A DNA stretch of 64,000 nt. Origin: Verrucomicrobiota bacterium. GTDB taxonomy: Bacteria; Verrucomicrobiota; Verrucomicrobiia; Opitutales; Opitutaceae. The notes beneath the pieces were generated by a model. That model ran no database searches. It had not been told where the DNA came from and saw nothing but the letters and a program-made list of their open reading frames with translations. The translations under genes and the position numbers were made by a program. Below are positions 1-64,000 of the stretch, in pieces. Within the stretch, counting starts at the first letter, position 1, and each line of letters starts with the position of its first letter. Location of the stretch: assembly GCA_016222805.1 (NCBI GenBank), contig JACRQG010000032.1:186001-250000 (forward strand). Direction: 5' to 3'.

Positions 1-179
1 GGGTTGGAGGAATGCACGGTGCGACGATGGCGGGCGATCTTCGCTCCGGCAAGGATCGGTCCGACCGGCTGGCGCGCGTTTTCCGGCAAGCCGACCGGTC
101 GCCGGAGGGGGATGGCCGATCCTGAAGCGGCGAATATTCGGGCTAGCCGCGCCCCGTGCGGTCGCCTATCACCCGCCGG
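1..179. other. left-edge region, no assigned gene
   Basis: A plus-strand frame is open from the left edge to a TGA at 123-125. It has an ATG at 12 preceded by GGAGG at 6-10. It could be a 37-codon small gene or the tail of a gene that starts outside the window. The sequence is arginine- and aspartate-rich and I do not recognise it. A GTG at 156 could extend the next gene upstream but is not needed for its fold. Confidence 0.2.
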
Positions 180-1229
180 ATGAAAGTTCTCGTCACGGGC
201 GCCGCCGGTTTCATCGGCTACCATGTGGCGCGGCGCCTCGCCCTCACGCAGCGCTGCGAAGTGCTGGGCGTCGACATCCTCAGCGACTATTACGATGTGG
301 GCCTCAAGCGGGCGCGGCTGGCGGAACTCGGGAAGATCTCCGAGCGGGTGGAACCGAAAGGCGGGGGAAAGGCCTTCGACACCTTCCGGTTTCTGCAGGC
401 GGACTTTGCCGACAGCGGGAAGTTTCCCGCGCTGCTGGCGCACTTCAAACCCGACTACCTCGTCCATCTCGGAGCCCAGCCCGGAGTGCGGTACAGCATG
501 GAGCACCCCGCGGCGTACACGCGCAACAACCTCGAGGGTTTCGCCGTGGTGCTCGAGGCGTGCCGGGCCACCCCGCCGAAGCACATCGTCTTCGCCTCGA
601 GCAGCAGTGTGTACGGGGCCAGCGCGCAGGCGCCCTTCCGGGAGGATGCCAGCACCGACCGGCCGGTGTCCTATTATGGCGCGACCAAGAAGGCCAACGA
701 GTTGATGGCGCACAGCTACGCGCACAACTACGGCCTCAACCTGACGGGCCTGCGCTTCTTCACGGTCTACGGCCCCTGGGGCCGGCCCGACATGGCCCCC
801 ACCCTCTTCGCGCGCGCCATCGGCGAAGGGCGGAAGCTGCCCTTGTTCAATGCCGGCCGGAATCTCCGCGACTACACCTACATCGACGACATCGTCGATG
901 GCGTCGTGAAGGTGCTGCTGTATCCACCGGCGGTGCGCCCCTCCCCTCCCCTGCGGATTTACAACCTCGGACACCATCGTCCCGTGGAGACCCTGCTGTT
1001 CGTCCGCATGCTCGAGGAACTGCTGGGCCGCAAGGCGGATGTCGAACTGCTGCCCGCCCAGCCCGGCGACATGGCGGAAACCTGCGCCGATCTCACGCGC
1101 ATCCAGCAGGAGATCGGTTTTGTGCCCAAGGTGCCCCTGGAGGTGGGCCTGCGGCACTTTGTCGAGTGGTTCCGGGCGTATTACCAGATCGGAGACACTC
1201 CGCCCGCGCCCGTCACCGCGACGGTCTGA
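180..1229 (+). CDS. NAD-dependent nucleotide-sugar epimerase (UDP-glucuronate 4-epimerase type)
   Basis: This is an extended short-chain dehydrogenase/reductase of 349 residues, predicted to be cytosolic. It probably interconverts UDP-glucuronate and UDP-galacturonate for cell-surface polysaccharide. The Rossmann motif GAAGFIGYH begins at residue 7, the catalytic Tyr-Lys pair lies in YYGATKK, and a SSSSVYG segment gives the active-site serines. The ATG at 180 was chosen because it puts the MKVLVTGAAG strand at the N terminus; a GTG at 156 would add eight residues. The gene converges on the FecR-like gene and the two coding regions overlap by 17 bp at their 3' ends. UDP-glucose 4-epimerase or a related sugar specificity cannot be excluded. 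Confidence 0.85.
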   Translation: MKVLVTGAAGFIGYHVARRLALTQRCEVLGVDILSDYYDVGLKRARLAELGKISERVEPKGGGKAFDTFRFLQADFADSGKFPALLAHFKPDYLVHLGAQPGVRYSMEHPAAYTRNNLEGFAVVLEACRATPPKHIVFASSSSVYGASAQAPFREDASTDRPVSYYGATKKANELMAHSYAHNYGLNLTGLRFFTVYGPWGRPDMAPTLFARAIGEGRKLPLFNAGRNLRDYTYIDDIVDGVVKVLLYPPAVRPSPPLRIYNLGHHRPVETLLFVRMLEELLGRKADVELLPAQPGDMAETCADLTRIQQEIGFVPKVPLEVGLRHFVEWFRAYYQIGDTPPAPVTATV

Positions 1230-2526
1230 CGGGCGGCGGCGGGGGGTTCCCCGCTGGTGTAATGGTGACCGTGCCGGTGAAATTGGCGCCGTGGATCGGG
1301 ATCACGACAGGAGTGCCGGTCCGGGGCGACGCCCGTTGCGGGGGAAGTTCCGGCAACGGCCTGGGTCCGCCGGGCGGGACGAAGGTTGCTCCGGGGGTGA
1401 GGTGCGGGTGGCGCGAGTAGAACTCGGCTCGCATCTCCGCGGTCTCGGTGAACTGCAGCGGAGAATCATGGAGCACGCCGTGGTCGATAAGCGGCCGGGT
1501 GAGGACCGCGATTTCCCGCAGCCGGAAGTCCCACTCGGTCCGCGTCACCTCGAAGAACTGCCGCTGGGGTCCGTGCGCAGACGTGGAGTGGATCGCGAAT
1601 TCGGTCCGATCCTCGTGCCACACCGCGTGACCGCCAAAACGCCGAAACCAGTCCAGGGCCTGTTGCTCGGTCAGCGGGCCCGTGGGCAGCGCGGCGGCCC
1701 GCGCGGGAGCGGCGGGCAACATGTTCGCGGCGCGGTTCGCCCCGGGATGGATCACCGCCCGCAACCCTAACTGAGGGCTGATCGCCCCGGTGCCGCCCGT
1801 CCCGGTCTGACTCAGTTCGCGTGCCTGCACGTCGACGTGAAACGTCAGTTCCTGCCCCGCGGGCACCAGCACGGGCTGTCGGGATCCTCCCGGCGGAAGC
1901 AGCTGCGCCTGCCCGCGGGCACAACTTAACGTAAAAATCACCGCACCCGTCGGGGTCGGGCGTAACAACACCCTGATCTCACCGCGAAATTCGATCGCTC
2001 CCACTGGAGTCACCAGCGTGCAACGCTCCCCCAATGGGACCGCCGCCCCTGTCCGGACGATCACTTCGCCCTGGTGCAGTTGCAGGGCCGGAGATAGCAC
2101 CGGCCCGGCCGCACTGCCAGTCGCAGCGATCGAAACCGCCGCGGCTTCAATTCCCAACACCGAACCCGCGCCCAGACTGATCGCGGTCTGCGAGGGAGAG
2201 TGCAGCAGCATTGCGGACGCCTGGTTCACGCCGGTCTGGATCTCCGCCGGGAGAACCACCGAGTCCCCGGACCGGAGCGCCCGCGCTACACCCCTTCCTC
2301 CCGTTGCCGCCGACACCTCACCGGACACAGAAGACACGGTGAGGGATCCCGCCCTGCCGTCCGCCGAAGCATTCCCCGAATGGGTTTGAGCGACAGACGG
2401 AAGAGGAGAAATCGCCAGGAACAGTGCTCCGATCACCCTGCCCAGCCAACCGTCGGAACCCTGCCCTGTCCTCCGAGCGGAGGTTCGCGGTTTCGTCGCC
2501 AGGTATCGCTCCGGAAGTAGCTTCAC
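1213..2526 (-). CDS. secreted FecR-domain protein
   Basis: The protein carries an N-terminal hydrophobic export segment (VIGALFLAISPLPSVAQ) followed by a FecR-like beta region in which the segments around LHQGEVIVRTG and CTLVTPVGAIEFRG are typical. The C-terminal part, starting near LTEQQALDWFRRFGG, is not recognised, and the protein ends in a proline-rich tail. The start is uncertain. There is no ATG before the export segment. The GTG at 2526 gives 437 residues; another GTG lies at the hydrophobic segment itself, and the frame stays open further upstream. No ECF sigma factor or TonB receptor is adjacent, so a classical FecIR role is unlikely. FecR-like domains are also common in secreted verrucomicrobial proteins, and a surface role is my inference. 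Confidence 0.6.
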   Translation of the reverse strand: MKLLPERYLATKPRTSARRTGQGSDGWLGRVIGALFLAISPLPSVAQTHSGNASADGRAGSLTVSSVSGEVSAATGGRGVARALRSGDSVVLPAEIQTGVNQASAMLLHSPSQTAISLGAGSVLGIEAAAVSIAATGSAAGPVLSPALQLHQGEVIVRTGAAVPLGERCTLVTPVGAIEFRGEIRVLLRPTPTGAVIFTLSCARGQAQLLPPGGSRQPVLVPAGQELTFHVDVQARELSQTGTGGTGAISPQLGLRAVIHPGANRAANMLPAAPARAAALPTGPLTEQQALDWFRRFGGHAVWHEDRTEFAIHSTSAHGPQRQFFEVTRTEWDFRLREIAVLTRPLIDHGVLHDSPLQFTETAEMRAEFYSRHPHLTPGATFVPPGGPRPLPELPPQRASPRTGTPVVIPIHGANFTGTVTITPAGNPPPPPVRPSR

Positions 2527-2732
2527 GCAGGAGAGTGCGGGAGACTGCCAGCGCGCACCACCGGGAGCGAGTTCCCTTTTCCGGTCTGCGGAGGAGGGTC
2601 CGGCAATCGCTGCCGTCCGCCGCCTCCGGGATTCGCCGTGCGCCGCGAACCGCCGGCGGAGAATCCGGTCGGCCCGGATCGGTCGGTCCTTTTCGCGGTG
2701 ACGCGCCCGGCAAAACGCCGCACGGTGCAGCC

Positions 2733-3953
2733 ATGACCGCGTTGCAGATGGCCACAACCGTCCTCGTGACCGTCACCCTGGTGGGGGTGGCGCTGGGACG
2801 CTGGCCGTGGCTGCGGATGAACCGGGCGACCATCGCGCTGGTCGGCGCCACCGCCCTGATTGTCCTTGGGGTGATTCCGCTCGAGCAGGCCTATCGCGCG
2901 ATCGACTGGAACACCATCGTGCTGCTCTTCGCGATGATGGTGCTCAACGTCAACCTGCGGATCGCGGGGTTCTTCCACTTGGTGACCTCCCACGTCGTGC
3001 AGCTGGCGCGCACACCCCGGCGGCTGCTCGCCCTCGTCATCCTCGTTTCCGGCGTGCTCTCGGCGATCTTCCTCAACGACACCATCGCGTTGATGATGAC
3101 GCCGTTCGTGCTCGATCTCGCCCTCGCCCTGCGGCGCAATCCCCTGCCCTACCTGATTGCCCTCGTGACCGCCGCCAACGTCGGTTCGGTCGCCGCCATC
3201 ACCGGGAACCCGCAAAACATGCTCGTGGGCATCTCCTCCGGCATCTCGTTCGTGCAGTTCACCGCCGCCCTTGCACCGGTGGCGTTGGCCGGCCTCGTGG
3301 TGATCTGGCTGGTGATGATCGTGGTCTATCGCGCGGAGTTCGCCCCCGGCCGGCTCGAAGGCGCGGCGGCGCTCCCGCCCCAGGAATACCGGCCCTTGCT
3401 GCGAAAATCGATGATCGCCACGGCGCTGATGCTCGTGGCCCTGGTGGCGGGGGCCCCGATTCCCCTGGCCGCCTTGGTCGCGGCCGCGCTCCTGTTGATC
3501 AGCCGGCGCCGCGACCCCGAACATGTGTTCGAGGAAATCGACTGGGGCCTGCTGGTGTTCTTCGCGTCGTTGTTTGTCGTGACCGGGGCGATCGAGACGA
3601 GTGGCCTCGGCCAGGGCCTGTTTGCGTGGCTGCGGCCGTGGGCCGACGGCGGGCCCGCGAAGCTGACCCTGGTTTCGCTGGTGCTGAGCAACCTCGTGTC
3701 CAACGTCCCCGCGGTGATGCTGTTTCGACCGGTGGTGCCCACGCTCGCGGAACCGACGGTCGCCTGGCTCACGCTGGCGATGGCAACCACGCTCGCGGGA
3801 AACCTCACCCTGCTGGGATCCGTGGCCAACCTGATTGTCGCGGAAATCGCCCGGCGGCGCGGGATCCACCTCTCCTTCGTCGAGTACCTCAAGGCCGGCA
3901 CCCCCATCGCCCTCCTCACCCTCTGCCTCGGCGTCTTCTGGCTGAGCCGGTGA
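2733..3953 (+). CDS. ArsB/NhaD-type (IT superfamily) anion or ion permease
   Basis: This is an inner-membrane permease of 406 residues with about ten to twelve hydrophobic segments. It resembles the CitMHS/ArsB/NhaD ion-transporter superfamily. The conserved half-repeat motifs are visible as LNDTIALMMTPFVL and AANVGSVAAITGNPQN in the first half, and VLSNLVSNVPAVMLFRP in the second. The ATG at 2733 begins directly before the first membrane segment. The frame is open upstream, but that extension is arginine-rich and not membrane-like. Substrate cannot be read from the sequence; arsenite, sodium/proton exchange and dicarboxylates are all possible. No arsR or arsC gene is adjacent. Confidence 0.8.
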   Translation: MTALQMATTVLVTVTLVGVALGRWPWLRMNRATIALVGATALIVLGVIPLEQAYRAIDWNTIVLLFAMMVLNVNLRIAGFFHLVTSHVVQLARTPRRLLALVILVSGVLSAIFLNDTIALMMTPFVLDLALALRRNPLPYLIALVTAANVGSVAAITGNPQNMLVGISSGISFVQFTAALAPVALAGLVVIWLVMIVVYRAEFAPGRLEGAAALPPQEYRPLLRKSMIATALMLVALVAGAPIPLAALVAAALLLISRRRDPEHVFEEIDWGLLVFFASLFVVTGAIETSGLGQGLFAWLRPWADGGPAKLTLVSLVLSNLVSNVPAVMLFRPVVPTLAEPTVAWLTLAMATTLAGNLTLLGSVANLIVAEIARRRGIHLSFVEYLKAGTPIALLTLCLGVFWLSR

Positions 3954-3970
3954 AGGGCCGCCCGCGGCGG

Positions 3971-4076
3971 GCGCATCTGCCGGTTGGCGGGCATTTGTCT
4001 GGTGTAGCCGGGGGCGGTGACCCCGGCGGCCGGCCTCACCGCGGCCGGCTACAACCGCCAACCGACAGATGTGGCG
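3971..4076. repeat. nested inverted repeat upstream of recA
   Basis: The outer arms are at about 3971-3990 and 4055-4076 and share CGGTTGGCGG preceded by CATCTG with one mismatch. The inner arms are GTAGCCGG at 4004-4011 and CCGGCTAC at 4045-4052. The whole can fold into a long cruciform or hairpin between the permease stop codon and the recA promoter. It belongs to the GTAGCCGGG type of palindrome seen again near 62.8-62.9 kb. Confidence 0.7.
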
Positions 4077-4095
4077 TCCGCGGCCAATTCCCGCC

Positions 4096-4124
4096 TTGAC
4101 GTGTTCACTTGAACACGTCCACGC
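4096..4124 (+). promoter_or_regulatory. LexA (SOS) operator overlapping the recA promoter
   Basis: A perfect 22-bp palindrome at 4098-4119 (GACGTGTTC, ACTT, GAACACGTC) contains TGTTC-N4-GAACA at 4102-4115. That is the consensus I know as the Verrucomicrobia LexA-binding motif. A TTGACG at 4096-4101 can serve as the -35 element, so a bound repressor would cover the promoter. The -10 element, near 4119-4124, is not clear. The recA start codon is 123 bp downstream of the palindrome. No lexA gene is in the window. Confidence 0.8.
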
Positions 4125-4241
4125 TACCGGCCGGTCAAGCGTGCGTTGCCCCCAATTCCAGGGTTAGCGCGGGCTTGCCCCCGCCCGGGCCCTGTCTCAC
4201 CACTTCGCCGCAGCCTCCTCCCGCCGACACCTCCTTTTTCC

Positions 4242-5324
<1,083 letters not shown>

Positions 5325-5704
5325 GGGGCGGCGGACGCTTCCCCTATCCCGGCGCCGCAGCGGCCCGGTCGAGGTCGACGTTGGAATCGCGTTTGCACCG
5401 GCCACGGGTTCCGGTCTCATCCCCGCCAGCAGCGGCGATCCGGTGCGCCTGTGGCTGCGGTATCGGGATCGGCACACGTGGGTGAAGTCCGAAGGTTCCT
5501 GGCGGGTGCAACGCGTGGAGTCCATCGGTACCCCGGAACGGCGGGAACTTCCGCCGACGGTGAAGAAGTGAGCCAGAACTTCGCCGGGCGACTTGGCTTC
5601 GAACCTTCGTTCCCGTCTGCGGTCGAAGAACGGTCCGTCCGCGGATTGGCGTTGGTCCCTGCAGCGCCGGTGTGCCAAAGACGGGTGTTACTCTCCCTGT
5701 CCCG
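5325..5704. other. intergenic region with a possible coding remnant
   Basis: This 380-bp gap follows recA. One plus frame stays open from the recA end to a TGA at 5569-5571 and encodes the basic, tryptophan-containing stretch VRLWLRYRDRHTWVKSEG. The only plausible start in it is a GTG at 5443, which would give 42 residues. It may be a small gene or the tail of a decayed one; I do not recognise it. No terminator hairpin with a T-run was seen after recA. Confidence 0.3.
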
Positions 5705-6421
5705 ATGACGTTTCTTCCCCTTCGCGCTTTCACCGGTCTGGTCTTGGCTTCGCTCCTGTGGCCCCGGCCATCATGGGCCGCCAGCCCTGCGCCCGAGACC
5801 GCGGCACCGCAGCTCCTTTCCCGAACCGGTGGTGGAGGAGAATCCTGGGCCGACCTGCCGGAATTGCGGGCTGCGGTCGCCCGTGGAAATCCCCGGGCTC
5901 AGGCGCAGCTGGGAGAGATGTTGCTCCGCGGCGATGGAGTGCCGCGCGACGACCAGGAGGCCGTCCGGCTGTTGGAGGCCGCGGCGCGGTCCGGACACGG
6001 TGGAGCAGCCTTTCGCCTCGGCATGCTGCTCTCCCGGGGGCAGGCCGGGGTGGCAGAGGATCCGGAACGTGCCCTTGCCTACTTCCGTGCCGCGGCCGCG
6101 GGCGGAGAGGCGGAGGCGTTCTTCAACATTGGGGCGGCCTACGCCAGCGCCCGGGGGGTGAAACGAGATTACGCGGAAGCCCTTGGCTGGTTGATGGTCG
6201 CCCGTCAACGCGGCGCCGACGCCGGCGCCGAACGGGCCCTTCGCGAACAGATTCGGTCCCGCCCGACTTGGATCGCGACCGGGGAAAAACGCGCCGTCGA
6301 GATCGCGGCGGAATTCAAGGACCGGAAGGTCACCGATTTCCTGCCTCCGCCAGCTCCCTTGGACACCCGATACGATCCGCTCCGGCCTGTCCTGCCGACC
6401 CTGCCGACGAGGCGACCCTGA
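5705..6421 (+). CDS. secreted Sel1-repeat (TPR-like) protein
   Basis: The 238-residue protein has an N-terminal signal peptide (MTFLPLRAFTGLVLASLL, cleavage probably after WAA). It then carries three to four Sel1-like repeats, seen as [67 protein letters not shown] and the AEALGWLMVARQRG segment. Such repeats form alpha-solenoids that mediate protein contacts in the envelope. The ATG at 5705 was chosen because the signal peptide starts there. The C terminus is proline-rich and not part of the repeats. No partner is suggested by the neighbours. Confidence 0.8.
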   Translation: MTFLPLRAFTGLVLASLLWPRPSWAASPAPETAAPQLLSRTGGGGESWADLPELRAAVARGNPRAQAQLGEMLLRGDGVPRDDQEAVRLLEAAARSGHGGAAFRLGMLLSRGQAGVAEDPERALAYFRAAAAGGEAEAFFNIGAAYASARGVKRDYAEALGWLMVARQRGADAGAERALREQIRSRPTWIATGEKRAVEIAAEFKDRKVTDFLPPPAPLDTRYDPLRPVLPTLPTRRP

Positions 6422-6615
6422 CCTGCAGATTTCCCGCGCAGGCTTGGGATCGCCATCCGAGGATCCGGGCCGCTGCGGCGGGAGGGGTCCCGCGGAGGGG
6501 TGGCGAGGGCAGCGGCAAGCCGGGCCTGTCCGCGAGGGGCAACGGAGGATGCGACCATGTGTGCCCTTCCCACTATCGGGTTGCGCGAGGGCGACTGGGA
6601 ATATAGGTGTTTGCC

Positions 6616-7452
6616 ATGAGTCCGCGCCGTTGCAGATGCTTGGTCTGGTGGCTGGCCGGTCTGTTGGTGTTGAGCCGGTTTTGCACCGACCTGCAGGCGC
6701 AGGCGTCGGTGTTCTTCGTGACGGATGAACAGGGTCGCGTCGGTCGGTGGGACACGACCACGAATACGGGATCTCAACTCGGAACCCTTGCGGCCAGCGG
6801 TTTTGCCGCGATGCAGGTCATCGGTCTCGCGTACGATCCCACCACCAACAGCGTGCTGTTGTTCGATCGCAGTGCCAACAAGGTTTACTCGATGAATGCC
6901 CTCACCGGCGTCACGACGGTGCTGTTCTCGACGCCCGGGGTGCAACTGCAGGGTGGCGCGGTGTTGAACGACGTGGTCTACGCCATCAACGAAGGCACCC
7001 AGAAACTCGTGGCGTACAGCAAGACCGGCACGCTGCTCAGCACCGCCACCTTGGCGTATCCATCGCATCTGCACAATCTCGGGCTCATACCGGGCACGGG
7101 CGAACTCTTCACCATCAACGGCAGCAATGGTGCCGCGATCATGAACCCGAACGGCACACCTGGGCTCCAACTGCTTTCCAGTTCCCAGACCGGCGGCATC
7201 TCGCCCGAAGACGTCGACTACTTCAATGGCAGCTTCCTCGTCGCCAAGTACGAGAATTCGCTGACCCTGATGAACAGCACCACGGGGAGCACCTCGACCT
7301 TCCTGACCTCGACGCAGCTGTCGTCGATTGGAGTCACGGGATCCGTCAGTGGAGTTGCGGTTCAGACCAATGCGGTGCCGGAACCGGCGACCTGGGCCAT
7401 GCTGGCCGCAGGTGGATTGCTGTGGGGAATCCGGCGGCGGCGGCAGGGTTGA
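6616..7452 (+). CDS. PEP-CTERM sorting-signal protein
   Basis: This is an exported protein of 278 residues. A signal peptide ends near LQAQA, and the body resembles a beta-propeller (repeated segments such as NSVLLFDRSANKVYSMNALTG and ATLAYPSHLHNLGLIPGTGELFTING). The tail is VPEPATWAMLAAGGLLWGIRRRR: a VPEP motif, a transmembrane segment and a basic cluster. This is the classic PEP-CTERM signal processed by exosortase, associated with extracellular polysaccharide matrices. No exosortase is in the window. A GTG at 6607 is an alternative start three codons upstream. Confidence 0.85.
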   Translation: MSPRRCRCLVWWLAGLLVLSRFCTDLQAQASVFFVTDEQGRVGRWDTTTNTGSQLGTLAASGFAAMQVIGLAYDPTTNSVLLFDRSANKVYSMNALTGVTTVLFSTPGVQLQGGAVLNDVVYAINEGTQKLVAYSKTGTLLSTATLAYPSHLHNLGLIPGTGELFTINGSNGAAIMNPNGTPGLQLLSSSQTGGISPEDVDYFNGSFLVAKYENSLTLMNSTTGSTSTFLTSTQLSSIGVTGSVSGVAVQTNAVPEPATWAMLAAGGLLWGIRRRRQG

Positions 7453-7672
7453 TGGCACTTGCGTCGCGTGACGCTTACGTGGGTTGTTGGATCTCCCGGT
7501 ACCGGAGCTTGCGGATTGGTGCGTGGCCGTCTCAGTAGGAAACTGTGCATAGACAACTCCACCCATCCAGGCGGAATCCCGACCTTCTGCCGTTTCGGGA
7601 CCGCCGCACATCCGCGGGCGCAGATCCAGAGTTCGTTGTTCACCGCGCTTAAGAGACGGGCCGGTTTCACTC

Positions 7673-8425
7673 ATGTCCGCGAGCACCTCGTCCTCTCCGC
7701 CCTCTTCGCCCGTGCGGACGGGGGCCCCGATCTACCACGTGCGCGGCATGGCGCGCGTGTACGGCGAGGGCGAGGCGGAAGTGCATGCCCTGGCGGGAGT
7801 GGACTTCGATCTCTACGCCGGCGAACTCATCGTGCTGCTCGGAGCCTCCGGCAGCGGCAAGTCCACCCTGCTCAATCAGCTGGGCGGCCTGGATTCGCCG
7901 ACGCACGGCTCGCTGCGTTATCGGGAACTGGACCTGGCCGCGGCCGATGAGACCCTCCTCACGCAGTTTCGTCGCGACGCCGTGGGCTTTGTCTTCCAGG
8001 CCTACAATCTCATCCCCAGCCTGACGGCGCGCGAGAATGTCGCGCTGATCACGGAAATCTGCCGCGACCCCATGGCGCCCGAGGAGGCGCTGCACCTCGT
8101 GGATCTGGCCGACCGCCTGGATCACTTTCCCGCCCAGCTTTCCGGCGGCGAGCAGCAGCGGGTCGCCATCGCCCGCGCCATCGCGAAGCGGCCCGAGGTC
8201 CTGCTCTGCGACGAACCCACCGGCGCCCTCGACGTTCGCACCGGCATCACGGTGTTGGAGGCGATCGAGCGCATCAACCGTGAGCTGGGCACGCTCGCGG
8301 TGATCATCACCCACAACGCCATCCTGGCTGATATGGCGGACCGCGTCTTCACCCTGTCCGACGGCCGGATCACGCACGTGCGCGAAAATGCACAACGCGC
8401 CGCCGTGCGCACGCTCGCGTGGTGA
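7673..8425 (+). CDS. ABC transporter ATP-binding protein (MacB/LolD type)
   Basis: This is a 250-residue cytosolic ATPase of the class that powers FtsX-type permeases. The Walker A motif GASGSGKST lies at residues 57-65, the Q-loop is in [14 protein letters not shown], the signature is LSGGEQQR, Walker B is [11 protein letters not shown], and the H-loop is IITHN. It is the first gene of a three-gene set with the permease at 8514 and the HlyD-type adaptor at 10985. The set resembles MacAB-like or DevBCA-like exporters, but the ATPase is a separate protein rather than fused to the permease. The substrate is unknown. Confidence 0.92.
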
Positions 8426-8513
8426 CTCCTCCGATGGCCGCACCGCACCCGCAGCCCAGGCCGCGTCGGGATCACCAGACACCGCCCTCCGGTGGACGCG
8501 GGGCCGTGTGCCG

Positions 8514-10880
8514 ATGAGCCTGCTCGATCGCAAGCTGCTGCGGGATCTCCGCGCCCTCAAGTCGCAGGCGCTGGCCGTGGCCCTGGTGATGGCCTGCGGA
8601 CTGGCGATGATGATCATGACGCGTTCGTTGATCCTGTCGCTGGCCTCGACGCGAGATGCATACTACGAGGAACACCGCTTCGCGGAAGTCTTCGCGCGAC
8701 TCAAACGTGCCCCGAACTCCGTGCGCGGGGAACTGGCCGCGATTCCCGGCGTGGCGACGGTGCAGACGGGCATCGCCATCCAGGTGACCCTCGACGTTCC
8801 CGGCCTGCCGGAACCCGCCGTCGGCTTGCTCAATTCGCTGCCCGAGCGCGGGGAGCTGGCGTTGAACCGGCTGTACCTCCGGACCGGCCGGCTGCCGCAG
8901 GGCCGCACCGCCATCGGGGAACTCGCTGTGGGCGAGTCGTTCGCCGAGGCGCACGGCCTGAAGCCGGGCGACACGATCGCGGCGGTGCTCAACGGCGCCA
9001 AGGAAACCTTCCGGCTCTCCGGCATCGTGTTGTCGCCGGAGTTTGTCTTCGAGGCGCCGCCAGGCTCGGCCCTGCCCGACAACAAGACCTACGGAGTCTT
9101 CTGGATGCCATACAAGGAACTGGCGACCGCCTTCCAACTCTACGGCGCCTTCAACTCCGTGTGTCTGACGCTTGCGCCGGGGGCATCAGAGCGGGCGGTG
9201 ATCGCGGCGGTCAACCGGGTGCTGGCGCCCTATGGGGGCCGCGGCGCCTACGGGCGGATCGATCATCCCTCGCACCGGCGGGTGGATGACGAGATTCGGA
9301 TCCTCGAGGGGCTGGCGGTGGCGTTCCCCCTCGTGTTCCTGAGTGTCGCGGCGTTCATGACCAATTCCGTGATGAGCCGCCAGATTGCGCTGCAGCGCGA
9401 ACAGATCGCCATGTTGAAGGCCTGCGGCTTCAGCAACCGGCAGGTCGGGCTGCACTATTTCAAGTTCTCGCTCGCGATCGTCGTGGCCGGAATCGGCCTG
9501 GGGTCGGTTGGAGGAGTGGTGCTGGGTCACCGTTTGGTGGGCATGTACCATCTGTTCTTCCGGTTTCCCTCGCTGGAGTTCCTGCTCGATACGCGTGTGC
9601 TGGTGGTTGCCGCGGTCGTGAGCGCGCTGGCCGCCTTTGCCGGAGTGATCGGGGCGGTGCGGAGGGCGGTGCGACTGCCGCCGGCCGAGGCGATGCGTCC
9701 GGAGGCGCCGGCCAGCTTCCGGCCCGCCCTGGTGGAGCGCCTCGGCGTCGCGCGGTGGTTCAGCCCGTCGCTGCGCATGGCCCTGCGCAACATCCAGCGC
9801 CGTCCGGTGCGCAGCGGGCTCACCTGCGTGGCGCTCGCCCTCGCCACCGGAATCCTGATCGTGCCGAATTCCTTTCGTGACGGCGTCGCCTACGTGATCG
9901 ATTTCCAGTGGGACATCGTCCAGCGCCAGACGGTCACGCTGTCGCTGGTCGAGCCGGAGGCGTCTCGGGCCATCGCCGACTTCCGCCACCTTCCGGGGGT
10001 GGTCTGGGCCGAGCCGTTTCGCTTCGTGCCCGTGGAACTGCGTGCCGGTCCCATCACGCGCCGGCTGATGCTGCAGGGGCTGCCGTCCCGGGGCACCCTG
10101 AGCCGCGTCATCGACGGCGAGCCCCGCCAGTACACTCTGCCGGACCGCGGCATCATCATGTCGGCCAAGCTCGCCGAGGTGCTGCAACTGCGGCCCGGGG
10201 ACGAAGTCGTGGCGCGGGTGCTGGAGGGTCGGGAGCGCGAACTCACGGTTCCCGTGGTGGGATTGGCGGAGGACTTTGCCGGCACGGCGGCTTACATGGA
10301 GATTCACGCCTTGAACCGGTTGCTCCTGGAGGGAGATCGCCTCAACGGTGCCCATGTCGTCGTCGACAAGGGACGCTGGGCTGAATTCCTGGCCGCGGTG
10401 AAGGAGACCCCGCGCCTCGCGGGATGCGTGATCAAGGACTCCCTGCGCGACGGCTTCCGCAAGACCACGGCGGAGAGCATCGGTCTGCTGCAGAAGATCT
10501 ACATGCTGTTCGCAACCATCGTCGCCTTTGGCATCATCTACAACAGCGCCCGCATCTCCCTGTCGGAGCGCGCGCGGGAGCTGGCCACCCTGCGCGTGCT
10601 GGGCTTCACTCGCGGTGAAGTGGGCGCGGTGCTCGTGGGTGAACTGGTGCTGCTCACCCTGGCCGCCCTGCCCTTCGGGCTCGTCCTTGGCTCCGCCTTT
10701 GCCAAGGGCATCCTTACGACCGTTAACACCGAGACGGTTCGCCTGCCCCTCGTGTTGACGGCGGCCAATTACGCGTACGCGGTGCTGGTGGTCGCGGTGG
10801 CTTCGACCTTCTCGGCGCTGTTTGCCGCCCGCAAGCTGGCCGACATCGATCTCGTCAGTGCCCTGAAGGCAATCGACTGA
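8514..10880 (+). CDS. FtsX-family ABC transporter permease
   Basis: The protein has 788 residues. It starts with a cytosolic basic segment and one membrane helix (ALAVALVMACGLAMMIMT), followed by a large periplasmic MacB-like domain. A block of three helices follows near LEGLAVAFPLVFLSVAAFMTNSVMSRQ, then a second helix and periplasmic domain starting near SGLTCVALALATGILIVPN, and a final three-helix FtsX block near SIGLLQKIYMLFATIVAFGIIYN. Two FtsX domains in one chain indicate it can form the membrane channel alone. The ATG at 8514 was preferred because upstream residues are not conserved-looking. It lies 88 bp after the ATPase stop. Confidence 0.88.
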   Translation: MSLLDRKLLRDLRALKSQALAVALVMACGLAMMIMTRSLILSLASTRDAYYEEHRFAEVFARLKRAPNSVRGELAAIPGVATVQTGIAIQVTLDVPGLPEPAVGLLNSLPERGELALNRLYLRTGRLPQGRTAIGELAVGESFAEAHGLKPGDTIAAVLNGAKETFRLSGIVLSPEFVFEAPPGSALPDNKTYGVFWMPYKELATAFQLYGAFNSVCLTLAPGASERAVIAAVNRVLAPYGGRGAYGRIDHPSHRRVDDEIRILEGLAVAFPLVFLSVAAFMTNSVMSRQIALQREQIAMLKACGFSNRQVGLHYFKFSLAIVVAGIGLGSVGGVVLGHRLVGMYHLFFRFPSLEFLLDTRVLVVAAVVSALAAFAGVIGAVRRAVRLPPAEAMRPEAPASFRPALVERLGVARWFSPSLRMALRNIQRRPVRSGLTCVALALATGILIVPNSFRDGVAYVIDFQWDIVQRQTVTLSLVEPEASRAIADFRHLPGVVWAEPFRFVPVELRAGPITRRLMLQGLPSRGTLSRVIDGEPRQYTLPDRGIIMSAKLAEVLQLRPGDEVVARVLEGRERELTVPVVGLAEDFAGTAAYMEIHALNRLLLEGDRLNGAHVVVDKGRWAEFLAAVKETPRLAGCVIKDSLRDGFRKTTAESIGLLQKIYMLFATIVAFGIIYNSARISLSERARELATLRVLGFTRGEVGAVLVGELVLLTLAALPFGLVLGSAFAKGILTTVNTETVRLPLVLTAANYAYAVLVVAVASTFSALFAARKLADIDLVSALKAID

Positions 10881-10984
10881 ACCGACGCCACCCGCGATCT
10901 CGCGCCGCCCATCCGAAACTCGCCCTCTCCCCTCTTGACGCCCATGCTCCCTCCTTCGCCGCCCTGGTCCCGGCTGTTCCTGCG

Positions 10985-12235
10985 ATGAATTCCGCGCCCG
11001 CTCCTGCTCAGAGAATCAAGAAACCCGGCACTCCCGCCTGGCGGCGGAGGCTGCCCTGGGTCGGTGGTGGAATCCTGGTGGCGCTGATCGTGGTTGGCCT
11101 CTGGCCGCGGCCCGCGGCGGTTGAGGTTTCCCGGGTGGCTCGCGGACCTCTGATTGTGACGGTGGACGAGGAGGGAATGACGCGGGTGCAGCACCGTTAT
11201 GTCATCACTGCTCCCGTGGCGGGCCAGCTGCGTCGGATCGACTGGAAGGCCGGCGCACCGGTCGAAGCGGGCCGCACGGTGCTGGCCGTGCTGGAAACGG
11301 GCGGAGCCGATTTCCTCGACGCGCGGCTGCAGGCCCAGGCCGAGGCGCGCGTGCGCGCGGCCGAGGCCGCCCGCGAGGCGGCACGCGCGCAGAAGGCTCG
11401 CGCCGAGGCGGCGGCCAGGACGTTCGCGACCGACCTGGAGCGGGTTCGCCGGCTGCGGGAGGAGAAGGTGGTGTCGCTCCAGGAGTTTGATGTCGTGCAA
11501 TTGCGCGCGGAAACCGCGGCGCAGGAGCGACGGGCGGCGGAGTTTTCCCTCCAGGTGGCGGAGCATGAACTGCAACAGGCGCAGGCGTTGCTGACCCGCG
11601 GGCAGCCGGGCGCCGCCAAGGTCGAACCGCTCGTCATCACCTCGCCGGTGAGCGGACGAATCCTCCGGGTCATGCAGGAAAGCGCGCGGATCGTGCCGGC
11701 CGGGTTTCCGTTGCTGGAGGTCGGCGATCCCTCCGATCTCGAGGTGAGGATCGAGGTCTTGTCCCGCGACGGCGTGGCGATCCGGCCAGGCGCCCGTGTC
11801 CTGCTCGAACAATGGGGCGGCAGCGAACCCCTCGCCGCCCGCGTGCGGCTGGTCGAACCCTCCGCGTTCACGAAGATTTCCGCCCTCGGCGTCGAGGAGC
11901 AGCGCGTCTACGTCATCGCCGATTTTGTCGACCCGATCGACCGGCGTCCGACCCTGGGCGACAGCTATCGGGTCGAGGCCCGGATCGTTGTGTGGGAAAA
12001 ACCGGACGCCCTGCATGCCCCGGCGGGGGCGCTCTTCCAGCGCGGCGGGGGATGGCGAGCCTTCGTGCTGGAGGCGGGGCGCGCGCAGCTGCGCGAGGTG
12101 CAGGTGGGGCGCAGCAATGGCGTGCAGACGGAAATCACGGGGGGGCTGCGGGAGGGTGATCAGGTGGTGGTTTACCCGGGCGACAAGGTCGCGCCCGGCG
12201 CCCGCGTGGCGCCGCTGGAAGTCGGTGCGCGCTAG
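10985..12235 (+). CDS. HlyD/MFP-type periplasmic adaptor protein
   Basis: This 416-residue membrane-fusion protein is anchored by one N-terminal helix (PWVGGGILVALIVVGLWP) and otherwise periplasmic. A lipoyl-like half (GQLRRIDWKAGAPVEAG) is followed by a long alanine/arginine-rich coiled coil at about residues 110-200. The second lipoyl half contains SGRILRVMQESARIVPAG, followed by beta-barrel and membrane-proximal domains. It completes the three-gene ABC exporter. An outer-membrane factor is not adjacent, so a TolC-like protein from elsewhere, perhaps the one at 35284, may be used. The gap to the permease is 104 bp. Confidence 0.88.
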   Translation: MNSAPAPAQRIKKPGTPAWRRRLPWVGGGILVALIVVGLWPRPAAVEVSRVARGPLIVTVDEEGMTRVQHRYVITAPVAGQLRRIDWKAGAPVEAGRTVLAVLETGGADFLDARLQAQAEARVRAAEAAREAARAQKARAEAAARTFATDLERVRRLREEKVVSLQEFDVVQLRAETAAQERRAAEFSLQVAEHELQQAQALLTRGQPGAAKVEPLVITSPVSGRILRVMQESARIVPAGFPLLEVGDPSDLEVRIEVLSRDGVAIRPGARVLLEQWGGSEPLAARVRLVEPSAFTKISALGVEEQRVYVIADFVDPIDRRPTLGDSYRVEARIVVWEKPDALHAPAGALFQRGGGWRAFVLEAGRAQLREVQVGRSNGVQTEITGGLREGDQVVVYPGDKVAPGARVAPLEVGAR

Positions 12236-12458
12236 CCGGGCTCGCCGGCGGAGCTTCGCGGGCCTCCGGACCAGGGAAGCTGCGTGGATTGCCCGGAGCA
12301 CGACTTTCGACGAAGTGCCGGGTCCGCGAATAGCCGTCGGGTAAACCCCGACTGGTGCAGGGGTGATGGGAGGATGGTTCGGGGCCCCGCCCTCCCCGCC
12401 GCCACCGGGCCCCGGGCCGGTTGACTTGCCGCGTGCCGCCGCGGAACGTGGTTTCCGC

Positions 12459-13814
12459 ATGCCGCGTCCCGCCGACACCATCGCCGCCCTTGCCACGCCG
12501 GCGGGCACCTCCGCCCTGGCGCTGATTCGTATCAGTGGCTCAAATACGGAGGCGGCGCTGGGCGGGCTCGCGGGCGGCCTGCCGCCGGTGCGCCGCGCGC
12601 GGCATGCCGAGTATCGTGGAACCGACGGGGTGCTGATCGACGACGTCGTCTGTGTCCGCTATGCCGGGCCCGGCTCCTACACCGGGGAGGATGCGGCGGA
12701 ACTGAGCTGCCATGGCAACCCGCTGATTGCGCAGAAGATTGTCGAGGATCTGTTCCGGCGCGGCTGCCGCCCGGCCGAACCGGGGGAGTTCACGTTGCGG
12801 GCGTTTCTCAACGGCCGGATGGACCTGAGCCAGGCGGAGGCGGTGATGGAGGTCATCCACGCGCGGAGCGATCGGGCGTTGGCGGCGGCCCACCGTCAAC
12901 TGCGCGGGGCGCTGGGGCGGCGGATGCAGACCCTGGTCGACGAACTCCTGCACACGCTGGCTCAGATTGAAGCCCAGATTGACTTCCCGGAGGAGGATCT
13001 GCCGCCGGAGGATCGGAATGATATTCGAAGAAGTGTTTCACATATTCAATTGATGACCAATAGTTTATTGGCTAACTCCCATTACAGCCAGCTCTTGAGG
13101 GACGGAGTTCGGGTGGTGATTCTGGGGGCACCCAACGCGGGCAAGAGCAGCTTGCTCAATCGGTTGGTGGGTCGGGATCGCGCCTTGGTCAGTCCGGAGC
13201 CAGGCACAACGCGTGACTTCATCGAGGAGAGGGTTCTCTTTGGCCCGCATTGTTTCCGACTGATTGACACGGCGGGATTCAATCCGACCCCGGGATCCAT
13301 CGAGGCCCAGGGGATTGCGAAGACGGTCGAATGCGCTTTGGAGGCCGATATCCTGCTCGTGGTGGTCGACGCCACGCACCCCACCCTCCCCTGCTTTCCG
13401 GCCGAGTTGATCGCTCGCCTGGGAGTGACGCCGACCTTGGTGGTGATCAATAAGAGTGACCTTTCTCCGGCCGTGGCGGTTTCGGTCGGGTTTCCGACCC
13501 CACCACCCCTCCGAGTGTCGGCGCTTACGGGTGAAGGGGTCGAGGCCCTTCGCGCGGGCTTGGTGGCGCTGGTGGACCAATCCTCGGTCGATGTCGAAAA
13601 CGTCGTGACGATCAATGCGCGGCACGCCAACGCGCTGACGGAAGCACACACCTGCCTGACCTCTTCCCTGCAGAAACTGGAGAGTGGCGAGCCGCTGGAG
13701 TTGGTGGCCAGCGATCTGCGCGGCGTAATGGCGGCGTTTGGGGAAATCACCGGGCGGATCGATAACGAGCGGATGCTCGACCAGCTCTTCCGCTCATTCT
13801 GCATCGGAAAATAG
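12459..13814 (+). CDS. mnmE: tRNA modification GTPase MnmE
   Basis: MnmE works with MnmG to add a (carboxymethyl)aminomethyl group to C5 of the wobble uridine in certain tRNAs. The 451-residue protein has the N-terminal tetrahydrofolate-binding domain ([22 protein letters not shown]), a helical domain, and the inserted G domain with GAPNAGKS at 223-230, DTAGF from 270 and NKSD near 332. The C terminus is FCIGK, carrying the catalytic cysteine. The ATG at 12459 places the conserved N terminus at residue 1. A 60-bp stretch at 13017-13076 is about 70 percent A/T, unlike the rest. The mnmG frame opens right behind it. Confidence 0.97.
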
Positions 13815-13870
13815 CAGGCTTGCCCCGGGCACGGGCCCGGCAACGAATGGGGTCCCTTCAGACGCACTCC

Positions 13871-15778
13871 ATGTTCAACCACGGTCGACCCTTTGATGTG
13901 ATTGTCTGCGGCGCCGGACATGCGGGCGTCGAAGCCGCGTTGGCGGCCTCCCGCAAGGGGGCGTCGACGCTGTTGCTCACCGGCAATATCGATACGATTG
14001 CCCAGATGAGCTGTAATCCGGCGATCGGAGGCCAGGCCAAGGGTCAGATGGTGCGGGAGATCGATGCGCTCGGTGGCGAGATGGCCATCAACACGGACTG
14101 CACCGGCATCCAATTCCGTTTGCTGAACGAGTCGAAGGGGCCGGCGGTCCAGTCGCCGCGGGCCCAATGTGACAAGAAAGCCTACCAGTTTCGGATGAAG
14201 CACACCTTGGAGCTTCAGCCGAACCTGCAGGTTTTTCAGGCTACCGTCACCGAGTTGATCTTCCAAGACGGCCGGGTCACCGGATGTCGGACCAACCTTG
14301 GCGTGGAGTTCGCGGGTCGGACGGTGGTGGTCACGACCGGGACCTTTCTGCGCGGGCTGATGCATATCGGGCAGAACAAGAATGAAGGCGGGAGGCTGGG
14401 GGACTTCAGCGCAAAGACCCTTTCGGCGAGCCTGGCCCAGGCAGGGATTGAGTTGCAGCGGTTGAAGACGGGGACACCGCCGCGACTCCTGGGACGCAGC
14501 CTGGATTTCTCCGTGATGCAGGAGCAGAAGGGCGATGCGGAGCCGACGCTCTTTGCCTTTCACGACACGCGGGACCCCGGGGATTTGTTCCACGTGGAAC
14601 ATACCGGCGAAACGCGTGCGGGCTGGAATCCCGGTTGTGAACAAGTTTCGTGCTGGATGACCTACACCAGCCCGCAGACCGCCGAGATCGTCCGGCGCAA
14701 CCTCCACCTCTCCGCCATGTACAGTGGAGAGATAGAGGGCGTTGGGCCAAGGTATTGCCCAAGTATCGAGGACAAGTTTGTGCGGTTTGCAGACAAGCCT
14801 CGGCACCTGCTTTTTCTCGAACCGGAAGGGCGGGGGACGAACGAGTTTTATGTGAATGGCTTGTCAACAAGTCTGCCGTTCGACGTTCAGGTCGAGATGG
14901 TCCACAGCATTCCCGGGTTGGAGCGGGCGGTCATCTTGCGCCCCGCTTACGCCGTGGAATATGACTTCGCCCCGCCGACGCAGTTGTTTGCTTCGCTTGA
15001 ATCCAAGCGCGTCGAGGGCCTGTTCTTCGCGGGTCAGATCAACGGGACTTCCGGCTACGAGGAAGCGGCCGGGCAGGGGCTCGTCGCCGGCGTCAATGCC
15101 GCCAACAAGGTGCAGGGGAGGGGGCCCTTGCTGATCGGTCGCCATGAGGGGTACCTCGGTGTGCTCATCGATGATCTGGTGACGAAAGGCACGAGTGAAC
15201 CCTACCGCATGTTCACCAGCCGTGCCGAACACCGGCTCCTGTTCAACCATGGCAGCGCGGAACTGCGCCTGGTGCACCATGCCGCTGAACATGGCTTGCT
15301 GTCCGCCGAGCGCCTGCGCCGCATTGAAAACAAGCGCGAGCGGATCGCCCGATGGGTGGGGCGGTTGCAAAAGGAGCGCCCGCCCGGCGCCACCGGCACT
15401 TGGGCGGAGGAGATCCGCCGACAGCGCCACGAGGCTCCGTTGCCCCCGGAGTTGCTCGCGGAGGAGCGTTCTGTTCGGGAGAATGTTGTGTATCAAATTG
15501 CTTATCAAGGATATTTGGAAAGAGAAGGTCGGCAGATTGAGAAACTGGCACGGACCGAGCGCCTCCGGCTGCCGGATGATATTAACTATATATCTATAAA
15601 TGGTTTAAGAAAAGAGAGTGCGCAGAAACTTGCCGCTCTCCGACCGATGACCTTGGGACAGGCTGGCCGCATCAGCGGGGTCAATCCGGCTGACCTCAGT
15701 ATTCTGATGGTCTGGCTGGAGGCGAGGCGCGGCCAGGGTGGGGGAGAGATTCCCCCCGAGGACCTCAAACGTTCCTGA
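13871..15778 (+). CDS. mnmG: tRNA uridine-5-carboxymethylaminomethyl synthesis enzyme MnmG (GidA)
   Basis: This FAD-dependent partner of MnmE has 635 residues. The dinucleotide-binding motif [10 protein letters not shown] starts at residue 14, followed by the family signatures [11 protein letters not shown], RGPxVQSPRAQ-like [17 protein letters not shown], and [20 protein letters not shown]. The C-terminal helical domain includes [14 protein letters not shown]. The ATG at 13871 gives a normal N terminus. The coding strand contains a perfect parS palindrome that encodes LFHVEH in a variable loop. Two stretches near the 3' end (about 15478-15530 and 15578-15619) are A/T-rich although the protein there is conserved. 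Confidence 0.97.
14586..14601. promoter_or_regulatory. parS centromere-like site (ParB binding)
   Basis: TGTTCCACGTGGAACA is a perfect 16-bp palindrome. It matches the bacterial chromosomal parS sequence (TGTTTCACGTGAAACA and its TGTTCC..GGAACA variant known from Pseudomonas). It lies inside mnmG, a gene frequently found beside parAB and the origin. ParB would nucleate here for origin segregation and SMC loading. No parA or parB gene is in the window. Confidence 0.85.
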
Positions 15779-15782
15779 TGTC

Positions 15783-16370
15783 ATGACGCAGGAAGCCTAC
15801 ACCGCGTTGATCGAGGACCGTCGCCGCACGCTTCGCACCCAACTCGAACCAATCCTCGCCGACAGCAGCCGGTTCGTTTTGGAAATCGGCTGCGGACACG
15901 GGCATTTTCTCACGGCCTATGCGGGAGCCCACCCCGACCGCGTGTGCATCGGTCTCGACCTGGTGGAGGACCGAATCCAGCGCGCCTGTCGCAAGCGCGA
16001 TCGGGCGCGGCTTTCCAACCTGCACTTTTTGCAGGGTGAGGCCCGGCTCTTCCTCGAGGTCCTGCCCCCGGCGGCGCGACTGACCGCGCTTTACGCTCTC
16101 TTTCCGGATCCCTGGCCCAAACTTCGCCACCACAAGCATCGTCTGATCCAGCCCGATTTCCTGCGGCAGACCGCGGCGGCGGCCACCCCGGATTGCCGCC
16201 TGTATTTTCGGACCGATCACGAGGAGTACTTTGCGAGCTCCCGTGCCATCATCCTCGCTCACCCCTCCTGGGTGCTGACCGACGAAACCTGGCCTTTCGA
16301 GTACGAAACCGTGTTTCAGCAGCGCGCGTCGTCATACCAGTCGCTGGTCGCCATTCCCCGGCGCGCTTGA
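15783..16370 (+). CDS. trmB: tRNA (guanine-N7-)-methyltransferase TrmB
   Basis: This 195-residue SAM-dependent enzyme methylates G46 of tRNA. Motif I is VLEIGCGHGHFL, motif IV is ALFPDPWPKLRHHKHRLIQPDFL (a hallmark of TrmB), and the C-terminal region is RTDHEEYF followed by the YETVFQ segment. The chosen ATG at 15783 lies five bases after the mnmG stop, so the two are probably co-transcribed with mnmE as a tRNA-modification operon. The protein is slightly shorter than many homologues (about 210-240 residues) because the N-terminal arm is short. Confidence 0.93.
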   Translation: MTQEAYTALIEDRRRTLRTQLEPILADSSRFVLEIGCGHGHFLTAYAGAHPDRVCIGLDLVEDRIQRACRKRDRARLSNLHFLQGEARLFLEVLPPAARLTALYALFPDPWPKLRHHKHRLIQPDFLRQTAAAATPDCRLYFRTDHEEYFASSRAIILAHPSWVLTDETWPFEYETVFQQRASSYQSLVAIPRRA

Positions 16371-16509
16371 GGCCTGTCCGTACCAATCGGCGGGGCTTCC
16401 TCAGCGGCGGCGAGGAAACGTCCTTGGGGTGTTGATTTCGAAGGTTGACGGACCCGAGGGTGGTCGCCTTTGCTCGGCGTTTCCCTTCTTCCACCTGCAT
16501 CGCGCGCGC

Positions 16510-17394
16510 ATGTCCCGAGTCAACCACCCAGCCTGGCTTCTTCTCGCATTCCTCGCCGGAAGCACGCAGCTAAGTGCCGAGGGCGTCGCTCCCAGTGCCG
16601 CCAAACTGATCGATTTCGGCGGCGGCTGGGCGATTACCAACTCGATGGCGACCGGCTGGGCGATTTCCGGCCTGTTGGTCGGCCTGGTGCTCTGGCTGGT
16701 GGGCAAGCCCTCCATCATCCCCTCCAAGGGTCAGGCCGTCATGGAATCCCTGATCGAGGGCCTGCGGGGAATCTTCGAACCCATCGTCGGCAAACACGCC
16801 TTTCCCGCCGCCTTTCCGCTGCTGATCACGTTTTTCATCTTCATCCTGTTCCATAACTGGATGGGGCTGATTCCCGGTGTCGGCACGATCGGCTGGGAGC
16901 GGGTCACGGCGGACGGGCATCACGAGTTCATCCCGTGGATCCGCCCGCACAACGCGGACTTCAATGGCACCATCGCACTCGCGCTGATCTCCTTCGGGGC
17001 CTGGGCGATCATCGTCTTCAAGTTCGCGGGCCCGAAGATGATTCTCTGGGATCTGTTCGGCAACAAGGCCGACAAGAAGGAGACGCCCGGCTGGCTCTAC
17101 CCGATCCTTTCGCTCGTGTTCCTCATCGTGGGCTGCATCGAGGTATTCTCGATTGCGATACGCCCGTTCACCCTCTCCGTGCGGTTGTTCGGCAATATCT
17201 TTGGCGGCGAGAACCTGCTCCACGGCACCGGCTTCCTCTTCGTCTTCTACTTCATGGAACTGCTCGTCGGCGTGATCCAGGCGCTGGTCTTCACGCTGCT
17301 GACCTCCGTGTATATCGGGCTCCTCTGCAACCACGAGGGCGGCGACCACGGACACGACGACCACTCCGGCGAGGGCGCCGGCGCCCACCACTAG
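16510..17394 (+). CDS. atpB: ATP synthase F0 subunit a
   Basis: Subunit a forms the proton half-channels against the c-ring in the inner membrane. The 294-residue protein begins with a signal-peptide-like helix (WLLLAFLAGSTQLSA), as seen in related long forms. It has about five or six further membrane helices. The essential arginine is in SVRLFGNIFGGE at about residue 225. The C terminus is histidine- and acid-rich (HDDHSGEG). It is the first gene of the eight-gene atp operon; no atpI is seen. The ATG at 16510 starts the signal-like helix. Confidence 0.95.
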   Translation: MSRVNHPAWLLLAFLAGSTQLSAEGVAPSAAKLIDFGGGWAITNSMATGWAISGLLVGLVLWLVGKPSIIPSKGQAVMESLIEGLRGIFEPIVGKHAFPAAFPLLITFFIFILFHNWMGLIPGVGTIGWERVTADGHHEFIPWIRPHNADFNGTIALALISFGAWAIIVFKFAGPKMILWDLFGNKADKKETPGWLYPILSLVFLIVGCIEVFSIAIRPFTLSVRLFGNIFGGENLLHGTGFLFVFYFMELLVGVIQALVFTLLTSVYIGLLCNHEGGDHGHDDHSGEGAGAHH

Positions 17395-17467
17395 GAATTT
17401 TCCGCCGGGAGCGTGCCCTGCGTGCGCACGGCGGTCCTCCAACCACCCAACCGAAAGTCACACATCC

Positions 17468-17677
17468 ATGATCACCACCATCGCTGAACTGCAGGGCAAC
17501 ATCGCCAGCGCGTTCGGTCTCCTCGGCGCCGCCATCGGCGTCGGTCTCATCGGCCTCAAGGCCGCCGAAGCTGTCGGCCGCAACCCCGGCGCCTAGGGCA
17601 AGGTCCTCGTTCAGGCCATCATCGGAATGGCGCTCGCCGAAGGTCTCGGCATCCTCGCGCTCTTCCTCGCCAAGTAA
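17468..17677 (+). CDS. atpE: ATP synthase F0 subunit c, interrupted by an in-frame TAG
   Basis: The frame encodes a typical 69-residue c subunit: a glycine-rich first helix (GLLGAAIGVGLIGLKAAEAVG), the polar loop RNPGA, and a second helix with GMALAEGLGILALFLAK. The ion-binding glutamate is residue 58. Codon 43 (17594-17596), immediately after the polar loop, is TAG. The frame continues intact to a TAA at 17675-17677 and the residues after the TAG are fully conserved-looking. Translation stopping at codon 42 would lose the second helix and the essential Glu. A single base change from TCG (Ser) would explain it. Sequencing error, recent mutation or readthrough are possible. Gene position between a and b is normal. 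Confidence 0.9.
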
Positions 17678-17716
17678 TCTTCCTGGTTTCCGGCAGCGCG
17701 CCCCGCGCGCGCTGCC

Positions 17717-18286
17717 ATGTCCCTTTTCCCGCCCGCCATGACGCTGCCACTCCTCCTCGCCGCCGCCGTCGATCACGCCGCCCAGCCCGGCATTGCCGAG
17801 AAGTTCGGGCTCGAGACGAAGTACATCATCATGCAGGTGATCAGCTTCCTGATCGTCCTGGGCGTGCTGTACAAGTTCGGCATCAAGCCCGTCACGGCGA
17901 CGATGGAGGAGCGCAACCGCAAGATCGCCGAAGGCATCAAGCACGCCGAGGAAATGCAGGCCAAGCTGGCCGCGGCCCAGCAGGAGAGCGCCGCCATCGT
18001 CAAGAAGGCCAACACCGAAGCCACGCGGATCGTCGAGGACGCCCGCAAAATGGCCAAGGATTACCTCGACAAGCAGACCCAGGAGGCGACCGCCAAGGCC
18101 AGCGACCTTCTCGTCAAGGCCCAGCAGGCAATCGAGCTCGAGCACAAGAAGATGCTCGCCGACGCCCGCACCGAGATCGCCCGCCTGGTGGTGACGACCA
18201 CCGAGCGCGTGCTCGCGAAGAAGCTCACCGACGCCGACCGCGCCTCCTACAACGAGGCCGCCGCCCGCGAACTGACGAGCGTCTGA
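17717..18286 (+). CDS. atpF: ATP synthase F0 subunit b
   Basis: Subunit b is the peripheral stalk that connects the membrane sector to the F1 head. The 189-residue protein has one membrane helix near residues 37-56 ([19 protein letters not shown]). A long charged coiled coil follows ([18 protein letters not shown] onwards). Only one b gene is present, implying a b2 homodimer. Start at 17717 or at the internal ATG at 17738 cannot be decided; neither changes the membrane helix. Confidence 0.93.
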
Positions 18287-18326
18287 TCCCGTCCGCTTCC
18301 TCCTCTCTTTTTCCCCCTGCGCTGCG

Positions 18327-18722
18327 ATGGCCTCCGGCAAAAAGCAAATCCAGCAACTCGCCCGCCAGTTTTTCCAACTGAGCCTGGTCGACGGAGAGCC
18401 TACCGCCGACCGCGTCGCCGGGGTGCTGGCGTACCTCGAAAAACACCCGCCGGCGCACAGTCTCGCGGTGCTCAAGGCCTACCAGCGCCTGATCGCCGCG
18501 GAAGTCGCCCGCCGTCAGGCGGTGGTCGAGCATGCCGGTCCGCTCCAGGCGGCCGCGCTCACGGCCATCGCCGCCGCCATGACCGCCCGCTACCAGCGTC
18601 CGATCCGGGGCGTGGCGCGCCGCAACGATGCCCTGCTCGCCGGCCTGCGCGTGCGCGTTGGCGACGACGTCCTTGAGTCTTCCGTGGCCGGCCAGCTCGA
18701 CCAGCTCGCGCGTGCCGTCTGA
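18327..18722 (+). CDS. atpH: ATP synthase F1 subunit delta (short form)
   Basis: Subunit delta joins the peripheral stalk to the top of F1. This copy is 131 residues against the usual 175-185. Its C terminus carries the recognisable GLRVRVGDDVLESSVAGQLDQL strand-helix signature, but the N-terminal helical domain that binds alpha is reduced. It sits 40 bp after atpF and 39 bp before atpA, exactly where delta is expected. The open frame does not extend usefully upstream of the ATG. Assignment rests on position plus the C-terminal motif. Confidence 0.82.
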   Translation: MASGKKQIQQLARQFFQLSLVDGEPTADRVAGVLAYLEKHPPAHSLAVLKAYQRLIAAEVARRQAVVEHAGPLQAAALTAIAAAMTARYQRPIRGVARRNDALLAGLRVRVGDDVLESSVAGQLDQLARAV

Positions 18723-18761
18723 GTTTCCTAACCCGCCTCCCGACTTCCTTCCCCCTTTCCG

Positions 18762-20288
18762 ATGAGCTCCGTTCTCGAACAAATCGAACAACAGATCGCC
18801 AAACTCTCCAGCAAGGCCGTCAAGAAGAACACCGGCAACATCCGCACGGTTGCTGACGGCGTGGCCAAGATCGAAGGCCTCTCGGACGTGATGTACAACG
18901 AGATGGTGCAGTTCCCGGGCGGTGCCATCGGGATTGCCCTCAACCTCGAAGAGGATGAGGTCGGCTGCGTCGTGCTCGGCGACATCTCGAAGCTGAAGGA
19001 AGGCGACGAGGTGCAGACCACCGGGCGCCTGCTGTCCGTGCCCGTCGGCAAGTCCCTGCTCGGCCGGACGGTCGACGCCCTCGGCAATCCCATCGACGGC
19101 AAGGGTCCGATCGCCTCCAAGGAATACTACCCCGTGGAAAAGATCGCCCCGGGCATCATCGTCCGGAAGTCGGTCTCCCAGCCGCTCCTCACCGGCATCA
19201 TGGCGATCGATTCGATGATCCCGATCGGCCGCGGTCAGCGCGAGCTGATCATCGGCGACCGCGGCACCGGCAAGACCACGATCGCAATCGATACGATCAT
19301 CAACCAGGCGAAGATCAACAAGGTCGGCCTCGCCAGCGGCGACCCGAAGTTCCGCCCCGTTTACTCCATCTACGTCGCGGTTGGGCAGAAGAATTCCAAC
19401 ATCGTCCGCACCATCGGCGCGCTCGAGTCCGCCGGGGCGCTCGAATACACGATCATCGTCGCCGCGCCCGCGGCGGACAACCCCGCCAACCAGTATCTCG
19501 CGCCGTACTCCGGCGCCGCCATGGGCGAGTGGTTCATGGAAAACGGCATGGATGCGCTGATCGTGTACGACGATCTGTCCAAGCACGCCGTCGCTTACCG
19601 CCAGATTTCGCTCATCCTCAAGCGCCCGTCCGGCCGCGAAGCGTATCCGGGCGACGTCTTCTATTTGCACTCCCGCCTGCTGGAGCGCTCGGCGCGCCTG
19701 GAAGGCAAGGGCTCGCTCACGGCGCTGCCGATCATCGAAACCCTCGCGGGCGACGTCTCGGCCTACATCCCGACCAACGTCATTTCGATCACCGACGGCC
19801 AGATCTTCCTCGAGACCGATCTCTTCAATCAGGGCATCCGTCCCGCCGTTTCGGTCGGTCTTTCGGTCTCCCGCGTGGGTTCCGCCGCGCAGATCAAGGC
19901 GACCAAGCAGGTCGGCGGCAAACTGAAGGGCGAACTCGCGCAGTTCCGCGAACTAGCCGCCTTCGCCCAGTTCGGTTCGGATCTCGACGCCAAGACCAAG
20001 GCGCAGCTCGACCGCGGTTCCCGCATCGTCGAACTCTTCAAGCAGCCGCAGTTCAACCCGCTGCCGATCGAGCTGCAGGTCGCGGTGCTCTTCGCGATGC
20101 AGAAGGGCTACTTCGACCCGATCGACGTGAAGAAGATCGTGGCCGCCGCCACCTCGATGAAGGAGTTCTTCCTCACCCGGAAGGACGCGCTCCTGAGTGA
20201 AGTGCGCACCAAGGCCGCCCTCGACAAGGATCTCGAAGCCAAGCTCCAGGCGGCCTGCGACGAGTGGAAGGGCTCGTACAGCTCCTGA
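18762..20288 (+). CDS. atpA: ATP synthase F1 subunit alpha
   Basis: This non-catalytic nucleotide-binding subunit of the F1 hexamer has 508 residues. The P-loop GDRGTGKT lies at 165-172 and the signature [17 protein letters not shown] is present, which includes the arginine finger region. The C-terminal helical domain is complete. It sits in the standard position between delta and gamma with short spacers, so it is part of the single atp transcript. Confidence 0.98.
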
Positions 20289-20333
20289 CCCGCGTTTCCG
20301 CTCTCCGCCTGATTTCGCGACCTCCGTCGTCCC

Positions 20334-21215
20334 ATGGCCTCCACCCGCGACATCCGCCGACGCATCAAGTCGGTCAAGAACACCCGCCAGATCACCAAGG
20401 CGATGGAGCTCGTGGCCGCTTCGAAGATGAAGAAGGCCCAGCAGGCCGCCCTGGCGGGCCGGCCCTACGCCGAACTCATGGCGCGCATGCTGGCCGCGCT
20501 CGCCGACCGCGTGGAGGAGGCGCAGCATCCGTTCCTGGTGCGCCGCGAGGTGAAGACCCGCGGAATCATCCTCGTCACGACCGACAAGGGCCTGGCCGGT
20601 CCGCTGAATGCCAATCTCTTCAAGCTCGTCACCGAGATTCGCACTCCCGCCAAGTACGCGGTGATCGGCCGCAAGGGCGCCCAGTTCATCGCCCGGACCC
20701 GCCGCGATCTGCTCGCCGACTTCACCGTCAGTGACCGGGTCGCATTTGCCGAGGTCAAGGTGGTCGCCGAGTTCATGGTGCAGCAGTACCTCGAGGGCGT
20801 CGTCGACACCGTGGAGATCATCTGGCCGCGGTTCCGCAACACCCTGGTGCAGGTGCCGACCCTGCTGCCGCTCCTGCCGCTCACGAGCGTCAAGGACGTG
20901 ATCGCCGATCTTCGCTCCGATGCCGGCGCCGGCGCGCGTACCGCCCAGGCGACCGAACAGCAGATGCTGTTCGAACCGGATCCGGAGACCGTGTTGGCCG
21001 CCTTGCTTCCGCTCTACGTCAACCGCGAAATCCATCAGCAGGTGCTCGATGCCAAGGCCTCCGAGCACAGCGCCCGCATGGTCGCGATGAAGACGGCCAA
21101 GGACAACGCCACCAAGCTCCTGGCGGACCTCACGCTCGAGTACAACAAGGCCCGGCAGGCCGCGATCACGCAGGAAATCCTCGAGATCGCCGCCGCGCAG
21201 TTCGCCGCCGCCTGA
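20334..21215 (+). CDS. atpG: ATP synthase F1 subunit gamma
   Basis: This is the central rotor shaft of F1, 293 residues. The N-terminal helix begins ASTRDIRRRIKSVKNTRQITKAMELVA, the canonical coiled-coil start. The C-terminal partner helix includes EHSARMVAMKTAKDNATKLL followed by NKARQAAITQEILEI. The central Rossmann-like domain contains TDKGLAGPLNANLF. It lies 45 bp after atpA and 46 bp before atpD. The length is normal. Confidence 0.97.
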   Translation: MASTRDIRRRIKSVKNTRQITKAMELVAASKMKKAQQAALAGRPYAELMARMLAALADRVEEAQHPFLVRREVKTRGIILVTTDKGLAGPLNANLFKLVTEIRTPAKYAVIGRKGAQFIARTRRDLLADFTVSDRVAFAEVKVVAEFMVQQYLEGVVDTVEIIWPRFRNTLVQVPTLLPLLPLTSVKDVIADLRSDAGAGARTAQATEQQMLFEPDPETVLAALLPLYVNREIHQQVLDAKASEHSARMVAMKTAKDNATKLLADLTLEYNKARQAAITQEILEIAAAQFAAA

Positions 21216-21231
21216 TGTCACCACCCTTTAA

Positions 21232-22728
<1,497 letters not shown>

Positions 22729-22736
22729 TCCCCGCC

Positions 22737-23144
22737 ATGCCGCTCACGCTCGAAATCGTCACGCCGGAGGCCAAGGTCTACTCGGACACGATTGATACCG
22801 TCGTCATTCCCACGGTCGAGGGCGAGGTCGGCATCCTGCCGGGACACATTCCGCTGCTCACCCAGGTCGAGGACGGGGAACTGCGCGTCACGAAGGCGGG
22901 GGCGACCGAACTTCTCGCCGTCAGCGGCGGTTTTGCCGAGGTTGAGGGAGATTGCGTTCGGGTGCTGGCCGAGCACGCGATCAGCGAAGACAAGATCGAC
23001 GAAAAGGCGGTGGAAGAAGCCCTTCGACGGGCCCAGGAGCAACTGGCCGAGGCCAAGAACCTGGATCCGCAGCAATACGAGAAGCTCCTCGACTTGGTCC
23101 GCTATTCCGGAGTCCAACTCGCCGTAAAGCGACGCAAGCGATAG
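22737..23144 (+). CDS. atpC: ATP synthase F1 subunit epsilon
   Basis: Epsilon is the regulatory rotor subunit that contacts gamma and the c-ring. The 135-residue protein has the N-terminal beta-sandwich (LEIVTPEAKVYSDTIDTVVIP, GILPGHIPLLTQ) and a C-terminal alpha-helical hairpin (EEALRRAQEQLAEAKNLDPQ). It ends the atp operon. A GCAAGC-GATA-GCTTGC hairpin spans its TAG stop codon and a GGCGA-TTTT-TCGCC hairpin follows. Confidence 0.95.
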   Translation: MPLTLEIVTPEAKVYSDTIDTVVIPTVEGEVGILPGHIPLLTQVEDGELRVTKAGATELLAVSGGFAEVEGDCVRVLAEHAISEDKIDEKAVEEALRRAQEQLAEAKNLDPQQYEKLLDLVRYSGVQLAVKRRKR

Positions 23145-23176
23145 CTTGCCTGGTTGGCTAAGGGCGATTTTTCGCC
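23134..23176 (+). terminator. two weak hairpins at the end of the atp operon
   Basis: GCAAGC (23134-23139) pairs with GCTTGC (23144-23149) across a GATA loop. GGCGA (23163-23167) pairs with TCGCC (23172-23176) across four T. Neither is followed by a T-tract, so intrinsic termination is not certain; they may instead protect the 3' end. Confidence 0.35.
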
Positions 23177-23253
23177 GAACTTCGCCACTTCCCGCTCGCA
23201 AAATCCCGACGGCCCCTTTTCTTCGCCATCGACTGATACCGAGTCTCACTCCT

Positions 23254-23508
23254 ATGTCGTCCGCGCCCATCCCGCTTTCACCCCTGTGCCAGCTCCCTGC
23301 GGGACGCACGGGACGGGTGACGCGGCTGACGGGCGACGAAGGCTTCTGCCAACGCATCCGTGAAATGGGTTTCGGCGAGGCGGCTCTCGTCACCAAGATC
23401 TCCGGTAGCTCCACCAGCTTGTGCCTCGTTAATGGCATGCGCATCGCCCTCAACCACGGTGCGGCCATGAGCATCCTGGTGGAACACCTGCCCGCCGCGG
23501 CGCGCTGA
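23254..23508 (+). CDS. feoA: ferrous iron transport protein A
   Basis: FeoA is a small SH3-like cytosolic protein that assists FeoB. The 84 residues contain LPAGRTGRVTRLTGDEGFCQRIREMGFGEAALVTK and the basic NGMRIALNHGAAMSILVE end, typical of the family. The ATG at 23254 starts just before the SH3 domain. feoB follows 15 bp downstream, so the pair is co-transcribed. Confidence 0.93.
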   Translation: MSSAPIPLSPLCQLPAGRTGRVTRLTGDEGFCQRIREMGFGEAALVTKISGSSTSLCLVNGMRIALNHGAAMSILVEHLPAAAR

Positions 23509-23523
23509 GGACCGCCGCGCGCC

Positions 23524-25710
23524 ATGGCCGCGAACGTACGCCCGCCTGACCCAGGCGCCGACGGCCGGGGTGATTTGCCCCCGCACATCGCGGCGGCCTC
23601 CCTCCCGCGCCGCGCCTCCCCTGCCTCCGAACGCACGCCCGTCTACGCGATGGTGGGCAACCCGAACTGCGGCAAGACGACGCTCTTCAACGCGCTCACC
23701 GGCTTGCGCCAGAAGGTCGGGAACTATCCGGGCGTGACGGTGGAGAAGAAGATCGGCGAGGCCTACTCGCAACACGGCCGGCCGATGAAGATCATCGATC
23801 TTCCCGGGGCCTATTCCCTGGCGGCGCGCTCACCCGACGAGGCCGTGACCCGGGATGTCCTGCTGGGGCGTCGGGCCGATACGCCCCAACCCGATCGCGT
23901 TATCTGCGTGCTCGATGCCACGAATCTCGAGCGCAGCCTCTACTTCGTTCATCAGATCTTCGATCTCGGCCGGCCGGTCATCGTCGTGTTGAACATGATG
24001 GACCTCGCCCAGCGGGCGGGAATCGAGATCGATGCGCGCGAACTCGAGGCCCGACTGGGTGTCCCGGTGATCGCGGGCGAAGCCGTCCACGGCCGCGGCG
24101 TGGTGGAATTGCGCCTCGCCATGAGCCGGGCGGAACTACCCCTTCCGCGGCATCGCTGGGATGTGCCGGCGCCGATCGCGCCCGCCGTCGCGGAACTCCA
24201 GGCCTCCCTGTCGGAAGGCGACGGCCGGCCCCCGCTGGTGGCCCGGGCCGAGGCCCTGCTTCTCCTCACCGATTTCGACACCGTCCGCGTGGCCGGATCG
24301 ACCCCGCTCAGCGCGCGAACCACGGGGATCCTGGACGCCTGGCGGCAGCGGTGGGCAGGGCAGGGCACCGACTGGTCCGGAACTCTAATCAAAAGCCGGT
24401 ACGACTCGATCCACCGCCTTTGCCACGATGTCACGCGCCGCACCCGCACCCAGGGGCCCTCGCTCTCCGATCGCGTGGACGCGATCCTGATCCACTCCGT
24501 CTGGGGCTGGCTGGTGTTCGCCACGATCATGGCGCTCCTCTTCTTCTCGATCTTCACGCTCGCGGAGTACCCGATGAACTGGATCGACTCCCAGGTGGCG
24601 GCCCTGGGGGATTGGGTGAAGTCCACGATGTCCGCCGGGGATCTGCGGGATCTCTTCACCGATGGCGTCATCGCCGGGGTCGGTGGAATCGTCGTCTTCC
24701 TGCCGCAGATCCTGATTCTCTTCTTCTTCGTCGGACTGCTGGAAAGCACCGGCTACATGGCGCGGGCGGCCTTCCTGATGGACCGCCCGATGAGTCGCGT
24801 GGGCTTGCATGGCAAGTCCTTCATCCCGCTGCTGGGCTCGTACGCCTGCGCTATCCCGGGGATCATGGCCACCCGCACGATCGAGGATGCCAAGGATCGG
24901 CTCGTCACCATCCTGGTGGCCCCGCTGATGAGTTGCTCGGCGCGCCTGCCGGTCTACCTGCTGATGATCGCCACGCTGCTGCCCGGCGACGCCCTGCCGG
25001 CGGGAACCAAGGCGGGCATCATGCTGCTGATGTACTTCCTCGGCACGGCCGGGGCGTTCGGGTTCGCGTGGCTGTTCAAGCGCACGCTGCTCCGGAGTTC
25101 ACCGCCCCTGATGATCCTGGAGCTGCCGCCGTATCAGCCACCCCGATTCAAGGACATTCTGCGCCACATGGTCGAACGCGCGTGGCTCTTCCTGAAGAAC
25201 GCCGGCACCATCATCCTGGCGATTTCGATCGTCCTGTGGTTCCTCACCACCTACCCCAAGCACCCCGATCCCGCCGCCTCCCCGGATGTGCAGATCGCCC
25301 ACAGTTTCGCGGGGCAGGCCGGAAAGGTGATCGAACCCCTGATCAAGCCCCTGGGCTTCGACTGGCGCATCGGCATCGGACTGATCACCTCGTTTGCCGC
25401 GCGGGAGGTCTTTGTCAGTTCGATGGGCGTGATCTTCGGCGTGCAGGCGGGCGACGACAACACGGCGCCGATTCGCGACGCCATGCGTGCGGCCGTCTGG
25501 CCGGACGGGGCGCCGCTCTTCACCCCGCTCGTTTGCCTCGTGCTGATGGTCTACTACGTTTTCGCGATGCAGTGCATGAGCACCATCGCGATTGTGAAGC
25601 GGGAAACCAACTCCTGGCGTTGGCCCCTCTTCCAGATCGCCTACATGACGGGCACGGCGTGGCTGGTGTGCTTTGCCGCCTACCAGGCGGGCCGGGCCTT
25701 GGGATTCTGA
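23524..25710 (+). CDS. feoB: ferrous iron transporter FeoB
   Basis: FeoB is an inner-membrane Fe(II) importer with an N-terminal G domain, 728 residues here. The G1 motif GNPNCGKT is at 45-52, preceded by a proline-rich 40-residue extension; G3 is DLPGAYSL and G4 is NMMD. A guanine-dissociation-inhibitor-like helical region follows, then about eight or nine membrane helices. The gate motif with cysteine, SYACAIPGIMATRT, is present. A second gate half lies near SFAAREVFVSSMG. It is downstream of feoA and upstream of a small cysteine-rich membrane protein. Confidence 0.97.
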   Translation: MAANVRPPDPGADGRGDLPPHIAAASLPRRASPASERTPVYAMVGNPNCGKTTLFNALTGLRQKVGNYPGVTVEKKIGEAYSQHGRPMKIIDLPGAYSLAARSPDEAVTRDVLLGRRADTPQPDRVICVLDATNLERSLYFVHQIFDLGRPVIVVLNMMDLAQRAGIEIDARELEARLGVPVIAGEAVHGRGVVELRLAMSRAELPLPRHRWDVPAPIAPAVAELQASLSEGDGRPPLVARAEALLLLTDFDTVRVAGSTPLSARTTGILDAWRQRWAGQGTDWSGTLIKSRYDSIHRLCHDVTRRTRTQGPSLSDRVDAILIHSVWGWLVFATIMALLFFSIFTLAEYPMNWIDSQVAALGDWVKSTMSAGDLRDLFTDGVIAGVGGIVVFLPQILILFFFVGLLESTGYMARAAFLMDRPMSRVGLHGKSFIPLLGSYACAIPGIMATRTIEDAKDRLVTILVAPLMSCSARLPVYLLMIATLLPGDALPAGTKAGIMLLMYFLGTAGAFGFAWLFKRTLLRSSPPLMILELPPYQPPRFKDILRHMVERAWLFLKNAGTIILAISIVLWFLTTYPKHPDPAASPDVQIAHSFAGQAGKVIEPLIKPLGFDWRIGIGLITSFAAREVFVSSMGVIFGVQAGDDNTAPIRDAMRAAVWPDGAPLFTPLVCLVLMVYYVFAMQCMSTIAIVKRETNSWRWPLFQIAYMTGTAWLVCFAAYQAGRALGF

Positions 25711-25717
25711 CTCCGCG

Positions 25718-25864
25718 ATGAACGCCGACATGCAGCAGATCGCCGCGCTGGCCATCGTCGCCCTGGCGGTGCTAGGGCTGGTCTTCCGCCGGCGTCTGCG
25801 GGGCCGGCGGAAGTCATGTGCGGACGGGTGCGCCGCCTGCCCGACGGAAAAGTTGCGGCGCTGA
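25718..25864 (+). CDS. FeoB-associated Cys-rich membrane protein
   Basis: This 48-residue protein has one membrane helix (IAALAIVALAVLGLVF), a basic stretch (RRRLRGRRK), and a short tail with three cysteines (SCADGCAACPTEK). Small proteins of this layout follow feoB in many bacteria and are annotated as FeoB-associated; a role in Fe(II) handling or complex stability is presumed rather than proven. The ATG is seven bases after the feoB stop. Confidence 0.75.
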   Translation: MNADMQQIAALAIVALAVLGLVFRRRLRGRRKSCADGCAACPTEKLRR

Positions 25865-25899
25865 CCCCGTCGGCGTTTTCGGCCGCGGCGGCCGCCTCC

Positions 25900-25930
25900 G
25901 GTGTGGAACCTTTGTCCGGTTTTCCACACC
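25900..25930. repeat. hairpin between the feo operon and terC
   Basis: GGTGTGGAA (25900-25908) pairs exactly with TTCCACACC (25922-25930) across a 13-base loop. No T-tract follows, so it is not a classical terminator. No yybP-ykoY (manganese) riboswitch elements were recognised here. Confidence 0.55.
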
Positions 25931-25979
25931 AGTTCGCATTGTGGGCGGGCCACCTCCTCCCAGCGTCTCGGCCTTTCGC

Positions 25980-27017
25980 ATGACATCCCTGACGCTTTTT
26001 CCGTTCGCCGACTACTGGTGGTTTTACGCCCTCTTCTCCATCGGGGTCTGCGGTCTGCTCGCGCTCGACCTCGGGATCTTCCACCGCGAGGCCCACACGG
26101 TCTCTTTCCGCGAGGCGCTGGGTTGGTCGATCGTCTGGTGTGTCCTCGCCCTCGCGTTCTGCTTCGGCCTGTGGCGCTATGCGGAGTGGAAACTACCCCA
26201 GGACCCGCGCCTCCTCGCTGCCGGCCTGGCGCCGGCCGCCGCGGTCGACCTCGCCCGTCAGAGCGCCCTGGAGTTCCTCACCGGCTATGTGGTCGAGCTC
26301 TCGCTCTCGGTCGACAACATCTTCGTCTTCATCGTGGTGTTCACGTACTTCGGCATTCCGGCGCAGTACCAGCACCGCGTGCTCTTCTTCGGCATCCTCG
26401 GGGCGCTCTTCTTCCGCATCCTCTTCATCTCGCTCGGCGCCGTCCTGATGAAGTTCCACTGGGTGATCTGGGTCTTCGGCGGGTTTCTCATCCTCACGGG
26501 CTTCAAGATCCTCTTCGCCCCCGAGAAGCCGATGGATCCGGAGAAGAACCCGCTGCTGCGTTTGCTCCGCCGCCTGGTGCCGATCACCCCGCGCTTCGAC
26601 GGCCAGAAGTTCTTTGTCATCGAGCGGGGTGTCCGCCATGGCACGCCGCTCCTGGTCGCCCTCGCCGCCATCGAATTCACCGACATCATCTTCGCCGTGG
26701 ACTCGGTGCCGGCCATCTTCGCCATCACCAAGGAACCCCTGATTGTCTTCACCTCGAACATCTTTGCCATCCTGGGACTACGTTCGATGTTCTTCCTGCT
26801 TGCCGGGGTCGTGCACAAGTTCCGGTTCCTCAAGTACGGCCTCGGCCTGGTGCTCGTGTTTGTCGGCCTCAAGATGGCCTGGCTGAACGACCTTTTTGGC
26901 GGCAAGTTCCCGATCACCTGGTCGCTCGGGATCATCGGCGGAATCCTGGGCCTCTCGGTTGCGGTTTCCTGGTTGCTGCCGCCCAGGGCCGCCGTCAGCC
27001 CGTCCACCAACGCGTGA
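25980..27017 (+). CDS. TerC/Alx family integral membrane protein
   Basis: This is an inner-membrane protein of 345 residues with about nine helices. The TerC family signatures are ELSLSVDNIFVFIVVFTYF and its second-half counterpart EFTDIIFAVDSVPAIFAIT, each with the acidic residues implicated in metal binding. Members such as Alx and MeeF/MeeY export manganese or help metallate exported proteins; tellurite resistance is the historical name. The start at 25980 begins just before the first helix. The last 23 bp overlap the convergent ExoD-type gene. Confidence 0.9.
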   Translation: MTSLTLFPFADYWWFYALFSIGVCGLLALDLGIFHREAHTVSFREALGWSIVWCVLALAFCFGLWRYAEWKLPQDPRLLAAGLAPAAAVDLARQSALEFLTGYVVELSLSVDNIFVFIVVFTYFGIPAQYQHRVLFFGILGALFFRILFISLGAVLMKFHWVIWVFGGFLILTGFKILFAPEKPMDPEKNPLLRLLRRLVPITPRFDGQKFFVIERGVRHGTPLLVALAAIEFTDIIFAVDSVPAIFAITKEPLIVFTSNIFAILGLRSMFFLLAGVVHKFRFLKYGLGLVLVFVGLKMAWLNDLFGGKFPITWSLGIIGGILGLSVAVSWLLPPRAAVSPSTNA

Positions 27018-27642
27018 TCCGATCGAACAACTCCACGATGACACCGGCGAATGCGGCGAAGTAGGCCAGGGTGACGACGAACAACCCGTGGGCCGCCAGG
27101 ACTGCGGCCCCATCGCGTTCGAGCAAGCCCAATGCGCCCACCACGACCACCAGAGCCGGCAGGGTGTTGGTGAAGGGGATGCCGCCCAGCGGCAGCAGGA
27201 GGAGGGTCGCCCCAAGGCAGATCACGACGGCATGCAGCCGGATCAGCCCGGCGTGCGCGGTCATCCAGGGCCAGCGGGGGCGCAGCCGGCGCTCGATCCA
27301 GCCGATCAGCCTGCTGGCGCCTTCCAGGATGGCGCGAAAGAATCGCGGCGGCAGTTGCACCGCCAGCAGCCGCTGCGGCAGCCAGGGGGGCACGCCGATC
27401 ACCTGGCAGGCCGCCAGCACCAGGATCACCGCGCCAAACGGCACCGACAGCCCCGGGATCGTCACCGGGGCGCAGAAGGGCAGCCCGAGGATCACGATGA
27501 GAAGCCCCGTGGCCCGATCCCCGAGCACCTCCATCACTTCGCGCAGCGTCACCGACCGCTCGCGAAACGTCTCCGCCAGTCCGTGCAATTCGGCCGAAAG
27601 CCGGCGGAGCGGATCGGGAGCGGTGGAGTCGACGGGCCTCAC
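26995..27642 (-). CDS. ExoD family membrane protein
   Basis: The 215-residue inner-membrane protein starts with a cytosolic region (LSAELHGLAETFRERSVTLREVMEVLGDRA) followed by helices including GLLIVILGLPFCAPVTIPG, the family hallmark, and three or four hydrophobic segments at the C terminus. ExoD was named for exopolysaccharide defects in Rhizobium; its biochemical role is not settled. The frame stays open well upstream over queE, but the GTG at 27642 fits the family length. It is the third gene behind queC and queE, 26 bp after queE. Confidence 0.78.
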   Translation of the reverse strand: MRPVDSTAPDPLRRLSAELHGLAETFRERSVTLREVMEVLGDRATGLLIVILGLPFCAPVTIPGLSVPFGAVILVLAACQVIGVPPWLPQRLLAVQLPPRFFRAILEGASRLIGWIERRLRPRWPWMTAHAGLIRLHAVVICLGATLLLLPLGGIPFTNTLPALVVVVGALGLLERDGAAVLAAHGLFVVTLAYFAAFAGVIVELFDRITRWWTG

Positions 27643-27668
27643 GGCGGAGGGGAGTGGGTCCGCACCCT

Positions 27669-28364
27669 TCAGGTGCCGCGCCGGTTGCCGTACAACTCGA
27701 GGTGGAGCCGGTGGGTGTAGCGGTATCCGTGGGTCTTGCACACCTCCGCCAGCCAGCCCGCGCGTTCCCGCATCCGCTCCAGGGAGGTTGCCTCCGGCAT
27801 CAACAGCACCTTGTGCCGCGGGATCGCGCGTTGCAGGGCCGCGAGCATGTGCTCCATCTCCTCGATGTCCTCCGGTCGCGCGATCACGAACTTGAACTGG
27901 TACGGGTACCGATCGACCCAGGCGCGCACCACTTCCGGCTGCCAGCGCGTGGCCTCGTGTTTCTTCCGCCACGCGGCATGCTCCACCGGATCGGGCGCGG
28001 AGTTCAGCAGCTTCGGCGACAGCGACGCGAGGTCACACGCGATGCCCGCCGGGGCCACGGTGCCGGCGGTCTCGATCGTCAGGTGCCGGCCCGAGGCCGC
28101 CACGCGCTCCGCCAGCACCGTCACGTCCTTGGCGATCATCGGTTCGCCGCCGGTGAGCACGACGTGCCGCGCAACCGGATGATCCTCGATGGCAGTCAAG
28201 ATCTGCTCCGGCGTCCGCGGCGTCCCTTCGGGGTTCCACGAAGCGTAGGGCGTGTCGCACCAGCGGCAGCGCAGGTTGCAGCCGCTGGTGCGGACGAAGA
28301 CCGACGGCACGCCCGTCAGCTCACCTTCGCCCTGCAGGGAATAGAAGATCTCCGAAATCAACAT
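27669..28364 (-). CDS. queE: 7-carboxy-7-deazaguanine synthase QueE
   Basis: QueE is the radical SAM enzyme that converts 6-carboxytetrahydropterin to 7-carboxy-7-deazaguanine in queuosine synthesis. The 231-residue protein begins ISEIFYSLQGEGELTG, typical of QueE. The iron-sulfur cysteines are C29, C33 and C36 in CNLRCRWC, and the GGEP segment follows in LTGGEPMI. It is 48 bp downstream of queC in the same direction. queD and queF are not in the window. Confidence 0.93.
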   Translation of the reverse strand: MLISEIFYSLQGEGELTGVPSVFVRTSGCNLRCRWCDTPYASWNPEGTPRTPEQILTAIEDHPVARHVVLTGGEPMIAKDVTVLAERVAASGRHLTIETAGTVAPAGIACDLASLSPKLLNSAPDPVEHAAWRKKHEATRWQPEVVRAWVDRYPYQFKFVIARPEDIEEMEHMLAALQRAIPRHKVLLMPEATSLERMRERAGWLAEVCKTHGYRYTHRLHLELYGNRRGT

Positions 28365-28412
28365 GCGGCGGCCTGGTGGAAAGATAACGGCGGAGCGTTC
28401 GCGCGCAACGGA

Positions 28413-29117
28413 TCATCGGATGGCGTCGCGAGGCCCCTCGGGCTTCCCCGGCAGTGGCGCGATTGCCTCGTAGTCTGTCGGGTCCGGCACGCCGGCCTGT
28501 TGGAAGGCCTCGCGGCGTTCCACGCAGGTGCCGCACTTCCCGCAGTGCCGGGCCCGTCCCTTGTAGCACGACCAAGTGCGCGCAAAATCCACCCCCAGGC
28601 GGACCCCGAGCGCCGCAATTTCGCCCTTGTGGAGGGCAATGAACGGCCGCAGGAGCTGCACCCCCGCGTAGGTGCCCAGCCGCATGGTCTCACCCATCGC
28701 CCGCATGAAGCCTTCGCGGCAATCCGGGTAGATGGCGTGGTCCCCGTCATGGGCCGCAATCACCAGGCCGGCGGCCCCCTGGCTTTCCGCCACGCCGGTG
28801 GCAATCGAGAGGAGAATCGCATTGCGAAACGGGACCACAGTCTGGCGCATGTTGTCCGCCTGGTAGTGCCCTTCCGGAATCTCCCCGCCCCCCTGCAGCA
28901 GCGCCGACGCAAACAGGCGGTCCACGAAGTCGAGGCGGATAATCTCGTGGCGGCAGCCGAGCGCCCGCGCGTGTTCGGCGGCGAACGGAAGTTCACAGGC
29001 GTTGTGCTTCGAACCGTAGTCGAAGCTCAACACCGCCTCCACGGCATGTTCCCGGTGCGCCCAGTAGAGCGCGGTCACCGAGTCCATGCCGCCCGAGCAC
29101 AACACGATCACTTTCAT
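28413..29117 (-). CDS. queC: 7-cyano-7-deazaguanine synthase QueC
   Basis: QueC uses ATP and ammonia to turn 7-carboxy-7-deazaguanine into preQ0. The 234-residue protein has the PP-loop SGGMDS at residues 8-13, the YGSKH segment, and the C-terminal zinc site CYKGRARHCGKCGTC. It heads a minus-strand operon with queE. No preQ1 riboswitch was recognised in the 87-bp divergent gap to the deacetylase gene. Confidence 0.95.
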   Translation of the reverse strand: MKVIVLCSGGMDSVTALYWAHREHAVEAVLSFDYGSKHNACELPFAAEHARALGCRHEIIRLDFVDRLFASALLQGGGEIPEGHYQADNMRQTVVPFRNAILLSIATGVAESQGAAGLVIAAHDGDHAIYPDCREGFMRAMGETMRLGTYAGVQLLRPFIALHKGEIAALGVRLGVDFARTWSCYKGRARHCGKCGTCVERREAFQQAGVPDPTDYEAIAPLPGKPEGPRDAIR

Positions 29118-29204
29118 GGCCGGAGCATGGCCGCGAAAGCCCCGCCCCGCTCAAGCCCAAAGCGGCGGCAGTTCCTTGTTCCGGCGACTTGGCTTTTCCC
29201 GCCC

Positions 29205-30113
29205 ATGCTGCTTACCGTCGTTCCGCTTCCGATGGTAATCCTCCACGATCCGCGCTGTGCCGAATACGGCTCGTCGATGCGACCCGAGCAACCTGCCCGG
29301 GTCATCCGCACCGCCGCCCACCTCCGGCAGGCCCACCCGGATTGGACGTGGCGGCTTCCGGCCACCGGGGCGGTGAACGACGATCTCCTCCTGCTCGTGC
29401 ACTCCGCCTCGCTGCTCCACCGTCTGGAGGTGCCCCGGGATCTCGACGGCGACACACCCTACTTTCCGGCCATCGCCGACCATGCCCGGCGTTCGGTCGC
29501 CGCGGCGGTCGAGGCGGCGGAGCACGCCCTCGCCACCCGCACCGGCGAACCTGTCTTTTCCTTGATGCGTCCGCCGGGTCACCACGCGACCATCTCGCAG
29601 GCCATGGGGTTCTGTTACCTCAACCAGGTCGCCGTCGCGGCGATCGCCGCCCAGCGAAAGTTCGGTGCGCGCCGGGTCGCCGTCTGGGACTTCGATGCCC
29701 ACCACGGCAATGGGACCGAGGCCATCCTCCATGGGCGCGAGGACTTCTTCTTCGCCTCGGTGCACCAGTACCCCGGCTATCCGGGGACCGGGACGCGCGA
29801 CCTTCGCCCCAACGTGCGCAACTGGCCGGTCGCTCCCCGCTCGCCGCGCCCGGAACACATGAAGGCCTTGCGGGCCTCGTTGGATGCCGTCGTCGCCTTC
29901 ACCCCGGATCTCATCCTCGTCTCCGCCGGTTTCGATGCCTACGCCCGCGATCCCATCACGTCCATGACTCTCGAGGCCGAGGACTTCGCGATGCTCGGTA
30001 CCTGGCTGCGGGAAACCGGGCGGCCTGCCGCGGCCATTCTCGAGGGCGGTTACCACGACGACCTGCCTTTGTTGATTGATGCCTTTCTGTCGGCGTGGAA
30101 TAAGACTCCGTAG
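29205..30113 (+). CDS. histone deacetylase family (acetoin utilisation type) protein
   Basis: This is a zinc-dependent amidohydrolase of 302 residues, predicted cytosolic. The metal and catalytic motifs are RPPGHHA at 122-128 and DFDAHHGNGT at 162-171, with SAGFDAYARDP supplying the third metal ligand. The EGGY turn lies near the C terminus. Bacterial members act on acetylated polyamines or acetyl-lysine; which applies here is not visible. Either ATG at 29205 or 29232 is possible; the second would start at MVILHDP. The RNase D gene begins eight bases after the stop. Confidence 0.9.
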   Translation: MLLTVVPLPMVILHDPRCAEYGSSMRPEQPARVIRTAAHLRQAHPDWTWRLPATGAVNDDLLLLVHSASLLHRLEVPRDLDGDTPYFPAIADHARRSVAAAVEAAEHALATRTGEPVFSLMRPPGHHATISQAMGFCYLNQVAVAAIAAQRKFGARRVAVWDFDAHHGNGTEAILHGREDFFFASVHQYPGYPGTGTRDLRPNVRNWPVAPRSPRPEHMKALRASLDAVVAFTPDLILVSAGFDAYARDPITSMTLEAEDFAMLGTWLRETGRPAAAILEGGYHDDLPLLIDAFLSAWNKTP

Positions 30114-30121
30114 TTCGTTGC

Positions 30122-31303
30122 ATGATTTCGCGCTTCCTCCCGTCGCCACTCCGCCGTTTTCTCGGCGTGAAAGTGAGCACTCGCCCGCCTTCCTATCTTC
30201 TTCTCGATCAGCCGGGATCCCTCGCTCCACTGCTGACCGCGCTCGAACGAGTCCATGAGGTCGCCCTCGATACCGAGGCCGACAACATGTACCACTACCG
30301 GACGCGGGTCTGCCTGCTGCAGTTCCTGGTCGGGCGGGAGGTCTTTCTCGTCGATGTCCTCGCGCCGGGGCTGAAACTGGATTCCCTGTGGAAGGCCCTG
30401 TCCCGCAAACACCTCATCATGCACGGGAGCGACTTCGACCTCCGGCTCCTGCACGATCTTTGCCGCTTCCAGCCCCATAGCCTCTTTGACACGATGCTCG
30501 CCGCCCAGCTGCTGGGCCGGAAACGCATCGGGCTCGCCTCGCTCCTGGAGGATCACTTTGGCGTCGCCCTCGACAAGGACGGGCAGAAGGCAAATTGGTC
30601 GAAGCGTCCCATCACTTCGAAATTACTGAACTACGCCGCTTTGGATGTCTGGCACCTGCCCGCTCTGCGCGACATCCTCACCCGGGAGCTGAAGAAACTC
30701 GGACGCCTGTCGTGGCTGGAACAGCAGTGTCAGGCGCAGATCGCGTCCGGAGCGGAGGGGTTTGCCCCGGCAACCGACAACGACTGGCGCATTGGGCGCA
30801 GCGAGCGCCTGCGCGGGGCTGGTTTGTCGGTGCTGCATGCGATCTGGCACTGGCGGGAATCGCAGGCCCAGCGGCTTGATACGCCGCCGTTCAAGGTCTG
30901 TGGCAATGCCTTGCTCCTGAAGATTGCCGAGGCGGCGGAGGGCGGAGCCTCCGAGGCCTCGATCCTGGCGGAAATCCACCTTGGGAAGCGCCATGAGCGG
31001 TTGTTCCCGTCCCTTTCCGCGGCCATTCGCGCCGGCCTTGCCCGGGATCCCAAGTCCCTTCCCCGTCGCCCGGGGCGCGACCCCAACCACATCTCGCTCA
31101 CCCAGGCCCAGGTCGAGTTGCAGGACCGCATCCGTGCGGATCGCGATCGCGTCGCCGGCAAGCTCGCGATTGAAGCGACGCTCATCGCCAATCGCGCCCA
31201 GCTCAGCCAGATTGCCCGAAACCCGCGGAAGTTGGGCGACTGCCTCCTTCCCTGGCAGGCCGAACTCCTGCGGCACGAGCCTTCGCTGAAGTCCGCGCCC
31301 TAG
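30122..31303 (+). CDS. rnd: ribonuclease D-like 3'-5' exonuclease
   Basis: This is a DEDDy-family exoribonuclease of 393 residues for tRNA 3'-end trimming. Exo I is DTEAD with D50 and E52, Exo II is HGSDFDL with D104, and Exo III is YAALD with Y171 and D175. An HRDC-like helical region follows (LDTPPFKVCGNALLLKIAE). It is immediately downstream of the deacetylase gene. Whether the organism's true RNase D or a paralogue is meant cannot be decided, but all catalytic residues are present. Confidence 0.92.
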   Translation: MISRFLPSPLRRFLGVKVSTRPPSYLLLDQPGSLAPLLTALERVHEVALDTEADNMYHYRTRVCLLQFLVGREVFLVDVLAPGLKLDSLWKALSRKHLIMHGSDFDLRLLHDLCRFQPHSLFDTMLAAQLLGRKRIGLASLLEDHFGVALDKDGQKANWSKRPITSKLLNYAALDVWHLPALRDILTRELKKLGRLSWLEQQCQAQIASGAEGFAPATDNDWRIGRSERLRGAGLSVLHAIWHWRESQAQRLDTPPFKVCGNALLLKIAEAAEGGASEASILAEIHLGKRHERLFPSLSAAIRAGLARDPKSLPRRPGRDPNHISLTQAQVELQDRIRADRDRVAGKLAIEATLIANRAQLSQIARNPRKLGDCLLPWQAELLRHEPSLKSAP

Positions 31304-31400
31304 GGAAACCTCTCCTTTTCGGCGCCTCCTCCGCTCAAGCCTGGCAAAACCCCACGCTTGCGAAACTTCCCCCCGCCACCCAGCGTCGTACCCCCCCGCC

Positions 31401-31652
31401 ATGAAGAAGCTCCTGCCCCTTGCCGCCGCTGCCGTCCTGCTCCTCTCCAACGGTTGCGCCACGCGAAACACGTCCAGCGGCGGGCGGGAGACCTCCGTTC
31501 TGGGTGGTGCGGTCACGGTCACCAGCGATTCCTTCCAGCCCGTCAATCCGGCCACCGTCAATGCCGACACCTCGAAGATTGTCGGAAAGAACGGCCCCTC
31601 GGGGAAGAAGGTCTCGCTGTTCTGGGGCCTCCTGACGCTCCACGACTATTGA
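31401..31652 (+). CDS. small predicted lipoprotein
   Basis: The protein has 83 residues with a type II signal peptide (MKKLLPLAAAAVLLLSNGC); the lipobox cysteine is residue 19. The mature part is about 65 residues, serine/threonine-rich, with SFQPVNPATVNADTSKIVGKNG and an aromatic end. I do not recognise the family. It stands alone, with its own intrinsic terminator 28 bp downstream, and so is probably a separate transcription unit. Confidence 0.8.
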   Translation: MKKLLPLAAAAVLLLSNGCATRNTSSGGRETSVLGGAVTVTSDSFQPVNPATVNADTSKIVGKNGPSGKKVSLFWGLLTLHDY

Positions 31653-31679
31653 GGCGGCATCCCCTTCACGTGCTTTTCC

Positions 31680-31711
31680 AACGCCGCGGACTGCCCTCCG
31701 CGGCGTTTTTG
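31680..31711 (+). terminator. Rho-independent terminator after the lipoprotein gene
   Basis: AACGCCGCGGA (31680-31690) pairs perfectly with TCCGCGGCGTT (31697-31707) around a six-base loop. It is followed by T's that overlap the stem end, giving TTTTTGTT. This is the clearest intrinsic terminator in the window. Confidence 0.92.
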
Positions 31712-31749
31712 TTGCGGCCCTTCCCTGGTCGCGCCGAAAGTGAGCCTGC

Positions 31750-33423
31750 ATGACGTCAGAACGCGCAGGAGCGTCGGCCGATCAGTCGGGCGCCAACATC
31801 GCCCGCCACCTCGGCATTGTGGCCGCAGCCCGGCCCGACGTTCCGGCCCTGAAGGTGCCCCGGGGTCGGTCGCGTGACGGGACCATCGACTACCTTTCCC
31901 TTTCGTTTCGCGAACTGGATGCTGAAGTCGGAGCCTGGTGCGCGCGCCTTGGCGACGCTGGCATCAAGCCAGGTGACCGGACCTTGGTGATGGTCCCGCC
32001 CGGCCTGCCGCTGATTGCGGCAGTCTTCGCCTTGTTCAACCGCGGGGCCGTCCCCGTGGTGATCGACCCGGGGATGGGGCTGAGGAGCTTCCTCTCCTGC
32101 GTCGCGAGTGCCCGGCCCACGGCTTTGGTCGGCATACCTCTCGCCCGCGTGGTCAGCCGCGTGTGCCGCCGGGCCTTCCGTTCGGTGCGGGTTCGCGTGG
32201 GGGCCAGTTCCTCGTTGGTGGCCAGACTGGGCTCACCCAGGCGGGGTGCCGCCCTGACGCCCGCCCCTTCCGCCGTGGCAAGCCACCCCGACGATCTGGC
32301 CGCGGTCCTTTTTACCTCCGGCTCCACGGGAGCGCCCAAGGGAGTGTGTTACGAACACGGGATGTTCGAGGCGCAGGTGCAGATCATCCGCGAGACCTAC
32401 CGGATCGAGCCCGGCGAGATCGATCTGCCGATGCTGCCCATCTTCGCCCTGTTCAATCCGGCCTTGGGCATGACCACGGTCGTGCCGGAAATCGATCCGC
32501 GGCGGCCCGCGGCGGTCGATCCCCGAAAGATCGTCCAGGCCATCCAACAGGAGCAGGTGACGAATTCCTTCGGATCGCCGACCCTGTGGCGCAAGGTCGC
32601 CGCCCACTGTCGGACCCACCGGATCTCCCTGCCGTCCCTGCGGCGGGTGCTTTGTGCTGGCGCGGCGGTTCCTGATGACCTGTGGCGGGATTCCCGCCAA
32701 CTTCTGCCCCATGGCCGGCTGCACAGTCCCTACGGCGCCACCGAGGCCTTGCCCGTTGCCTCCATCAGCAGCGATGAAATCGAGCCGGCCTCCGTCCGCG
32801 GCGCGTGTGTCGGGCGCCCGGTCTGCGGTCTCGAGGTCCGCATCCTCCCCGTTTCCGAAGCGCCCCTCGCCGCTCTGCCACCTGGCGGATTCCTTCCGCC
32901 CGGGGAGATTGGCGAGATCGTCGTTCGTGGCCCGGTCGTGACCCGGGCCTACGACGCCCTTCCGGAGGCGACGGCCCTGGCCAAGATCCCCGATGGAGCC
33001 TCCGTCTGGCATCGGATGGGTGACTGCGGGTACCTCGACGGCGAGGGCCGGCTGTGGTTCTGCGGGCGAAAGGCCGAACGCGTCGAGACGGCGGCGGGGG
33101 TGCTGCATACCGAACCGTGCGAGCAGGTCTTCCGCGCGCACCCCCAGGTTGCTCGGTGCGCCTTGATCGGGTTGGGCGAGCGGCCGCGGCAGCGTGCGGC
33201 CTTGGTGGTCGAGGCTTCCCCAAAAGACTCGGCGACCGCGCGGGCCGTCGCCAGGGAACTGCGTCAGCTGGCCCTCCAACACGCCCACACCTCGACCATC
33301 AAGCTCTTCTATTTCCATCCGGGGTTTCCGGTGGATGTCCGCCACAATGCCAAGATCCACCGCCTGACCCTTGCGCGCTGGGCGATGACCGCCACCGGCT
33401 TCGAAAGTGATCCGAAACGTTGA
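31750..33423 (+). CDS. oleC: OleC-like AMP-dependent beta-lactone synthetase
   Basis: This is a 557-residue member of the ANL adenylating superfamily. The phosphate loop TSGSTGAPKG is at 189-198, YGATE supplies the adenosine motif, and the catalytic lysine region is HNAKIHRLTLARWA. The segment PMLPIFALFNPALGMTTV with VPEIDPRRPAAVDP and NSFGSPTLW is characteristic of OleC. OleC converts beta-hydroxy acids to beta-lactones in long-chain olefin synthesis. The stop codon is followed without a gap by the OleD-like gene, which strengthens the call. OleA and OleB are not in the window. Confidence 0.82.
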   Translation: MTSERAGASADQSGANIARHLGIVAAARPDVPALKVPRGRSRDGTIDYLSLSFRELDAEVGAWCARLGDAGIKPGDRTLVMVPPGLPLIAAVFALFNRGAVPVVIDPGMGLRSFLSCVASARPTALVGIPLARVVSRVCRRAFRSVRVRVGASSSLVARLGSPRRGAALTPAPSAVASHPDDLAAVLFTSGSTGAPKGVCYEHGMFEAQVQIIRETYRIEPGEIDLPMLPIFALFNPALGMTTVVPEIDPRRPAAVDPRKIVQAIQQEQVTNSFGSPTLWRKVAAHCRTHRISLPSLRRVLCAGAAVPDDLWRDSRQLLPHGRLHSPYGATEALPVASISSDEIEPASVRGACVGRPVCGLEVRILPVSEAPLAALPPGGFLPPGEIGEIVVRGPVVTRAYDALPEATALAKIPDGASVWHRMGDCGYLDGEGRLWFCGRKAERVETAAGVLHTEPCEQVFRAHPQVARCALIGLGERPRQRAALVVEASPKDSATARAVARELRQLALQHAHTSTIKLFYFHPGFPVDVRHNAKIHRLTLARWAMTATGFESDPKR

Positions 33424-34548
33424 ATGAGCCTCCCGGGTGTGGGAGGGAAATGCCCTCGCCACCGCCCGCAGATTTCGCCCGTGACTTCCTCCCTCCCGCC
33501 CGATCCCTCTGGTCGCCCTTCCGTGCTCGTGACGGGTGGGACGGGCTTCCTCGGCCGGCGCCTGGTCGAGCGGCTGCTGGGCCAGGGCCGGCAGGTGACG
33601 GTGGTGGGTCGCACGCCAGCCCCTGATCTCGTGGGGCGCGGCGTCCGCTTTGTCCGCGCGAGTCTCGACGACGCCCCGGCCGTGGCAGCTGCGTGCGCCG
33701 GCATCGACACGGTGTTTCATGTCGCGGCCAAGGTCGGAGTCTGGGGAGACCGGGCGGATTTTTTTCGGACCAATGTGCTGGGTACCCGCGCGGTGCTCGC
33801 CGGCTGCCGCCAGCATGGAGTGGGCCGGCTGGTGTACACCAGCACTCCCAGTGTGGTCTACAATGGCCAGGATCTCGCCGGCGCGGACGAATCCCTGCCG
33901 CTCACCACCTCCTGTCCCAGCCCGTATCCGCTGACCAAGGCCATGGCCGAGCGCGAGGTGCTCGCCGCCAACGGGCCCTCGCTGCGCACCACCGCCCTGC
34001 GTCCGCACCTCGTCTGGGGCATCGGTGATCCCCACCTCGTGCCCCGCGTCCTCGCGCGGGCGCGCGCCGGGCGGCTGCGTATCGTGGGCTCGGGCCGCAA
34101 CCGCGTCGACATGGTCCACGTGGAAAACGCCGTCGACGCCCATCTCCTCGCTGAACAGGCCCTCGATCCTCGTCCCCAACCCGGCAGCCCGGGGGCCGCG
34201 ACCGGACCGGCGGCAGGACGCGCGTATTTCATCACCAACGGGGAGCCGGTGGTCTTGTGGGAGTGGATCAACGCCCTGTTGCGGGCGCTGGGAGAGCCGC
34301 CGGTGGAGCGGCGCCTGTCGCTGCCCGTGGCAACGGCGGTCGGTGGCGTCTGCGAACTGCTGTGGCGCGTGCTGCCGCTGCCGGCCGAGCCTCCGCTGAC
34401 GCGCTTTGTGGCCGCCGAACTCGCCAAGGATCATTGGTTCGACCTCTCCGCGGCGCGCCGCGATCTGGGCTACGCACCCCGCGTCTCGATGGCCCAGGGC
34501 ACCAGCGAACTGGTGGCGCACCTGCGGGCGGGCCGGGGTGGGGCATAG
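33424..34548 (+). CDS. oleD: OleD-like NAD(P)-dependent 2-alkyl-3-oxoalkanoate reductase
   Basis: This extended SDR of the 3-beta-HSD type has 374 residues. The Rossmann motif is VTGGTGFLGRRL near residue 35; the catalytic pair lies in YPLTK, and TSTPSVVYNGQDL supplies the active-site serine region. In the Ole pathway OleD reduces the beta-keto acid made by OleA before OleC acts. The ATG abuts the OleC stop codon. About 30 N-terminal residues before the Rossmann strand look unstructured; an internal start is possible. A sterol-type or sugar-type SDR is the alternative. Confidence 0.78.
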   Translation: MSLPGVGGKCPRHRPQISPVTSSLPPDPSGRPSVLVTGGTGFLGRRLVERLLGQGRQVTVVGRTPAPDLVGRGVRFVRASLDDAPAVAAACAGIDTVFHVAAKVGVWGDRADFFRTNVLGTRAVLAGCRQHGVGRLVYTSTPSVVYNGQDLAGADESLPLTTSCPSPYPLTKAMAEREVLAANGPSLRTTALRPHLVWGIGDPHLVPRVLARARAGRLRIVGSGRNRVDMVHVENAVDAHLLAEQALDPRPQPGSPGAATGPAAGRAYFITNGEPVVLWEWINALLRALGEPPVERRLSLPVATAVGGVCELLWRVLPLPAEPPLTRFVAAELAKDHWFDLSAARRDLGYAPRVSMAQGTSELVAHLRAGRGGA

Positions 34549-34556
34549 CTTGGATT

Positions 34557-34569
34557 TGACATAGTGTCA
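34557..34569. promoter_or_regulatory. TetR operator upstream of the repressor gene
   Basis: TGACATAGTGTCA is a palindrome with TGACA/TGTCA arms that overlaps a TTGACA -35 hexamer (34556-34561). It lies 23 bp before the tetR start, as expected for autorepression. The same motif recurs twice in front of the efflux operon. Confidence 0.75.
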
Positions 34570-34591
34570 GGCCGTTCGCTCTGTTCACGCC

Positions 34592-35239
34592 ATGCCCAAA
34601 GCAACCCCTTCGCGACGGGAGTCGGACAAGGCGCGCAGCCGGGAACTGATCGTCGAAGCGGCCACGCGGCTCTTTGCCGAGCGCGGGCTGGAAGCCGTGG
34701 CCTTGGGCGACATCGCGCGGGCGGCCGGCATCAGCCGGCCGCTGATCTACTTCCACTTCAAGGACCGGGAGGAGTTGTTTCTCGAGACCGTGCTGCGCGC
34801 GCACCAGATGCTGCACACCAACTTCGTGGCCGCCGTCGCGCAGCAGACCGACCCGATCGGCCAGGCCGCCGCCATCGGCCGCGCCTACGAGCGCTTCTTC
34901 GCGGAAAACCGCCGCGAGTTTACCCTCCTGTCCTGCTTCGAGGCCGCCGCCGGAAACCGGCCGGCAGCGAGTCCCCGCCACGAGCAGATTCGCTTTCACG
35001 GCCAGGCCATGATCGAGTTGATCGTCTCGGTCATCACCCGCGGGCGCAAGGAGGGCACGATTCGGCGCGACCTGGGCGATCCCCTGAAGGTCGCCCTGTG
35101 CCTCCACGCCTTCACCCACGGCATGCTGCAGATGTGCGCGTCCGCCGAGGAGCACCTGCGCCGCGAACATGGGGTCGCTCCGGCCGAACTGGTCGAGCAG
35201 GGGTTCACGCTGATGCGCGCCGCCCTGCAGCAGAAATAA
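34592..35239 (+). CDS. TetR family transcriptional repressor of the efflux operon
   Basis: This is a DNA-binding repressor of 215 residues. The N-terminal helix-turn-helix spans roughly residues 25-55 (LEAVALGDIARAAGISRPLIYFHF), and the C-terminal ligand domain is all helical. It is encoded directly upstream of an outer-membrane factor, adaptor and RND pump. TGACA..TGTCA palindromes precede both the repressor gene and the pump operon, so it most likely controls both. The inducer is unknown. Confidence 0.9.
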   Translation: MPKATPSRRESDKARSRELIVEAATRLFAERGLEAVALGDIARAAGISRPLIYFHFKDREELFLETVLRAHQMLHTNFVAAVAQQTDPIGQAAAIGRAYERFFAENRREFTLLSCFEAAAGNRPAASPRHEQIRFHGQAMIELIVSVITRGRKEGTIRRDLGDPLKVALCLHAFTHGMLQMCASAEEHLRREHGVAPAELVEQGFTLMRAALQQK

Positions 35240-35247
35240 TGATTGGT

Positions 35248-35260
35248 TGACAAAGTGTCA
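35248..35260. promoter_or_regulatory. TetR operator copy with -35 element
   Basis: TGACAAAGTGTCA matches the operator upstream of tetR at all but one base. Its left edge forms the -35 hexamer TTGACA (35247-35252). With CTATGT at 35271-35276 as the -10, transcription would start at or a base or two from the ATG at 35284, suggesting a leaderless mRNA. Confidence 0.72.
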
Positions 35261-35283
35261 GTGGCTGACGCTATGTCAGCCAC
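35261..35283. promoter_or_regulatory. second efflux-operon operator, abutting the start codon
   Basis: GTGGCTGAC and GTCAGCCAC are perfect 9-bp arms around GCTAT, ending on the base before the ATG of the outer-membrane factor. The core TGACGCTATGTCA resembles the other two operators. Its centre is 18 bp from that of the preceding operator, so two dimers could bind side by side. Confidence 0.72.
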
Positions 35284-36666
35284 ATGAGCCGATTCGCGTT
35301 GTTCCTCGTCCTCGTCGCGCCGCTGGCGTGCGCGGCTGAGCCGCTCCCCGTCGTGCCGTTGCCGCCGGTGCTCGCGGGATACCTCGAAACCGCCCTGCGG
35401 GCCAATCTTGCCCTGCAGCGCGAACAGCGGGATGCCGATTCCGCCCAGGCGCGGCTGGACGCCGCCCGAGGCGCCCTGCTTCCACGGGTCGACCTGGCCG
35501 CCCGTTACACGGCGTCGCGGGGCGGGCGGACGATCGAGTTCCCGGTCGGTGACCTCCTGAACCCGGTGTACCGCTCGGTCGATGCGCTCTCCGGGACCTC
35601 GCGGTTTCCGACCTTGGAAAACCAGTCGATTGCCTTCCTGCGCCGCGAGGAACAGGAAACGAAACTCCGCCTGATCCAGCCGTTGTATCGGCCCGAACTG
35701 AGCCGGGGACACGAGGCGGCGCGGGCGGAGACCGCCGCCGCCAGTCTTTCGGTGGCCGCCTTCAAACGCGAACTGCGCCTCGCGGTGGTTAGGGGGTACT
35801 TCCGCTGGCAGCAGGCGCGGGCGGCCGTCGACATTCTGGCTTCGGCTACCGACCTCACCCACGAGGCGCTGCGGGTCAACCGGGCGCTCGTGGCGGCGGA
35901 TGCCGCCACGGAGGATGCCGTATTGCGCGTCGAAGCGGAGGTCCAGGGGATCCGGCAGCAGCACCTGGCGGCCGAAGCCGACCTGGCCCTGGCCCAAGCC
36001 TATTTCAACGTGATCCTGGATCGACCGGCGGACGCCGTGATCGACGCCACGGATCCGGCGGAGCTCGAACGCCTCCTCGCCGCCCTTCGCCCGCTCGCCG
36101 CCTCCCGGCCTCGGGCCGGGGGAGAACGCGAGGAACTCGCCGCCCTCGAACGCGCCGGCCAGGCCGCGGACCACGCGGCCAGGGCGGCACGCTCCGCCCA
36201 GCGGCCCACCTTGTCCCTGGCCGTCGAATCCGGGATCCAGGGCAGTTCGTACCGGCACAGTCCGGGGGCCGGCTTCACCCAGGCGTCGCTCGTCGCCGAA
36301 TGGAATCTCTTCGACGGCCGGCGGTCCGGCAGCCGGGAGCGACAGGCCCGGAATGAGCAGGCCAAGGTCGATGCGCGCCGCAGCGAGGTACAGCGGCAAC
36401 TCTCCCTGCAGGCCGACGATGCCTGGCGCCGGTTTGTCGTGGCGGTCGCCTCCCTGGACGCGGCCCGCAGCCGGCAGACGGCCGCCCGACGGGTGTTCCA
36501 GTTTGTGTCGCGGCGCAACCGCGAGGGACTCGTCAACCAACTCGGCTACCTCGACGCGCGGCACGAACTCACCTCCGCCGAACTGAACGAGGCCGCGACC
36601 CGCAGTGCGCTCTTCATCGCCCATGCCGAGCTGGATCGTGCGCTCGTGCTCTCGCCGCTGCCCTGA
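35284..36666 (+). CDS. TolC-family outer membrane efflux protein
   Basis: This is the outer-membrane channel of a tripartite RND system, 460 residues. A signal peptide ends near LACAA. The body shows the duplicated TolC pattern of long amphipathic helices, for example ANLALQREQRDADSAQARLDAARG and the corresponding second half ERQARNEQAKVDARRSEVQRQLS, with beta segments between. The operon order is outer-membrane factor, adaptor, pump. Expression is probably repressed by the adjacent TetR protein. It might also serve the ABC exporter at 7.7-12.2 kb, which lacks its own channel. Confidence 0.9.
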   Translation: MSRFALFLVLVAPLACAAEPLPVVPLPPVLAGYLETALRANLALQREQRDADSAQARLDAARGALLPRVDLAARYTASRGGRTIEFPVGDLLNPVYRSVDALSGTSRFPTLENQSIAFLRREEQETKLRLIQPLYRPELSRGHEAARAETAAASLSVAAFKRELRLAVVRGYFRWQQARAAVDILASATDLTHEALRVNRALVAADAATEDAVLRVEAEVQGIRQQHLAAEADLALAQAYFNVILDRPADAVIDATDPAELERLLAALRPLAASRPRAGGEREELAALERAGQAADHAARAARSAQRPTLSLAVESGIQGSSYRHSPGAGFTQASLVAEWNLFDGRRSGSRERQARNEQAKVDARRSEVQRQLSLQADDAWRRFVVAVASLDAARSRQTAARRVFQFVSRRNREGLVNQLGYLDARHELTSAELNEAATRSALFIAHAELDRALVLSPLP

Positions 36667-36684
36667 ACCCGCTTTCGCTCTGCC

Positions 36685-37737
36685 ATGAACTTCCGTCCCA
36701 TCTTCCTCCTGCTCCCGATGGCGCTGGCGGCCGTCCTCGCCGCCGGCTGCACGCGCTCGGGCGAACCGCCGTCCGCCCCGGCTTCCTCCCCCCGGCACGT
36801 GAAGGTCGCTCCGGTGGTGCTGTCGACCGAGTTGCCGCCGATCCAGGCGCCGGGGATCCTCCTGCGCAAGTCGGAGCCGACTCTGGCCTTCAAGATCGGC
36901 GGGGTCGTCGCCGCCATCACCGTGCGCGCCGGCGAGTCGGTGCAGCGCGGGCAGGTGCTGGCGCGCCTCAACCCGGCGGAAATCGACGCCCAGGTGGCGC
37001 AGGCGGTCAGCGCCGTCGACAAGGCCCGGCGCGATCTAGCGCGGGCCGAACGGCTGCAGTCCGAACGCGTGGCCACCCTGGAACAGGTGCAGAACGCCCG
37101 CACCGGCCTCGACGTGGCCGAGGCGCAGCTTCGCCTCGCCGAATTCAACCGGCGCTTCGCCGTGATCACTGCTCCGGCCGACGGGCGCATCCTCCGGCGC
37201 CAGGCCGAACCCGACGAACTCGTGGCGGCGGGGCAACCCATTCTCGCCTTCGGTGCCGACGCCGGCGGATGGATTTTCCGCGCCGGAGTCGCGGAGTGTG
37301 ACGTGCGTCGGGTTGCGGTGGCCGATCCAGCCACCTTGATCTTCCGCGGATCCCCCGAGGTCCGGCTCGAAGCCACCGTGGCGCAGATCGCCGAGGCGGC
37401 GGATCCGCAGACCCGCACGTTTGAACTCGAGCTGTCGGTGGCGGGCGACGCCGGTGGCCTGCGTTCGGGCGCGGTGGGAACGCTCACCCTGGCCAAGCCC
37501 GCCGCCGTGGCGCGTCCCCGCGTGCCGCTGGCCGCGTTGCTGGAGGGGCAGGGGAGCACCGCTTTTCTCTTCACCCTCGAGGGCGATGGCCGGAAGGTGC
37601 GCCGCCGGCCGGTCGAGGTCGCCACCCTGCTGACGGAGGCCGCGCTCCTGGCCACCCCGCTCGCCCCCGGCACCCGCATCGTCGTCGCCGGAGCCGAGTA
37701 CCTGCGCGACGGCGAGGTCGTCGAGGTCGCCCCGTGA
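36685..37737 (+). CDS. RND periplasmic adaptor lipoprotein
   Basis: This membrane-fusion protein has 350 residues. The N terminus is a lipoprotein signal (LLLPMALAAVLAAGC), so it is probably anchored by lipidation. Lipoyl halves are seen in GGVVAAITVRAGESVQRGQVLARL and APADGRILRRQAEPDELVAAGQPI, with a short coiled coil between them, followed by the barrel and membrane-proximal domains. It lies 18 bp after the TolC-type gene and 10 bp before the pump gene. Confidence 0.92.
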   Translation: MNFRPIFLLLPMALAAVLAAGCTRSGEPPSAPASSPRHVKVAPVVLSTELPPIQAPGILLRKSEPTLAFKIGGVVAAITVRAGESVQRGQVLARLNPAEIDAQVAQAVSAVDKARRDLARAERLQSERVATLEQVQNARTGLDVAEAQLRLAEFNRRFAVITAPADGRILRRQAEPDELVAAGQPILAFGADAGGWIFRAGVAECDVRRVAVADPATLIFRGSPEVRLEATVAQIAEAADPQTRTFELELSVAGDAGGLRSGAVGTLTLAKPAAVARPRVPLAALLEGQGSTAFLFTLEGDGRKVRRRPVEVATLLTEAALLATPLAPGTRIVVAGAEYLRDGEVVEVAP

Positions 37738-37747
37738 ACGTCCCACC

Positions 37748-40700
37748 ATGAAGATCACCGAGTTTTCCGTCCGCAACCCGCAGTTCACCGTCCTGGCGTT
37801 CCTGGCCCTCAGTGCAGTCGGGGTGCTGGCCTTCTGGTCGATCCCCCGGGCGGAGGATCCCGATCCGCAATTTCCCGGCGGCAGCGTGACCGTGCTGCTG
37901 CCGGGCGCGAACCAGAGCGACCTCGAACAACAGGTGGCGCGGCCGCTCGAGGATGCGATCAAGGAGCTCGAGCGCGTCGCCAAGCTCACCACGATGATCC
38001 AGGATGGCGTCGCGGTGCTGAATGTGGACTTCGAATACGGCACGGATGCCGACAAGAAGTACGACGAGCTGCTGCGCCAGGTGAACAGTGTGCGGGGTCA
38101 GCTCCCGCCCGAAGTGCGCGAAATCGACGTCCGGCGCTTCCGCACGACCAACGTCACCCTCGTCCAGGTCGCCCTGGTGTCCCGGGAGGCCAGTTCGGCG
38201 CGCCTGGCTGATTTGGCCGAGACCCTGCGCCGCCGGTTCGAGCGGGTGCCGGGGGTGCGGCATGCGCGGAAGTGGGGCTTTCCCGAGAAGCAGGTGCGGG
38301 TCTCCCTCGATCTGGAGAAACTCGCCGAACTGCGGCTTCCGATCAGTCGCGTCCTCGATGCCATCGCCGGGGACAACCTGAATCTCCCCGGCGGGGCGGT
38401 GGAACTCGGTCCGCGGCGCTACAACCTGAAGACCAGCGGCTATTACGCCTCCCTCGAGGAGGTCCGCGCCACCGTCCTGACCGGCTCCGGCCGGGCCACC
38501 GTCCACCTCGGCGATGTGGCCGACGTGCGCTGGGATTACGAGGACACCGAGTACCTTGCCCGCTTCAACCGCGAGCCCGCGGTCTGGGTGACCGCGACGA
38601 TGAAGGAAGGGCAGAACATCTTCGCCGTCCGTTCCGGACTTCTCGCCGCCGCGGAGGAGTTCCGGCGGAATCTGCCGGGAGACGTGCGACTGGAGCTGGG
38701 CTTCGATCAGGCGGTCAACGTTACCCACCGGCTGGGCGGCCTGCTGCGGGACTTCCTGATCGCCCTGGCCCTTGTGCTCATCACGGTGCTGCCGCTGGGC
38801 CTGCGCGCGTCGCTGCTGGTGATGCTCTCGATCCCGCTGTCGCTCGCGATGGGACTCTCGCTCCTGCATTTCACGGGCTACACGCTGAACCAGCTCAGCA
38901 TCGTGGGGCTCGTGATTGCGCTGGGCCTGCTCGTGGATGACTCGATTGTCGTGATCGAGAACATCGCGCGCTTCCGCCGGGAGGGCCACCCGCCGGTCGG
39001 TGCCGCCATCCGCGCCACGCGCCAGATCGCGGTCGCGGTGCTGGGGACGACGTTCACGCTGATCTTCGCCTTCCTGCCTCTGCTCGCCCTGCCCGGCGGA
39101 CCCGGGCTGTACATTCGCTCGCTGCCGCTCGCCGTGGTCTACACCGTCCTCGCTTCGCTGCTGGTGGCGCTGACGATCATGCCCTTCCTCGCCAGCCGGG
39201 TGCTGACCGGCCATGAGGAACCGGAGGGCAACCGGCTGCTCCGCGGGCTGCAGTCCGTCATCCATCGCACCTACCGCCCGCTGCTGCATTGGTGCATGTT
39301 GCACCGGGGAAAGACCCTGCTGGCTGCCGGGGCCTTGTTCGCCGCGAGCCTCGGGCTCATCCCAATCGTTGGCTTCTCGCTCTTCCCCACCGCGGGCATC
39401 CCGCAGTTTCTGGTGCAGATCGAGACCCCGGAGGGCACCGGCTTCGCCGCCACCGACGCCATCGTGCGCGAGATCGAGGCCCGCCTCGCGCCGCTGCCGT
39501 TCATCGACCACGTGCAGGCCAACGTCGGCCGCGGCAACCCACAGGTATACTACAACACCCCGCAGGAGAGCCAGCGCTCCAACTACGGGGAGATCCTGGC
39601 GACCTTGCGGCGGTACGACGCGCGCCAGAGCCCGCGGGACCTCGAACTGGTCCGCACGAAACTGGCCGACGTGGCCGGCGCCACGATCACAGTCCGGGAA
39701 TTCGAGAATGGTCCGCCCATCGCCGCACCGATCGAGGTCAGGATCTTCGGCGAGGATCTCGCCGAGCTCACCCGCGTCGCCGCCGAGGTCGAGGCGCTCC
39801 TGCGCGCGCTGCCGGGCACGACTTCCCTCCAGAATCCCGTGCGGATTGCCCGCACGGATCTCCAGTTGATCATCGATCGTCCCAAGGCGGCGCTGCTGGG
39901 CATTCCGCTGGCGGAGATCGATCGCGTGGCGCGCCTCGGGGTCGCCGGTCTAACCGCCTCCCGCTACATCGAGGCCGATGGCGATGGGTACGGCATCCGC
40001 GTAATGGTGCCGCGCGGGGAACGCGGCGACTTGTCGCACTGGCACCGCCTGCATGTCACCGGCGCCAGCGGGGCCAGCATTCCCCTCGCGCAGGTCGCCC
40101 TGCTCGAGTTCGCCCGCTCGCCCAACACGATTTCCCGCTTTGATCGCCAGCGCTACACGCGGGTGACCGCCCGGGTGCTGCCCGGCTACAACACCGGCCG
40201 GCTCACGGCCGAGGTCGGCCGCCGGCTCGGCGCCATCCGGCTGCCGCCGGAGTTCCGCTTCGAGTTCGGCGGTGAGGTGGAAAGCAGCAAGGAGAGTTTC
40301 TCCGGCATCGGCTCCGCCATCATCGTGTCGATCTTCGGCGTGCTGGCGGTGCTGGTGCTGGAATTCCGGAGCTTTCGCGGCACGCTGGTGGTGGCGTCGG
40401 TGATTCCGCTCGGCTTTATCGGCGGGTTGTTCGCGCTCTTCCTCACGGGCTACACGCTCTCGTTTGTTGCGACCATTGGCTTCATCGCGCTCATCGGCAT
40501 CGAGATCAAGAACAGCATCCTGCTGGTCGATTTCACCAACCAGCTGCGGGAGCAGGGTCTGCCCCTGCGCGACGCGATCGAGCGCGCCGGTGAAATCCGC
40601 TTCCTGCCCGTCGTGCTCACGACCCTGACGGCGCTCGGTGCCCTGGTGCCGGTCGCAATCGAAGGCTCCGGGCTCTTCTCCCCGCTCGCGGTCGTGATCA

Positions 40701-40846
40701 TCGGAGGGTTGATCAGTTCGCTGCTGCTCTCCCGGCTGGTCACCCCGGTGATGTACTCCCTGATCCCGCCGCCTGGTCCGGCGCGGACCGGCGCGCCGGC
40801 CGAATCTCTCAGCGGCCCCGTTGCCGCACCGCCTCAAACAGCGTGA
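37748..40846 (+). CDS. RND family efflux pump (AcrB-type)
   Basis: This is an inner-membrane proton-driven exporter of 1032 residues with twelve helices and two large periplasmic loops. The TM4 motif GLVIALGLLVDDSIVVIEN carries the paired aspartates of the proton relay. The second-half repeat is seen in GFIALIGIEIKNSILLVDF. The subfamily cannot be fixed, but the short spacing and the lipoprotein adaptor resemble drug or solvent exporters rather than the heavy-metal class. The last 38 bp overlap the convergent methyltransferase gene. Confidence 0.95.
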   Translation: MKITEFSVRNPQFTVLAFLALSAVGVLAFWSIPRAEDPDPQFPGGSVTVLLPGANQSDLEQQVARPLEDAIKELERVAKLTTMIQDGVAVLNVDFEYGTDADKKYDELLRQVNSVRGQLPPEVREIDVRRFRTTNVTLVQVALVSREASSARLADLAETLRRRFERVPGVRHARKWGFPEKQVRVSLDLEKLAELRLPISRVLDAIAGDNLNLPGGAVELGPRRYNLKTSGYYASLEEVRATVLTGSGRATVHLGDVADVRWDYEDTEYLARFNREPAVWVTATMKEGQNIFAVRSGLLAAAEEFRRNLPGDVRLELGFDQAVNVTHRLGGLLRDFLIALALVLITVLPLGLRASLLVMLSIPLSLAMGLSLLHFTGYTLNQLSIVGLVIALGLLVDDSIVVIENIARFRREGHPPVGAAIRATRQIAVAVLGTTFTLIFAFLPLLALPGGPGLYIRSLPLAVVYTVLASLLVALTIMPFLASRVLTGHEEPEGNRLLRGLQSVIHRTYRPLLHWCMLHRGKTLLAAGALFAASLGLIPIVGFSLFPTAGIPQFLVQIETPEGTGFAATDAIVREIEARLAPLPFIDHVQANVGRGNPQVYYNTPQESQRSNYGEILATLRRYDARQSPRDLELVRTKLADVAGATITVREFENGPPIAAPIEVRIFGEDLAELTRVAAEVEALLRALPGTTSLQNPVRIARTDLQLIIDRPKAALLGIPLAEIDRVARLGVAGLTASRYIEADGDGYGIRVMVPRGERGDLSHWHRLHVTGASGASIPLAQVALLEFARSPNTISRFDRQRYTRVTARVLPGYNTGRLTAEVGRRLGAIRLPPEFRFEFGGEVESSKESFSGIGSAIIVSIFGVLAVLVLEFRSFRGTLVVASVIPLGFIGGLFALFLTGYTLSFVATIGFIALIGIEIKNSILLVDFTNQLREQGLPLRDAIERAGEIRFLPVVLTTLTALGALVPVAIEGSGLFSPLAVVIIGGLISSLLLSRLVTPVMYSLIPPPGPARTGAPAESLSGPVAAPPQTA

Positions 40847-41615
40847 TGATGGTGGCCATGGCGACGTTGAGCGAGTCGGCCTGGCCCGCCATCGGGATGC
40901 GGACCGGTTGGTCGGCCTCGCGCAGCCAGAAATCGCTCAGGCCATACTGCTCGCTCCCCATCACGACGGCGAGCGGGCCGCGCAGATCGGCCTCGGTGTA
41001 GAGAGTCGGCGCGGCCGGGGTGGTGGCCACGGCGCGGATGCCGCGTGCCTTCAGCCAGGCCCGCACCGGGCCGCTTTCCGCGACGACCAGCGGCACCGAG
41101 AAGAGCACACCGGTGGAGGCCCGCACGACATTGGGATTGAAGATGTCGGTCACCGGGTCGCACACGATCACGGCATGGCAGCCCGCGGCGTCGGCGCTGC
41201 GCAGGATGGTGCCGAGATTGCCGGGTTTTTCGATCGCCTCGACCACGAGGAGGAAGGGCGCGGCCGGAAGCGACAGGTCGGCAAGTTCCCGCCGCCACTG
41301 CGGCGCGACCGCGAGCAGTCCATCCGGCCGCTCCCGGTAGGCGACCTTGGCAAAGGCGTCCTTCGTCAGCTCGAACAGCCTCGCCCCGGCGGCCTCCGCC
41401 TGCCGGAGGAGTTCAGGTTCGTTCTCCCCGAGAAACCACTCGGGGGCAAAGTAGAGTTCCTGCAGGCGCACCTGCTTTTTCAATGCGCGCCGGATTTCGC
41501 GGTAACCCTCGACGAGGAACACACCGGCTTCGTCGCGCGGACGCCTATCCCGCAGTTTCACCAACTGCTTCACGCGCGGATTCTGGAGACTGGAGATCTT
41601 CTCGACGGGGCCCAC
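40809..41615 (-). CDS. TrmH/SpoU-type RNA 2'-O-methyltransferase
   Basis: This is a SPOUT-fold enzyme of 268 residues that methylates a ribose in rRNA or tRNA. The N-terminal substrate-binding domain (SSLQNPRVKQLVKLRDRR) precedes the trefoil-knot motifs VEAIEKPGNLGTILRSADAAG, VMGSEQYGLS and IPMAGQADSLNVAMA. No ATG precedes the conserved N terminus. The start is probably the GTG at 41615 or one of two further GTGs, all inside a 9-bp-periodic repeat. It is divergent from the m5U methyltransferase and convergent with the RND pump. Confidence 0.88.
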   Translation of the reverse strand: MGPVEKISSLQNPRVKQLVKLRDRRPRDEAGVFLVEGYREIRRALKKQVRLQELYFAPEWFLGENEPELLRQAEAAGARLFELTKDAFAKVAYRERPDGLLAVAPQWRRELADLSLPAAPFLLVVEAIEKPGNLGTILRSADAAGCHAVIVCDPVTDIFNPNVVRASTGVLFSVPLVVAESGPVRAWLKARGIRAVATTPAAPTLYTEADLRGPLAVVMGSEQYGLSDFWLREADQPVRIPMAGQADSLNVAMATIITLFEAVRQRGR

Positions 41616-41704
41616 GGAATACACGGAACACACGGAATCGGGGCAAAAGACAAAATCCTTTTCCTCGCCGGCCGCATTTCCGTGTATTCCGTGTCTTCCG
41701 TGGG
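41611..41704. repeat. 94-bp inverted repeat with 9-bp periodic arms between divergent genes
   Basis: Each arm is 28 bp and consists of three TTCCGTGTN-like units. The left arm is 41611-41638 and the right arm 41677-41704; they match as inverted repeats at 25 of 28 positions. The centre is A-rich. The GTG of the units lies in frame with both flanking genes and is the best available start codon for each. A structurally similar element occurs at 55967-56085. Confidence 0.8.
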
Positions 41705-42950
41705 CAAAAAGAAGTTCAACGACCAGCCGTTCGCGTATCACACCGAGCTCGAACTCGAAATCAGCACGCTCACCAATCTCGGCTCCGGGCTCGGCCGCGT
41801 GCCGTTGCCGGGGCAGCCCGCCGACGTTCGCTGGGTCGTGATGGTGCCCTTCACCCTGCCCGGGGAGCGCGTGCGGGCGCGGGTGTTCCGCAACCACAAG
41901 AACTTCTCCGAGGCCGACCTAATCGAGGTCCTGACGCCGTCGCCCGATCGCGTGGCGCCGCGCTGTTCGCTGTTCGGCCGTTGCGGCGGCTGTCAGTACC
42001 AGCATCTGGCCTATCCGGCGCAGCTCGAGTGGAAGCGCCGGCAGGTCGCCGAGCTCCTGCAACATCTCGCCGGCATCGCCGGGTTTCCGGTCGCACCCGT
42101 GATCGGGTCGCCGCGGGAGTTCCATTACCGCTCCAAGATCACGCCGCACTTCAATCCGCCCCGTGACGCTGCGCCGATCCCGATCGGGTTCCTGCGGCAG
42201 GGGACGCGGTTCGACGTCGTCGACGTACCGGAATGTCCGATCGCCACGGCGGCCATCAACGCCCGCCTCGCCACGGTGCGGGCTGAGGTGCACGCCCGCC
42301 AGGAATCGCTCCGCCGGGGCGCCACGCTCCTGCTGCGGGATGCCGGCGGCGAGGTCACGACCAACTACGAGGCTGTGGTCACGGAGGACGTCGGGGGGCT
42401 CAAGCTGCATTTCCTCGCGCGGGATTTCTTCCAGAACAACCCCTTCATCCTGCCGGCCTTCGTCCGCTACGTGCGGGAACAGGCGGCGGCCAGCGGGGCG
42501 CGCTTCCTCGTCGACGCCTATTGTGGCAGCGGCTTGTTCGCGCTTGCGGCCGCGCCGGCCTTCGAGCGGGTGGCGGGCATCGAGATCAGCGAAAGCAGTG
42601 TCCGTTTCGCCCGGGAGAACGCCGCGGCCAACGGCCTGACCAACACGGTCTTCTCCGCCGGCGATGCCGCAGCCATCTTTGCCGGACTGGACCCCGCCTT
42701 CCGGCCGACGGAGACCGCCGTGGTCATCGATCCCCCGCGTCGCGGCTGCGACGAGTCGTTCCTCCAACAGCTCTTTTCCTTTGGTCCGCGCACGGTCGTG
42801 TATGTCTCCTGTGACCCGGCGACGCAGATGCGCGACCTCCGGCATTTCCTGGCAGCCGGATATTCCCTGGCCGCCGCGCAGCCCTTCGATCTCTTTCCTC
42901 AGACGCGGCACCTGGAGTGCGTCCTGACCCTGCACCGGGCTGGCGCCTAG
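41700..42950 (+). CDS. 23S rRNA/tRNA uracil-C5 methyltransferase (TrmA/RlmC/RlmD family)
   Basis: This SAM-dependent enzyme forms m5U in RNA and has about 416 residues. An N-terminal TRAM-like domain is followed by the iron-sulfur cysteine cluster (PRCSLFGRCGGCQYQHL). The methyltransferase domain contains DAYCGSGLFALA, VIDPPRRGCD, and YVSCDPATQ with the catalytic cysteine. The first ATG falls inside the TRAM domain, so the start must be a GTG in the upstream repeat, most simply at 41700. Position specificity (U1939, U747 or tRNA U54) cannot be read. Confidence 0.88.
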   Translation: MGKKKFNDQPFAYHTELELEISTLTNLGSGLGRVPLPGQPADVRWVVMVPFTLPGERVRARVFRNHKNFSEADLIEVLTPSPDRVAPRCSLFGRCGGCQYQHLAYPAQLEWKRRQVAELLQHLAGIAGFPVAPVIGSPREFHYRSKITPHFNPPRDAAPIPIGFLRQGTRFDVVDVPECPIATAAINARLATVRAEVHARQESLRRGATLLLRDAGGEVTTNYEAVVTEDVGGLKLHFLARDFFQNNPFILPAFVRYVREQAAASGARFLVDAYCGSGLFALAAAPAFERVAGIEISESSVRFARENAAANGLTNTVFSAGDAAAIFAGLDPAFRPTETAVVIDPPRRGCDESFLQQLFSFGPRTVVYVSCDPATQMRDLRHFLAAGYSLAAAQPFDLFPQTRHLECVLTLHRAGA

Positions 42951-42989
42951 GAGGGCCCCCACTCAGTTGGCCTCAGCGCGCCACGCGCC

Positions 42990-43814
42990 ATGGCTCAAAC
43001 GGGATCCCAACCGTTCCAGGACCCGTTTTCCTTTCGCCTGATTGAGAGTGTCGTCTCCGAAAGGTTTGTTCGATTACCCCTGAAGATTGTCGTCTTGCTC
43101 GTTAGCGCGCTGCTGGCGCGGGCCGCCGATGAGCTGCCCCGCGGCCGCGTGCTCGAGCGGGTCACCTGTGCGCAGGCGCCGGCGCAAGCCTATGCGATCT
43201 TCCTACCCCCGAACTATGATCCCGCGCGGAAGTGGCCGCTGCTGTTGTGCCTGGATCCGGGTGCCAACGGCCGGCGTGCCGTGGAGCGGTTTGCTGCCGC
43301 GGCGGAGAGACTCGGCTGGATTGTGGCGGGCTCGCTCAACTCGCGCAATGGTCCGTGGGACGCCAATGCCGTCGCGATCAATGCCATGGTGAAAGACGTC
43401 GCCGCGTGCCTGGCGGTTGATCCCCGCCGAATCTACGCCGCCGGCCTATCCGGCGGCGCGTGCGTGGCGTGCCAGCTCGCGATGATGAACAAGCTCATCC
43501 AGGGGGTCATCGAGCGCAGTGCCGGTTTCCCCGGCAGCGACGTGCCGGGCAAGGTCGCCTTCCCCGTCTTCGGCACGGCGGGCCTCGAGGACTTCAATCA
43601 CAACGAACTCCGCCGGCTCGAGGCGGCGCTGGACGAGCGCCGCACCCCCCATCGGATCGTCATCTTCAACGGCGGCCATGAATGGCTACCGGCGCCCCTC
43701 GCGCAGGAGGAGCTGGCGTTCAACGATGCCGCCCGCCTCGCGAACGAGCCCGCCTTCGAGAAGCTGCGAGAGGATCCGAAGTTCCACGAACTCGCCGCGG
43801 CACCGAAACCCTGA
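42990..43814 (+). CDS. secreted alpha/beta-hydrolase (esterase-like)
   Basis: The protein has 274 residues. An export segment (LKIVVLLVSALLARAA) sits unusually far in, near residue 30, so the true start may be a non-ATG codon closer to it. The fold features are FLPPNYDPARKWPLLLCLDPG, the nucleophile elbow GLSGGA, and the histidine in NGGHEW. These resemble the feruloyl-esterase or depolymerase type of alpha/beta-hydrolase. No substrate is implied by the neighbours. The gene starts 40 bp after the methyltransferase stop. Confidence 0.65.
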   Translation: MAQTGSQPFQDPFSFRLIESVVSERFVRLPLKIVVLLVSALLARAADELPRGRVLERVTCAQAPAQAYAIFLPPNYDPARKWPLLLCLDPGANGRRAVERFAAAAERLGWIVAGSLNSRNGPWDANAVAINAMVKDVAACLAVDPRRIYAAGLSGGACVACQLAMMNKLIQGVIERSAGFPGSDVPGKVAFPVFGTAGLEDFNHNELRRLEAALDERRTPHRIVIFNGGHEWLPAPLAQEELAFNDAARLANEPAFEKLREDPKFHELAAAPKP

Positions 43815-44002
43815 GCCCCAATACCCCAACGCCTGACCCCTTCCGGCTGCCCACGCGTTCGTCGAACCATCCTCCTTCCGCCGGCCCCGGTTGGGCGACT
43901 TCACGCGAGTCGGGCGAATCCCGGCACTACTCGGCCGATCGCCGCCGGGGTTGAGGCTTGGCAGCGGGAGGGAGATTGCGGCAACGTCCCCGCGCTTCCC
44001 CG

Positions 44003-46318
44003 ATGCTGCGAAAGTCACCCCACTTTCCCCGCCTGCTTCTTGGCTGGATTTTCGCCTGTCCCATCGGCGCGTGGGGCGCGGCACCTGTCACACTTGCGCC
44101 GGTCGACTTCGCCCGCGAGATCCAGCCGCTCCTCGCGGGCAAGTGTTACGAGTGCCACGGAAAGGAAAAGGCCAAGGGCGGTCTGCGACTCATCTCCCGG
44201 TCGGCGGCCTTGCAGGGCGGAGAGTCCGGCGAGCCTTCCCTTGTGCCCGGCCAGAGTGCCCGCAGCCTGTTGCTTCAGCGCGTCACCACCCACGATGAAG
44301 ACGACGTGATGCCCCAGAAGGGCGCACGGCTGACGTCCGCGGAGATCGATCTCCTCCGGCGCTGGATCGACGCCGGGGCGGTGTGGCCCGACAATCTCCG
44401 GCACTGGGCCTACGTGAAGCCCGTCCGCCCGCCGACGCCCCGCTTGCGGCACACGGCGGACGCGGCGCGCAATCCCATCGATCACTTCGTCTTCGCCCGG
44501 CTGGAACAGGCCGGGCTCGCTCCCGCTCCGTCCGCCGATCGGGCCCGATGGCTGCGGCGCGTGTCCCTCGATCTGATTGGACTTCCGCCGACGCCGGCGG
44601 AGGTGGCGGCGTTCGAAGCCGACCAGGACGAGCGGGCCTTCGAGCGCGTGGTCGATCGCCTGTTGGCCTCGCCGCAGTTCGGGGAACGCTGGGCGCGGCC
44701 CTGGCTCGATCTCGCGCGCTATGCGGATTCGCACGGCTTCCAGCGCGACGATCTCCGCGACCTTTGGCCGTATCGCGATTGGGTGATCCGCGCGCTCAAC
44801 GCCGACCTGCCGTTCGATCGCTTCACCGTTTGGCAGCTGGCGGGCGATTTGCTGCCGGAGGCAGAACGCCAGGGCAGTCTCGACCCGCTCATCGCCACCG
44901 GCTTCCACCGCGCCGCGCCGACCAATGTCGAGGCCGGTACCGACCAGGAGGAGGGCCGCGTCAACCAGGTGTTCGATCGGGTGAACACCACCGCGGCGGT
45001 GTGGCTGGGCACGACGATGGAGTGCGCCCAGTGTCACGACCACAAGTACGACCCGTTCTCGATGCGCGACTACTACCGGCTGTTCGCGTTTTTCAACAGC
45101 ACGGCGATCGAGACCGAGTTCACGACGCCCAAGGCAATGGCGGCGCTCAAGTTCGTCGGACCGTACCTGACCCTGCCGGCACCCGAGGGAAAAGCGCCGG
45201 TTCCGGCACGCGCCCCGGATGCACCGGCCAAGGCTGGGCGCCCCGCGAAAGGCCGTGCGGTGGCCAAGGCCGCCGCCAAGCCGGCCGTGCCGCCCGCCCC
45301 GCGCACCCTGGTCATGCAGGAACTGCCGGAGCCGCGTCCGACCGCGATACTGAAGCGCGGCAGCTTTCTCGACCGTGGCGAACCGGTAACCCCGGGCCTC
45401 CCGGAGGCACTGCATCCCGCCCGCGGTGGCGAGGTGCGGAACCGTCTCGATCTGGCGCGGTGGCTGGTGGATCCCGAAAACCCGCTCGTGGCGCGGGTGA
45501 CCGTGAACCGCTGGTGGGCGGAGATCTTCGGGCGCGGTCTGGTGGCGACCCCGGAGGATTTTGGGGTGAAGGGCGAACCGCCGACGCACCCGGAACTCCT
45601 CGACTGGCTCGCGGTGGAGTTCATGGAGCACGGCTGGAGCATGAAGCACATCCTCCGGCTCATCGCGCTCTCGGCGACGTACCGGCAAAGCTCGCGGGTT
45701 TCGTCCGCCATGCTGGCACAGGATGACCAGAACCGGCTCCTGGCCCGCGGTCCGCGCCTGCGGCTCGACGCGGAGTCCATTCGCGACAACGCGCTGGCTG
45801 CCGCCGGCCTGCTCAGCCTCAGGATGGAAGGCCCGCCGGTGCGACCCTACCAGCCGCCGGGGCTGTGGGAGAGCAAGGTCGGCGGTGATCGCGTGACCTA
45901 CACCGTGAGCGAGGGCGAGGACGCGTGGCGTCGTGGCCTCTACACCGTGTGGAAGCGTTCCTCGCCGTATCCGAGCTTCATGAACTTCGACGCTCCCGGG
46001 CGCACCGCCTGTACGGTGCAGCGCTCGCGCTCCAACACGCCGTTGCAGGCGCTGACGTTGCTCAACGACCAGGTGTACGTGGAGGCAGCGCAAGCGCTGG
46101 CCAAGCGGGTGGTCAGAGAGGAGCCCACGGGTTCGGCGGAGGAGCGGGTGCGCCACGCGTTCCGCCTCTGCCTCGCGCGATCGCCCGCGCCGGTCGAGGT
46201 GGCGGCGTTGTTGGCGCTGTTTGAACAACAACGCGCCGCGCACGGGGAGGAAGTCGCCGGCTGGACGGCGGTGGCGACGGCGCTGCTCAATCTCGACGAG
46301 ATGATCACGAAGGGATGA
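44003..46318 (+). CDS. PSD1-type protein with cytochrome c-like, DUF1549 and DUF1553 domains
   Basis: This exported protein has 771 residues. A signal peptide ends near PIGAWG. Next comes a planctomycete cytochrome domain with the haem motif CYECH, then DUF1549 ([43 protein letters not shown] with a second CxxCH), an alanine/lysine/proline-rich linker, and DUF1553 ([32 protein letters not shown]). Such genes are characteristic of Planctomycetes and Verrucomicrobia and nearly always precede a DUF1501 gene, as here (16 bp apart). Function is unknown; links to polysaccharide breakdown are proposed because sulfatases are often nearby. Confidence 0.9.
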
Positions 46319-46334
46319 CGCGCCCCTCGCCGCC

Positions 46335-47798
46335 ATGAACCCGTCCTCTCCCTCCTCATCCGCCTTCGATCCCGTCGCCCTGGCGCACGAGGTCACGCGC
46401 CGCGCGTTCCTGAGAGGTTCGGGCGTGGGCCTGGGGGCGATGGCGCTTGGAAACCTGCTGGCCCGGAGTCTCGAGGCAGCCGGTGGCGACGGCGGGCGGC
46501 CGGGGGTGCGTCCGCCGCATTTCGCTCCGCGGGCACGGCGGGTCATCTACCTGCACATGGTGGGGGCGCCGTCGCAGCTCGATCTGTTTGAGCACAAGCC
46601 CGCGCTGGCGCAGTACGACGGGCAGCCGTGTCCAGAGGAGCTGATTCGCGGCAAGCGTTTTGCCTTCCTGCGCGGGCATCCGACGATCGGGGCGTCGCGC
46701 TATGCGTTTGCCCGCCATGGGCAGAGCGGGGCGGAAATCTCGGAGCTGCTGCCGCATCTGGCGAAGGTCGCGGACGAACTGGCGATCGTGAAATCGCTGC
46801 ACACCGACGAGTTCAACCATGCGCCGGCGCAGCTCTTCCTGCACACCGGCTTCGGGAGGCTCGGCCGGCCGAGTTTCGGTTCTTGGCTCACGTACGGCCT
46901 TGGCTCGGAGAACGCGGACCTGCCGGCGTACATCGTGCTGCTGTCGGGCCCGCTGGCGGGCGCGGGCACCAGCCTGTGGGGTCCGGGATTCCTCCCGAGC
47001 GTGCATCAGGGGGTGCAGTTCCACTCCAGCGGAGAGCCGGTGCTGTTCTTGCGGAATCCGGAAGGTCACTCGGCCCAGGATCGCCGCCAGGTGCTGGATA
47101 CCGTGCGCCGGCTCAACGAGGTCCAGCTGGCGGATGTCGGCGACCCGGAGATCTCCACCCGCATCAGCCAGTACGAAATGGCGTTTCGGATGCAGACCTC
47201 CGTGCCGGAGCTGATGGACATCTCCCGGGAATCGCCGGAAACGCTGGCGCTTTACGGGGCCGAACCGGGAAAGGCGTCGTTTGCGAACAACTGCCTGCTG
47301 GCGCGGCGACTGATCGAGCGCGGTGTGCGCATGGTGCAACTCTACGACGCCGACTGGGACCACCACGCGGACCTCGCCACGCGCCTGCCACGCAAGTGCC
47401 GCGACGTCGATCAGGGCACGGCGGCGCTGCTGACCGACCTGCGGCGCCGGGGTCTGCTCGACGACACGCTGGTCATCTGGGGTGGGGAGTTCGGCCGCAC
47501 GCCGATGGTGCAGACCGACTCCGGCGCCGGCGTGGCGACCAAGCCGGGCCGGGATCACCACAAGGATGCGTTCACGATGTGGCTCGCGGGCGGCGGCGTG
47601 CGGCGCGGCATCACGCACGGCCGGACCGACGACCTGGGCTATTCGATTGTCGAAAACCCGGTGCACGTGCACGACCTGAACGCGACCATCCTGCACCTGC
47701 TGGGACTCGACCACGAGAAGCTGACCTTCCGCTACCAGGGCCGTGACTTCCGACTGACCGACGTGCACGGGCGCGTGGTGCGGGAATTGATGGCGTGA
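46335..47798 (+). CDS. DUF1501 (sulfatase-like) Tat-exported protein
   Basis: This 487-residue protein has a twin-arginine signal ([19 protein letters not shown]), so it is folded before export. The alkaline-phosphatase-like core is recognisable by [30 protein letters not shown] and the [15 protein letters not shown] segment with metal-binding histidines. It is the standard partner of the preceding PSD1 protein. The substrate is unknown. It converges on the sulfatase gene with a 90-bp gap. Confidence 0.92.
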
Positions 47799-47888
47799 TC
47801 GTCGCGTGGCGGGAGCCCGACCCGATCTTCAGGGTGCGCTGAGGGTGTTTGCGACCGGTCCGCGTTTCCCTCGCAGCGGTCCGGCGCT

Positions 47889-49451
47889 TCACGGCGCTGG
47901 CTTCAGTTCTCCGAAGCCACCTGGCAGACGCGCCAGGTGGCGCTGCAGGGCGCGTTGCAGTTCGGCCAGCTTCGCCGCGTGGCGCGAATCACCGGCGAGG
48001 TTCCGTTGCTCGCGCGGGTCGGCCGCCAGGTCATAGAGTTGGTCGCGATCGAAATAGGCCGGCTGCGTCCGCAGCGCCGCCGCTTCGTTGTTGTTGCCAC
48101 CGATGTGGCCAAAGGCGGGCTGTCCCGACGGCAGCACGACGTCCTTCAGGTGCGGTGGATGGTTCACCAGGGCGAAGCGCTCGGGTGCGGAAGGATACCG
48201 GAGGGCCACGTACTTCCAATCGCCCACCCGCACTCCGCGGGTGAACCCCAACTCGAAGAACAGGGACTCATGCAGCAGTTCTCCGCGCCCTTCGAGAACG
48301 GCGCGGAAGCTGCGGCCATCGAAGTGATCCGCTGGGGCGGGCACGCCTGCGAGATCGAGGATCGTCGGCGCGAAATCGAGGTTCGTCACCCGTGTGGCGC
48401 AACTGCGCCCGGCTGGGAATCCGCCTTGGCGCCAGACCACGCTCGGCGACCACGCCCCCGACTGGTAGATGGACCCTTTGCCATCCTGGCCGTTGTCGTT
48501 GAAAAAGAAGATCACGGTGCGATCGAGTTCCCCGGTCTCCTCCAGCTTCCGCCACAGGGCCCCGATGGCGTCGTCGAGCCAGAGCAGGTTCTCCCGGTGG
48601 CGACCGCGCGACGGGTGCTCCTGGAGCCGGCGGGCCCGGTCCGCGCGCGGGGGCAGAACGTCGGGCGGCGCCTCGAGTAACCCATAGGGCGTCAGGCGCG
48701 GGTCGGCGTCCCAGGAACGCGCCGGCGGATACGGCGAGTGGGCGAGCGTCGGCGCGAAATAGAGGAAAAACGGACGCCCCTTGCCCGCGTGCCGGCCGAG
48801 AAATTCGACGCCGGCCTGCGCCACCCAGTCCATGTTGTGCACCCGCAGCTCCGCCGGGGAGAGTTCCTCGGCGTTGCCGTGGTAGATTCCACCGGCTTCG
48901 TCAAAGCCCGCCGCCTGGAGGGCGGCCCGTTCGACGCGCTCGTTGTGCGCGAGCATTGCCCGGATTTCCGGTGCCCGCGGATCCGCGTCAGCCGGAGGCC
49001 GTCGCCGCTCCGGCACATCGACGACATGCTGCTTGCCCGCGATGCCGGTCACATATCCGGCCGCCTGCAGGAGCTTGGGCAGGGTACGGTCCTGCGGCGT
49101 GATCTTCGAGTTCCAGGCCACGATCGTCGTCCCGGCTCGCTCGCTCTGGCGCGTGAACATCGAATTGGTCGCGCGGCTCGCGTAGCGCCCGGTGAGGCAG
49201 TTGTACCGGCTTGGCGTGCATACCGGCGACACGATGTGCTGCTCGGTCATCACCGTGCCCTCCGCGGCAAGGCGATCGAGGTGGGGAGTGAGATTCCGTC
49301 CCCGCCCCGGAGCGGTGTAATTCAGCATGTCGACGTAGAGATCGTCGGCGATGACGAAGAGGAAGTTCGGGCGGACGGCCGGCGCGGCGCCGCCGACTGC
49401 CGTGCCGGCACTAACCGCTGAAATCACGGCAAGGAGGACAAATCGGTTCAT
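47889..49451 (-). CDS. secreted sulfatase
   Basis: This type I sulfatase of 520 residues has a signal peptide ending near GGAAPA. The metal-binding DD is at residues 36-37 (VIADDL). The formylglycine precursor is C78 in CTPSR, followed by the CLTGRY element, so a formylglycine-generating enzyme is needed from elsewhere. The C-terminal strand region includes LYDLAADPREQRNLA, a typical sulfatase end. It probably removes sulfate from a polysaccharide. It is followed on the same strand by no gene; upstream lies the unidentified secreted protein. Confidence 0.93.
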   Translation of the reverse strand: MNRFVLLAVISAVSAGTAVGGAAPAVRPNFLFVIADDLYVDMLNYTAPGRGRNLTPHLDRLAAEGTVMTEQHIVSPVCTPSRYNCLTGRYASRATNSMFTRQSERAGTTIVAWNSKITPQDRTLPKLLQAAGYVTGIAGKQHVVDVPERRRPPADADPRAPEIRAMLAHNERVERAALQAAGFDEAGGIYHGNAEELSPAELRVHNMDWVAQAGVEFLGRHAGKGRPFFLYFAPTLAHSPYPPARSWDADPRLTPYGLLEAPPDVLPPRADRARRLQEHPSRGRHRENLLWLDDAIGALWRKLEETGELDRTVIFFFNDNGQDGKGSIYQSGAWSPSVVWRQGGFPAGRSCATRVTNLDFAPTILDLAGVPAPADHFDGRSFRAVLEGRGELLHESLFFELGFTRGVRVGDWKYVALRYPSAPERFALVNHPPHLKDVVLPSGQPAFGHIGGNNNEAAALRTQPAYFDRDQLYDLAADPREQRNLAGDSRHAAKLAELQRALQRHLARLPGGFGELKPAP

Positions 49452-49475
49452 GTTAAGCTGCGGAGAGGTGGTGGT

Positions 49476-51068
49476 TCAGCGCCACCGGTACGCCCAGCTG
49501 CGCGCCAGGAGAGTCCGGGTCTCGCCGGCGATCTCCACGGTGACCGGTTCATCCTTGAAGTTCTCCACCACCCAGCTGCCGTCCGTGAACCACACGAGGC
49601 CGACACGGTGTGGTGCCGTGAATTTCACCCCCAGCGGGCGCAGGAGCGGGCCGCGAATCGCCGCCGCCTCCGCGTCGGTCAGCGCCATCAGCGCCTTGGG
49701 ATTTCCGCGCACGGGCAGGACGCCGATGTTGGGAGCGTCGACGGGTACCTGGCCGGCCAGCCGTTCGCGCAGCCCGTCCGTGAGCAGCACCGGTCGACCC
49801 GTGCTGATGAAGACCCGCAGGCGGGCGGCGAATTGCGGGTCCTTCAGCGCCGTCAAGGTGAAGAATGCCGCCGGGGCGTCGGCCGGAAACTCGTGGCAGG
49901 GCACGACCGGCACGCCGAGCATCCCGAGGAAATTGCCCACGTAGGCCTCCTTTTCCGCCGAACTCGCGATGGGCTTGTAGGCGGCGACCCCGGCGATGGT
50001 GCGTCGCCGCACCTCCGCGGCCACCTGTTGCAGCTCGGGAATGTGCTGGCGCAGCACCTCGAGGTTGCGCGGCCCGGTGTCGCGCTGGAGTCCGCCGAAG
50101 GCAAAGAGCGTCGAGGCCCGTGCCCCGCCGAGGATCGTCTGGCGCGCCTGTTCCAGGTAGGTGTGCTCGGTCGTACCCAGCCAGTCGTACCATCCTCCGC
50201 CGCACTTTGCCCCGCCGATGCCACCCAGCCAGCGCATGATGAACGAGGCCGCCGTTGGCGGCCACCCGCCCCAGCGGGCGTCGCCGAAGTCCCGCGTCTC
50301 CGTGCCGACCCAGATCAGGTCGAAGTCGTCGGTCTGCCGCCGCACATCGTAACCACGCTCGTGAAAGCGATCGTACCACTGTGGGTACTTGATGATCAGC
50401 TTCACGCGCGGGTTTACGGCCCGCGCCGCCGCGATCACATACTGCCGCGACAACTGGCCCATCAACTCCCCGCGGTAGTCGTCCCAGGTATCGCCGGCGA
50501 CGGGGAATTCGCGCCCGCCGATCGTCACCTTTCGCGCCTGCCGGGCAGCCGCGCACTCGGCACACGTGCAGTCGGTGAACCAGAAGTCGTCGATCATGAT
50601 CTCGTCGAACAGCCCGGCGCAAAACTCGAACGCCGCCTTGAGGTTCCGTTGCGTGGCCTCGTCGGTGAAACAGGAAATCTGGTCCTTCCAGCCCGTCGAT
50701 GCCTTGCCGACGCGCGTGGTGGTGATGCACCCCGAGACGTCGAGGCCGGCGGCGCGGAACCGGTCCCGGGCCTGCGCGATTACGGTGCGGTCAACCTGGA
50801 AGTGCCCACGGTACGTCTCGAGGAACACCTTCGTCACCGCGGTCGCCCGGCACCAGTTGATCGCCTGTGCGATGCCCGCCTCGGTGGCGAGATGGTCCCG
50901 CACGTTCTGGGCGGTGAAGAGCGTGTTGAACTCGTGAACGTCGCGGGTGCGCCGGCCGAGTTCCCACAGGTCCTCGGCGGCCGGGCTCGACGCAACGAGC
51001 CCGACCGATAACAACCACAATCCGGTCCAGCGGTGGCCGGAGGAAGGAAACAGGCGAAGCGGCTTCAC
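49476..51068 (-). CDS. secreted protein of unknown family, possibly a TIM-barrel glycosidase
   Basis: The protein has 530 residues starting at a GTG, with a signal peptide (LWLLSVGLVASSPAAE). Candidate barrel strands carry clustered acids: VTKVFLETYRGHFQ, FDEIMIDDFWFTDCTCAEC, KLIIKYPQWYDRFH and FDLIWVGTETRDFG. The CTCAEC motif after the acidic strand could bind metal or form a disulfide. The last 70 residues look like a beta-sandwich (VGLVWFTDGSWVVENFKDEPV). The arrangement resembles glycoside hydrolases but I cannot assign a family. It lies 24 bp upstream of the sulfatase and is probably co-transcribed with it. Confidence 0.7.
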   Translation of the reverse strand: MKPLRLFPSSGHRWTGLWLLSVGLVASSPAAEDLWELGRRTRDVHEFNTLFTAQNVRDHLATEAGIAQAINWCRATAVTKVFLETYRGHFQVDRTVIAQARDRFRAAGLDVSGCITTTRVGKASTGWKDQISCFTDEATQRNLKAAFEFCAGLFDEIMIDDFWFTDCTCAECAAARQARKVTIGGREFPVAGDTWDDYRGELMGQLSRQYVIAAARAVNPRVKLIIKYPQWYDRFHERGYDVRRQTDDFDLIWVGTETRDFGDARWGGWPPTAASFIMRWLGGIGGAKCGGGWYDWLGTTEHTYLEQARQTILGGARASTLFAFGGLQRDTGPRNLEVLRQHIPELQQVAAEVRRRTIAGVAAYKPIASSAEKEAYVGNFLGMLGVPVVPCHEFPADAPAAFFTLTALKDPQFAARLRVFISTGRPVLLTDGLRERLAGQVPVDAPNIGVLPVRGNPKALMALTDAEAAAIRGPLLRPLGVKFTAPHRVGLVWFTDGSWVVENFKDEPVTVEIAGETRTLLARSWAYRWR

Positions 51069-51268
51069 GGCGCCGCCAGCGTAGACGACCGCCGCGGCCG
51101 GTCACAAGCCTCGCGCCGGCTCAAACTCGCGCTCCGGCCACACGCGACCATGGCGGCCGAGCAGAGGCGCGCGAGACTGGCTTGGGGAGTTCAATCGGAA
51201 CCCTGGGCCCGCCCCAAAGCCTGACCCTGTCTGCGTGCCCAGGTCTCACCGCGTAGGAACACTTAGGT

Positions 51269-51283
51269 GTGGTCTTTGACCAC
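51269..51283. repeat. short hairpin upstream of the EF-hand gene
   Basis: GTGGTC-TTT-GACCAC is a perfect 6-bp hairpin, 40 bp before the start codon at 51323. It could be an operator or an RNA stem in the leader. The rest of the 254-bp gap (51069-51322) shows nothing recognisable. Confidence 0.4.
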
Positions 51284-51322
51284 TTGCCCGACACAACGGG
51301 AGAAGTCCCAACCTCTCCAGCC

Positions 51323-53512
51323 ATGTCAACCCCTGCTGCCTCCACCCATTCCTGGACCTTCTTCCGCACCGGCGGCCTAGATCAGGTCGCCCTGACGACC
51401 GGCGCCGACCTGCTGGCCCTCGACCAACTCGATCAAAAACTCTGGGTGGCGTTATCCTGTCCGGTCAAAGGCCTGGAACTGGACGACAAGACCCTGGCCC
51501 TGGTCGACACTGACGGGGATGGACGGATTCGCGTGCCCGAAGTGATTGGGGCGATCAAGTGGGCCGCCCCCTACCTGAACGACGCCGGCGTGCTGCTCGC
51601 CGGCACCGACGGCCTGCCGCTGAGCGTTCTCAATTCCTCCTCGCCGGAGGGGCAGTCGGCCTTGACCTGCGCTCGCCAGATCCTGGCCAATCTCGGCCGC
51701 AAGGACGCCAGTGTCATCACCGTGGCCGACGTCGCCGACACGGCGAAAATCTTTGCCGCCAGTCCGCTGAACGGCGACGGCGTCATTCCGCCCGAAGCCT
51801 CCACGGATGCGACGGTGCAGCAGCTGATCAAGGACATCGTCGCCTGCACCGGCGGGAAGGCGGATCGCACGGGCTCGGTCGGGGTCACGGCGGAGCAGAT
51901 CACCGCGTTCTTCGCGGATCTCGCCGCCTTCTCCGCCTGGGCAGCCAAGGCCTCCGATGGCGCGACGAGCCCCCTGGGAGCCGGCACCGCCACCGCCCTG
52001 GCCGCCGTCAATGCGGTGCGGGCCAAGGTGGATGACTATTTTGCCCGCTGCCGCCTGGCGGCTTTCGACACCCGGGCGCTGGCCGCCCTGAACCGCTCCG
52101 AGACCGAGTACCTGGCGATTGCGGCCAAGGACATGAAGATCACCAGCGAGGAGGTCGCTGGTTTCCCGCTGTCGCGGATCGAAGCGGGGCGGGCCTTACC
52201 CCTGCTTGACGGTGCCAACCCGGCCTGGGCCGGGGCGCTGGCCAAGTTGCACGCCGATGCCGTTGTCCCGGTTTTCGGAGCCGCCAAAGCCGCGCTCACC
52301 GAGGCGGACTGGGCGTCGCTCAAGGCCAAACTCGCCGCCTACGAGGCTTGGTTGGGTGCCAAGGCCGGTGCCTCCGTGGAGAAACTCGGTGCCGCCCGCG
52401 CCGCCGAGATTCTGGCCGGCAACGGTCGCGCCGCCGTCGAGGCCCTCGTCACGCAGGACCTGGCTCTCGCCCCGGGTTTTGCGGCGATTGCCGCGGTCGA
52501 GAAACTCGCGCGCTTCCATCGCGACCTGCGCGCCCTGCTCCACAATTTTGTCAACTTCGCGGACTTTTACTCGCGCGACAAGTGGGCGGTGTTCCAGTCC
52601 GGCACGCTCTACCTCGACAGCCGCTCCACCGAGTTGTGCATCCGGGTCGACGGCCCCAATCCGCTGGCTGCGATGAGCAAGACCTACATCGCCTATTGCA
52701 CCTGCACGCGGCCGGGCCAGGCGCCGATGACCATCGCGGCCTGCTTCACCCAGGGAGACAGTGATTTCCTCTTCGTGGGCCGGCACGGCGTCTTCTATGA
52801 CCGCAAGGGGCGCGACTGGGAGGCGGTGATCACCAGCATCGTCGACAACCCCATCAGCGTGCGCCAGGCCTTCTGGGCTCCCTACAAGAAGTTCGTCCGA
52901 CTGATCGAGGAGCAGATCGCCAAGCGCGCCGCCGCCGCCGAGGCGGAATCCAGCGGCAAACTCGCGGCCGCCGCGGAAAAGACCGCCCATGCCGACAAGG
53001 CGAAGCCCGCCGAACCGCCGAAGAAGTTCGACCTCGCGGTCGTGACCGGTATCGGCGTCGCCCTCGGATCCATCGGTGGTTTCCTCGCGGCGATCTTCAG
53101 CAACTTCGTCAATCTCGGCATGTGGATGCCGCTGGGTGTCGTCGGCATCCTCCTGGTGATCTCCGGACCCTCGATGATCATCGCCTGGCTCAAGCTGCGG
53201 CAGCGCACGCTCGGGCCGCTGCTCGAGGGTAACGGCTGGGCCGTGAACGGCCGCGTGAAGATCAACATCCCCTTTGGCACCGCCCTGACCGATGTCGCGG
53301 TCCTGCCGACGGGATCGAAACGTTCCCTGGAGGATCCCTACGAGGACAAGGAGTCCGCGCGCCGCCAGCGCCGCCTCACCTTCCTGGTGGTGATCGTCCT
53401 GCTGGCCGCAGCGGCGATCTTCATCCGCTGGAAGCGCGTCCAGACCGGTCACTACTTCTGGCAACCGGCGCCGGCTCCGGCCGCGGCGGCGCCCGCCGAG
53501 GCAAAGAAGTAG
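51323..53512 (+). CDS. EF-hand protein with C-terminal membrane helices, unknown function
   Basis: The protein has 729 residues. A canonical EF-hand loop, DTDGDGRIRVPE, lies at residues 62-73. Degenerate EF-like segments follow: NGDGVIPPE, DRTGSVGVTAEQ and AAKDMKITSEE. The middle third is helical and alanine-rich. A conserved-looking block (FVNFADFYSRDKWAVFQSGTLYLD, TYIAYCTCTRPG, GDSDFLFVGRHGVFYDRKG) is followed by a charged linker. Two or three membrane helices (VVTGIGVALGSIGGFLAAIF, GVVGILLVISGPSMIIAWL) and a last one at the end (FLVVIVLLAAAAIFI) complete it. There is no signal peptide, so the large N-terminal part is probably cytosolic. I do not recognise the family. Confidence 0.75.
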   Translation: MSTPAASTHSWTFFRTGGLDQVALTTGADLLALDQLDQKLWVALSCPVKGLELDDKTLALVDTDGDGRIRVPEVIGAIKWAAPYLNDAGVLLAGTDGLPLSVLNSSSPEGQSALTCARQILANLGRKDASVITVADVADTAKIFAASPLNGDGVIPPEASTDATVQQLIKDIVACTGGKADRTGSVGVTAEQITAFFADLAAFSAWAAKASDGATSPLGAGTATALAAVNAVRAKVDDYFARCRLAAFDTRALAALNRSETEYLAIAAKDMKITSEEVAGFPLSRIEAGRALPLLDGANPAWAGALAKLHADAVVPVFGAAKAALTEADWASLKAKLAAYEAWLGAKAGASVEKLGAARAAEILAGNGRAAVEALVTQDLALAPGFAAIAAVEKLARFHRDLRALLHNFVNFADFYSRDKWAVFQSGTLYLDSRSTELCIRVDGPNPLAAMSKTYIAYCTCTRPGQAPMTIAACFTQGDSDFLFVGRHGVFYDRKGRDWEAVITSIVDNPISVRQAFWAPYKKFVRLIEEQIAKRAAAAEAESSGKLAAAAEKTAHADKAKPAEPPKKFDLAVVTGIGVALGSIGGFLAAIFSNFVNLGMWMPLGVVGILLVISGPSMIIAWLKLRQRTLGPLLEGNGWAVNGRVKINIPFGTALTDVAVLPTGSKRSLEDPYEDKESARRQRRLTFLVVIVLLAAAAIFIRWKRVQTGHYFWQPAPAPAAAAPAEAKK

Positions 53513-53550
53513 CCTGCCGTCGCCGGCGGCGAAAAGACGTGCCACCTCAC

Positions 53551-53581
53551 CTCTCGCCGGGCTCACCGAGCCCAGCGAGAG
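53551..53581. terminator. strong hairpin between convergent genes
   Basis: CTCTCGC-C-GGGCTC (53551-53564) pairs with GAGCCC-A-GCGAGAG (53568-53581) around a three-base loop, with a single C/A mismatch. It lies between the convergent EF-hand and S9 peptidase genes and could end both transcripts, although no T-tract is present. The GGGCTC..GAGCCC core is shared with the repeat at 62919-62937. Confidence 0.6.
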
Positions 53582-53605
53582 TCGTCTTCCGGAAAGGGCG
53601 GAAGG

Positions 53606-55702
53606 TTACTTTCCGTCCGCGCTTCCGAAGACCGGCTTTTCCAGCGTCGGCTTGCCGCCGATCCAGCGCGCCAGCCAGCTCTGGAATTCCCAGTTCCAGT
53701 AAATCGAGTTCTGGGGCGTGAGGATCCAGTGGTTCTCGTCCGGGAAGACCACCAGGCGGGATGGCAGTCCCATAGCCTGGTAGATGCCGTAGAGGGCGGT
53801 GCCGTTCACATACGGCACGCGATAGTCCTTCTCGCCATGGATGATGAGCATCGGGGTCTTGAAGTTCTTCGCGTACGTCGTCGGGTTGTTGCGCTGCATG
53901 CCCGCGACGTTTTCCCAGGGCGTGCCGCCCAGCACCTTGGTGAAACCAAAGCTCGTCACATCCGCGCCAAACTGGGTGATGAAGTCGTTCACGCCGGCGT
54001 GGTTGATCAGACAGGCGAAGCGATCCGTGTGCCCGGCCACCCAGGCCGCCATGTAGCCGCCGTAGCTGCCGCCCGCCGCCGCCATCCGCTTCGGATCGAG
54101 GTTCGGGTGCTTCTTCAGCAGGTAATCCGTGCTCTTGAGGATATCCTCCAGCGGCTTGTCGCCCCATTCGTTGTGGATGCTCTGGCAGTATTTCTGGCCA
54201 AAACCGGTGGAGCCGTGGCGGTTGACCCAGGTGACGACGTAGCCCGGCGCGGCCATCACGTGCGCGTTCCAGCGGTAACTCCAGGCATCGCGGTTCATCG
54301 TGTGCGGCCCGCCGTGCATCAGTTGCAGCAGCGGGTAGCGCTTCGCCGGATCAAAACCCGGCGGGAAATAAAGCCAGCCGTGGACCTGGTCGCCGGCCGC
54401 TCCCTCGAACCAGTACTCCTCCATCCGGCCGAAATCGATCTTCGCCAGCAGCTCGGCATTGAACTTCGTCAACGGCCGCGCGGCTCCGGTCGTCGGGTCG
54501 AGCGCGAACAGTTCGTCCGGCCGGCTGCTCGTGTTGTGCAGGAAGACAATCGTGGCACCCTGCACCTCCAGGTTGCCGGCGGAGCCCGGCCGGTGCACCG
54601 CGGTGAGGCCCGTGCCGTCGGCGTTGATCCGGAAGATTGGCACCACGCCCTTGTCCTCGGCCGTGAGCCAGAGCGTGCGGCCGTCCGCGGAGAACGCCAC
54701 GTCGCCGACGGTGTAGTCAAGTTGCTCCGTGATCGGCGAGTTCTGTCCGGTGGCCAGGTCATGCCGCCAGAGTTTCTGGAATTCACCGTTGTAGTACGGC
54801 GTCTTCAGCCGCTTGAAGACCAGCGTGCGGCCATCCGGCGCGAACTGCGGGTTGCTGTCGTCCCCTTTGTTCTCCGGCGTGATGTTCTTCAGGGTTCCCG
54901 AGCCGTCGGTGGGGACGAGGTAGATGTCGTTGTTGAGATAGTCCTTGTAGGGTGGCGGGGTGGAGTTGATCGCCACGGCGATGGTCCGGCCGTCGGGCGA
55001 AACGTCGAAGGTGAACTCGCCGCTGATGGCGAAGGGATACGCAAAGCCCGGCGTGAGGTCCCGCACGGCCTTGGTGGCGAGTTCGACGCGCACGAGGCGA
55101 TGCGCGAGGTTGTCGGTCAGCCACGCATCCCAGTAGCGGAAGGCGCGATCCTCGCTCACCCGCGCGCTAATCTTGGAGTCCTTGCGGCGCTTGACCTCCT
55201 TGCGCATCGCCGCGAGGTCCTCCTTGGCGAGGCGGCCGGCAAGTTCCGGAATGACCCGGGTGGCGACGACGAGGGCCTTGCCGTCGGGCAGCCACTTCGG
55301 GGCGGTGACGGCGTAGGGCAGCTCGAGAATTTTCTCGGGCTCGCCGCCGTCGACCCGCATGACGTAGAGGGCGGCGTTTTCGTCCTCGCCCCGTTTGGAA
55401 GTGAACGCGATCCGCTTGCCGTCGGGGCTCCAGGCCGGCGAGCCATCCGAAACGGGAGCTGTCGTGAGCTGGCGGAGATCGCCCGAGGCGACGTCGACCA
55501 GCCACAGATTGGACGTGCTCTTGTTCTTTTCGATCGACCACTCCTGCACCGCGAGGACCACCTTGCTGCCATCCGGCGAAAGGGCGGGGGCGCCGAGCCG
55601 TTTCATGGCCCAAAGATCCTGGGGGGTAAGCAGGCGTTTGTCCGCGGCAAGGAGCGCGGTCGCCGCCAGCAGAAAGGCGAGGAGTGGGGTGAGCAGTTTC
55701 AT
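53606..55702 (-). CDS. secreted S9-family prolyl oligopeptidase/acylaminoacyl peptidase
   Basis: This serine peptidase has 698 residues with a signal peptide ending at ALLAA. An N-terminal seven-bladed WD40-like propeller is visible by repeated SPDGKRIAFTSKRG-type blades. The C-terminal alpha/beta-hydrolase domain carries the triad: Ser546 in GGSYGGY, Asp626 in GEKDYRVP and His658 in DENHW. It resembles dipeptidyl aminopeptidases of the S9C group. The product probably digests peptides in the periplasm or outside the cell. Confidence 0.93.
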   Translation of the reverse strand: MKLLTPLLAFLLAATALLAADKRLLTPQDLWAMKRLGAPALSPDGSKVVLAVQEWSIEKNKSTSNLWLVDVASGDLRQLTTAPVSDGSPAWSPDGKRIAFTSKRGEDENAALYVMRVDGGEPEKILELPYAVTAPKWLPDGKALVVATRVIPELAGRLAKEDLAAMRKEVKRRKDSKISARVSEDRAFRYWDAWLTDNLAHRLVRVELATKAVRDLTPGFAYPFAISGEFTFDVSPDGRTIAVAINSTPPPYKDYLNNDIYLVPTDGSGTLKNITPENKGDDSNPQFAPDGRTLVFKRLKTPYYNGEFQKLWRHDLATGQNSPITEQLDYTVGDVAFSADGRTLWLTAEDKGVVPIFRINADGTGLTAVHRPGSAGNLEVQGATIVFLHNTSSRPDELFALDPTTGAARPLTKFNAELLAKIDFGRMEEYWFEGAAGDQVHGWLYFPPGFDPAKRYPLLQLMHGGPHTMNRDAWSYRWNAHVMAAPGYVVTWVNRHGSTGFGQKYCQSIHNEWGDKPLEDILKSTDYLLKKHPNLDPKRMAAAGGSYGGYMAAWVAGHTDRFACLINHAGVNDFITQFGADVTSFGFTKVLGGTPWENVAGMQRNNPTTYAKNFKTPMLIIHGEKDYRVPYVNGTALYGIYQAMGLPSRLVVFPDENHWILTPQNSIYWNWEFQSWLARWIGGKPTLEKPVFGSADGK

Positions 55703-56192
55703 GAGCGCGCGACGTTGACGGGGTTCCGCCCCGAGTCAAAGCCGGCCCGCGCTTGCGCGCTTTCGACGATTCCGTAACCACGCTTGCGGACATCCCTCCC
55801 TACACACCCCGCCCTGCGGGCACCCCTCTCCCGCCGGAACGATGCAGTCGAAGTCGACGTGCACCGCAGCAATGTAGCCGCGACGACCTCGTCGCGGAGC
55901 GGGGCGCGGTCGCCCCGCCCACAGGTCACCGTTTCGTCAGTGGACTCCCGCAGGTGCGTCAACGAAGGGACACGAATCGACACGAAGCACCGGCCCGCGA
56001 GCCGCCTTCACCTTTGGGTGGGTGGCAAGACTTCCTCTTCCGCAGGGTATTTCCATGGGTGTTTGTTCGGGTCTATTCGTGGTTCAAGGGCACGGATACG
56101 GCTGAAGAGGGGAGCCCGCAGGGCGGGGTGCGTCCGCGCTACGCTCGCGAACAGGATGGAAGTGGGAATGTCGCCGCGGGCGGCGCGACAGC
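55703..56192. repeat. 490-bp repeat-filled intergenic region
   Basis: No gene is visible. The region holds an outer pair of 24-bp inverted repeats (55805-55828 and 56107-56130, 23 of 24 matching). It also holds a CCGCGACGA-CC-TCGTCGCGG hairpin at 55878-55897 and a GCGGGGCG-CGGT-CGCCCCGC hairpin at 55899-55918. A pair of 9-bp-periodic arms (ACACGAATC-type at 55967-55988 and ATTCGTGGT-type at 56062-56085) completes it. The nesting suggests repeated insertion of small non-coding elements rather than regulation of tex. Confidence 0.75.
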
Positions 56193-58652
56193 CTACCGCT
56201 TCTTGTTCAGCGCGGCGCTGAACCAGTCGCCGGTCAGCGACTGCGGAGGCCGCGGGGACGCGGGCGCGCCGGGCCTGGGCGCCGGGCCGCCGCCGGGCCG
56301 CGCCGGTCGTGGTCCCGCCGCGCCACTGCCTCCGGCTGACTTGGGTCCGATCTGCGGGTTGCTGCGCATCGACAGGGCGATGCGCTGCCGCGCGAGATCC
56401 ACTTCGGTGACGGTCACCATCACCTTCTGCTGGGGCCGCACCACCGCGGCGGGATCCTTGACGAAGGAGTCGGCCAGCTGGCTCACGTGTACGAGCCCGT
56501 CCTGGTGGACGCCGATGTCCACAAAAGCCCCGAAGGCGGTCACGTTGGTCACGATGCCCGGCAGCTTCATCCCGGGCTTGAGGTCCTCGGGCTTGTTCAC
56601 GCCCTCGGTGAAGCTGAAGGCCTCGAACTTCTGGCGCGGATCCCGGCCGGGTTTGGCGAGTTCCGCCATGATGTCATTCAGCGTCGGCAGGCCGACCTCG
56701 GCGGTGACATACGCCTCGAGTTTGATCCGCGCGCGCAATTTCGCATCGCGCACCAGGTCCGCCACGGTCGCGCCGAGGTCCGCGGCCATCTTCTCGACCA
56801 GCGCATAACGCTCGGGATGCACGGCGCTGGCATCGAGCGGGTGGGCCCCGTCGCGGATGCGCAGGAAGCCGGCGGCTTGTTCGAAGGCCTTCGGACCCAG
56901 GCGCGGCACCTCCTTCAGGTCGGCACGCGACTTGAAGGCGCCCTTTTCGTTGCGTCGCGTCACGATGGCCGCCGCGGTGGCGGCATTGAGCCCGGAGACG
57001 TAGCTGAGCAGCTGCTTCGATGCCGTGTTCAGTTCCACCCCGACGCCGTTGACCGCGCTGGTCACGGTGTCGTCGAGCGACCGCTTCAGCGCGCTCTGAT
57101 CGACATCATGCTGGTATTGCCCGACGCCGATCGACTTGGGATCGAGCTTCACCAGCTCGGCCAGGGGATCCATCAGCCGGCGGCCGATCGACACCGCTCC
57201 GCGCACGGTGAGGTCCTGATCCGGAAACTCCTCCCGCGCGACCTCGCTGGCGGAGTAGATCGACGCGCCGGATTCGTTGACCATCACAATGGGAATTGTC
57301 GCCGGCAGGCCGAGGGCGCGCACGAAGGACTCGGTCTCCCGGCCGGCGGTGCCGTTGCCGATTGCGACCGCCTCCACCTGGAAGAACTTCACGAAGCCCA
57401 GCAGCTTCTCCTTCGCCTCAAGCGGGTCGCGATCGGGGAAGATGACGTCGTTGTGCAGGAGCTTGCCCTGGCGATCGAGCAGCACGGTCTTGCAGCCGGT
57501 GCGAAAGCCCGGGTCGATGGCCAAAACCGCTTTCTGGCCGAGTGGCGCGGCGAGCAACAGCTCGCGCAGGTTGTCGGTGAAGACCTTGATCGCCGCCTCG
57601 TCCGCCCGCTTCTTGGAGTCGAGGCGCATCTCCGTCTCCATCGCGGGAGCGAGCAGGCGCTTGCAGGCGTCCTGGACGGCGAGCACGACCTGCTCCGTGC
57701 AGGTGGTGGCGGCTGCACTGGTCGAAGCAACGCGGGGCGGGGGAGTCCCTCCTGCCGACGCGCCGGGTCCGCGGGGCGGGGTCGCCCCGCCTACAGGGGT
57801 AGGGGCGGCGCCCTTGACGAAGAGCGCCTGGACGGCGGCGAACGCCGCACCTTCCTCCGGCAGCTGCACCCGCAGCATGAGGAAGAGCTCCTTCTCGCCG
57901 CGGCGCATCGCGAGGATGCGGTGCGAGGGAGCCTTGGCGAGCGGCTCGCTCCACTCGAAGTAGTCCTTGAACTTCGCCGCTTCCGGATCGGTGTCCTTGC
58001 CCGGCACCACCTTGGTGGAAATCACGGCGTCCTTCTGAAACACGGCGCGCAGGCGGGCGCGGGCGTCCTTGTCGTCGCTTACGCGCTCGGCGATGATGTC
58101 GCGGGCGCCGGCCAGGGCTTCCTCGATGGAGGCGATCTTGGAAGTCTGGTTCTTGCCATCGTCGGCCACATACTCCCGCCCCACATAGGCGGTGGCGGCG
58201 GCGGTCAGGTCCGTGGCGGGATCCTGGGCAAAAATGAGGTCGGCCAGGGGTTCGAGCCCCTTCTCCTTGGCGATGGTGGCGCGCGTGCGCTTCTTCGGGC
58301 GGAACGGCAGGTAAATGTCCTCCAGGGCCGTCAGGGTGTCCGCGGCCAGGATCGCTTTTTCCAGGGCCGGGGTGAGGAGATTGCGTTCCTTCAAGGAGGC
58401 GAGGATGGCGTCGCGGCGTTCGTCGATGGCCCGGAGTTGTTCCAGGCGATCGCGGACGGCGGTCACCTGCACCTCGTCGAGTTCGCCTGTCGCCTCCTTG
58501 CGGTAGCGCGCGATGAACGGAACCGTGGCGCCTTCCGCCAGGAGCTGTGCCGTGGCGGCGACCTGGAAGACCTTGATCTTGAGCTCGGTGGCGAGCCGCA
58601 GGACGTGGTCCGCGTTGGGTTGGGAGGGCGTGGCCGGCGTGGCGACAGACAT
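56193..58652 (-). CDS. tex: RNA-binding transcription accessory protein Tex
   Basis: Tex is a conserved S1-domain protein of 819 residues. The N-terminal helical region contains TVPFIARYRKEATGELDE, followed by the YqgF-like domain (VLAIDPGFRTGCKTVLLD, AIGNGTAGRETE), a helix-hairpin-helix region, and a C-terminal S1 domain (GIVTNVTAFGAFVDIGVHQDGLVHVSQL). A glycine/proline-rich tail follows. At about residues 285-315 a low-complexity insert (GGATPPRGPGASAGGTPPP) interrupts the normal sequence. Its DNA contains a palindrome nearly identical to an intergenic repeat 1.9 kb away. The ATG at 58652 was preferred; upstream residues are not Tex-like. Confidence 0.95.
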   Translation of the reverse strand: MSVATPATPSQPNADHVLRLATELKIKVFQVAATAQLLAEGATVPFIARYRKEATGELDEVQVTAVRDRLEQLRAIDERRDAILASLKERNLLTPALEKAILAADTLTALEDIYLPFRPKKRTRATIAKEKGLEPLADLIFAQDPATDLTAAATAYVGREYVADDGKNQTSKIASIEEALAGARDIIAERVSDDKDARARLRAVFQKDAVISTKVVPGKDTDPEAAKFKDYFEWSEPLAKAPSHRILAMRRGEKELFLMLRVQLPEEGAAFAAVQALFVKGAAPTPVGGATPPRGPGASAGGTPPPRVASTSAAATTCTEQVVLAVQDACKRLLAPAMETEMRLDSKKRADEAAIKVFTDNLRELLLAAPLGQKAVLAIDPGFRTGCKTVLLDRQGKLLHNDVIFPDRDPLEAKEKLLGFVKFFQVEAVAIGNGTAGRETESFVRALGLPATIPIVMVNESGASIYSASEVAREEFPDQDLTVRGAVSIGRRLMDPLAELVKLDPKSIGVGQYQHDVDQSALKRSLDDTVTSAVNGVGVELNTASKQLLSYVSGLNAATAAAIVTRRNEKGAFKSRADLKEVPRLGPKAFEQAAGFLRIRDGAHPLDASAVHPERYALVEKMAADLGATVADLVRDAKLRARIKLEAYVTAEVGLPTLNDIMAELAKPGRDPRQKFEAFSFTEGVNKPEDLKPGMKLPGIVTNVTAFGAFVDIGVHQDGLVHVSQLADSFVKDPAAVVRPQQKVMVTVTEVDLARQRIALSMRSNPQIGPKSAGGSGAAGPRPARPGGGPAPRPGAPASPRPPQSLTGDWFSAALNKKR
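57771..57798. repeat. palindromic repeat translated inside tex
   Basis: GCGGGGCG-GGGT-CGCCCCGC at 57771-57790 plus the following CTACAGG match the intergenic copy at 55899-55925 with two differences over 27 bp. The copy is in frame and encodes part of the low-complexity insert of Tex. Confidence 0.75.
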
Positions 58653-58815
58653 GGAGCGAAGGAGCGCCGAGAACAGCGCCGGGCGCGGGCCGCGCAAAGC
58701 GGAAAATCTGCGACGCGCGATTTCCCGGACTTGAGTTTGTGCGGGTGACCGGTAGCGGGCGGCGGCCGGCCAGTCGTGCGATTGCGCGCCAGGCAAACGC
58801 CGCTACGGTGCGTCC

Positions 58816-59304
58816 ATGACCTTGCTCCGCCTGGTTCCTGTCCTCGCCGTCCTGATCGCCTCCCCTCTGCGTGCCGCGGAGTGGCTGCCGATTGAACAGG
58901 AGGTGGCCAAGGCCACGGAGTCGCCCCGCGTGACCGTGGTGCATTTCTGGGCCTCCTGGTGCCCGAACTGCCGAGCCGAGTTGGTGGGCGAAGGCTGGAA
59001 GCAGTTCATCGAGGCCAACCCAGAGGTGGAGTTTCTCTTCATCACCGTGCGCGACGAGAAGCCGGGCGCCGCCGAACTCGCGAAGCATGGCCTGGGATCG
59101 CAAAAGAACTTCCGCCACCTCCAGCACCCCAACGCCTCCCGCCGCAAGGAGGACGAGATGACATCGTTCATGGATATGCGCGTGGGGTGGATCCCGACGA
59201 CGTGGGTCTTCCAGAACGGACGCCAGCGCTACGCCCTCAACTATGGGCAGGTTCGTTTCCCGATCCTCCAGCAATTGGTCGAGGACGCCACGCCGAAGAA
59301 GTGA
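58816..59304 (+). CDS. exported thioredoxin-like protein (TlpA type)
   Basis: The protein has 162 residues with a signal peptide ending at RAAEW. The active site is WCPNC with C49 and C52, in FWASWCPNCRAEL. The cis-proline strand is GWIPTTWVF. Such proteins reduce disulfides or assist cytochrome c assembly in the periplasm. It diverges from tex; no ccm gene is nearby, so its partner is unknown. Confidence 0.85.
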   Translation: MTLLRLVPVLAVLIASPLRAAEWLPIEQEVAKATESPRVTVVHFWASWCPNCRAELVGEGWKQFIEANPEVEFLFITVRDEKPGAAELAKHGLGSQKNFRHLQHPNASRRKEDEMTSFMDMRVGWIPTTWVFQNGRQRYALNYGQVRFPILQQLVEDATPKK

Positions 59305-59427
59305 GGGGGCGCTGCCCACCCCGGCGCCGACCCGGCTGCAGGACTGTCCGGTCGCCGTCCTCCCATCCCAGCCTTGTCTCGCCGGGCACATTGTGAGCCA
59401 CTCGGGAGCGCGCGTCCGCGTTTGACC

Positions 59428-61272
59428 ATGTCCGCCATCAATCGCTTCCTCCTCGAAAACAACCTGCGCATCGCCACCAACCCGTGTGTGAGCCCGGATT
59501 TCTGCCTCGACTGGCCGACCTTGCGCCAGCAGCTGCAGACCGGGGCCGCTCTTCGGACTTTTCCCAAGAGCCGGGTTGAGACCAAGGCCGGGACGCTCAG
59601 CCTGGTGGAAAACGACCAGGGCGACTGCGCCTGGCGGCTGGAGGGCCGGACCGGGGCGCTGCTCGACGGCATCGATCTCCCGGGAGGCGCGCAGGCCTTT
59701 CCGGCCACCTTCGCCAATCTGCTCCGGGTGAAGAATCTCGTGCAGGAGCACGATCCGGCGTCGACCCTCTTTCCCACGGCCGCCGAGAAGCTGGGCCAGA
59801 GCACGCTTGGCGTCGGGGCGCGCTTCACGACCCTGCACTGGCCGGCCGTCGACTGGGCAATGAGCGCCCTGAGCCTGGGCGTGACGGCCAACCAGAACTC
59901 CATCCCGCGCGAGCTGGTCTACGACGTCGACGTGATGCTCGCCGGCAAGCTCGACTCCGTGCCGTTTCCGTTCATCGGCACCAACGTACCCGAGGGTCAC
60001 CAGGGCCAGAGCGTGGAGGGCATGAGCCACGGCTGCGTGCTGGCGAAGCTGAAAACCGGCTTCCACCGGCGCGGGGTGGCGTGGAGCTTCAATGCCGACC
60101 ACCAGCCGATCGGCGGGAAGTTCGACCACCGCGAGGATGCGCTGGTCGCCGGCTGCGTGCTGGCGAGCTACATCACCTTCGATCTCTCCCCGGAACTCGC
60201 GCAGACGAAGGTCCCCGAGGACGCCGCCGGCTGGGTGGCTGCCCAGGTGCCCGCCGCCATCGTCACCGCGGTGAAGGCCCGCGTCGCCGCCGCGGGCCTG
60301 ACGCTCAACGAGGCCGATTTCGCCAAGCTGCTGGCCTATGTCTGGCCGGCGATGGAGAAGATGAAGCGGCGCGATGAAAAGTACGCCGCCGCCCGGGCCC
60401 GCCTGTTCACGACCGCGGTCGGGCGCGGCTACCTGCGCGAGCTCTCCATCGACGAGCTGCCCGGGCTGACCACGCCCGAGACCACGGCCATCATGCTCGC
60501 GCTCTGCGAGGCGCTGGGCATGAAGATCCACTTCGTCGCCCCGGCCTTTGGCTTCCAGAAGAACATGCCGTACCCCGACAACGCGGCGCTGAAGGGCCTG
60601 ATCGAGAAACAGTGGGCCGTCTGCCGGCAGTTCGGTGCGAGCATCGGCTTCCACTCCGGCTCGGGCAAGTCCGCCGAGAACTACCAGGTGATGGGCGCGG
60701 TGACCGGCGCCCGGCTCGAGATCAAGACGAGCGGCCGCTACACCTACGAGATGGGGCGTGCGCTCTTCGCCTCCAAGGATGCCGGCGATCAGGCGCTCTG
60801 GCGCGACTGGTACCGCTTCACCCTCGAGCTGGCGCTGGCCGGCTGCTACAGCAGCGATGCCACCGAGCAGAAGATGGCGCGGATCTTCGTCACCGATGCC
60901 CTCGCCAAGGCCGGCCGCGGCACCGAGGTGTTCGCCAACCCGACCGTGACCCGCGCCGCCCTGGAATCGCTGCCCGCGAGCCCCGAGCACATGTTTTGGT
61001 TCGAGTACAACTTCCTCTACGTGCTCGCCGGCGGCGGCCGCGCCACCAAGGCCGCCCTGGGTGATCACACGCCCGAAGGCTACCGGCAGCGGGCGCGGTT
61101 CTACAGCATCAGTGCCGAGGGCCGCCTGAATTTCGCGAAGAACATCGCGAGCTACCTCATCTTCCTTGCGGAGAACACCGGCCTCGCACCGGCCGCCACC
61201 TGCGCCGCCGCCCGCACCCTGCTTGGTCGCTACACCACCCTCGACGCGATGCTGGCCGATATCTCGCACTGA
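59428..61272 (+). CDS. uxaE: tagaturonate epimerase UxaE
   Basis: UxaE epimerises D-tagaturonate to D-fructuronate in an alternative galacturonate pathway. The 614-residue protein contains NNLRIATNPCVSPDFCLDW near the start, KTGFHRRGVAWSFNADHQPIGG, KNMPYPDNAALKGLIEKQWA, and GFHSGSGKSAENY, a His/Ser-rich motif consistent with the aldolase-like fold. My call rests on these features and on the uxaC gene directly downstream (66 bp). It is longer than the Thermotoga enzyme. Other hexuronate genes (uxuA, kdgK, a transporter) are not visible here. Confidence 0.78.
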   Translation: MSAINRFLLENNLRIATNPCVSPDFCLDWPTLRQQLQTGAALRTFPKSRVETKAGTLSLVENDQGDCAWRLEGRTGALLDGIDLPGGAQAFPATFANLLRVKNLVQEHDPASTLFPTAAEKLGQSTLGVGARFTTLHWPAVDWAMSALSLGVTANQNSIPRELVYDVDVMLAGKLDSVPFPFIGTNVPEGHQGQSVEGMSHGCVLAKLKTGFHRRGVAWSFNADHQPIGGKFDHREDALVAGCVLASYITFDLSPELAQTKVPEDAAGWVAAQVPAAIVTAVKARVAAAGLTLNEADFAKLLAYVWPAMEKMKRRDEKYAAARARLFTTAVGRGYLRELSIDELPGLTTPETTAIMLALCEALGMKIHFVAPAFGFQKNMPYPDNAALKGLIEKQWAVCRQFGASIGFHSGSGKSAENYQVMGAVTGARLEIKTSGRYTYEMGRALFASKDAGDQALWRDWYRFTLELALAGCYSSDATEQKMARIFVTDALAKAGRGTEVFANPTVTRAALESLPASPEHMFWFEYNFLYVLAGGGRATKAALGDHTPEGYRQRARFYSISAEGRLNFAKNIASYLIFLAENTGLAPAATCAAARTLLGRYTTLDAMLADISH

Positions 61273-61338
61273 GCGCCGCTCCGCTCCGCTTCCTCTCCCT
61301 TCCGTCCCGCGAACTCCCGCCTGTCACCCTTCCACCCC

Positions 61339-62778
61339 ATGCCCTCCCGGCCCTTCATCCACGAAGACTTCCTCCTCGGCACCAAGCAGGCGCGCGAGCT
61401 CTATCATCGGTACGCCAAGAGCGAGCCGATCTACGACTACCACTGCCACCTGCCGCCGGATCTCATCGCCAAGAACCACCAGTTCGCGGATCTCGCGGAG
61501 CTCTGGCTCGGCGGGGACCACTACAAGTGGCGCGCCATGCGCACCAACGGTGTGAAGGAGGAGTTCATCACCGGCCCGCGGTCGCCGCGCGAGAAGTTCC
61601 AGGCCTGGGCCGAGACGGTGCCGCACACCCTGCGCAACCCGCTCCACCACTGGAGCGCGCTCGAGCTCAAGCGCTACTTCGGCGTCGACGAACTGCTCGA
61701 CGGCAAGTCGGCGGAGCGGATCTGGAAGAAGGCCAACGCGAAGCTCGCCAAGGTCCGGGTCCACGATCTGATCAACCTGTCAAACGTCGCCGTTGTCTGC
61801 ACCACCGATGATCCGGCCGATTCCCTCGAACACCACGAGGCGATCCGCCGCAGCCCCGGGGCGCTCCAGGCGCGCGTGTATCCCGCCTTCCGGCCCGACA
61901 AGGCCCTGGCCGTCGGCAATCCCGCCGCCTTCAACGCCTGGTTGGAGCGTCTGGCCGGAGCGGCGGGCGTCGCGAACGGCATCAAGACCTTCGACGATCT
62001 CCTCTCCGCCCTGAAGAAGCGCCACGATGACTTCCACGCCGCCGGCGCCCGCGTGTCGGATCACGGGTTGGAGAGCGCGCTGGCCGAACCCTGCACCCAC
62101 GCCCAGGCGCGGATGATCTTCGACGCCGTGCGCGGGGGCCGCGCCGCCACGCCCGAGGAAGCCGCGCGCTATGGTTCGTACCTCATGCTGGAGTTTGGCC
62201 GCTGGGACGCCGCCCGCGGCTGGGTGAAGCAGCTCCACCTCGGCGCCCTGCGCAACAACAACGCCCGCCTCCTCGGCAAGCTCGGCCCCGACACCGGCTT
62301 CGACTCGATCGGCGACTTCCCGCAGGCGGCGGCGCTTTCGCGCTACCTCAACACCCTCGACTCCACCGACCAGCTGCCGCGGACCATCCTCTACAACAAC
62401 AACCCGACGGACAATTACGTCCTCGGGACGATGATCGGCAACTTCCAGGACGGCTCCATTCCCGGCAAGGTGCAGTTCGGCAGCGGCTGGTGGTTCCTCG
62501 ACCAGAAGGAAGGGATGGAGTGGCAGATGAACGCGCTCTCCAACCTCGGTCTGCTGTCGCGCTTCGTCGGCATGATCACCGATTCGCGCAGCTTCGTCAG
62601 CTACCCGCGGCACGAGTATTTCCGGCGCACGCTCTGCAACCTCCTCGGCGCCGACATGGCCGCCGGCCTGATCCCGAACGACCTCAAGGCCGTGGGCGGC
62701 ATGGTGAAGAACATCTGCTTCGCCAACGCCCGCGACTACTTCGGCCTTGAGCTGGCGCCGAAGTTTGCGAAGAAGTAG
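61339..62778 (+). CDS. uxaC: glucuronate (uronate) isomerase UxaC
   Basis: UxaC converts D-glucuronate to D-fructuronate and D-galacturonate to D-tagaturonate. The 479-residue amidohydrolase-like protein contains the N-terminal IYDYHCHLPPDLIAKNHQF metal-binding element. The family signatures GPRSPREKFQAWAETVP, VVCTTDDPADSLEHH, FGSGWWFLDQKEGMEWQ and ITDSRSFVSYPRHEYFRR are present. The length is normal. Together with uxaE it routes galacturonate into fructuronate without the reductase UxaB. Confidence 0.96.
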   Translation: MPSRPFIHEDFLLGTKQARELYHRYAKSEPIYDYHCHLPPDLIAKNHQFADLAELWLGGDHYKWRAMRTNGVKEEFITGPRSPREKFQAWAETVPHTLRNPLHHWSALELKRYFGVDELLDGKSAERIWKKANAKLAKVRVHDLINLSNVAVVCTTDDPADSLEHHEAIRRSPGALQARVYPAFRPDKALAVGNPAAFNAWLERLAGAAGVANGIKTFDDLLSALKKRHDDFHAAGARVSDHGLESALAEPCTHAQARMIFDAVRGGRAATPEEAARYGSYLMLEFGRWDAARGWVKQLHLGALRNNNARLLGKLGPDTGFDSIGDFPQAAALSRYLNTLDSTDQLPRTILYNNNPTDNYVLGTMIGNFQDGSIPGKVQFGSGWWFLDQKEGMEWQMNALSNLGLLSRFVGMITDSRSFVSYPRHEYFRRTLCNLLGADMAAGLIPNDLKAVGGMVKNICFANARDYFGLELAPKFAKK

Positions 62779-62951
62779 CCTCCCAGCGGGAGGTCGTGTT
62801 CGCGACCGGGGTTTCCCTTGTCGCCGGGGTCGGCGCCCCCGGCTACACCAGTGCCGTCGCGCGGCGGGGAGGCAGAGCGGCGTCACAGAAGGCCGTCCTC
62901 CTCCGGATCGGGAGGTAGCCGGGCTCGGCGAGCCCGGTGATCCCGTTCGCC
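62779..62951. repeat. hairpin cluster downstream of uxaC
   Basis: There are three palindromes: CCTCCC-AGC-GGGAGG at 62779-62793, GCCGGGG-TCGGCGC-CCCCGGC at 62823-62843 (followed by TAC), and CCGGGCTC-GGC-GAGCCCGG at 62919-62937 (preceded by GTAG). The last two are of the GTAGCCGGG type seen upstream of recA. The region separates convergent genes and holds no other feature. Confidence 0.7.
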
Positions 62952-63839
62952 TCACACCGCCAGGTGGCCCAGGGCCAGCAGGCCGTAAAAGGTGTACTCG
63001 GAATCGACGAAGTCGTCGGCCCAGTGCCCGTGAAACCCGCCCGTGGCGTCCCAGAGGGAGTCGACGAAATCGAGCGTCCGTTCCTTCAGCGATGCCGGCA
63101 GCGGACGATCGAGGGCCGAGAGCGCGTGCAGTGCCGTGGCGGTGGACAACAGGTCAGGCATCGGAGCGCCCGGCACGGCGAGAAAGCCACCCTGCGGGTG
63201 AGCCTGGGCGAGAATCCAGTCCCCGATGGCGTCGCGCACCGGCAGACCGAGATGGCGGATGAGGATCGCGGCGCCCGCGGTGGCGTTGAGGGCGCCGAAC
63301 TTCGCCCCGGGCAGATTGCTCCAGGCTCCGTCCGCCGCCTGCAGGCGACTTAAGGCCTGGATCAGCCGCAACGGCTTGGCGGGCAGCCGGCCGAGATCCT
63401 CGTAGGCCCCGAGGGCGACGAAGGCGCCGTAGGCCGTTCCATGGGCGAGGGAGGCATTGCCTTCGTAGCCGCCGTCCGGCTTGCGGAAGGTCTCGATCCG
63501 CGCGAGGAGCGCATCGGCGCATCCGGCCGGCATCCGTTCGCGACCGACGATGCACCAGCACCGGGCGAGGGCGGAGGCGTGAACAAAATCCAGCGTCGCA
63601 CCATTGCCGAACGTGCGCAGGTAGGCCTCGACGCGATCGAGCGGCGGTGCCACGTCGAGCACCTGCAGCGCGGCGAGGTTGAAGATCGTGTAGTAGAGAT
63701 CCGGGCGGCCGGCGCGATCGCAGCCACCACCCTCCGGAGACATCTGCCGCTGCAGGTAGGCCCGGACGAGATCGGAGGACTCGCCCAGCAGGCGCGGGGC
63801 GAGCCGGGCGACCTGGAGCAGTTGCAGGCGGAGACTCAA
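62952..63839 (-). CDS. prenyltransferase/squalene-cyclase-like alpha-alpha toroid protein
   Basis: The protein has 295 residues, starting at a TTG. Repeated QW-like or prenyltransferase-beta motifs are evident: PDGGYEGNASLAHGTAYGAFVALG, ADGAWSNLPGAKFGALNATAGAAIL, HPQGGFLAVPGAPMPDLLSTATALHAL and TGGFHGHWADDFVDSEYTFYGLLALG. The last segment resembles the C-terminal repeat of protein prenyltransferase beta subunits. A catalytic role is not assured. The TTG overlaps the TGA of the upstream gene (TTGA), so translation is probably coupled. Confidence 0.7.
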   Translation of the reverse strand: MSLRLQLLQVARLAPRLLGESSDLVRAYLQRQMSPEGGGCDRAGRPDLYYTIFNLAALQVLDVAPPLDRVEAYLRTFGNGATLDFVHASALARCWCIVGRERMPAGCADALLARIETFRKPDGGYEGNASLAHGTAYGAFVALGAYEDLGRLPAKPLRLIQALSRLQAADGAWSNLPGAKFGALNATAGAAILIRHLGLPVRDAIGDWILAQAHPQGGFLAVPGAPMPDLLSTATALHALSALDRPLPASLKERTLDFVDSLWDATGGFHGHWADDFVDSEYTFYGLLALGHLAV

Positions 63840-64000
63840 GCCGAGGCGGCCTCGGACAGCACCGGCACGCGGGCGCGGTTAATCTTTTCCTGCTCCTTGC
63901 ACCAACCCTTGATCTCGACGTCGTTGAAAATCTTGCCGAGCACGCGGCGGAGCAGGCCCTTGAGGTTGTGGTTCTCGAGGTCGTGCAGGGACCGGATCGC
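63836..64000 (-). CDS. C-terminal fragment of a gene entering from the right edge
   Basis: The last 54 codons of a minus-strand gene are inside the window. They include SLHDLENHNLKGLLRRVLGK, FNDVEIKGWCKEQEKIN, and an alanine/serine-rich end. Base composition and frame are typical of the window. I do not recognise the family from the fragment. Its stop codon overlaps the TTG start of the toroid protein, so the two probably function together. Confidence 0.7.
   Translation of the reverse strand, partial: AIRSLHDLENHNLKGLLRRVLGKIFNDVEIKGWCKEQEKINRARVPVLSEAASA

Follow-up and report, generated by a model that had tools for sequence, protein, structure and literature searches.

Why does the atpE gene (ATP synthase F0 subunit c) of a member of the Opitutaceae carry an amber codon in the middle of its reading frame? 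Is the codon translated, is the gene broken, or is the sequence wrong? The window that we analyzed is a 64-kb stretch of DNA (G000:C38:186001-250000) from an assembly of 7,906,178 bases in 51 contigs, which is 95.6% complete and 2.75% contaminated. Positions 17468-17677 of the window translate as MITTIAELQGNIASAFGLLGAAIGVGLIGLKAAEAVGRNPGA*GKVLVQAIIGMALAEGLGILALFLAK* (the asterisks are stop codons), and the identical letters are present in the host contig (G000:C38:203468-203674). An earlier, sequence-only reading described the frame as intact save for a TAG at codon 43, which immediately follows the motif RNPGA and lies upstream of an ion-binding glutamate at residue 58; our translation confirms this description. 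Most likely, as argued below, the TAG is either a fault in the sequence or a mutation of very recent date, rather than a new reading of the genetic code.

The frame is a genuine atpE gene and not a chance open reading frame, because the ATP-synt_C profile (PF00137) matches across the TAG at 41 bits (cutoff of 24 bits). Besides this match, two features expected of subunit c are encoded, the RNP loop and an acidic residue in helix 2 (Glu58); what fails is the expectation of an uninterrupted frame. It shares its length, the RNP loop, Glu58, and the gene order with the AtpE proteins of other Opitutaceae, to which it is up to 97% identical, but it has TAG where the relatives have serine or, in a few cases, alanine. 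The gene is flanked by atpB and atpF and belongs to a cluster with the order atpB-E-F-H-A-G-D-C (Table 1). All seven of the other genes match the expected ATP synthase families in Pfam, and their translations contain no internal stops.

Table 1. Features of the atp cluster, in window coordinates
Feature	Position	Strand	Remarks
atpB, subunit a	16510..17394	+	PF00119; no internal stop; terminal TAG
atpE, ATP synthase F0 subunit c	17468..17677	+	PF00137 match across in-frame TAG; 97% identity to nearest relative
TAG at codon 43 of atpE	17594..17596	+	Ser in 98/106 related loci, Ala in 8/106
Codons 44-69 of atpE, 3' of TAG, including Glu58	17597..17674	+	Conserved, by substitution counts versus near relatives
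atpF, subunit b	17717..18286	+	PF00430; no internal stop
atpH, delta	18327..18722	+	PF00213; 131 amino acids, short but of usual length among relatives
atpA, alpha	18762..20288	+	PF00006; no internal stop
atpG, gamma	20334..21215	+	PF00231; no internal stop
atpD, beta	21262..22728	+	PF00006; no internal stop
atpC, epsilon	22737..23144	+	PF02823; no internal stop; terminal TAG

The match of the atpH product (131 amino acids) to OSCP in Pfam covers only positions 87 to 171 of the 172 in the profile. The delta subunit has 128 to 134 amino acids in 70 of the 74 named relatives that we measured, and its N-terminal domain seems to be much reduced in this group. Also, the spacer that separates atpE from atpF contains a strong, GC-rich hairpin (10 pairs with a 5-base loop) at 17692-17716.

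Two simple ways of rescuing atpE can be set aside. Reinitiation, or a split gene, would have to use codon 54, which is the sole in-frame ATG 3' of the TAG and would leave just 16 residues; there is no in-frame GTG or TTG between the TAG and codon 54. Frameshifting would not help because the reading frame is unchanged 3' of the TAG.

We then compared codon 43 across 110 related loci: 29 from a search of 57 genomes, 80 named loci, and 1 from a search of the family. The named records are those closest to this genome's atpB, and their titles are mostly Opitutaceae, Opitutae, or Verrucomicrobia. At 107 of the loci there was a match to atpE, and 106 of these matches cover codon 43, which encodes serine in 98 cases (84 TCC, 11 TCG, 2 TCA, and 1 TCT) and alanine in 8 cases (6 GCC and 2 GCT). 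None of the 106 has a stop at codon 43, and none of the 107 has a stop anywhere in the aligned part of atpE. These loci are not all independent: L005/L133, L007/L125, L008/L126, and L013/L101 give identical counts, and each pair is probably one assembly under two names.

Wider searches for atpE covered 57 relatives (52 matched), 252 genomes from the family (236 matched), and 372 genomes from the order (332 matched); these sets overlap, and each includes this genome. Among the matches listed, a stop was flagged in 13 other genomes, and all 13 are the ordinary terminal stop at the C terminus. The AtpE proteins of these genomes (L080, L081, and L182-L192), which belong to the order or the family, stop about two residues short of where this one ends, so that the search counts the terminal stop as lying inside the match. 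Since the TAG is absent from all of the relatives that we examined, programmed readthrough of a conserved stop is not supported.

How common are faults in atp genes in such assemblies? Searching the 80 named loci for the eight atp genes gave 582 matches with three flags, and none of these is a clear lesion: the stop in atpF of L095 lies ahead of a usable start, the flag in atpD of L090 is due to a paralogue that matches at the end of a contig, and the flag in atpA of L159 is a scaffold gap of N. Thus, faults in atp genes are rare in comparable assemblies. This yardstick bears equally on a sequence error and on a real mutation.

The second half of atpE had been described as not decayed, and the substitution counts agree. 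Across 30 loci with at least 90% identity, nonsynonymous differences were seen at 3.0% of codons 44-69 versus 7.7% of codons 1-42, and synonymous differences were seen at 25% versus 24%, so these counts show no sign of decay or relaxed constraint 3' of the TAG. The conservation of the 3' half, together with the lack of any examined relative that shares the TAG, makes the TAG a singleton and a very young difference. TAG is one base change away from the serine codon TCG and two changes away from TCC. TCG accounts for 284 of the 915 serine codons in the window's predicted genes, and the ancestral codon was presumably TCG. The TAG at codon 43 creates a CTAG site. CTAG is strongly avoided in the window (10 found versus 54.5 expected), and 4 of the 10 sites are the terminal TAG codons of predicted genes.

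As to whether UAG is translated, TAG looks like an ordinary stop in this genome. We found 45 tRNA genes, and all of their anticodons could be read. All 20 amino acids are represented, and the set includes tRNA-Ser(CGA) (L071), which is the expected reader of TCG, and tRNA-Gln(CUG). None of the 45 has the anticodon CUA of an amber suppressor, in an assembly that is 95.6% complete. The RF-1 domain is present in three proteins of the genome; one of these (L180) is above both curated cutoffs for release factor 1 (464.9 bits versus 400 and 454.1 bits versus 423.25), and L179 is above the curated cutoff for release factor 2. For pyrrolysyl-tRNA synthetase (PylS), there were only weak matches, with a best score of 19.7 bits versus a cutoff of 178.15. 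The sequence-only reading had argued from the ends of other genes that TAG is not generally reassigned, and this holds up: a gene call based on codon usage gave 46 open reading frames in the window, of which 12, including the truncated atpE, end with TAG, and the 11 of 45 other than atpE include mnmE, atpB, and atpC. More broadly, none of the 83 ABC-transporter domains in the whole genome contains an internal stop. The CUA search, release factor 1, the low PylS score, the terminal TAG codons, and the ABC-transporter domains together are why we view TAG as an ordinary stop. Reassignment of UAG is rejected because release factor 1 is kept, TAG is in use as a stop, and no tRNA with anticodon CUA was found among the 45; decoding as pyrrolysine is rejected because PylS is below the cutoff.

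Besides a sequence error and specific readthrough, the sequence-only reading had listed a very recent lesion with a second atpE elsewhere. However, when the whole assembly was searched with the protein, there were one real match to atpE (E = 4.1e-34) and three chance matches (E = 0.28 to 0.57). Similarly, the atpE locus is the sole match to PF00137 in the host assembly; as a control, this profile was positive in 14 of 14 control genomes, archaea among them. Neither search found a second atpE or another c-type subunit above any cutoff in the 7.9-Mb, 95.6%-complete assembly. Having one copy is usual: exactly one atpE match was found in 52 of the 57 genomes, a set that contains this one, and no match in the other five. 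Two matches in a genome are rare and, among the matches listed, were seen in G257 (family search) and in G317 and G455 (order search). Because these searches for a second atpE and for a suppressor tRNA came up empty, two of the explanations that had been offered find no support, and what is left is an error in the sequence or else a recent lesion that has no back-up in the assembly.

Between these two, we favor an error in the consensus sequence, with a probability of roughly 0.6; the chief rival is a recent nonsense mutation. (This figure and the weights that we give to the other three explanations are judgements.) The assembled consensus would carry a wrong base at codon 43, the organism's actual codon would be a sense codon, most likely TCG, and the cell would make an ordinary subunit c. 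That the sequence, and not the organism, is at fault is our inference. In favor of an error, this is the only copy of atpE that we found, and it lies within an otherwise unbroken atp cluster; all 106 of the loci that cover codon 43 have a sense codon; TCG is a common serine codon here and is a single change from TAG; there is no relaxation 3' of the TAG; and the CTAG that it creates is an avoided word in the window. A low rate of substitution errors would also suffice. In 14 of the window's genes, 2.6% of single-base changes (1,497 of 56,961) produce a stop. By simple arithmetic, an assumed error rate of 1e-4 yields about 0.1 to 0.2 false nonsense codons per 64-kb window, or about one per six to ten windows, so meeting one false stop while scanning windows needs no special cause. 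Three observations count against an error: the assembly looks good elsewhere, judging by the 83 stop-free ABC-transporter domains and by a partial audit of the window in which we noticed no split gene; most relatives have TCC (84 of 106), which is two changes from TAG, and few have TCG (11 of 106); and there is no clear lesion in the 582 atp matches from the 80 named loci.

A real and very recent nonsense mutation, either in the strain that was sequenced or in whichever strain dominated the sample, is a serious competitor, to which we give about one chance in three. Translation would stop after residue 42, no c-ring would form, and the cell would live with no functional F0, perhaps by fermenting; a back-up copy would be unnecessary if the cell could do without ATP synthase in the conditions in which it grew. 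One change from TCG suffices for this as well, the assembly is otherwise free of internal stops in the 83 ABC-transporter domains, and the conserved second half fits a lesion that is too young to have decayed. However, losing F0 is costly to the cell, and a natural population would not be expected to carry a null allele as its majority base. Also, no second atpE was found in the assembly, the seven other atp genes have no internal stops, and the aligned part is free of stops in all 107 of the related loci with an atpE match. In genome records, both single-base nonsense artefacts and young nonsense mutations resemble this case in being a single substitution, a singleton, with conserved flanks and with no compensating feature found; the difference is that the gene struck here is usually held to be essential.

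There is a slight chance that the unassembled part of the genome holds an atpE copy with a sense codon at this position, or else a tRNA that suppresses amber codons. The completeness of 95.6% leaves some room for this, and G257, G317, and G455 have two atpE matches each, among the matches listed. However, the atp cluster itself is assembled, 52 of 57 genomes have a single atpE match and five have none, and the set of tRNAs is complete for the 20 amino acids. Furthermore, strong suppression should be detrimental to the other genes that end with TAG.

The least likely explanation is specific readthrough at codon 43, perhaps by tRNA-Gln(CUG), that controls the supply of subunit c. The c-ring requires many copies of this subunit. 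The atpE gene does resemble cases of amber recoding (UAG reassignment, pyrrolysine, or programmed readthrough) in having an in-frame UAG with conserved sequence 3' of it; the frame is open and conserved 5' of the TAG as well, and tRNA-Gln(CUG) is present. Unlike in those cases, no CUA tRNA was found, PylS is below the cutoff, release factor 1 is present, TAG is in use as a stop, and none of the examined relatives shares the stop. The 120 nucleotides downstream of the TAG (17597-17716) have moderate predicted structure, but this is weak as a readthrough signal: z = -1.97, 8 of 200 shuffled sequences fold as well, and the strongest stem is 3' of the normal stop of atpE. In the chloroplast ATP synthase gene atpB, recoding is reported to repair a lesion (PMC8254509), which makes rescue conceivable in principle; that lesion is a frameshift, however, and nothing comparable is seen at atpE here. 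Reporter measurements in another study give UAG readthrough of about 0.01% in Pseudomonas putida, 0.005% in P. aeruginosa, and 0.024% in Escherichia coli (the last derived from "12%, 500 times higher") (PMC9481147). These rates of about 0.005 to 0.024% contrast with the many copies of subunit c that are needed. A literature search found no report of atpE nonsense codons or readthrough in the Opitutaceae. It is very improbable that the TAG is real and is efficiently read through in one species via an unrecognized device that spares ordinary TAG stops; no suppressor tRNA was found, and such a device explains nothing that is otherwise unexplained. On that reading, the inserted amino acid would sit where the examined relatives have serine or alanine.

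If the TAG is a consensus error, as we think most likely, then its sole consequence is that one record needs correcting. If instead the TAG is real in a living strain, then this would be a natural F0-null bacterium, or else one that reads through a stop with surprising strength in a housekeeping gene with a high-copy product.
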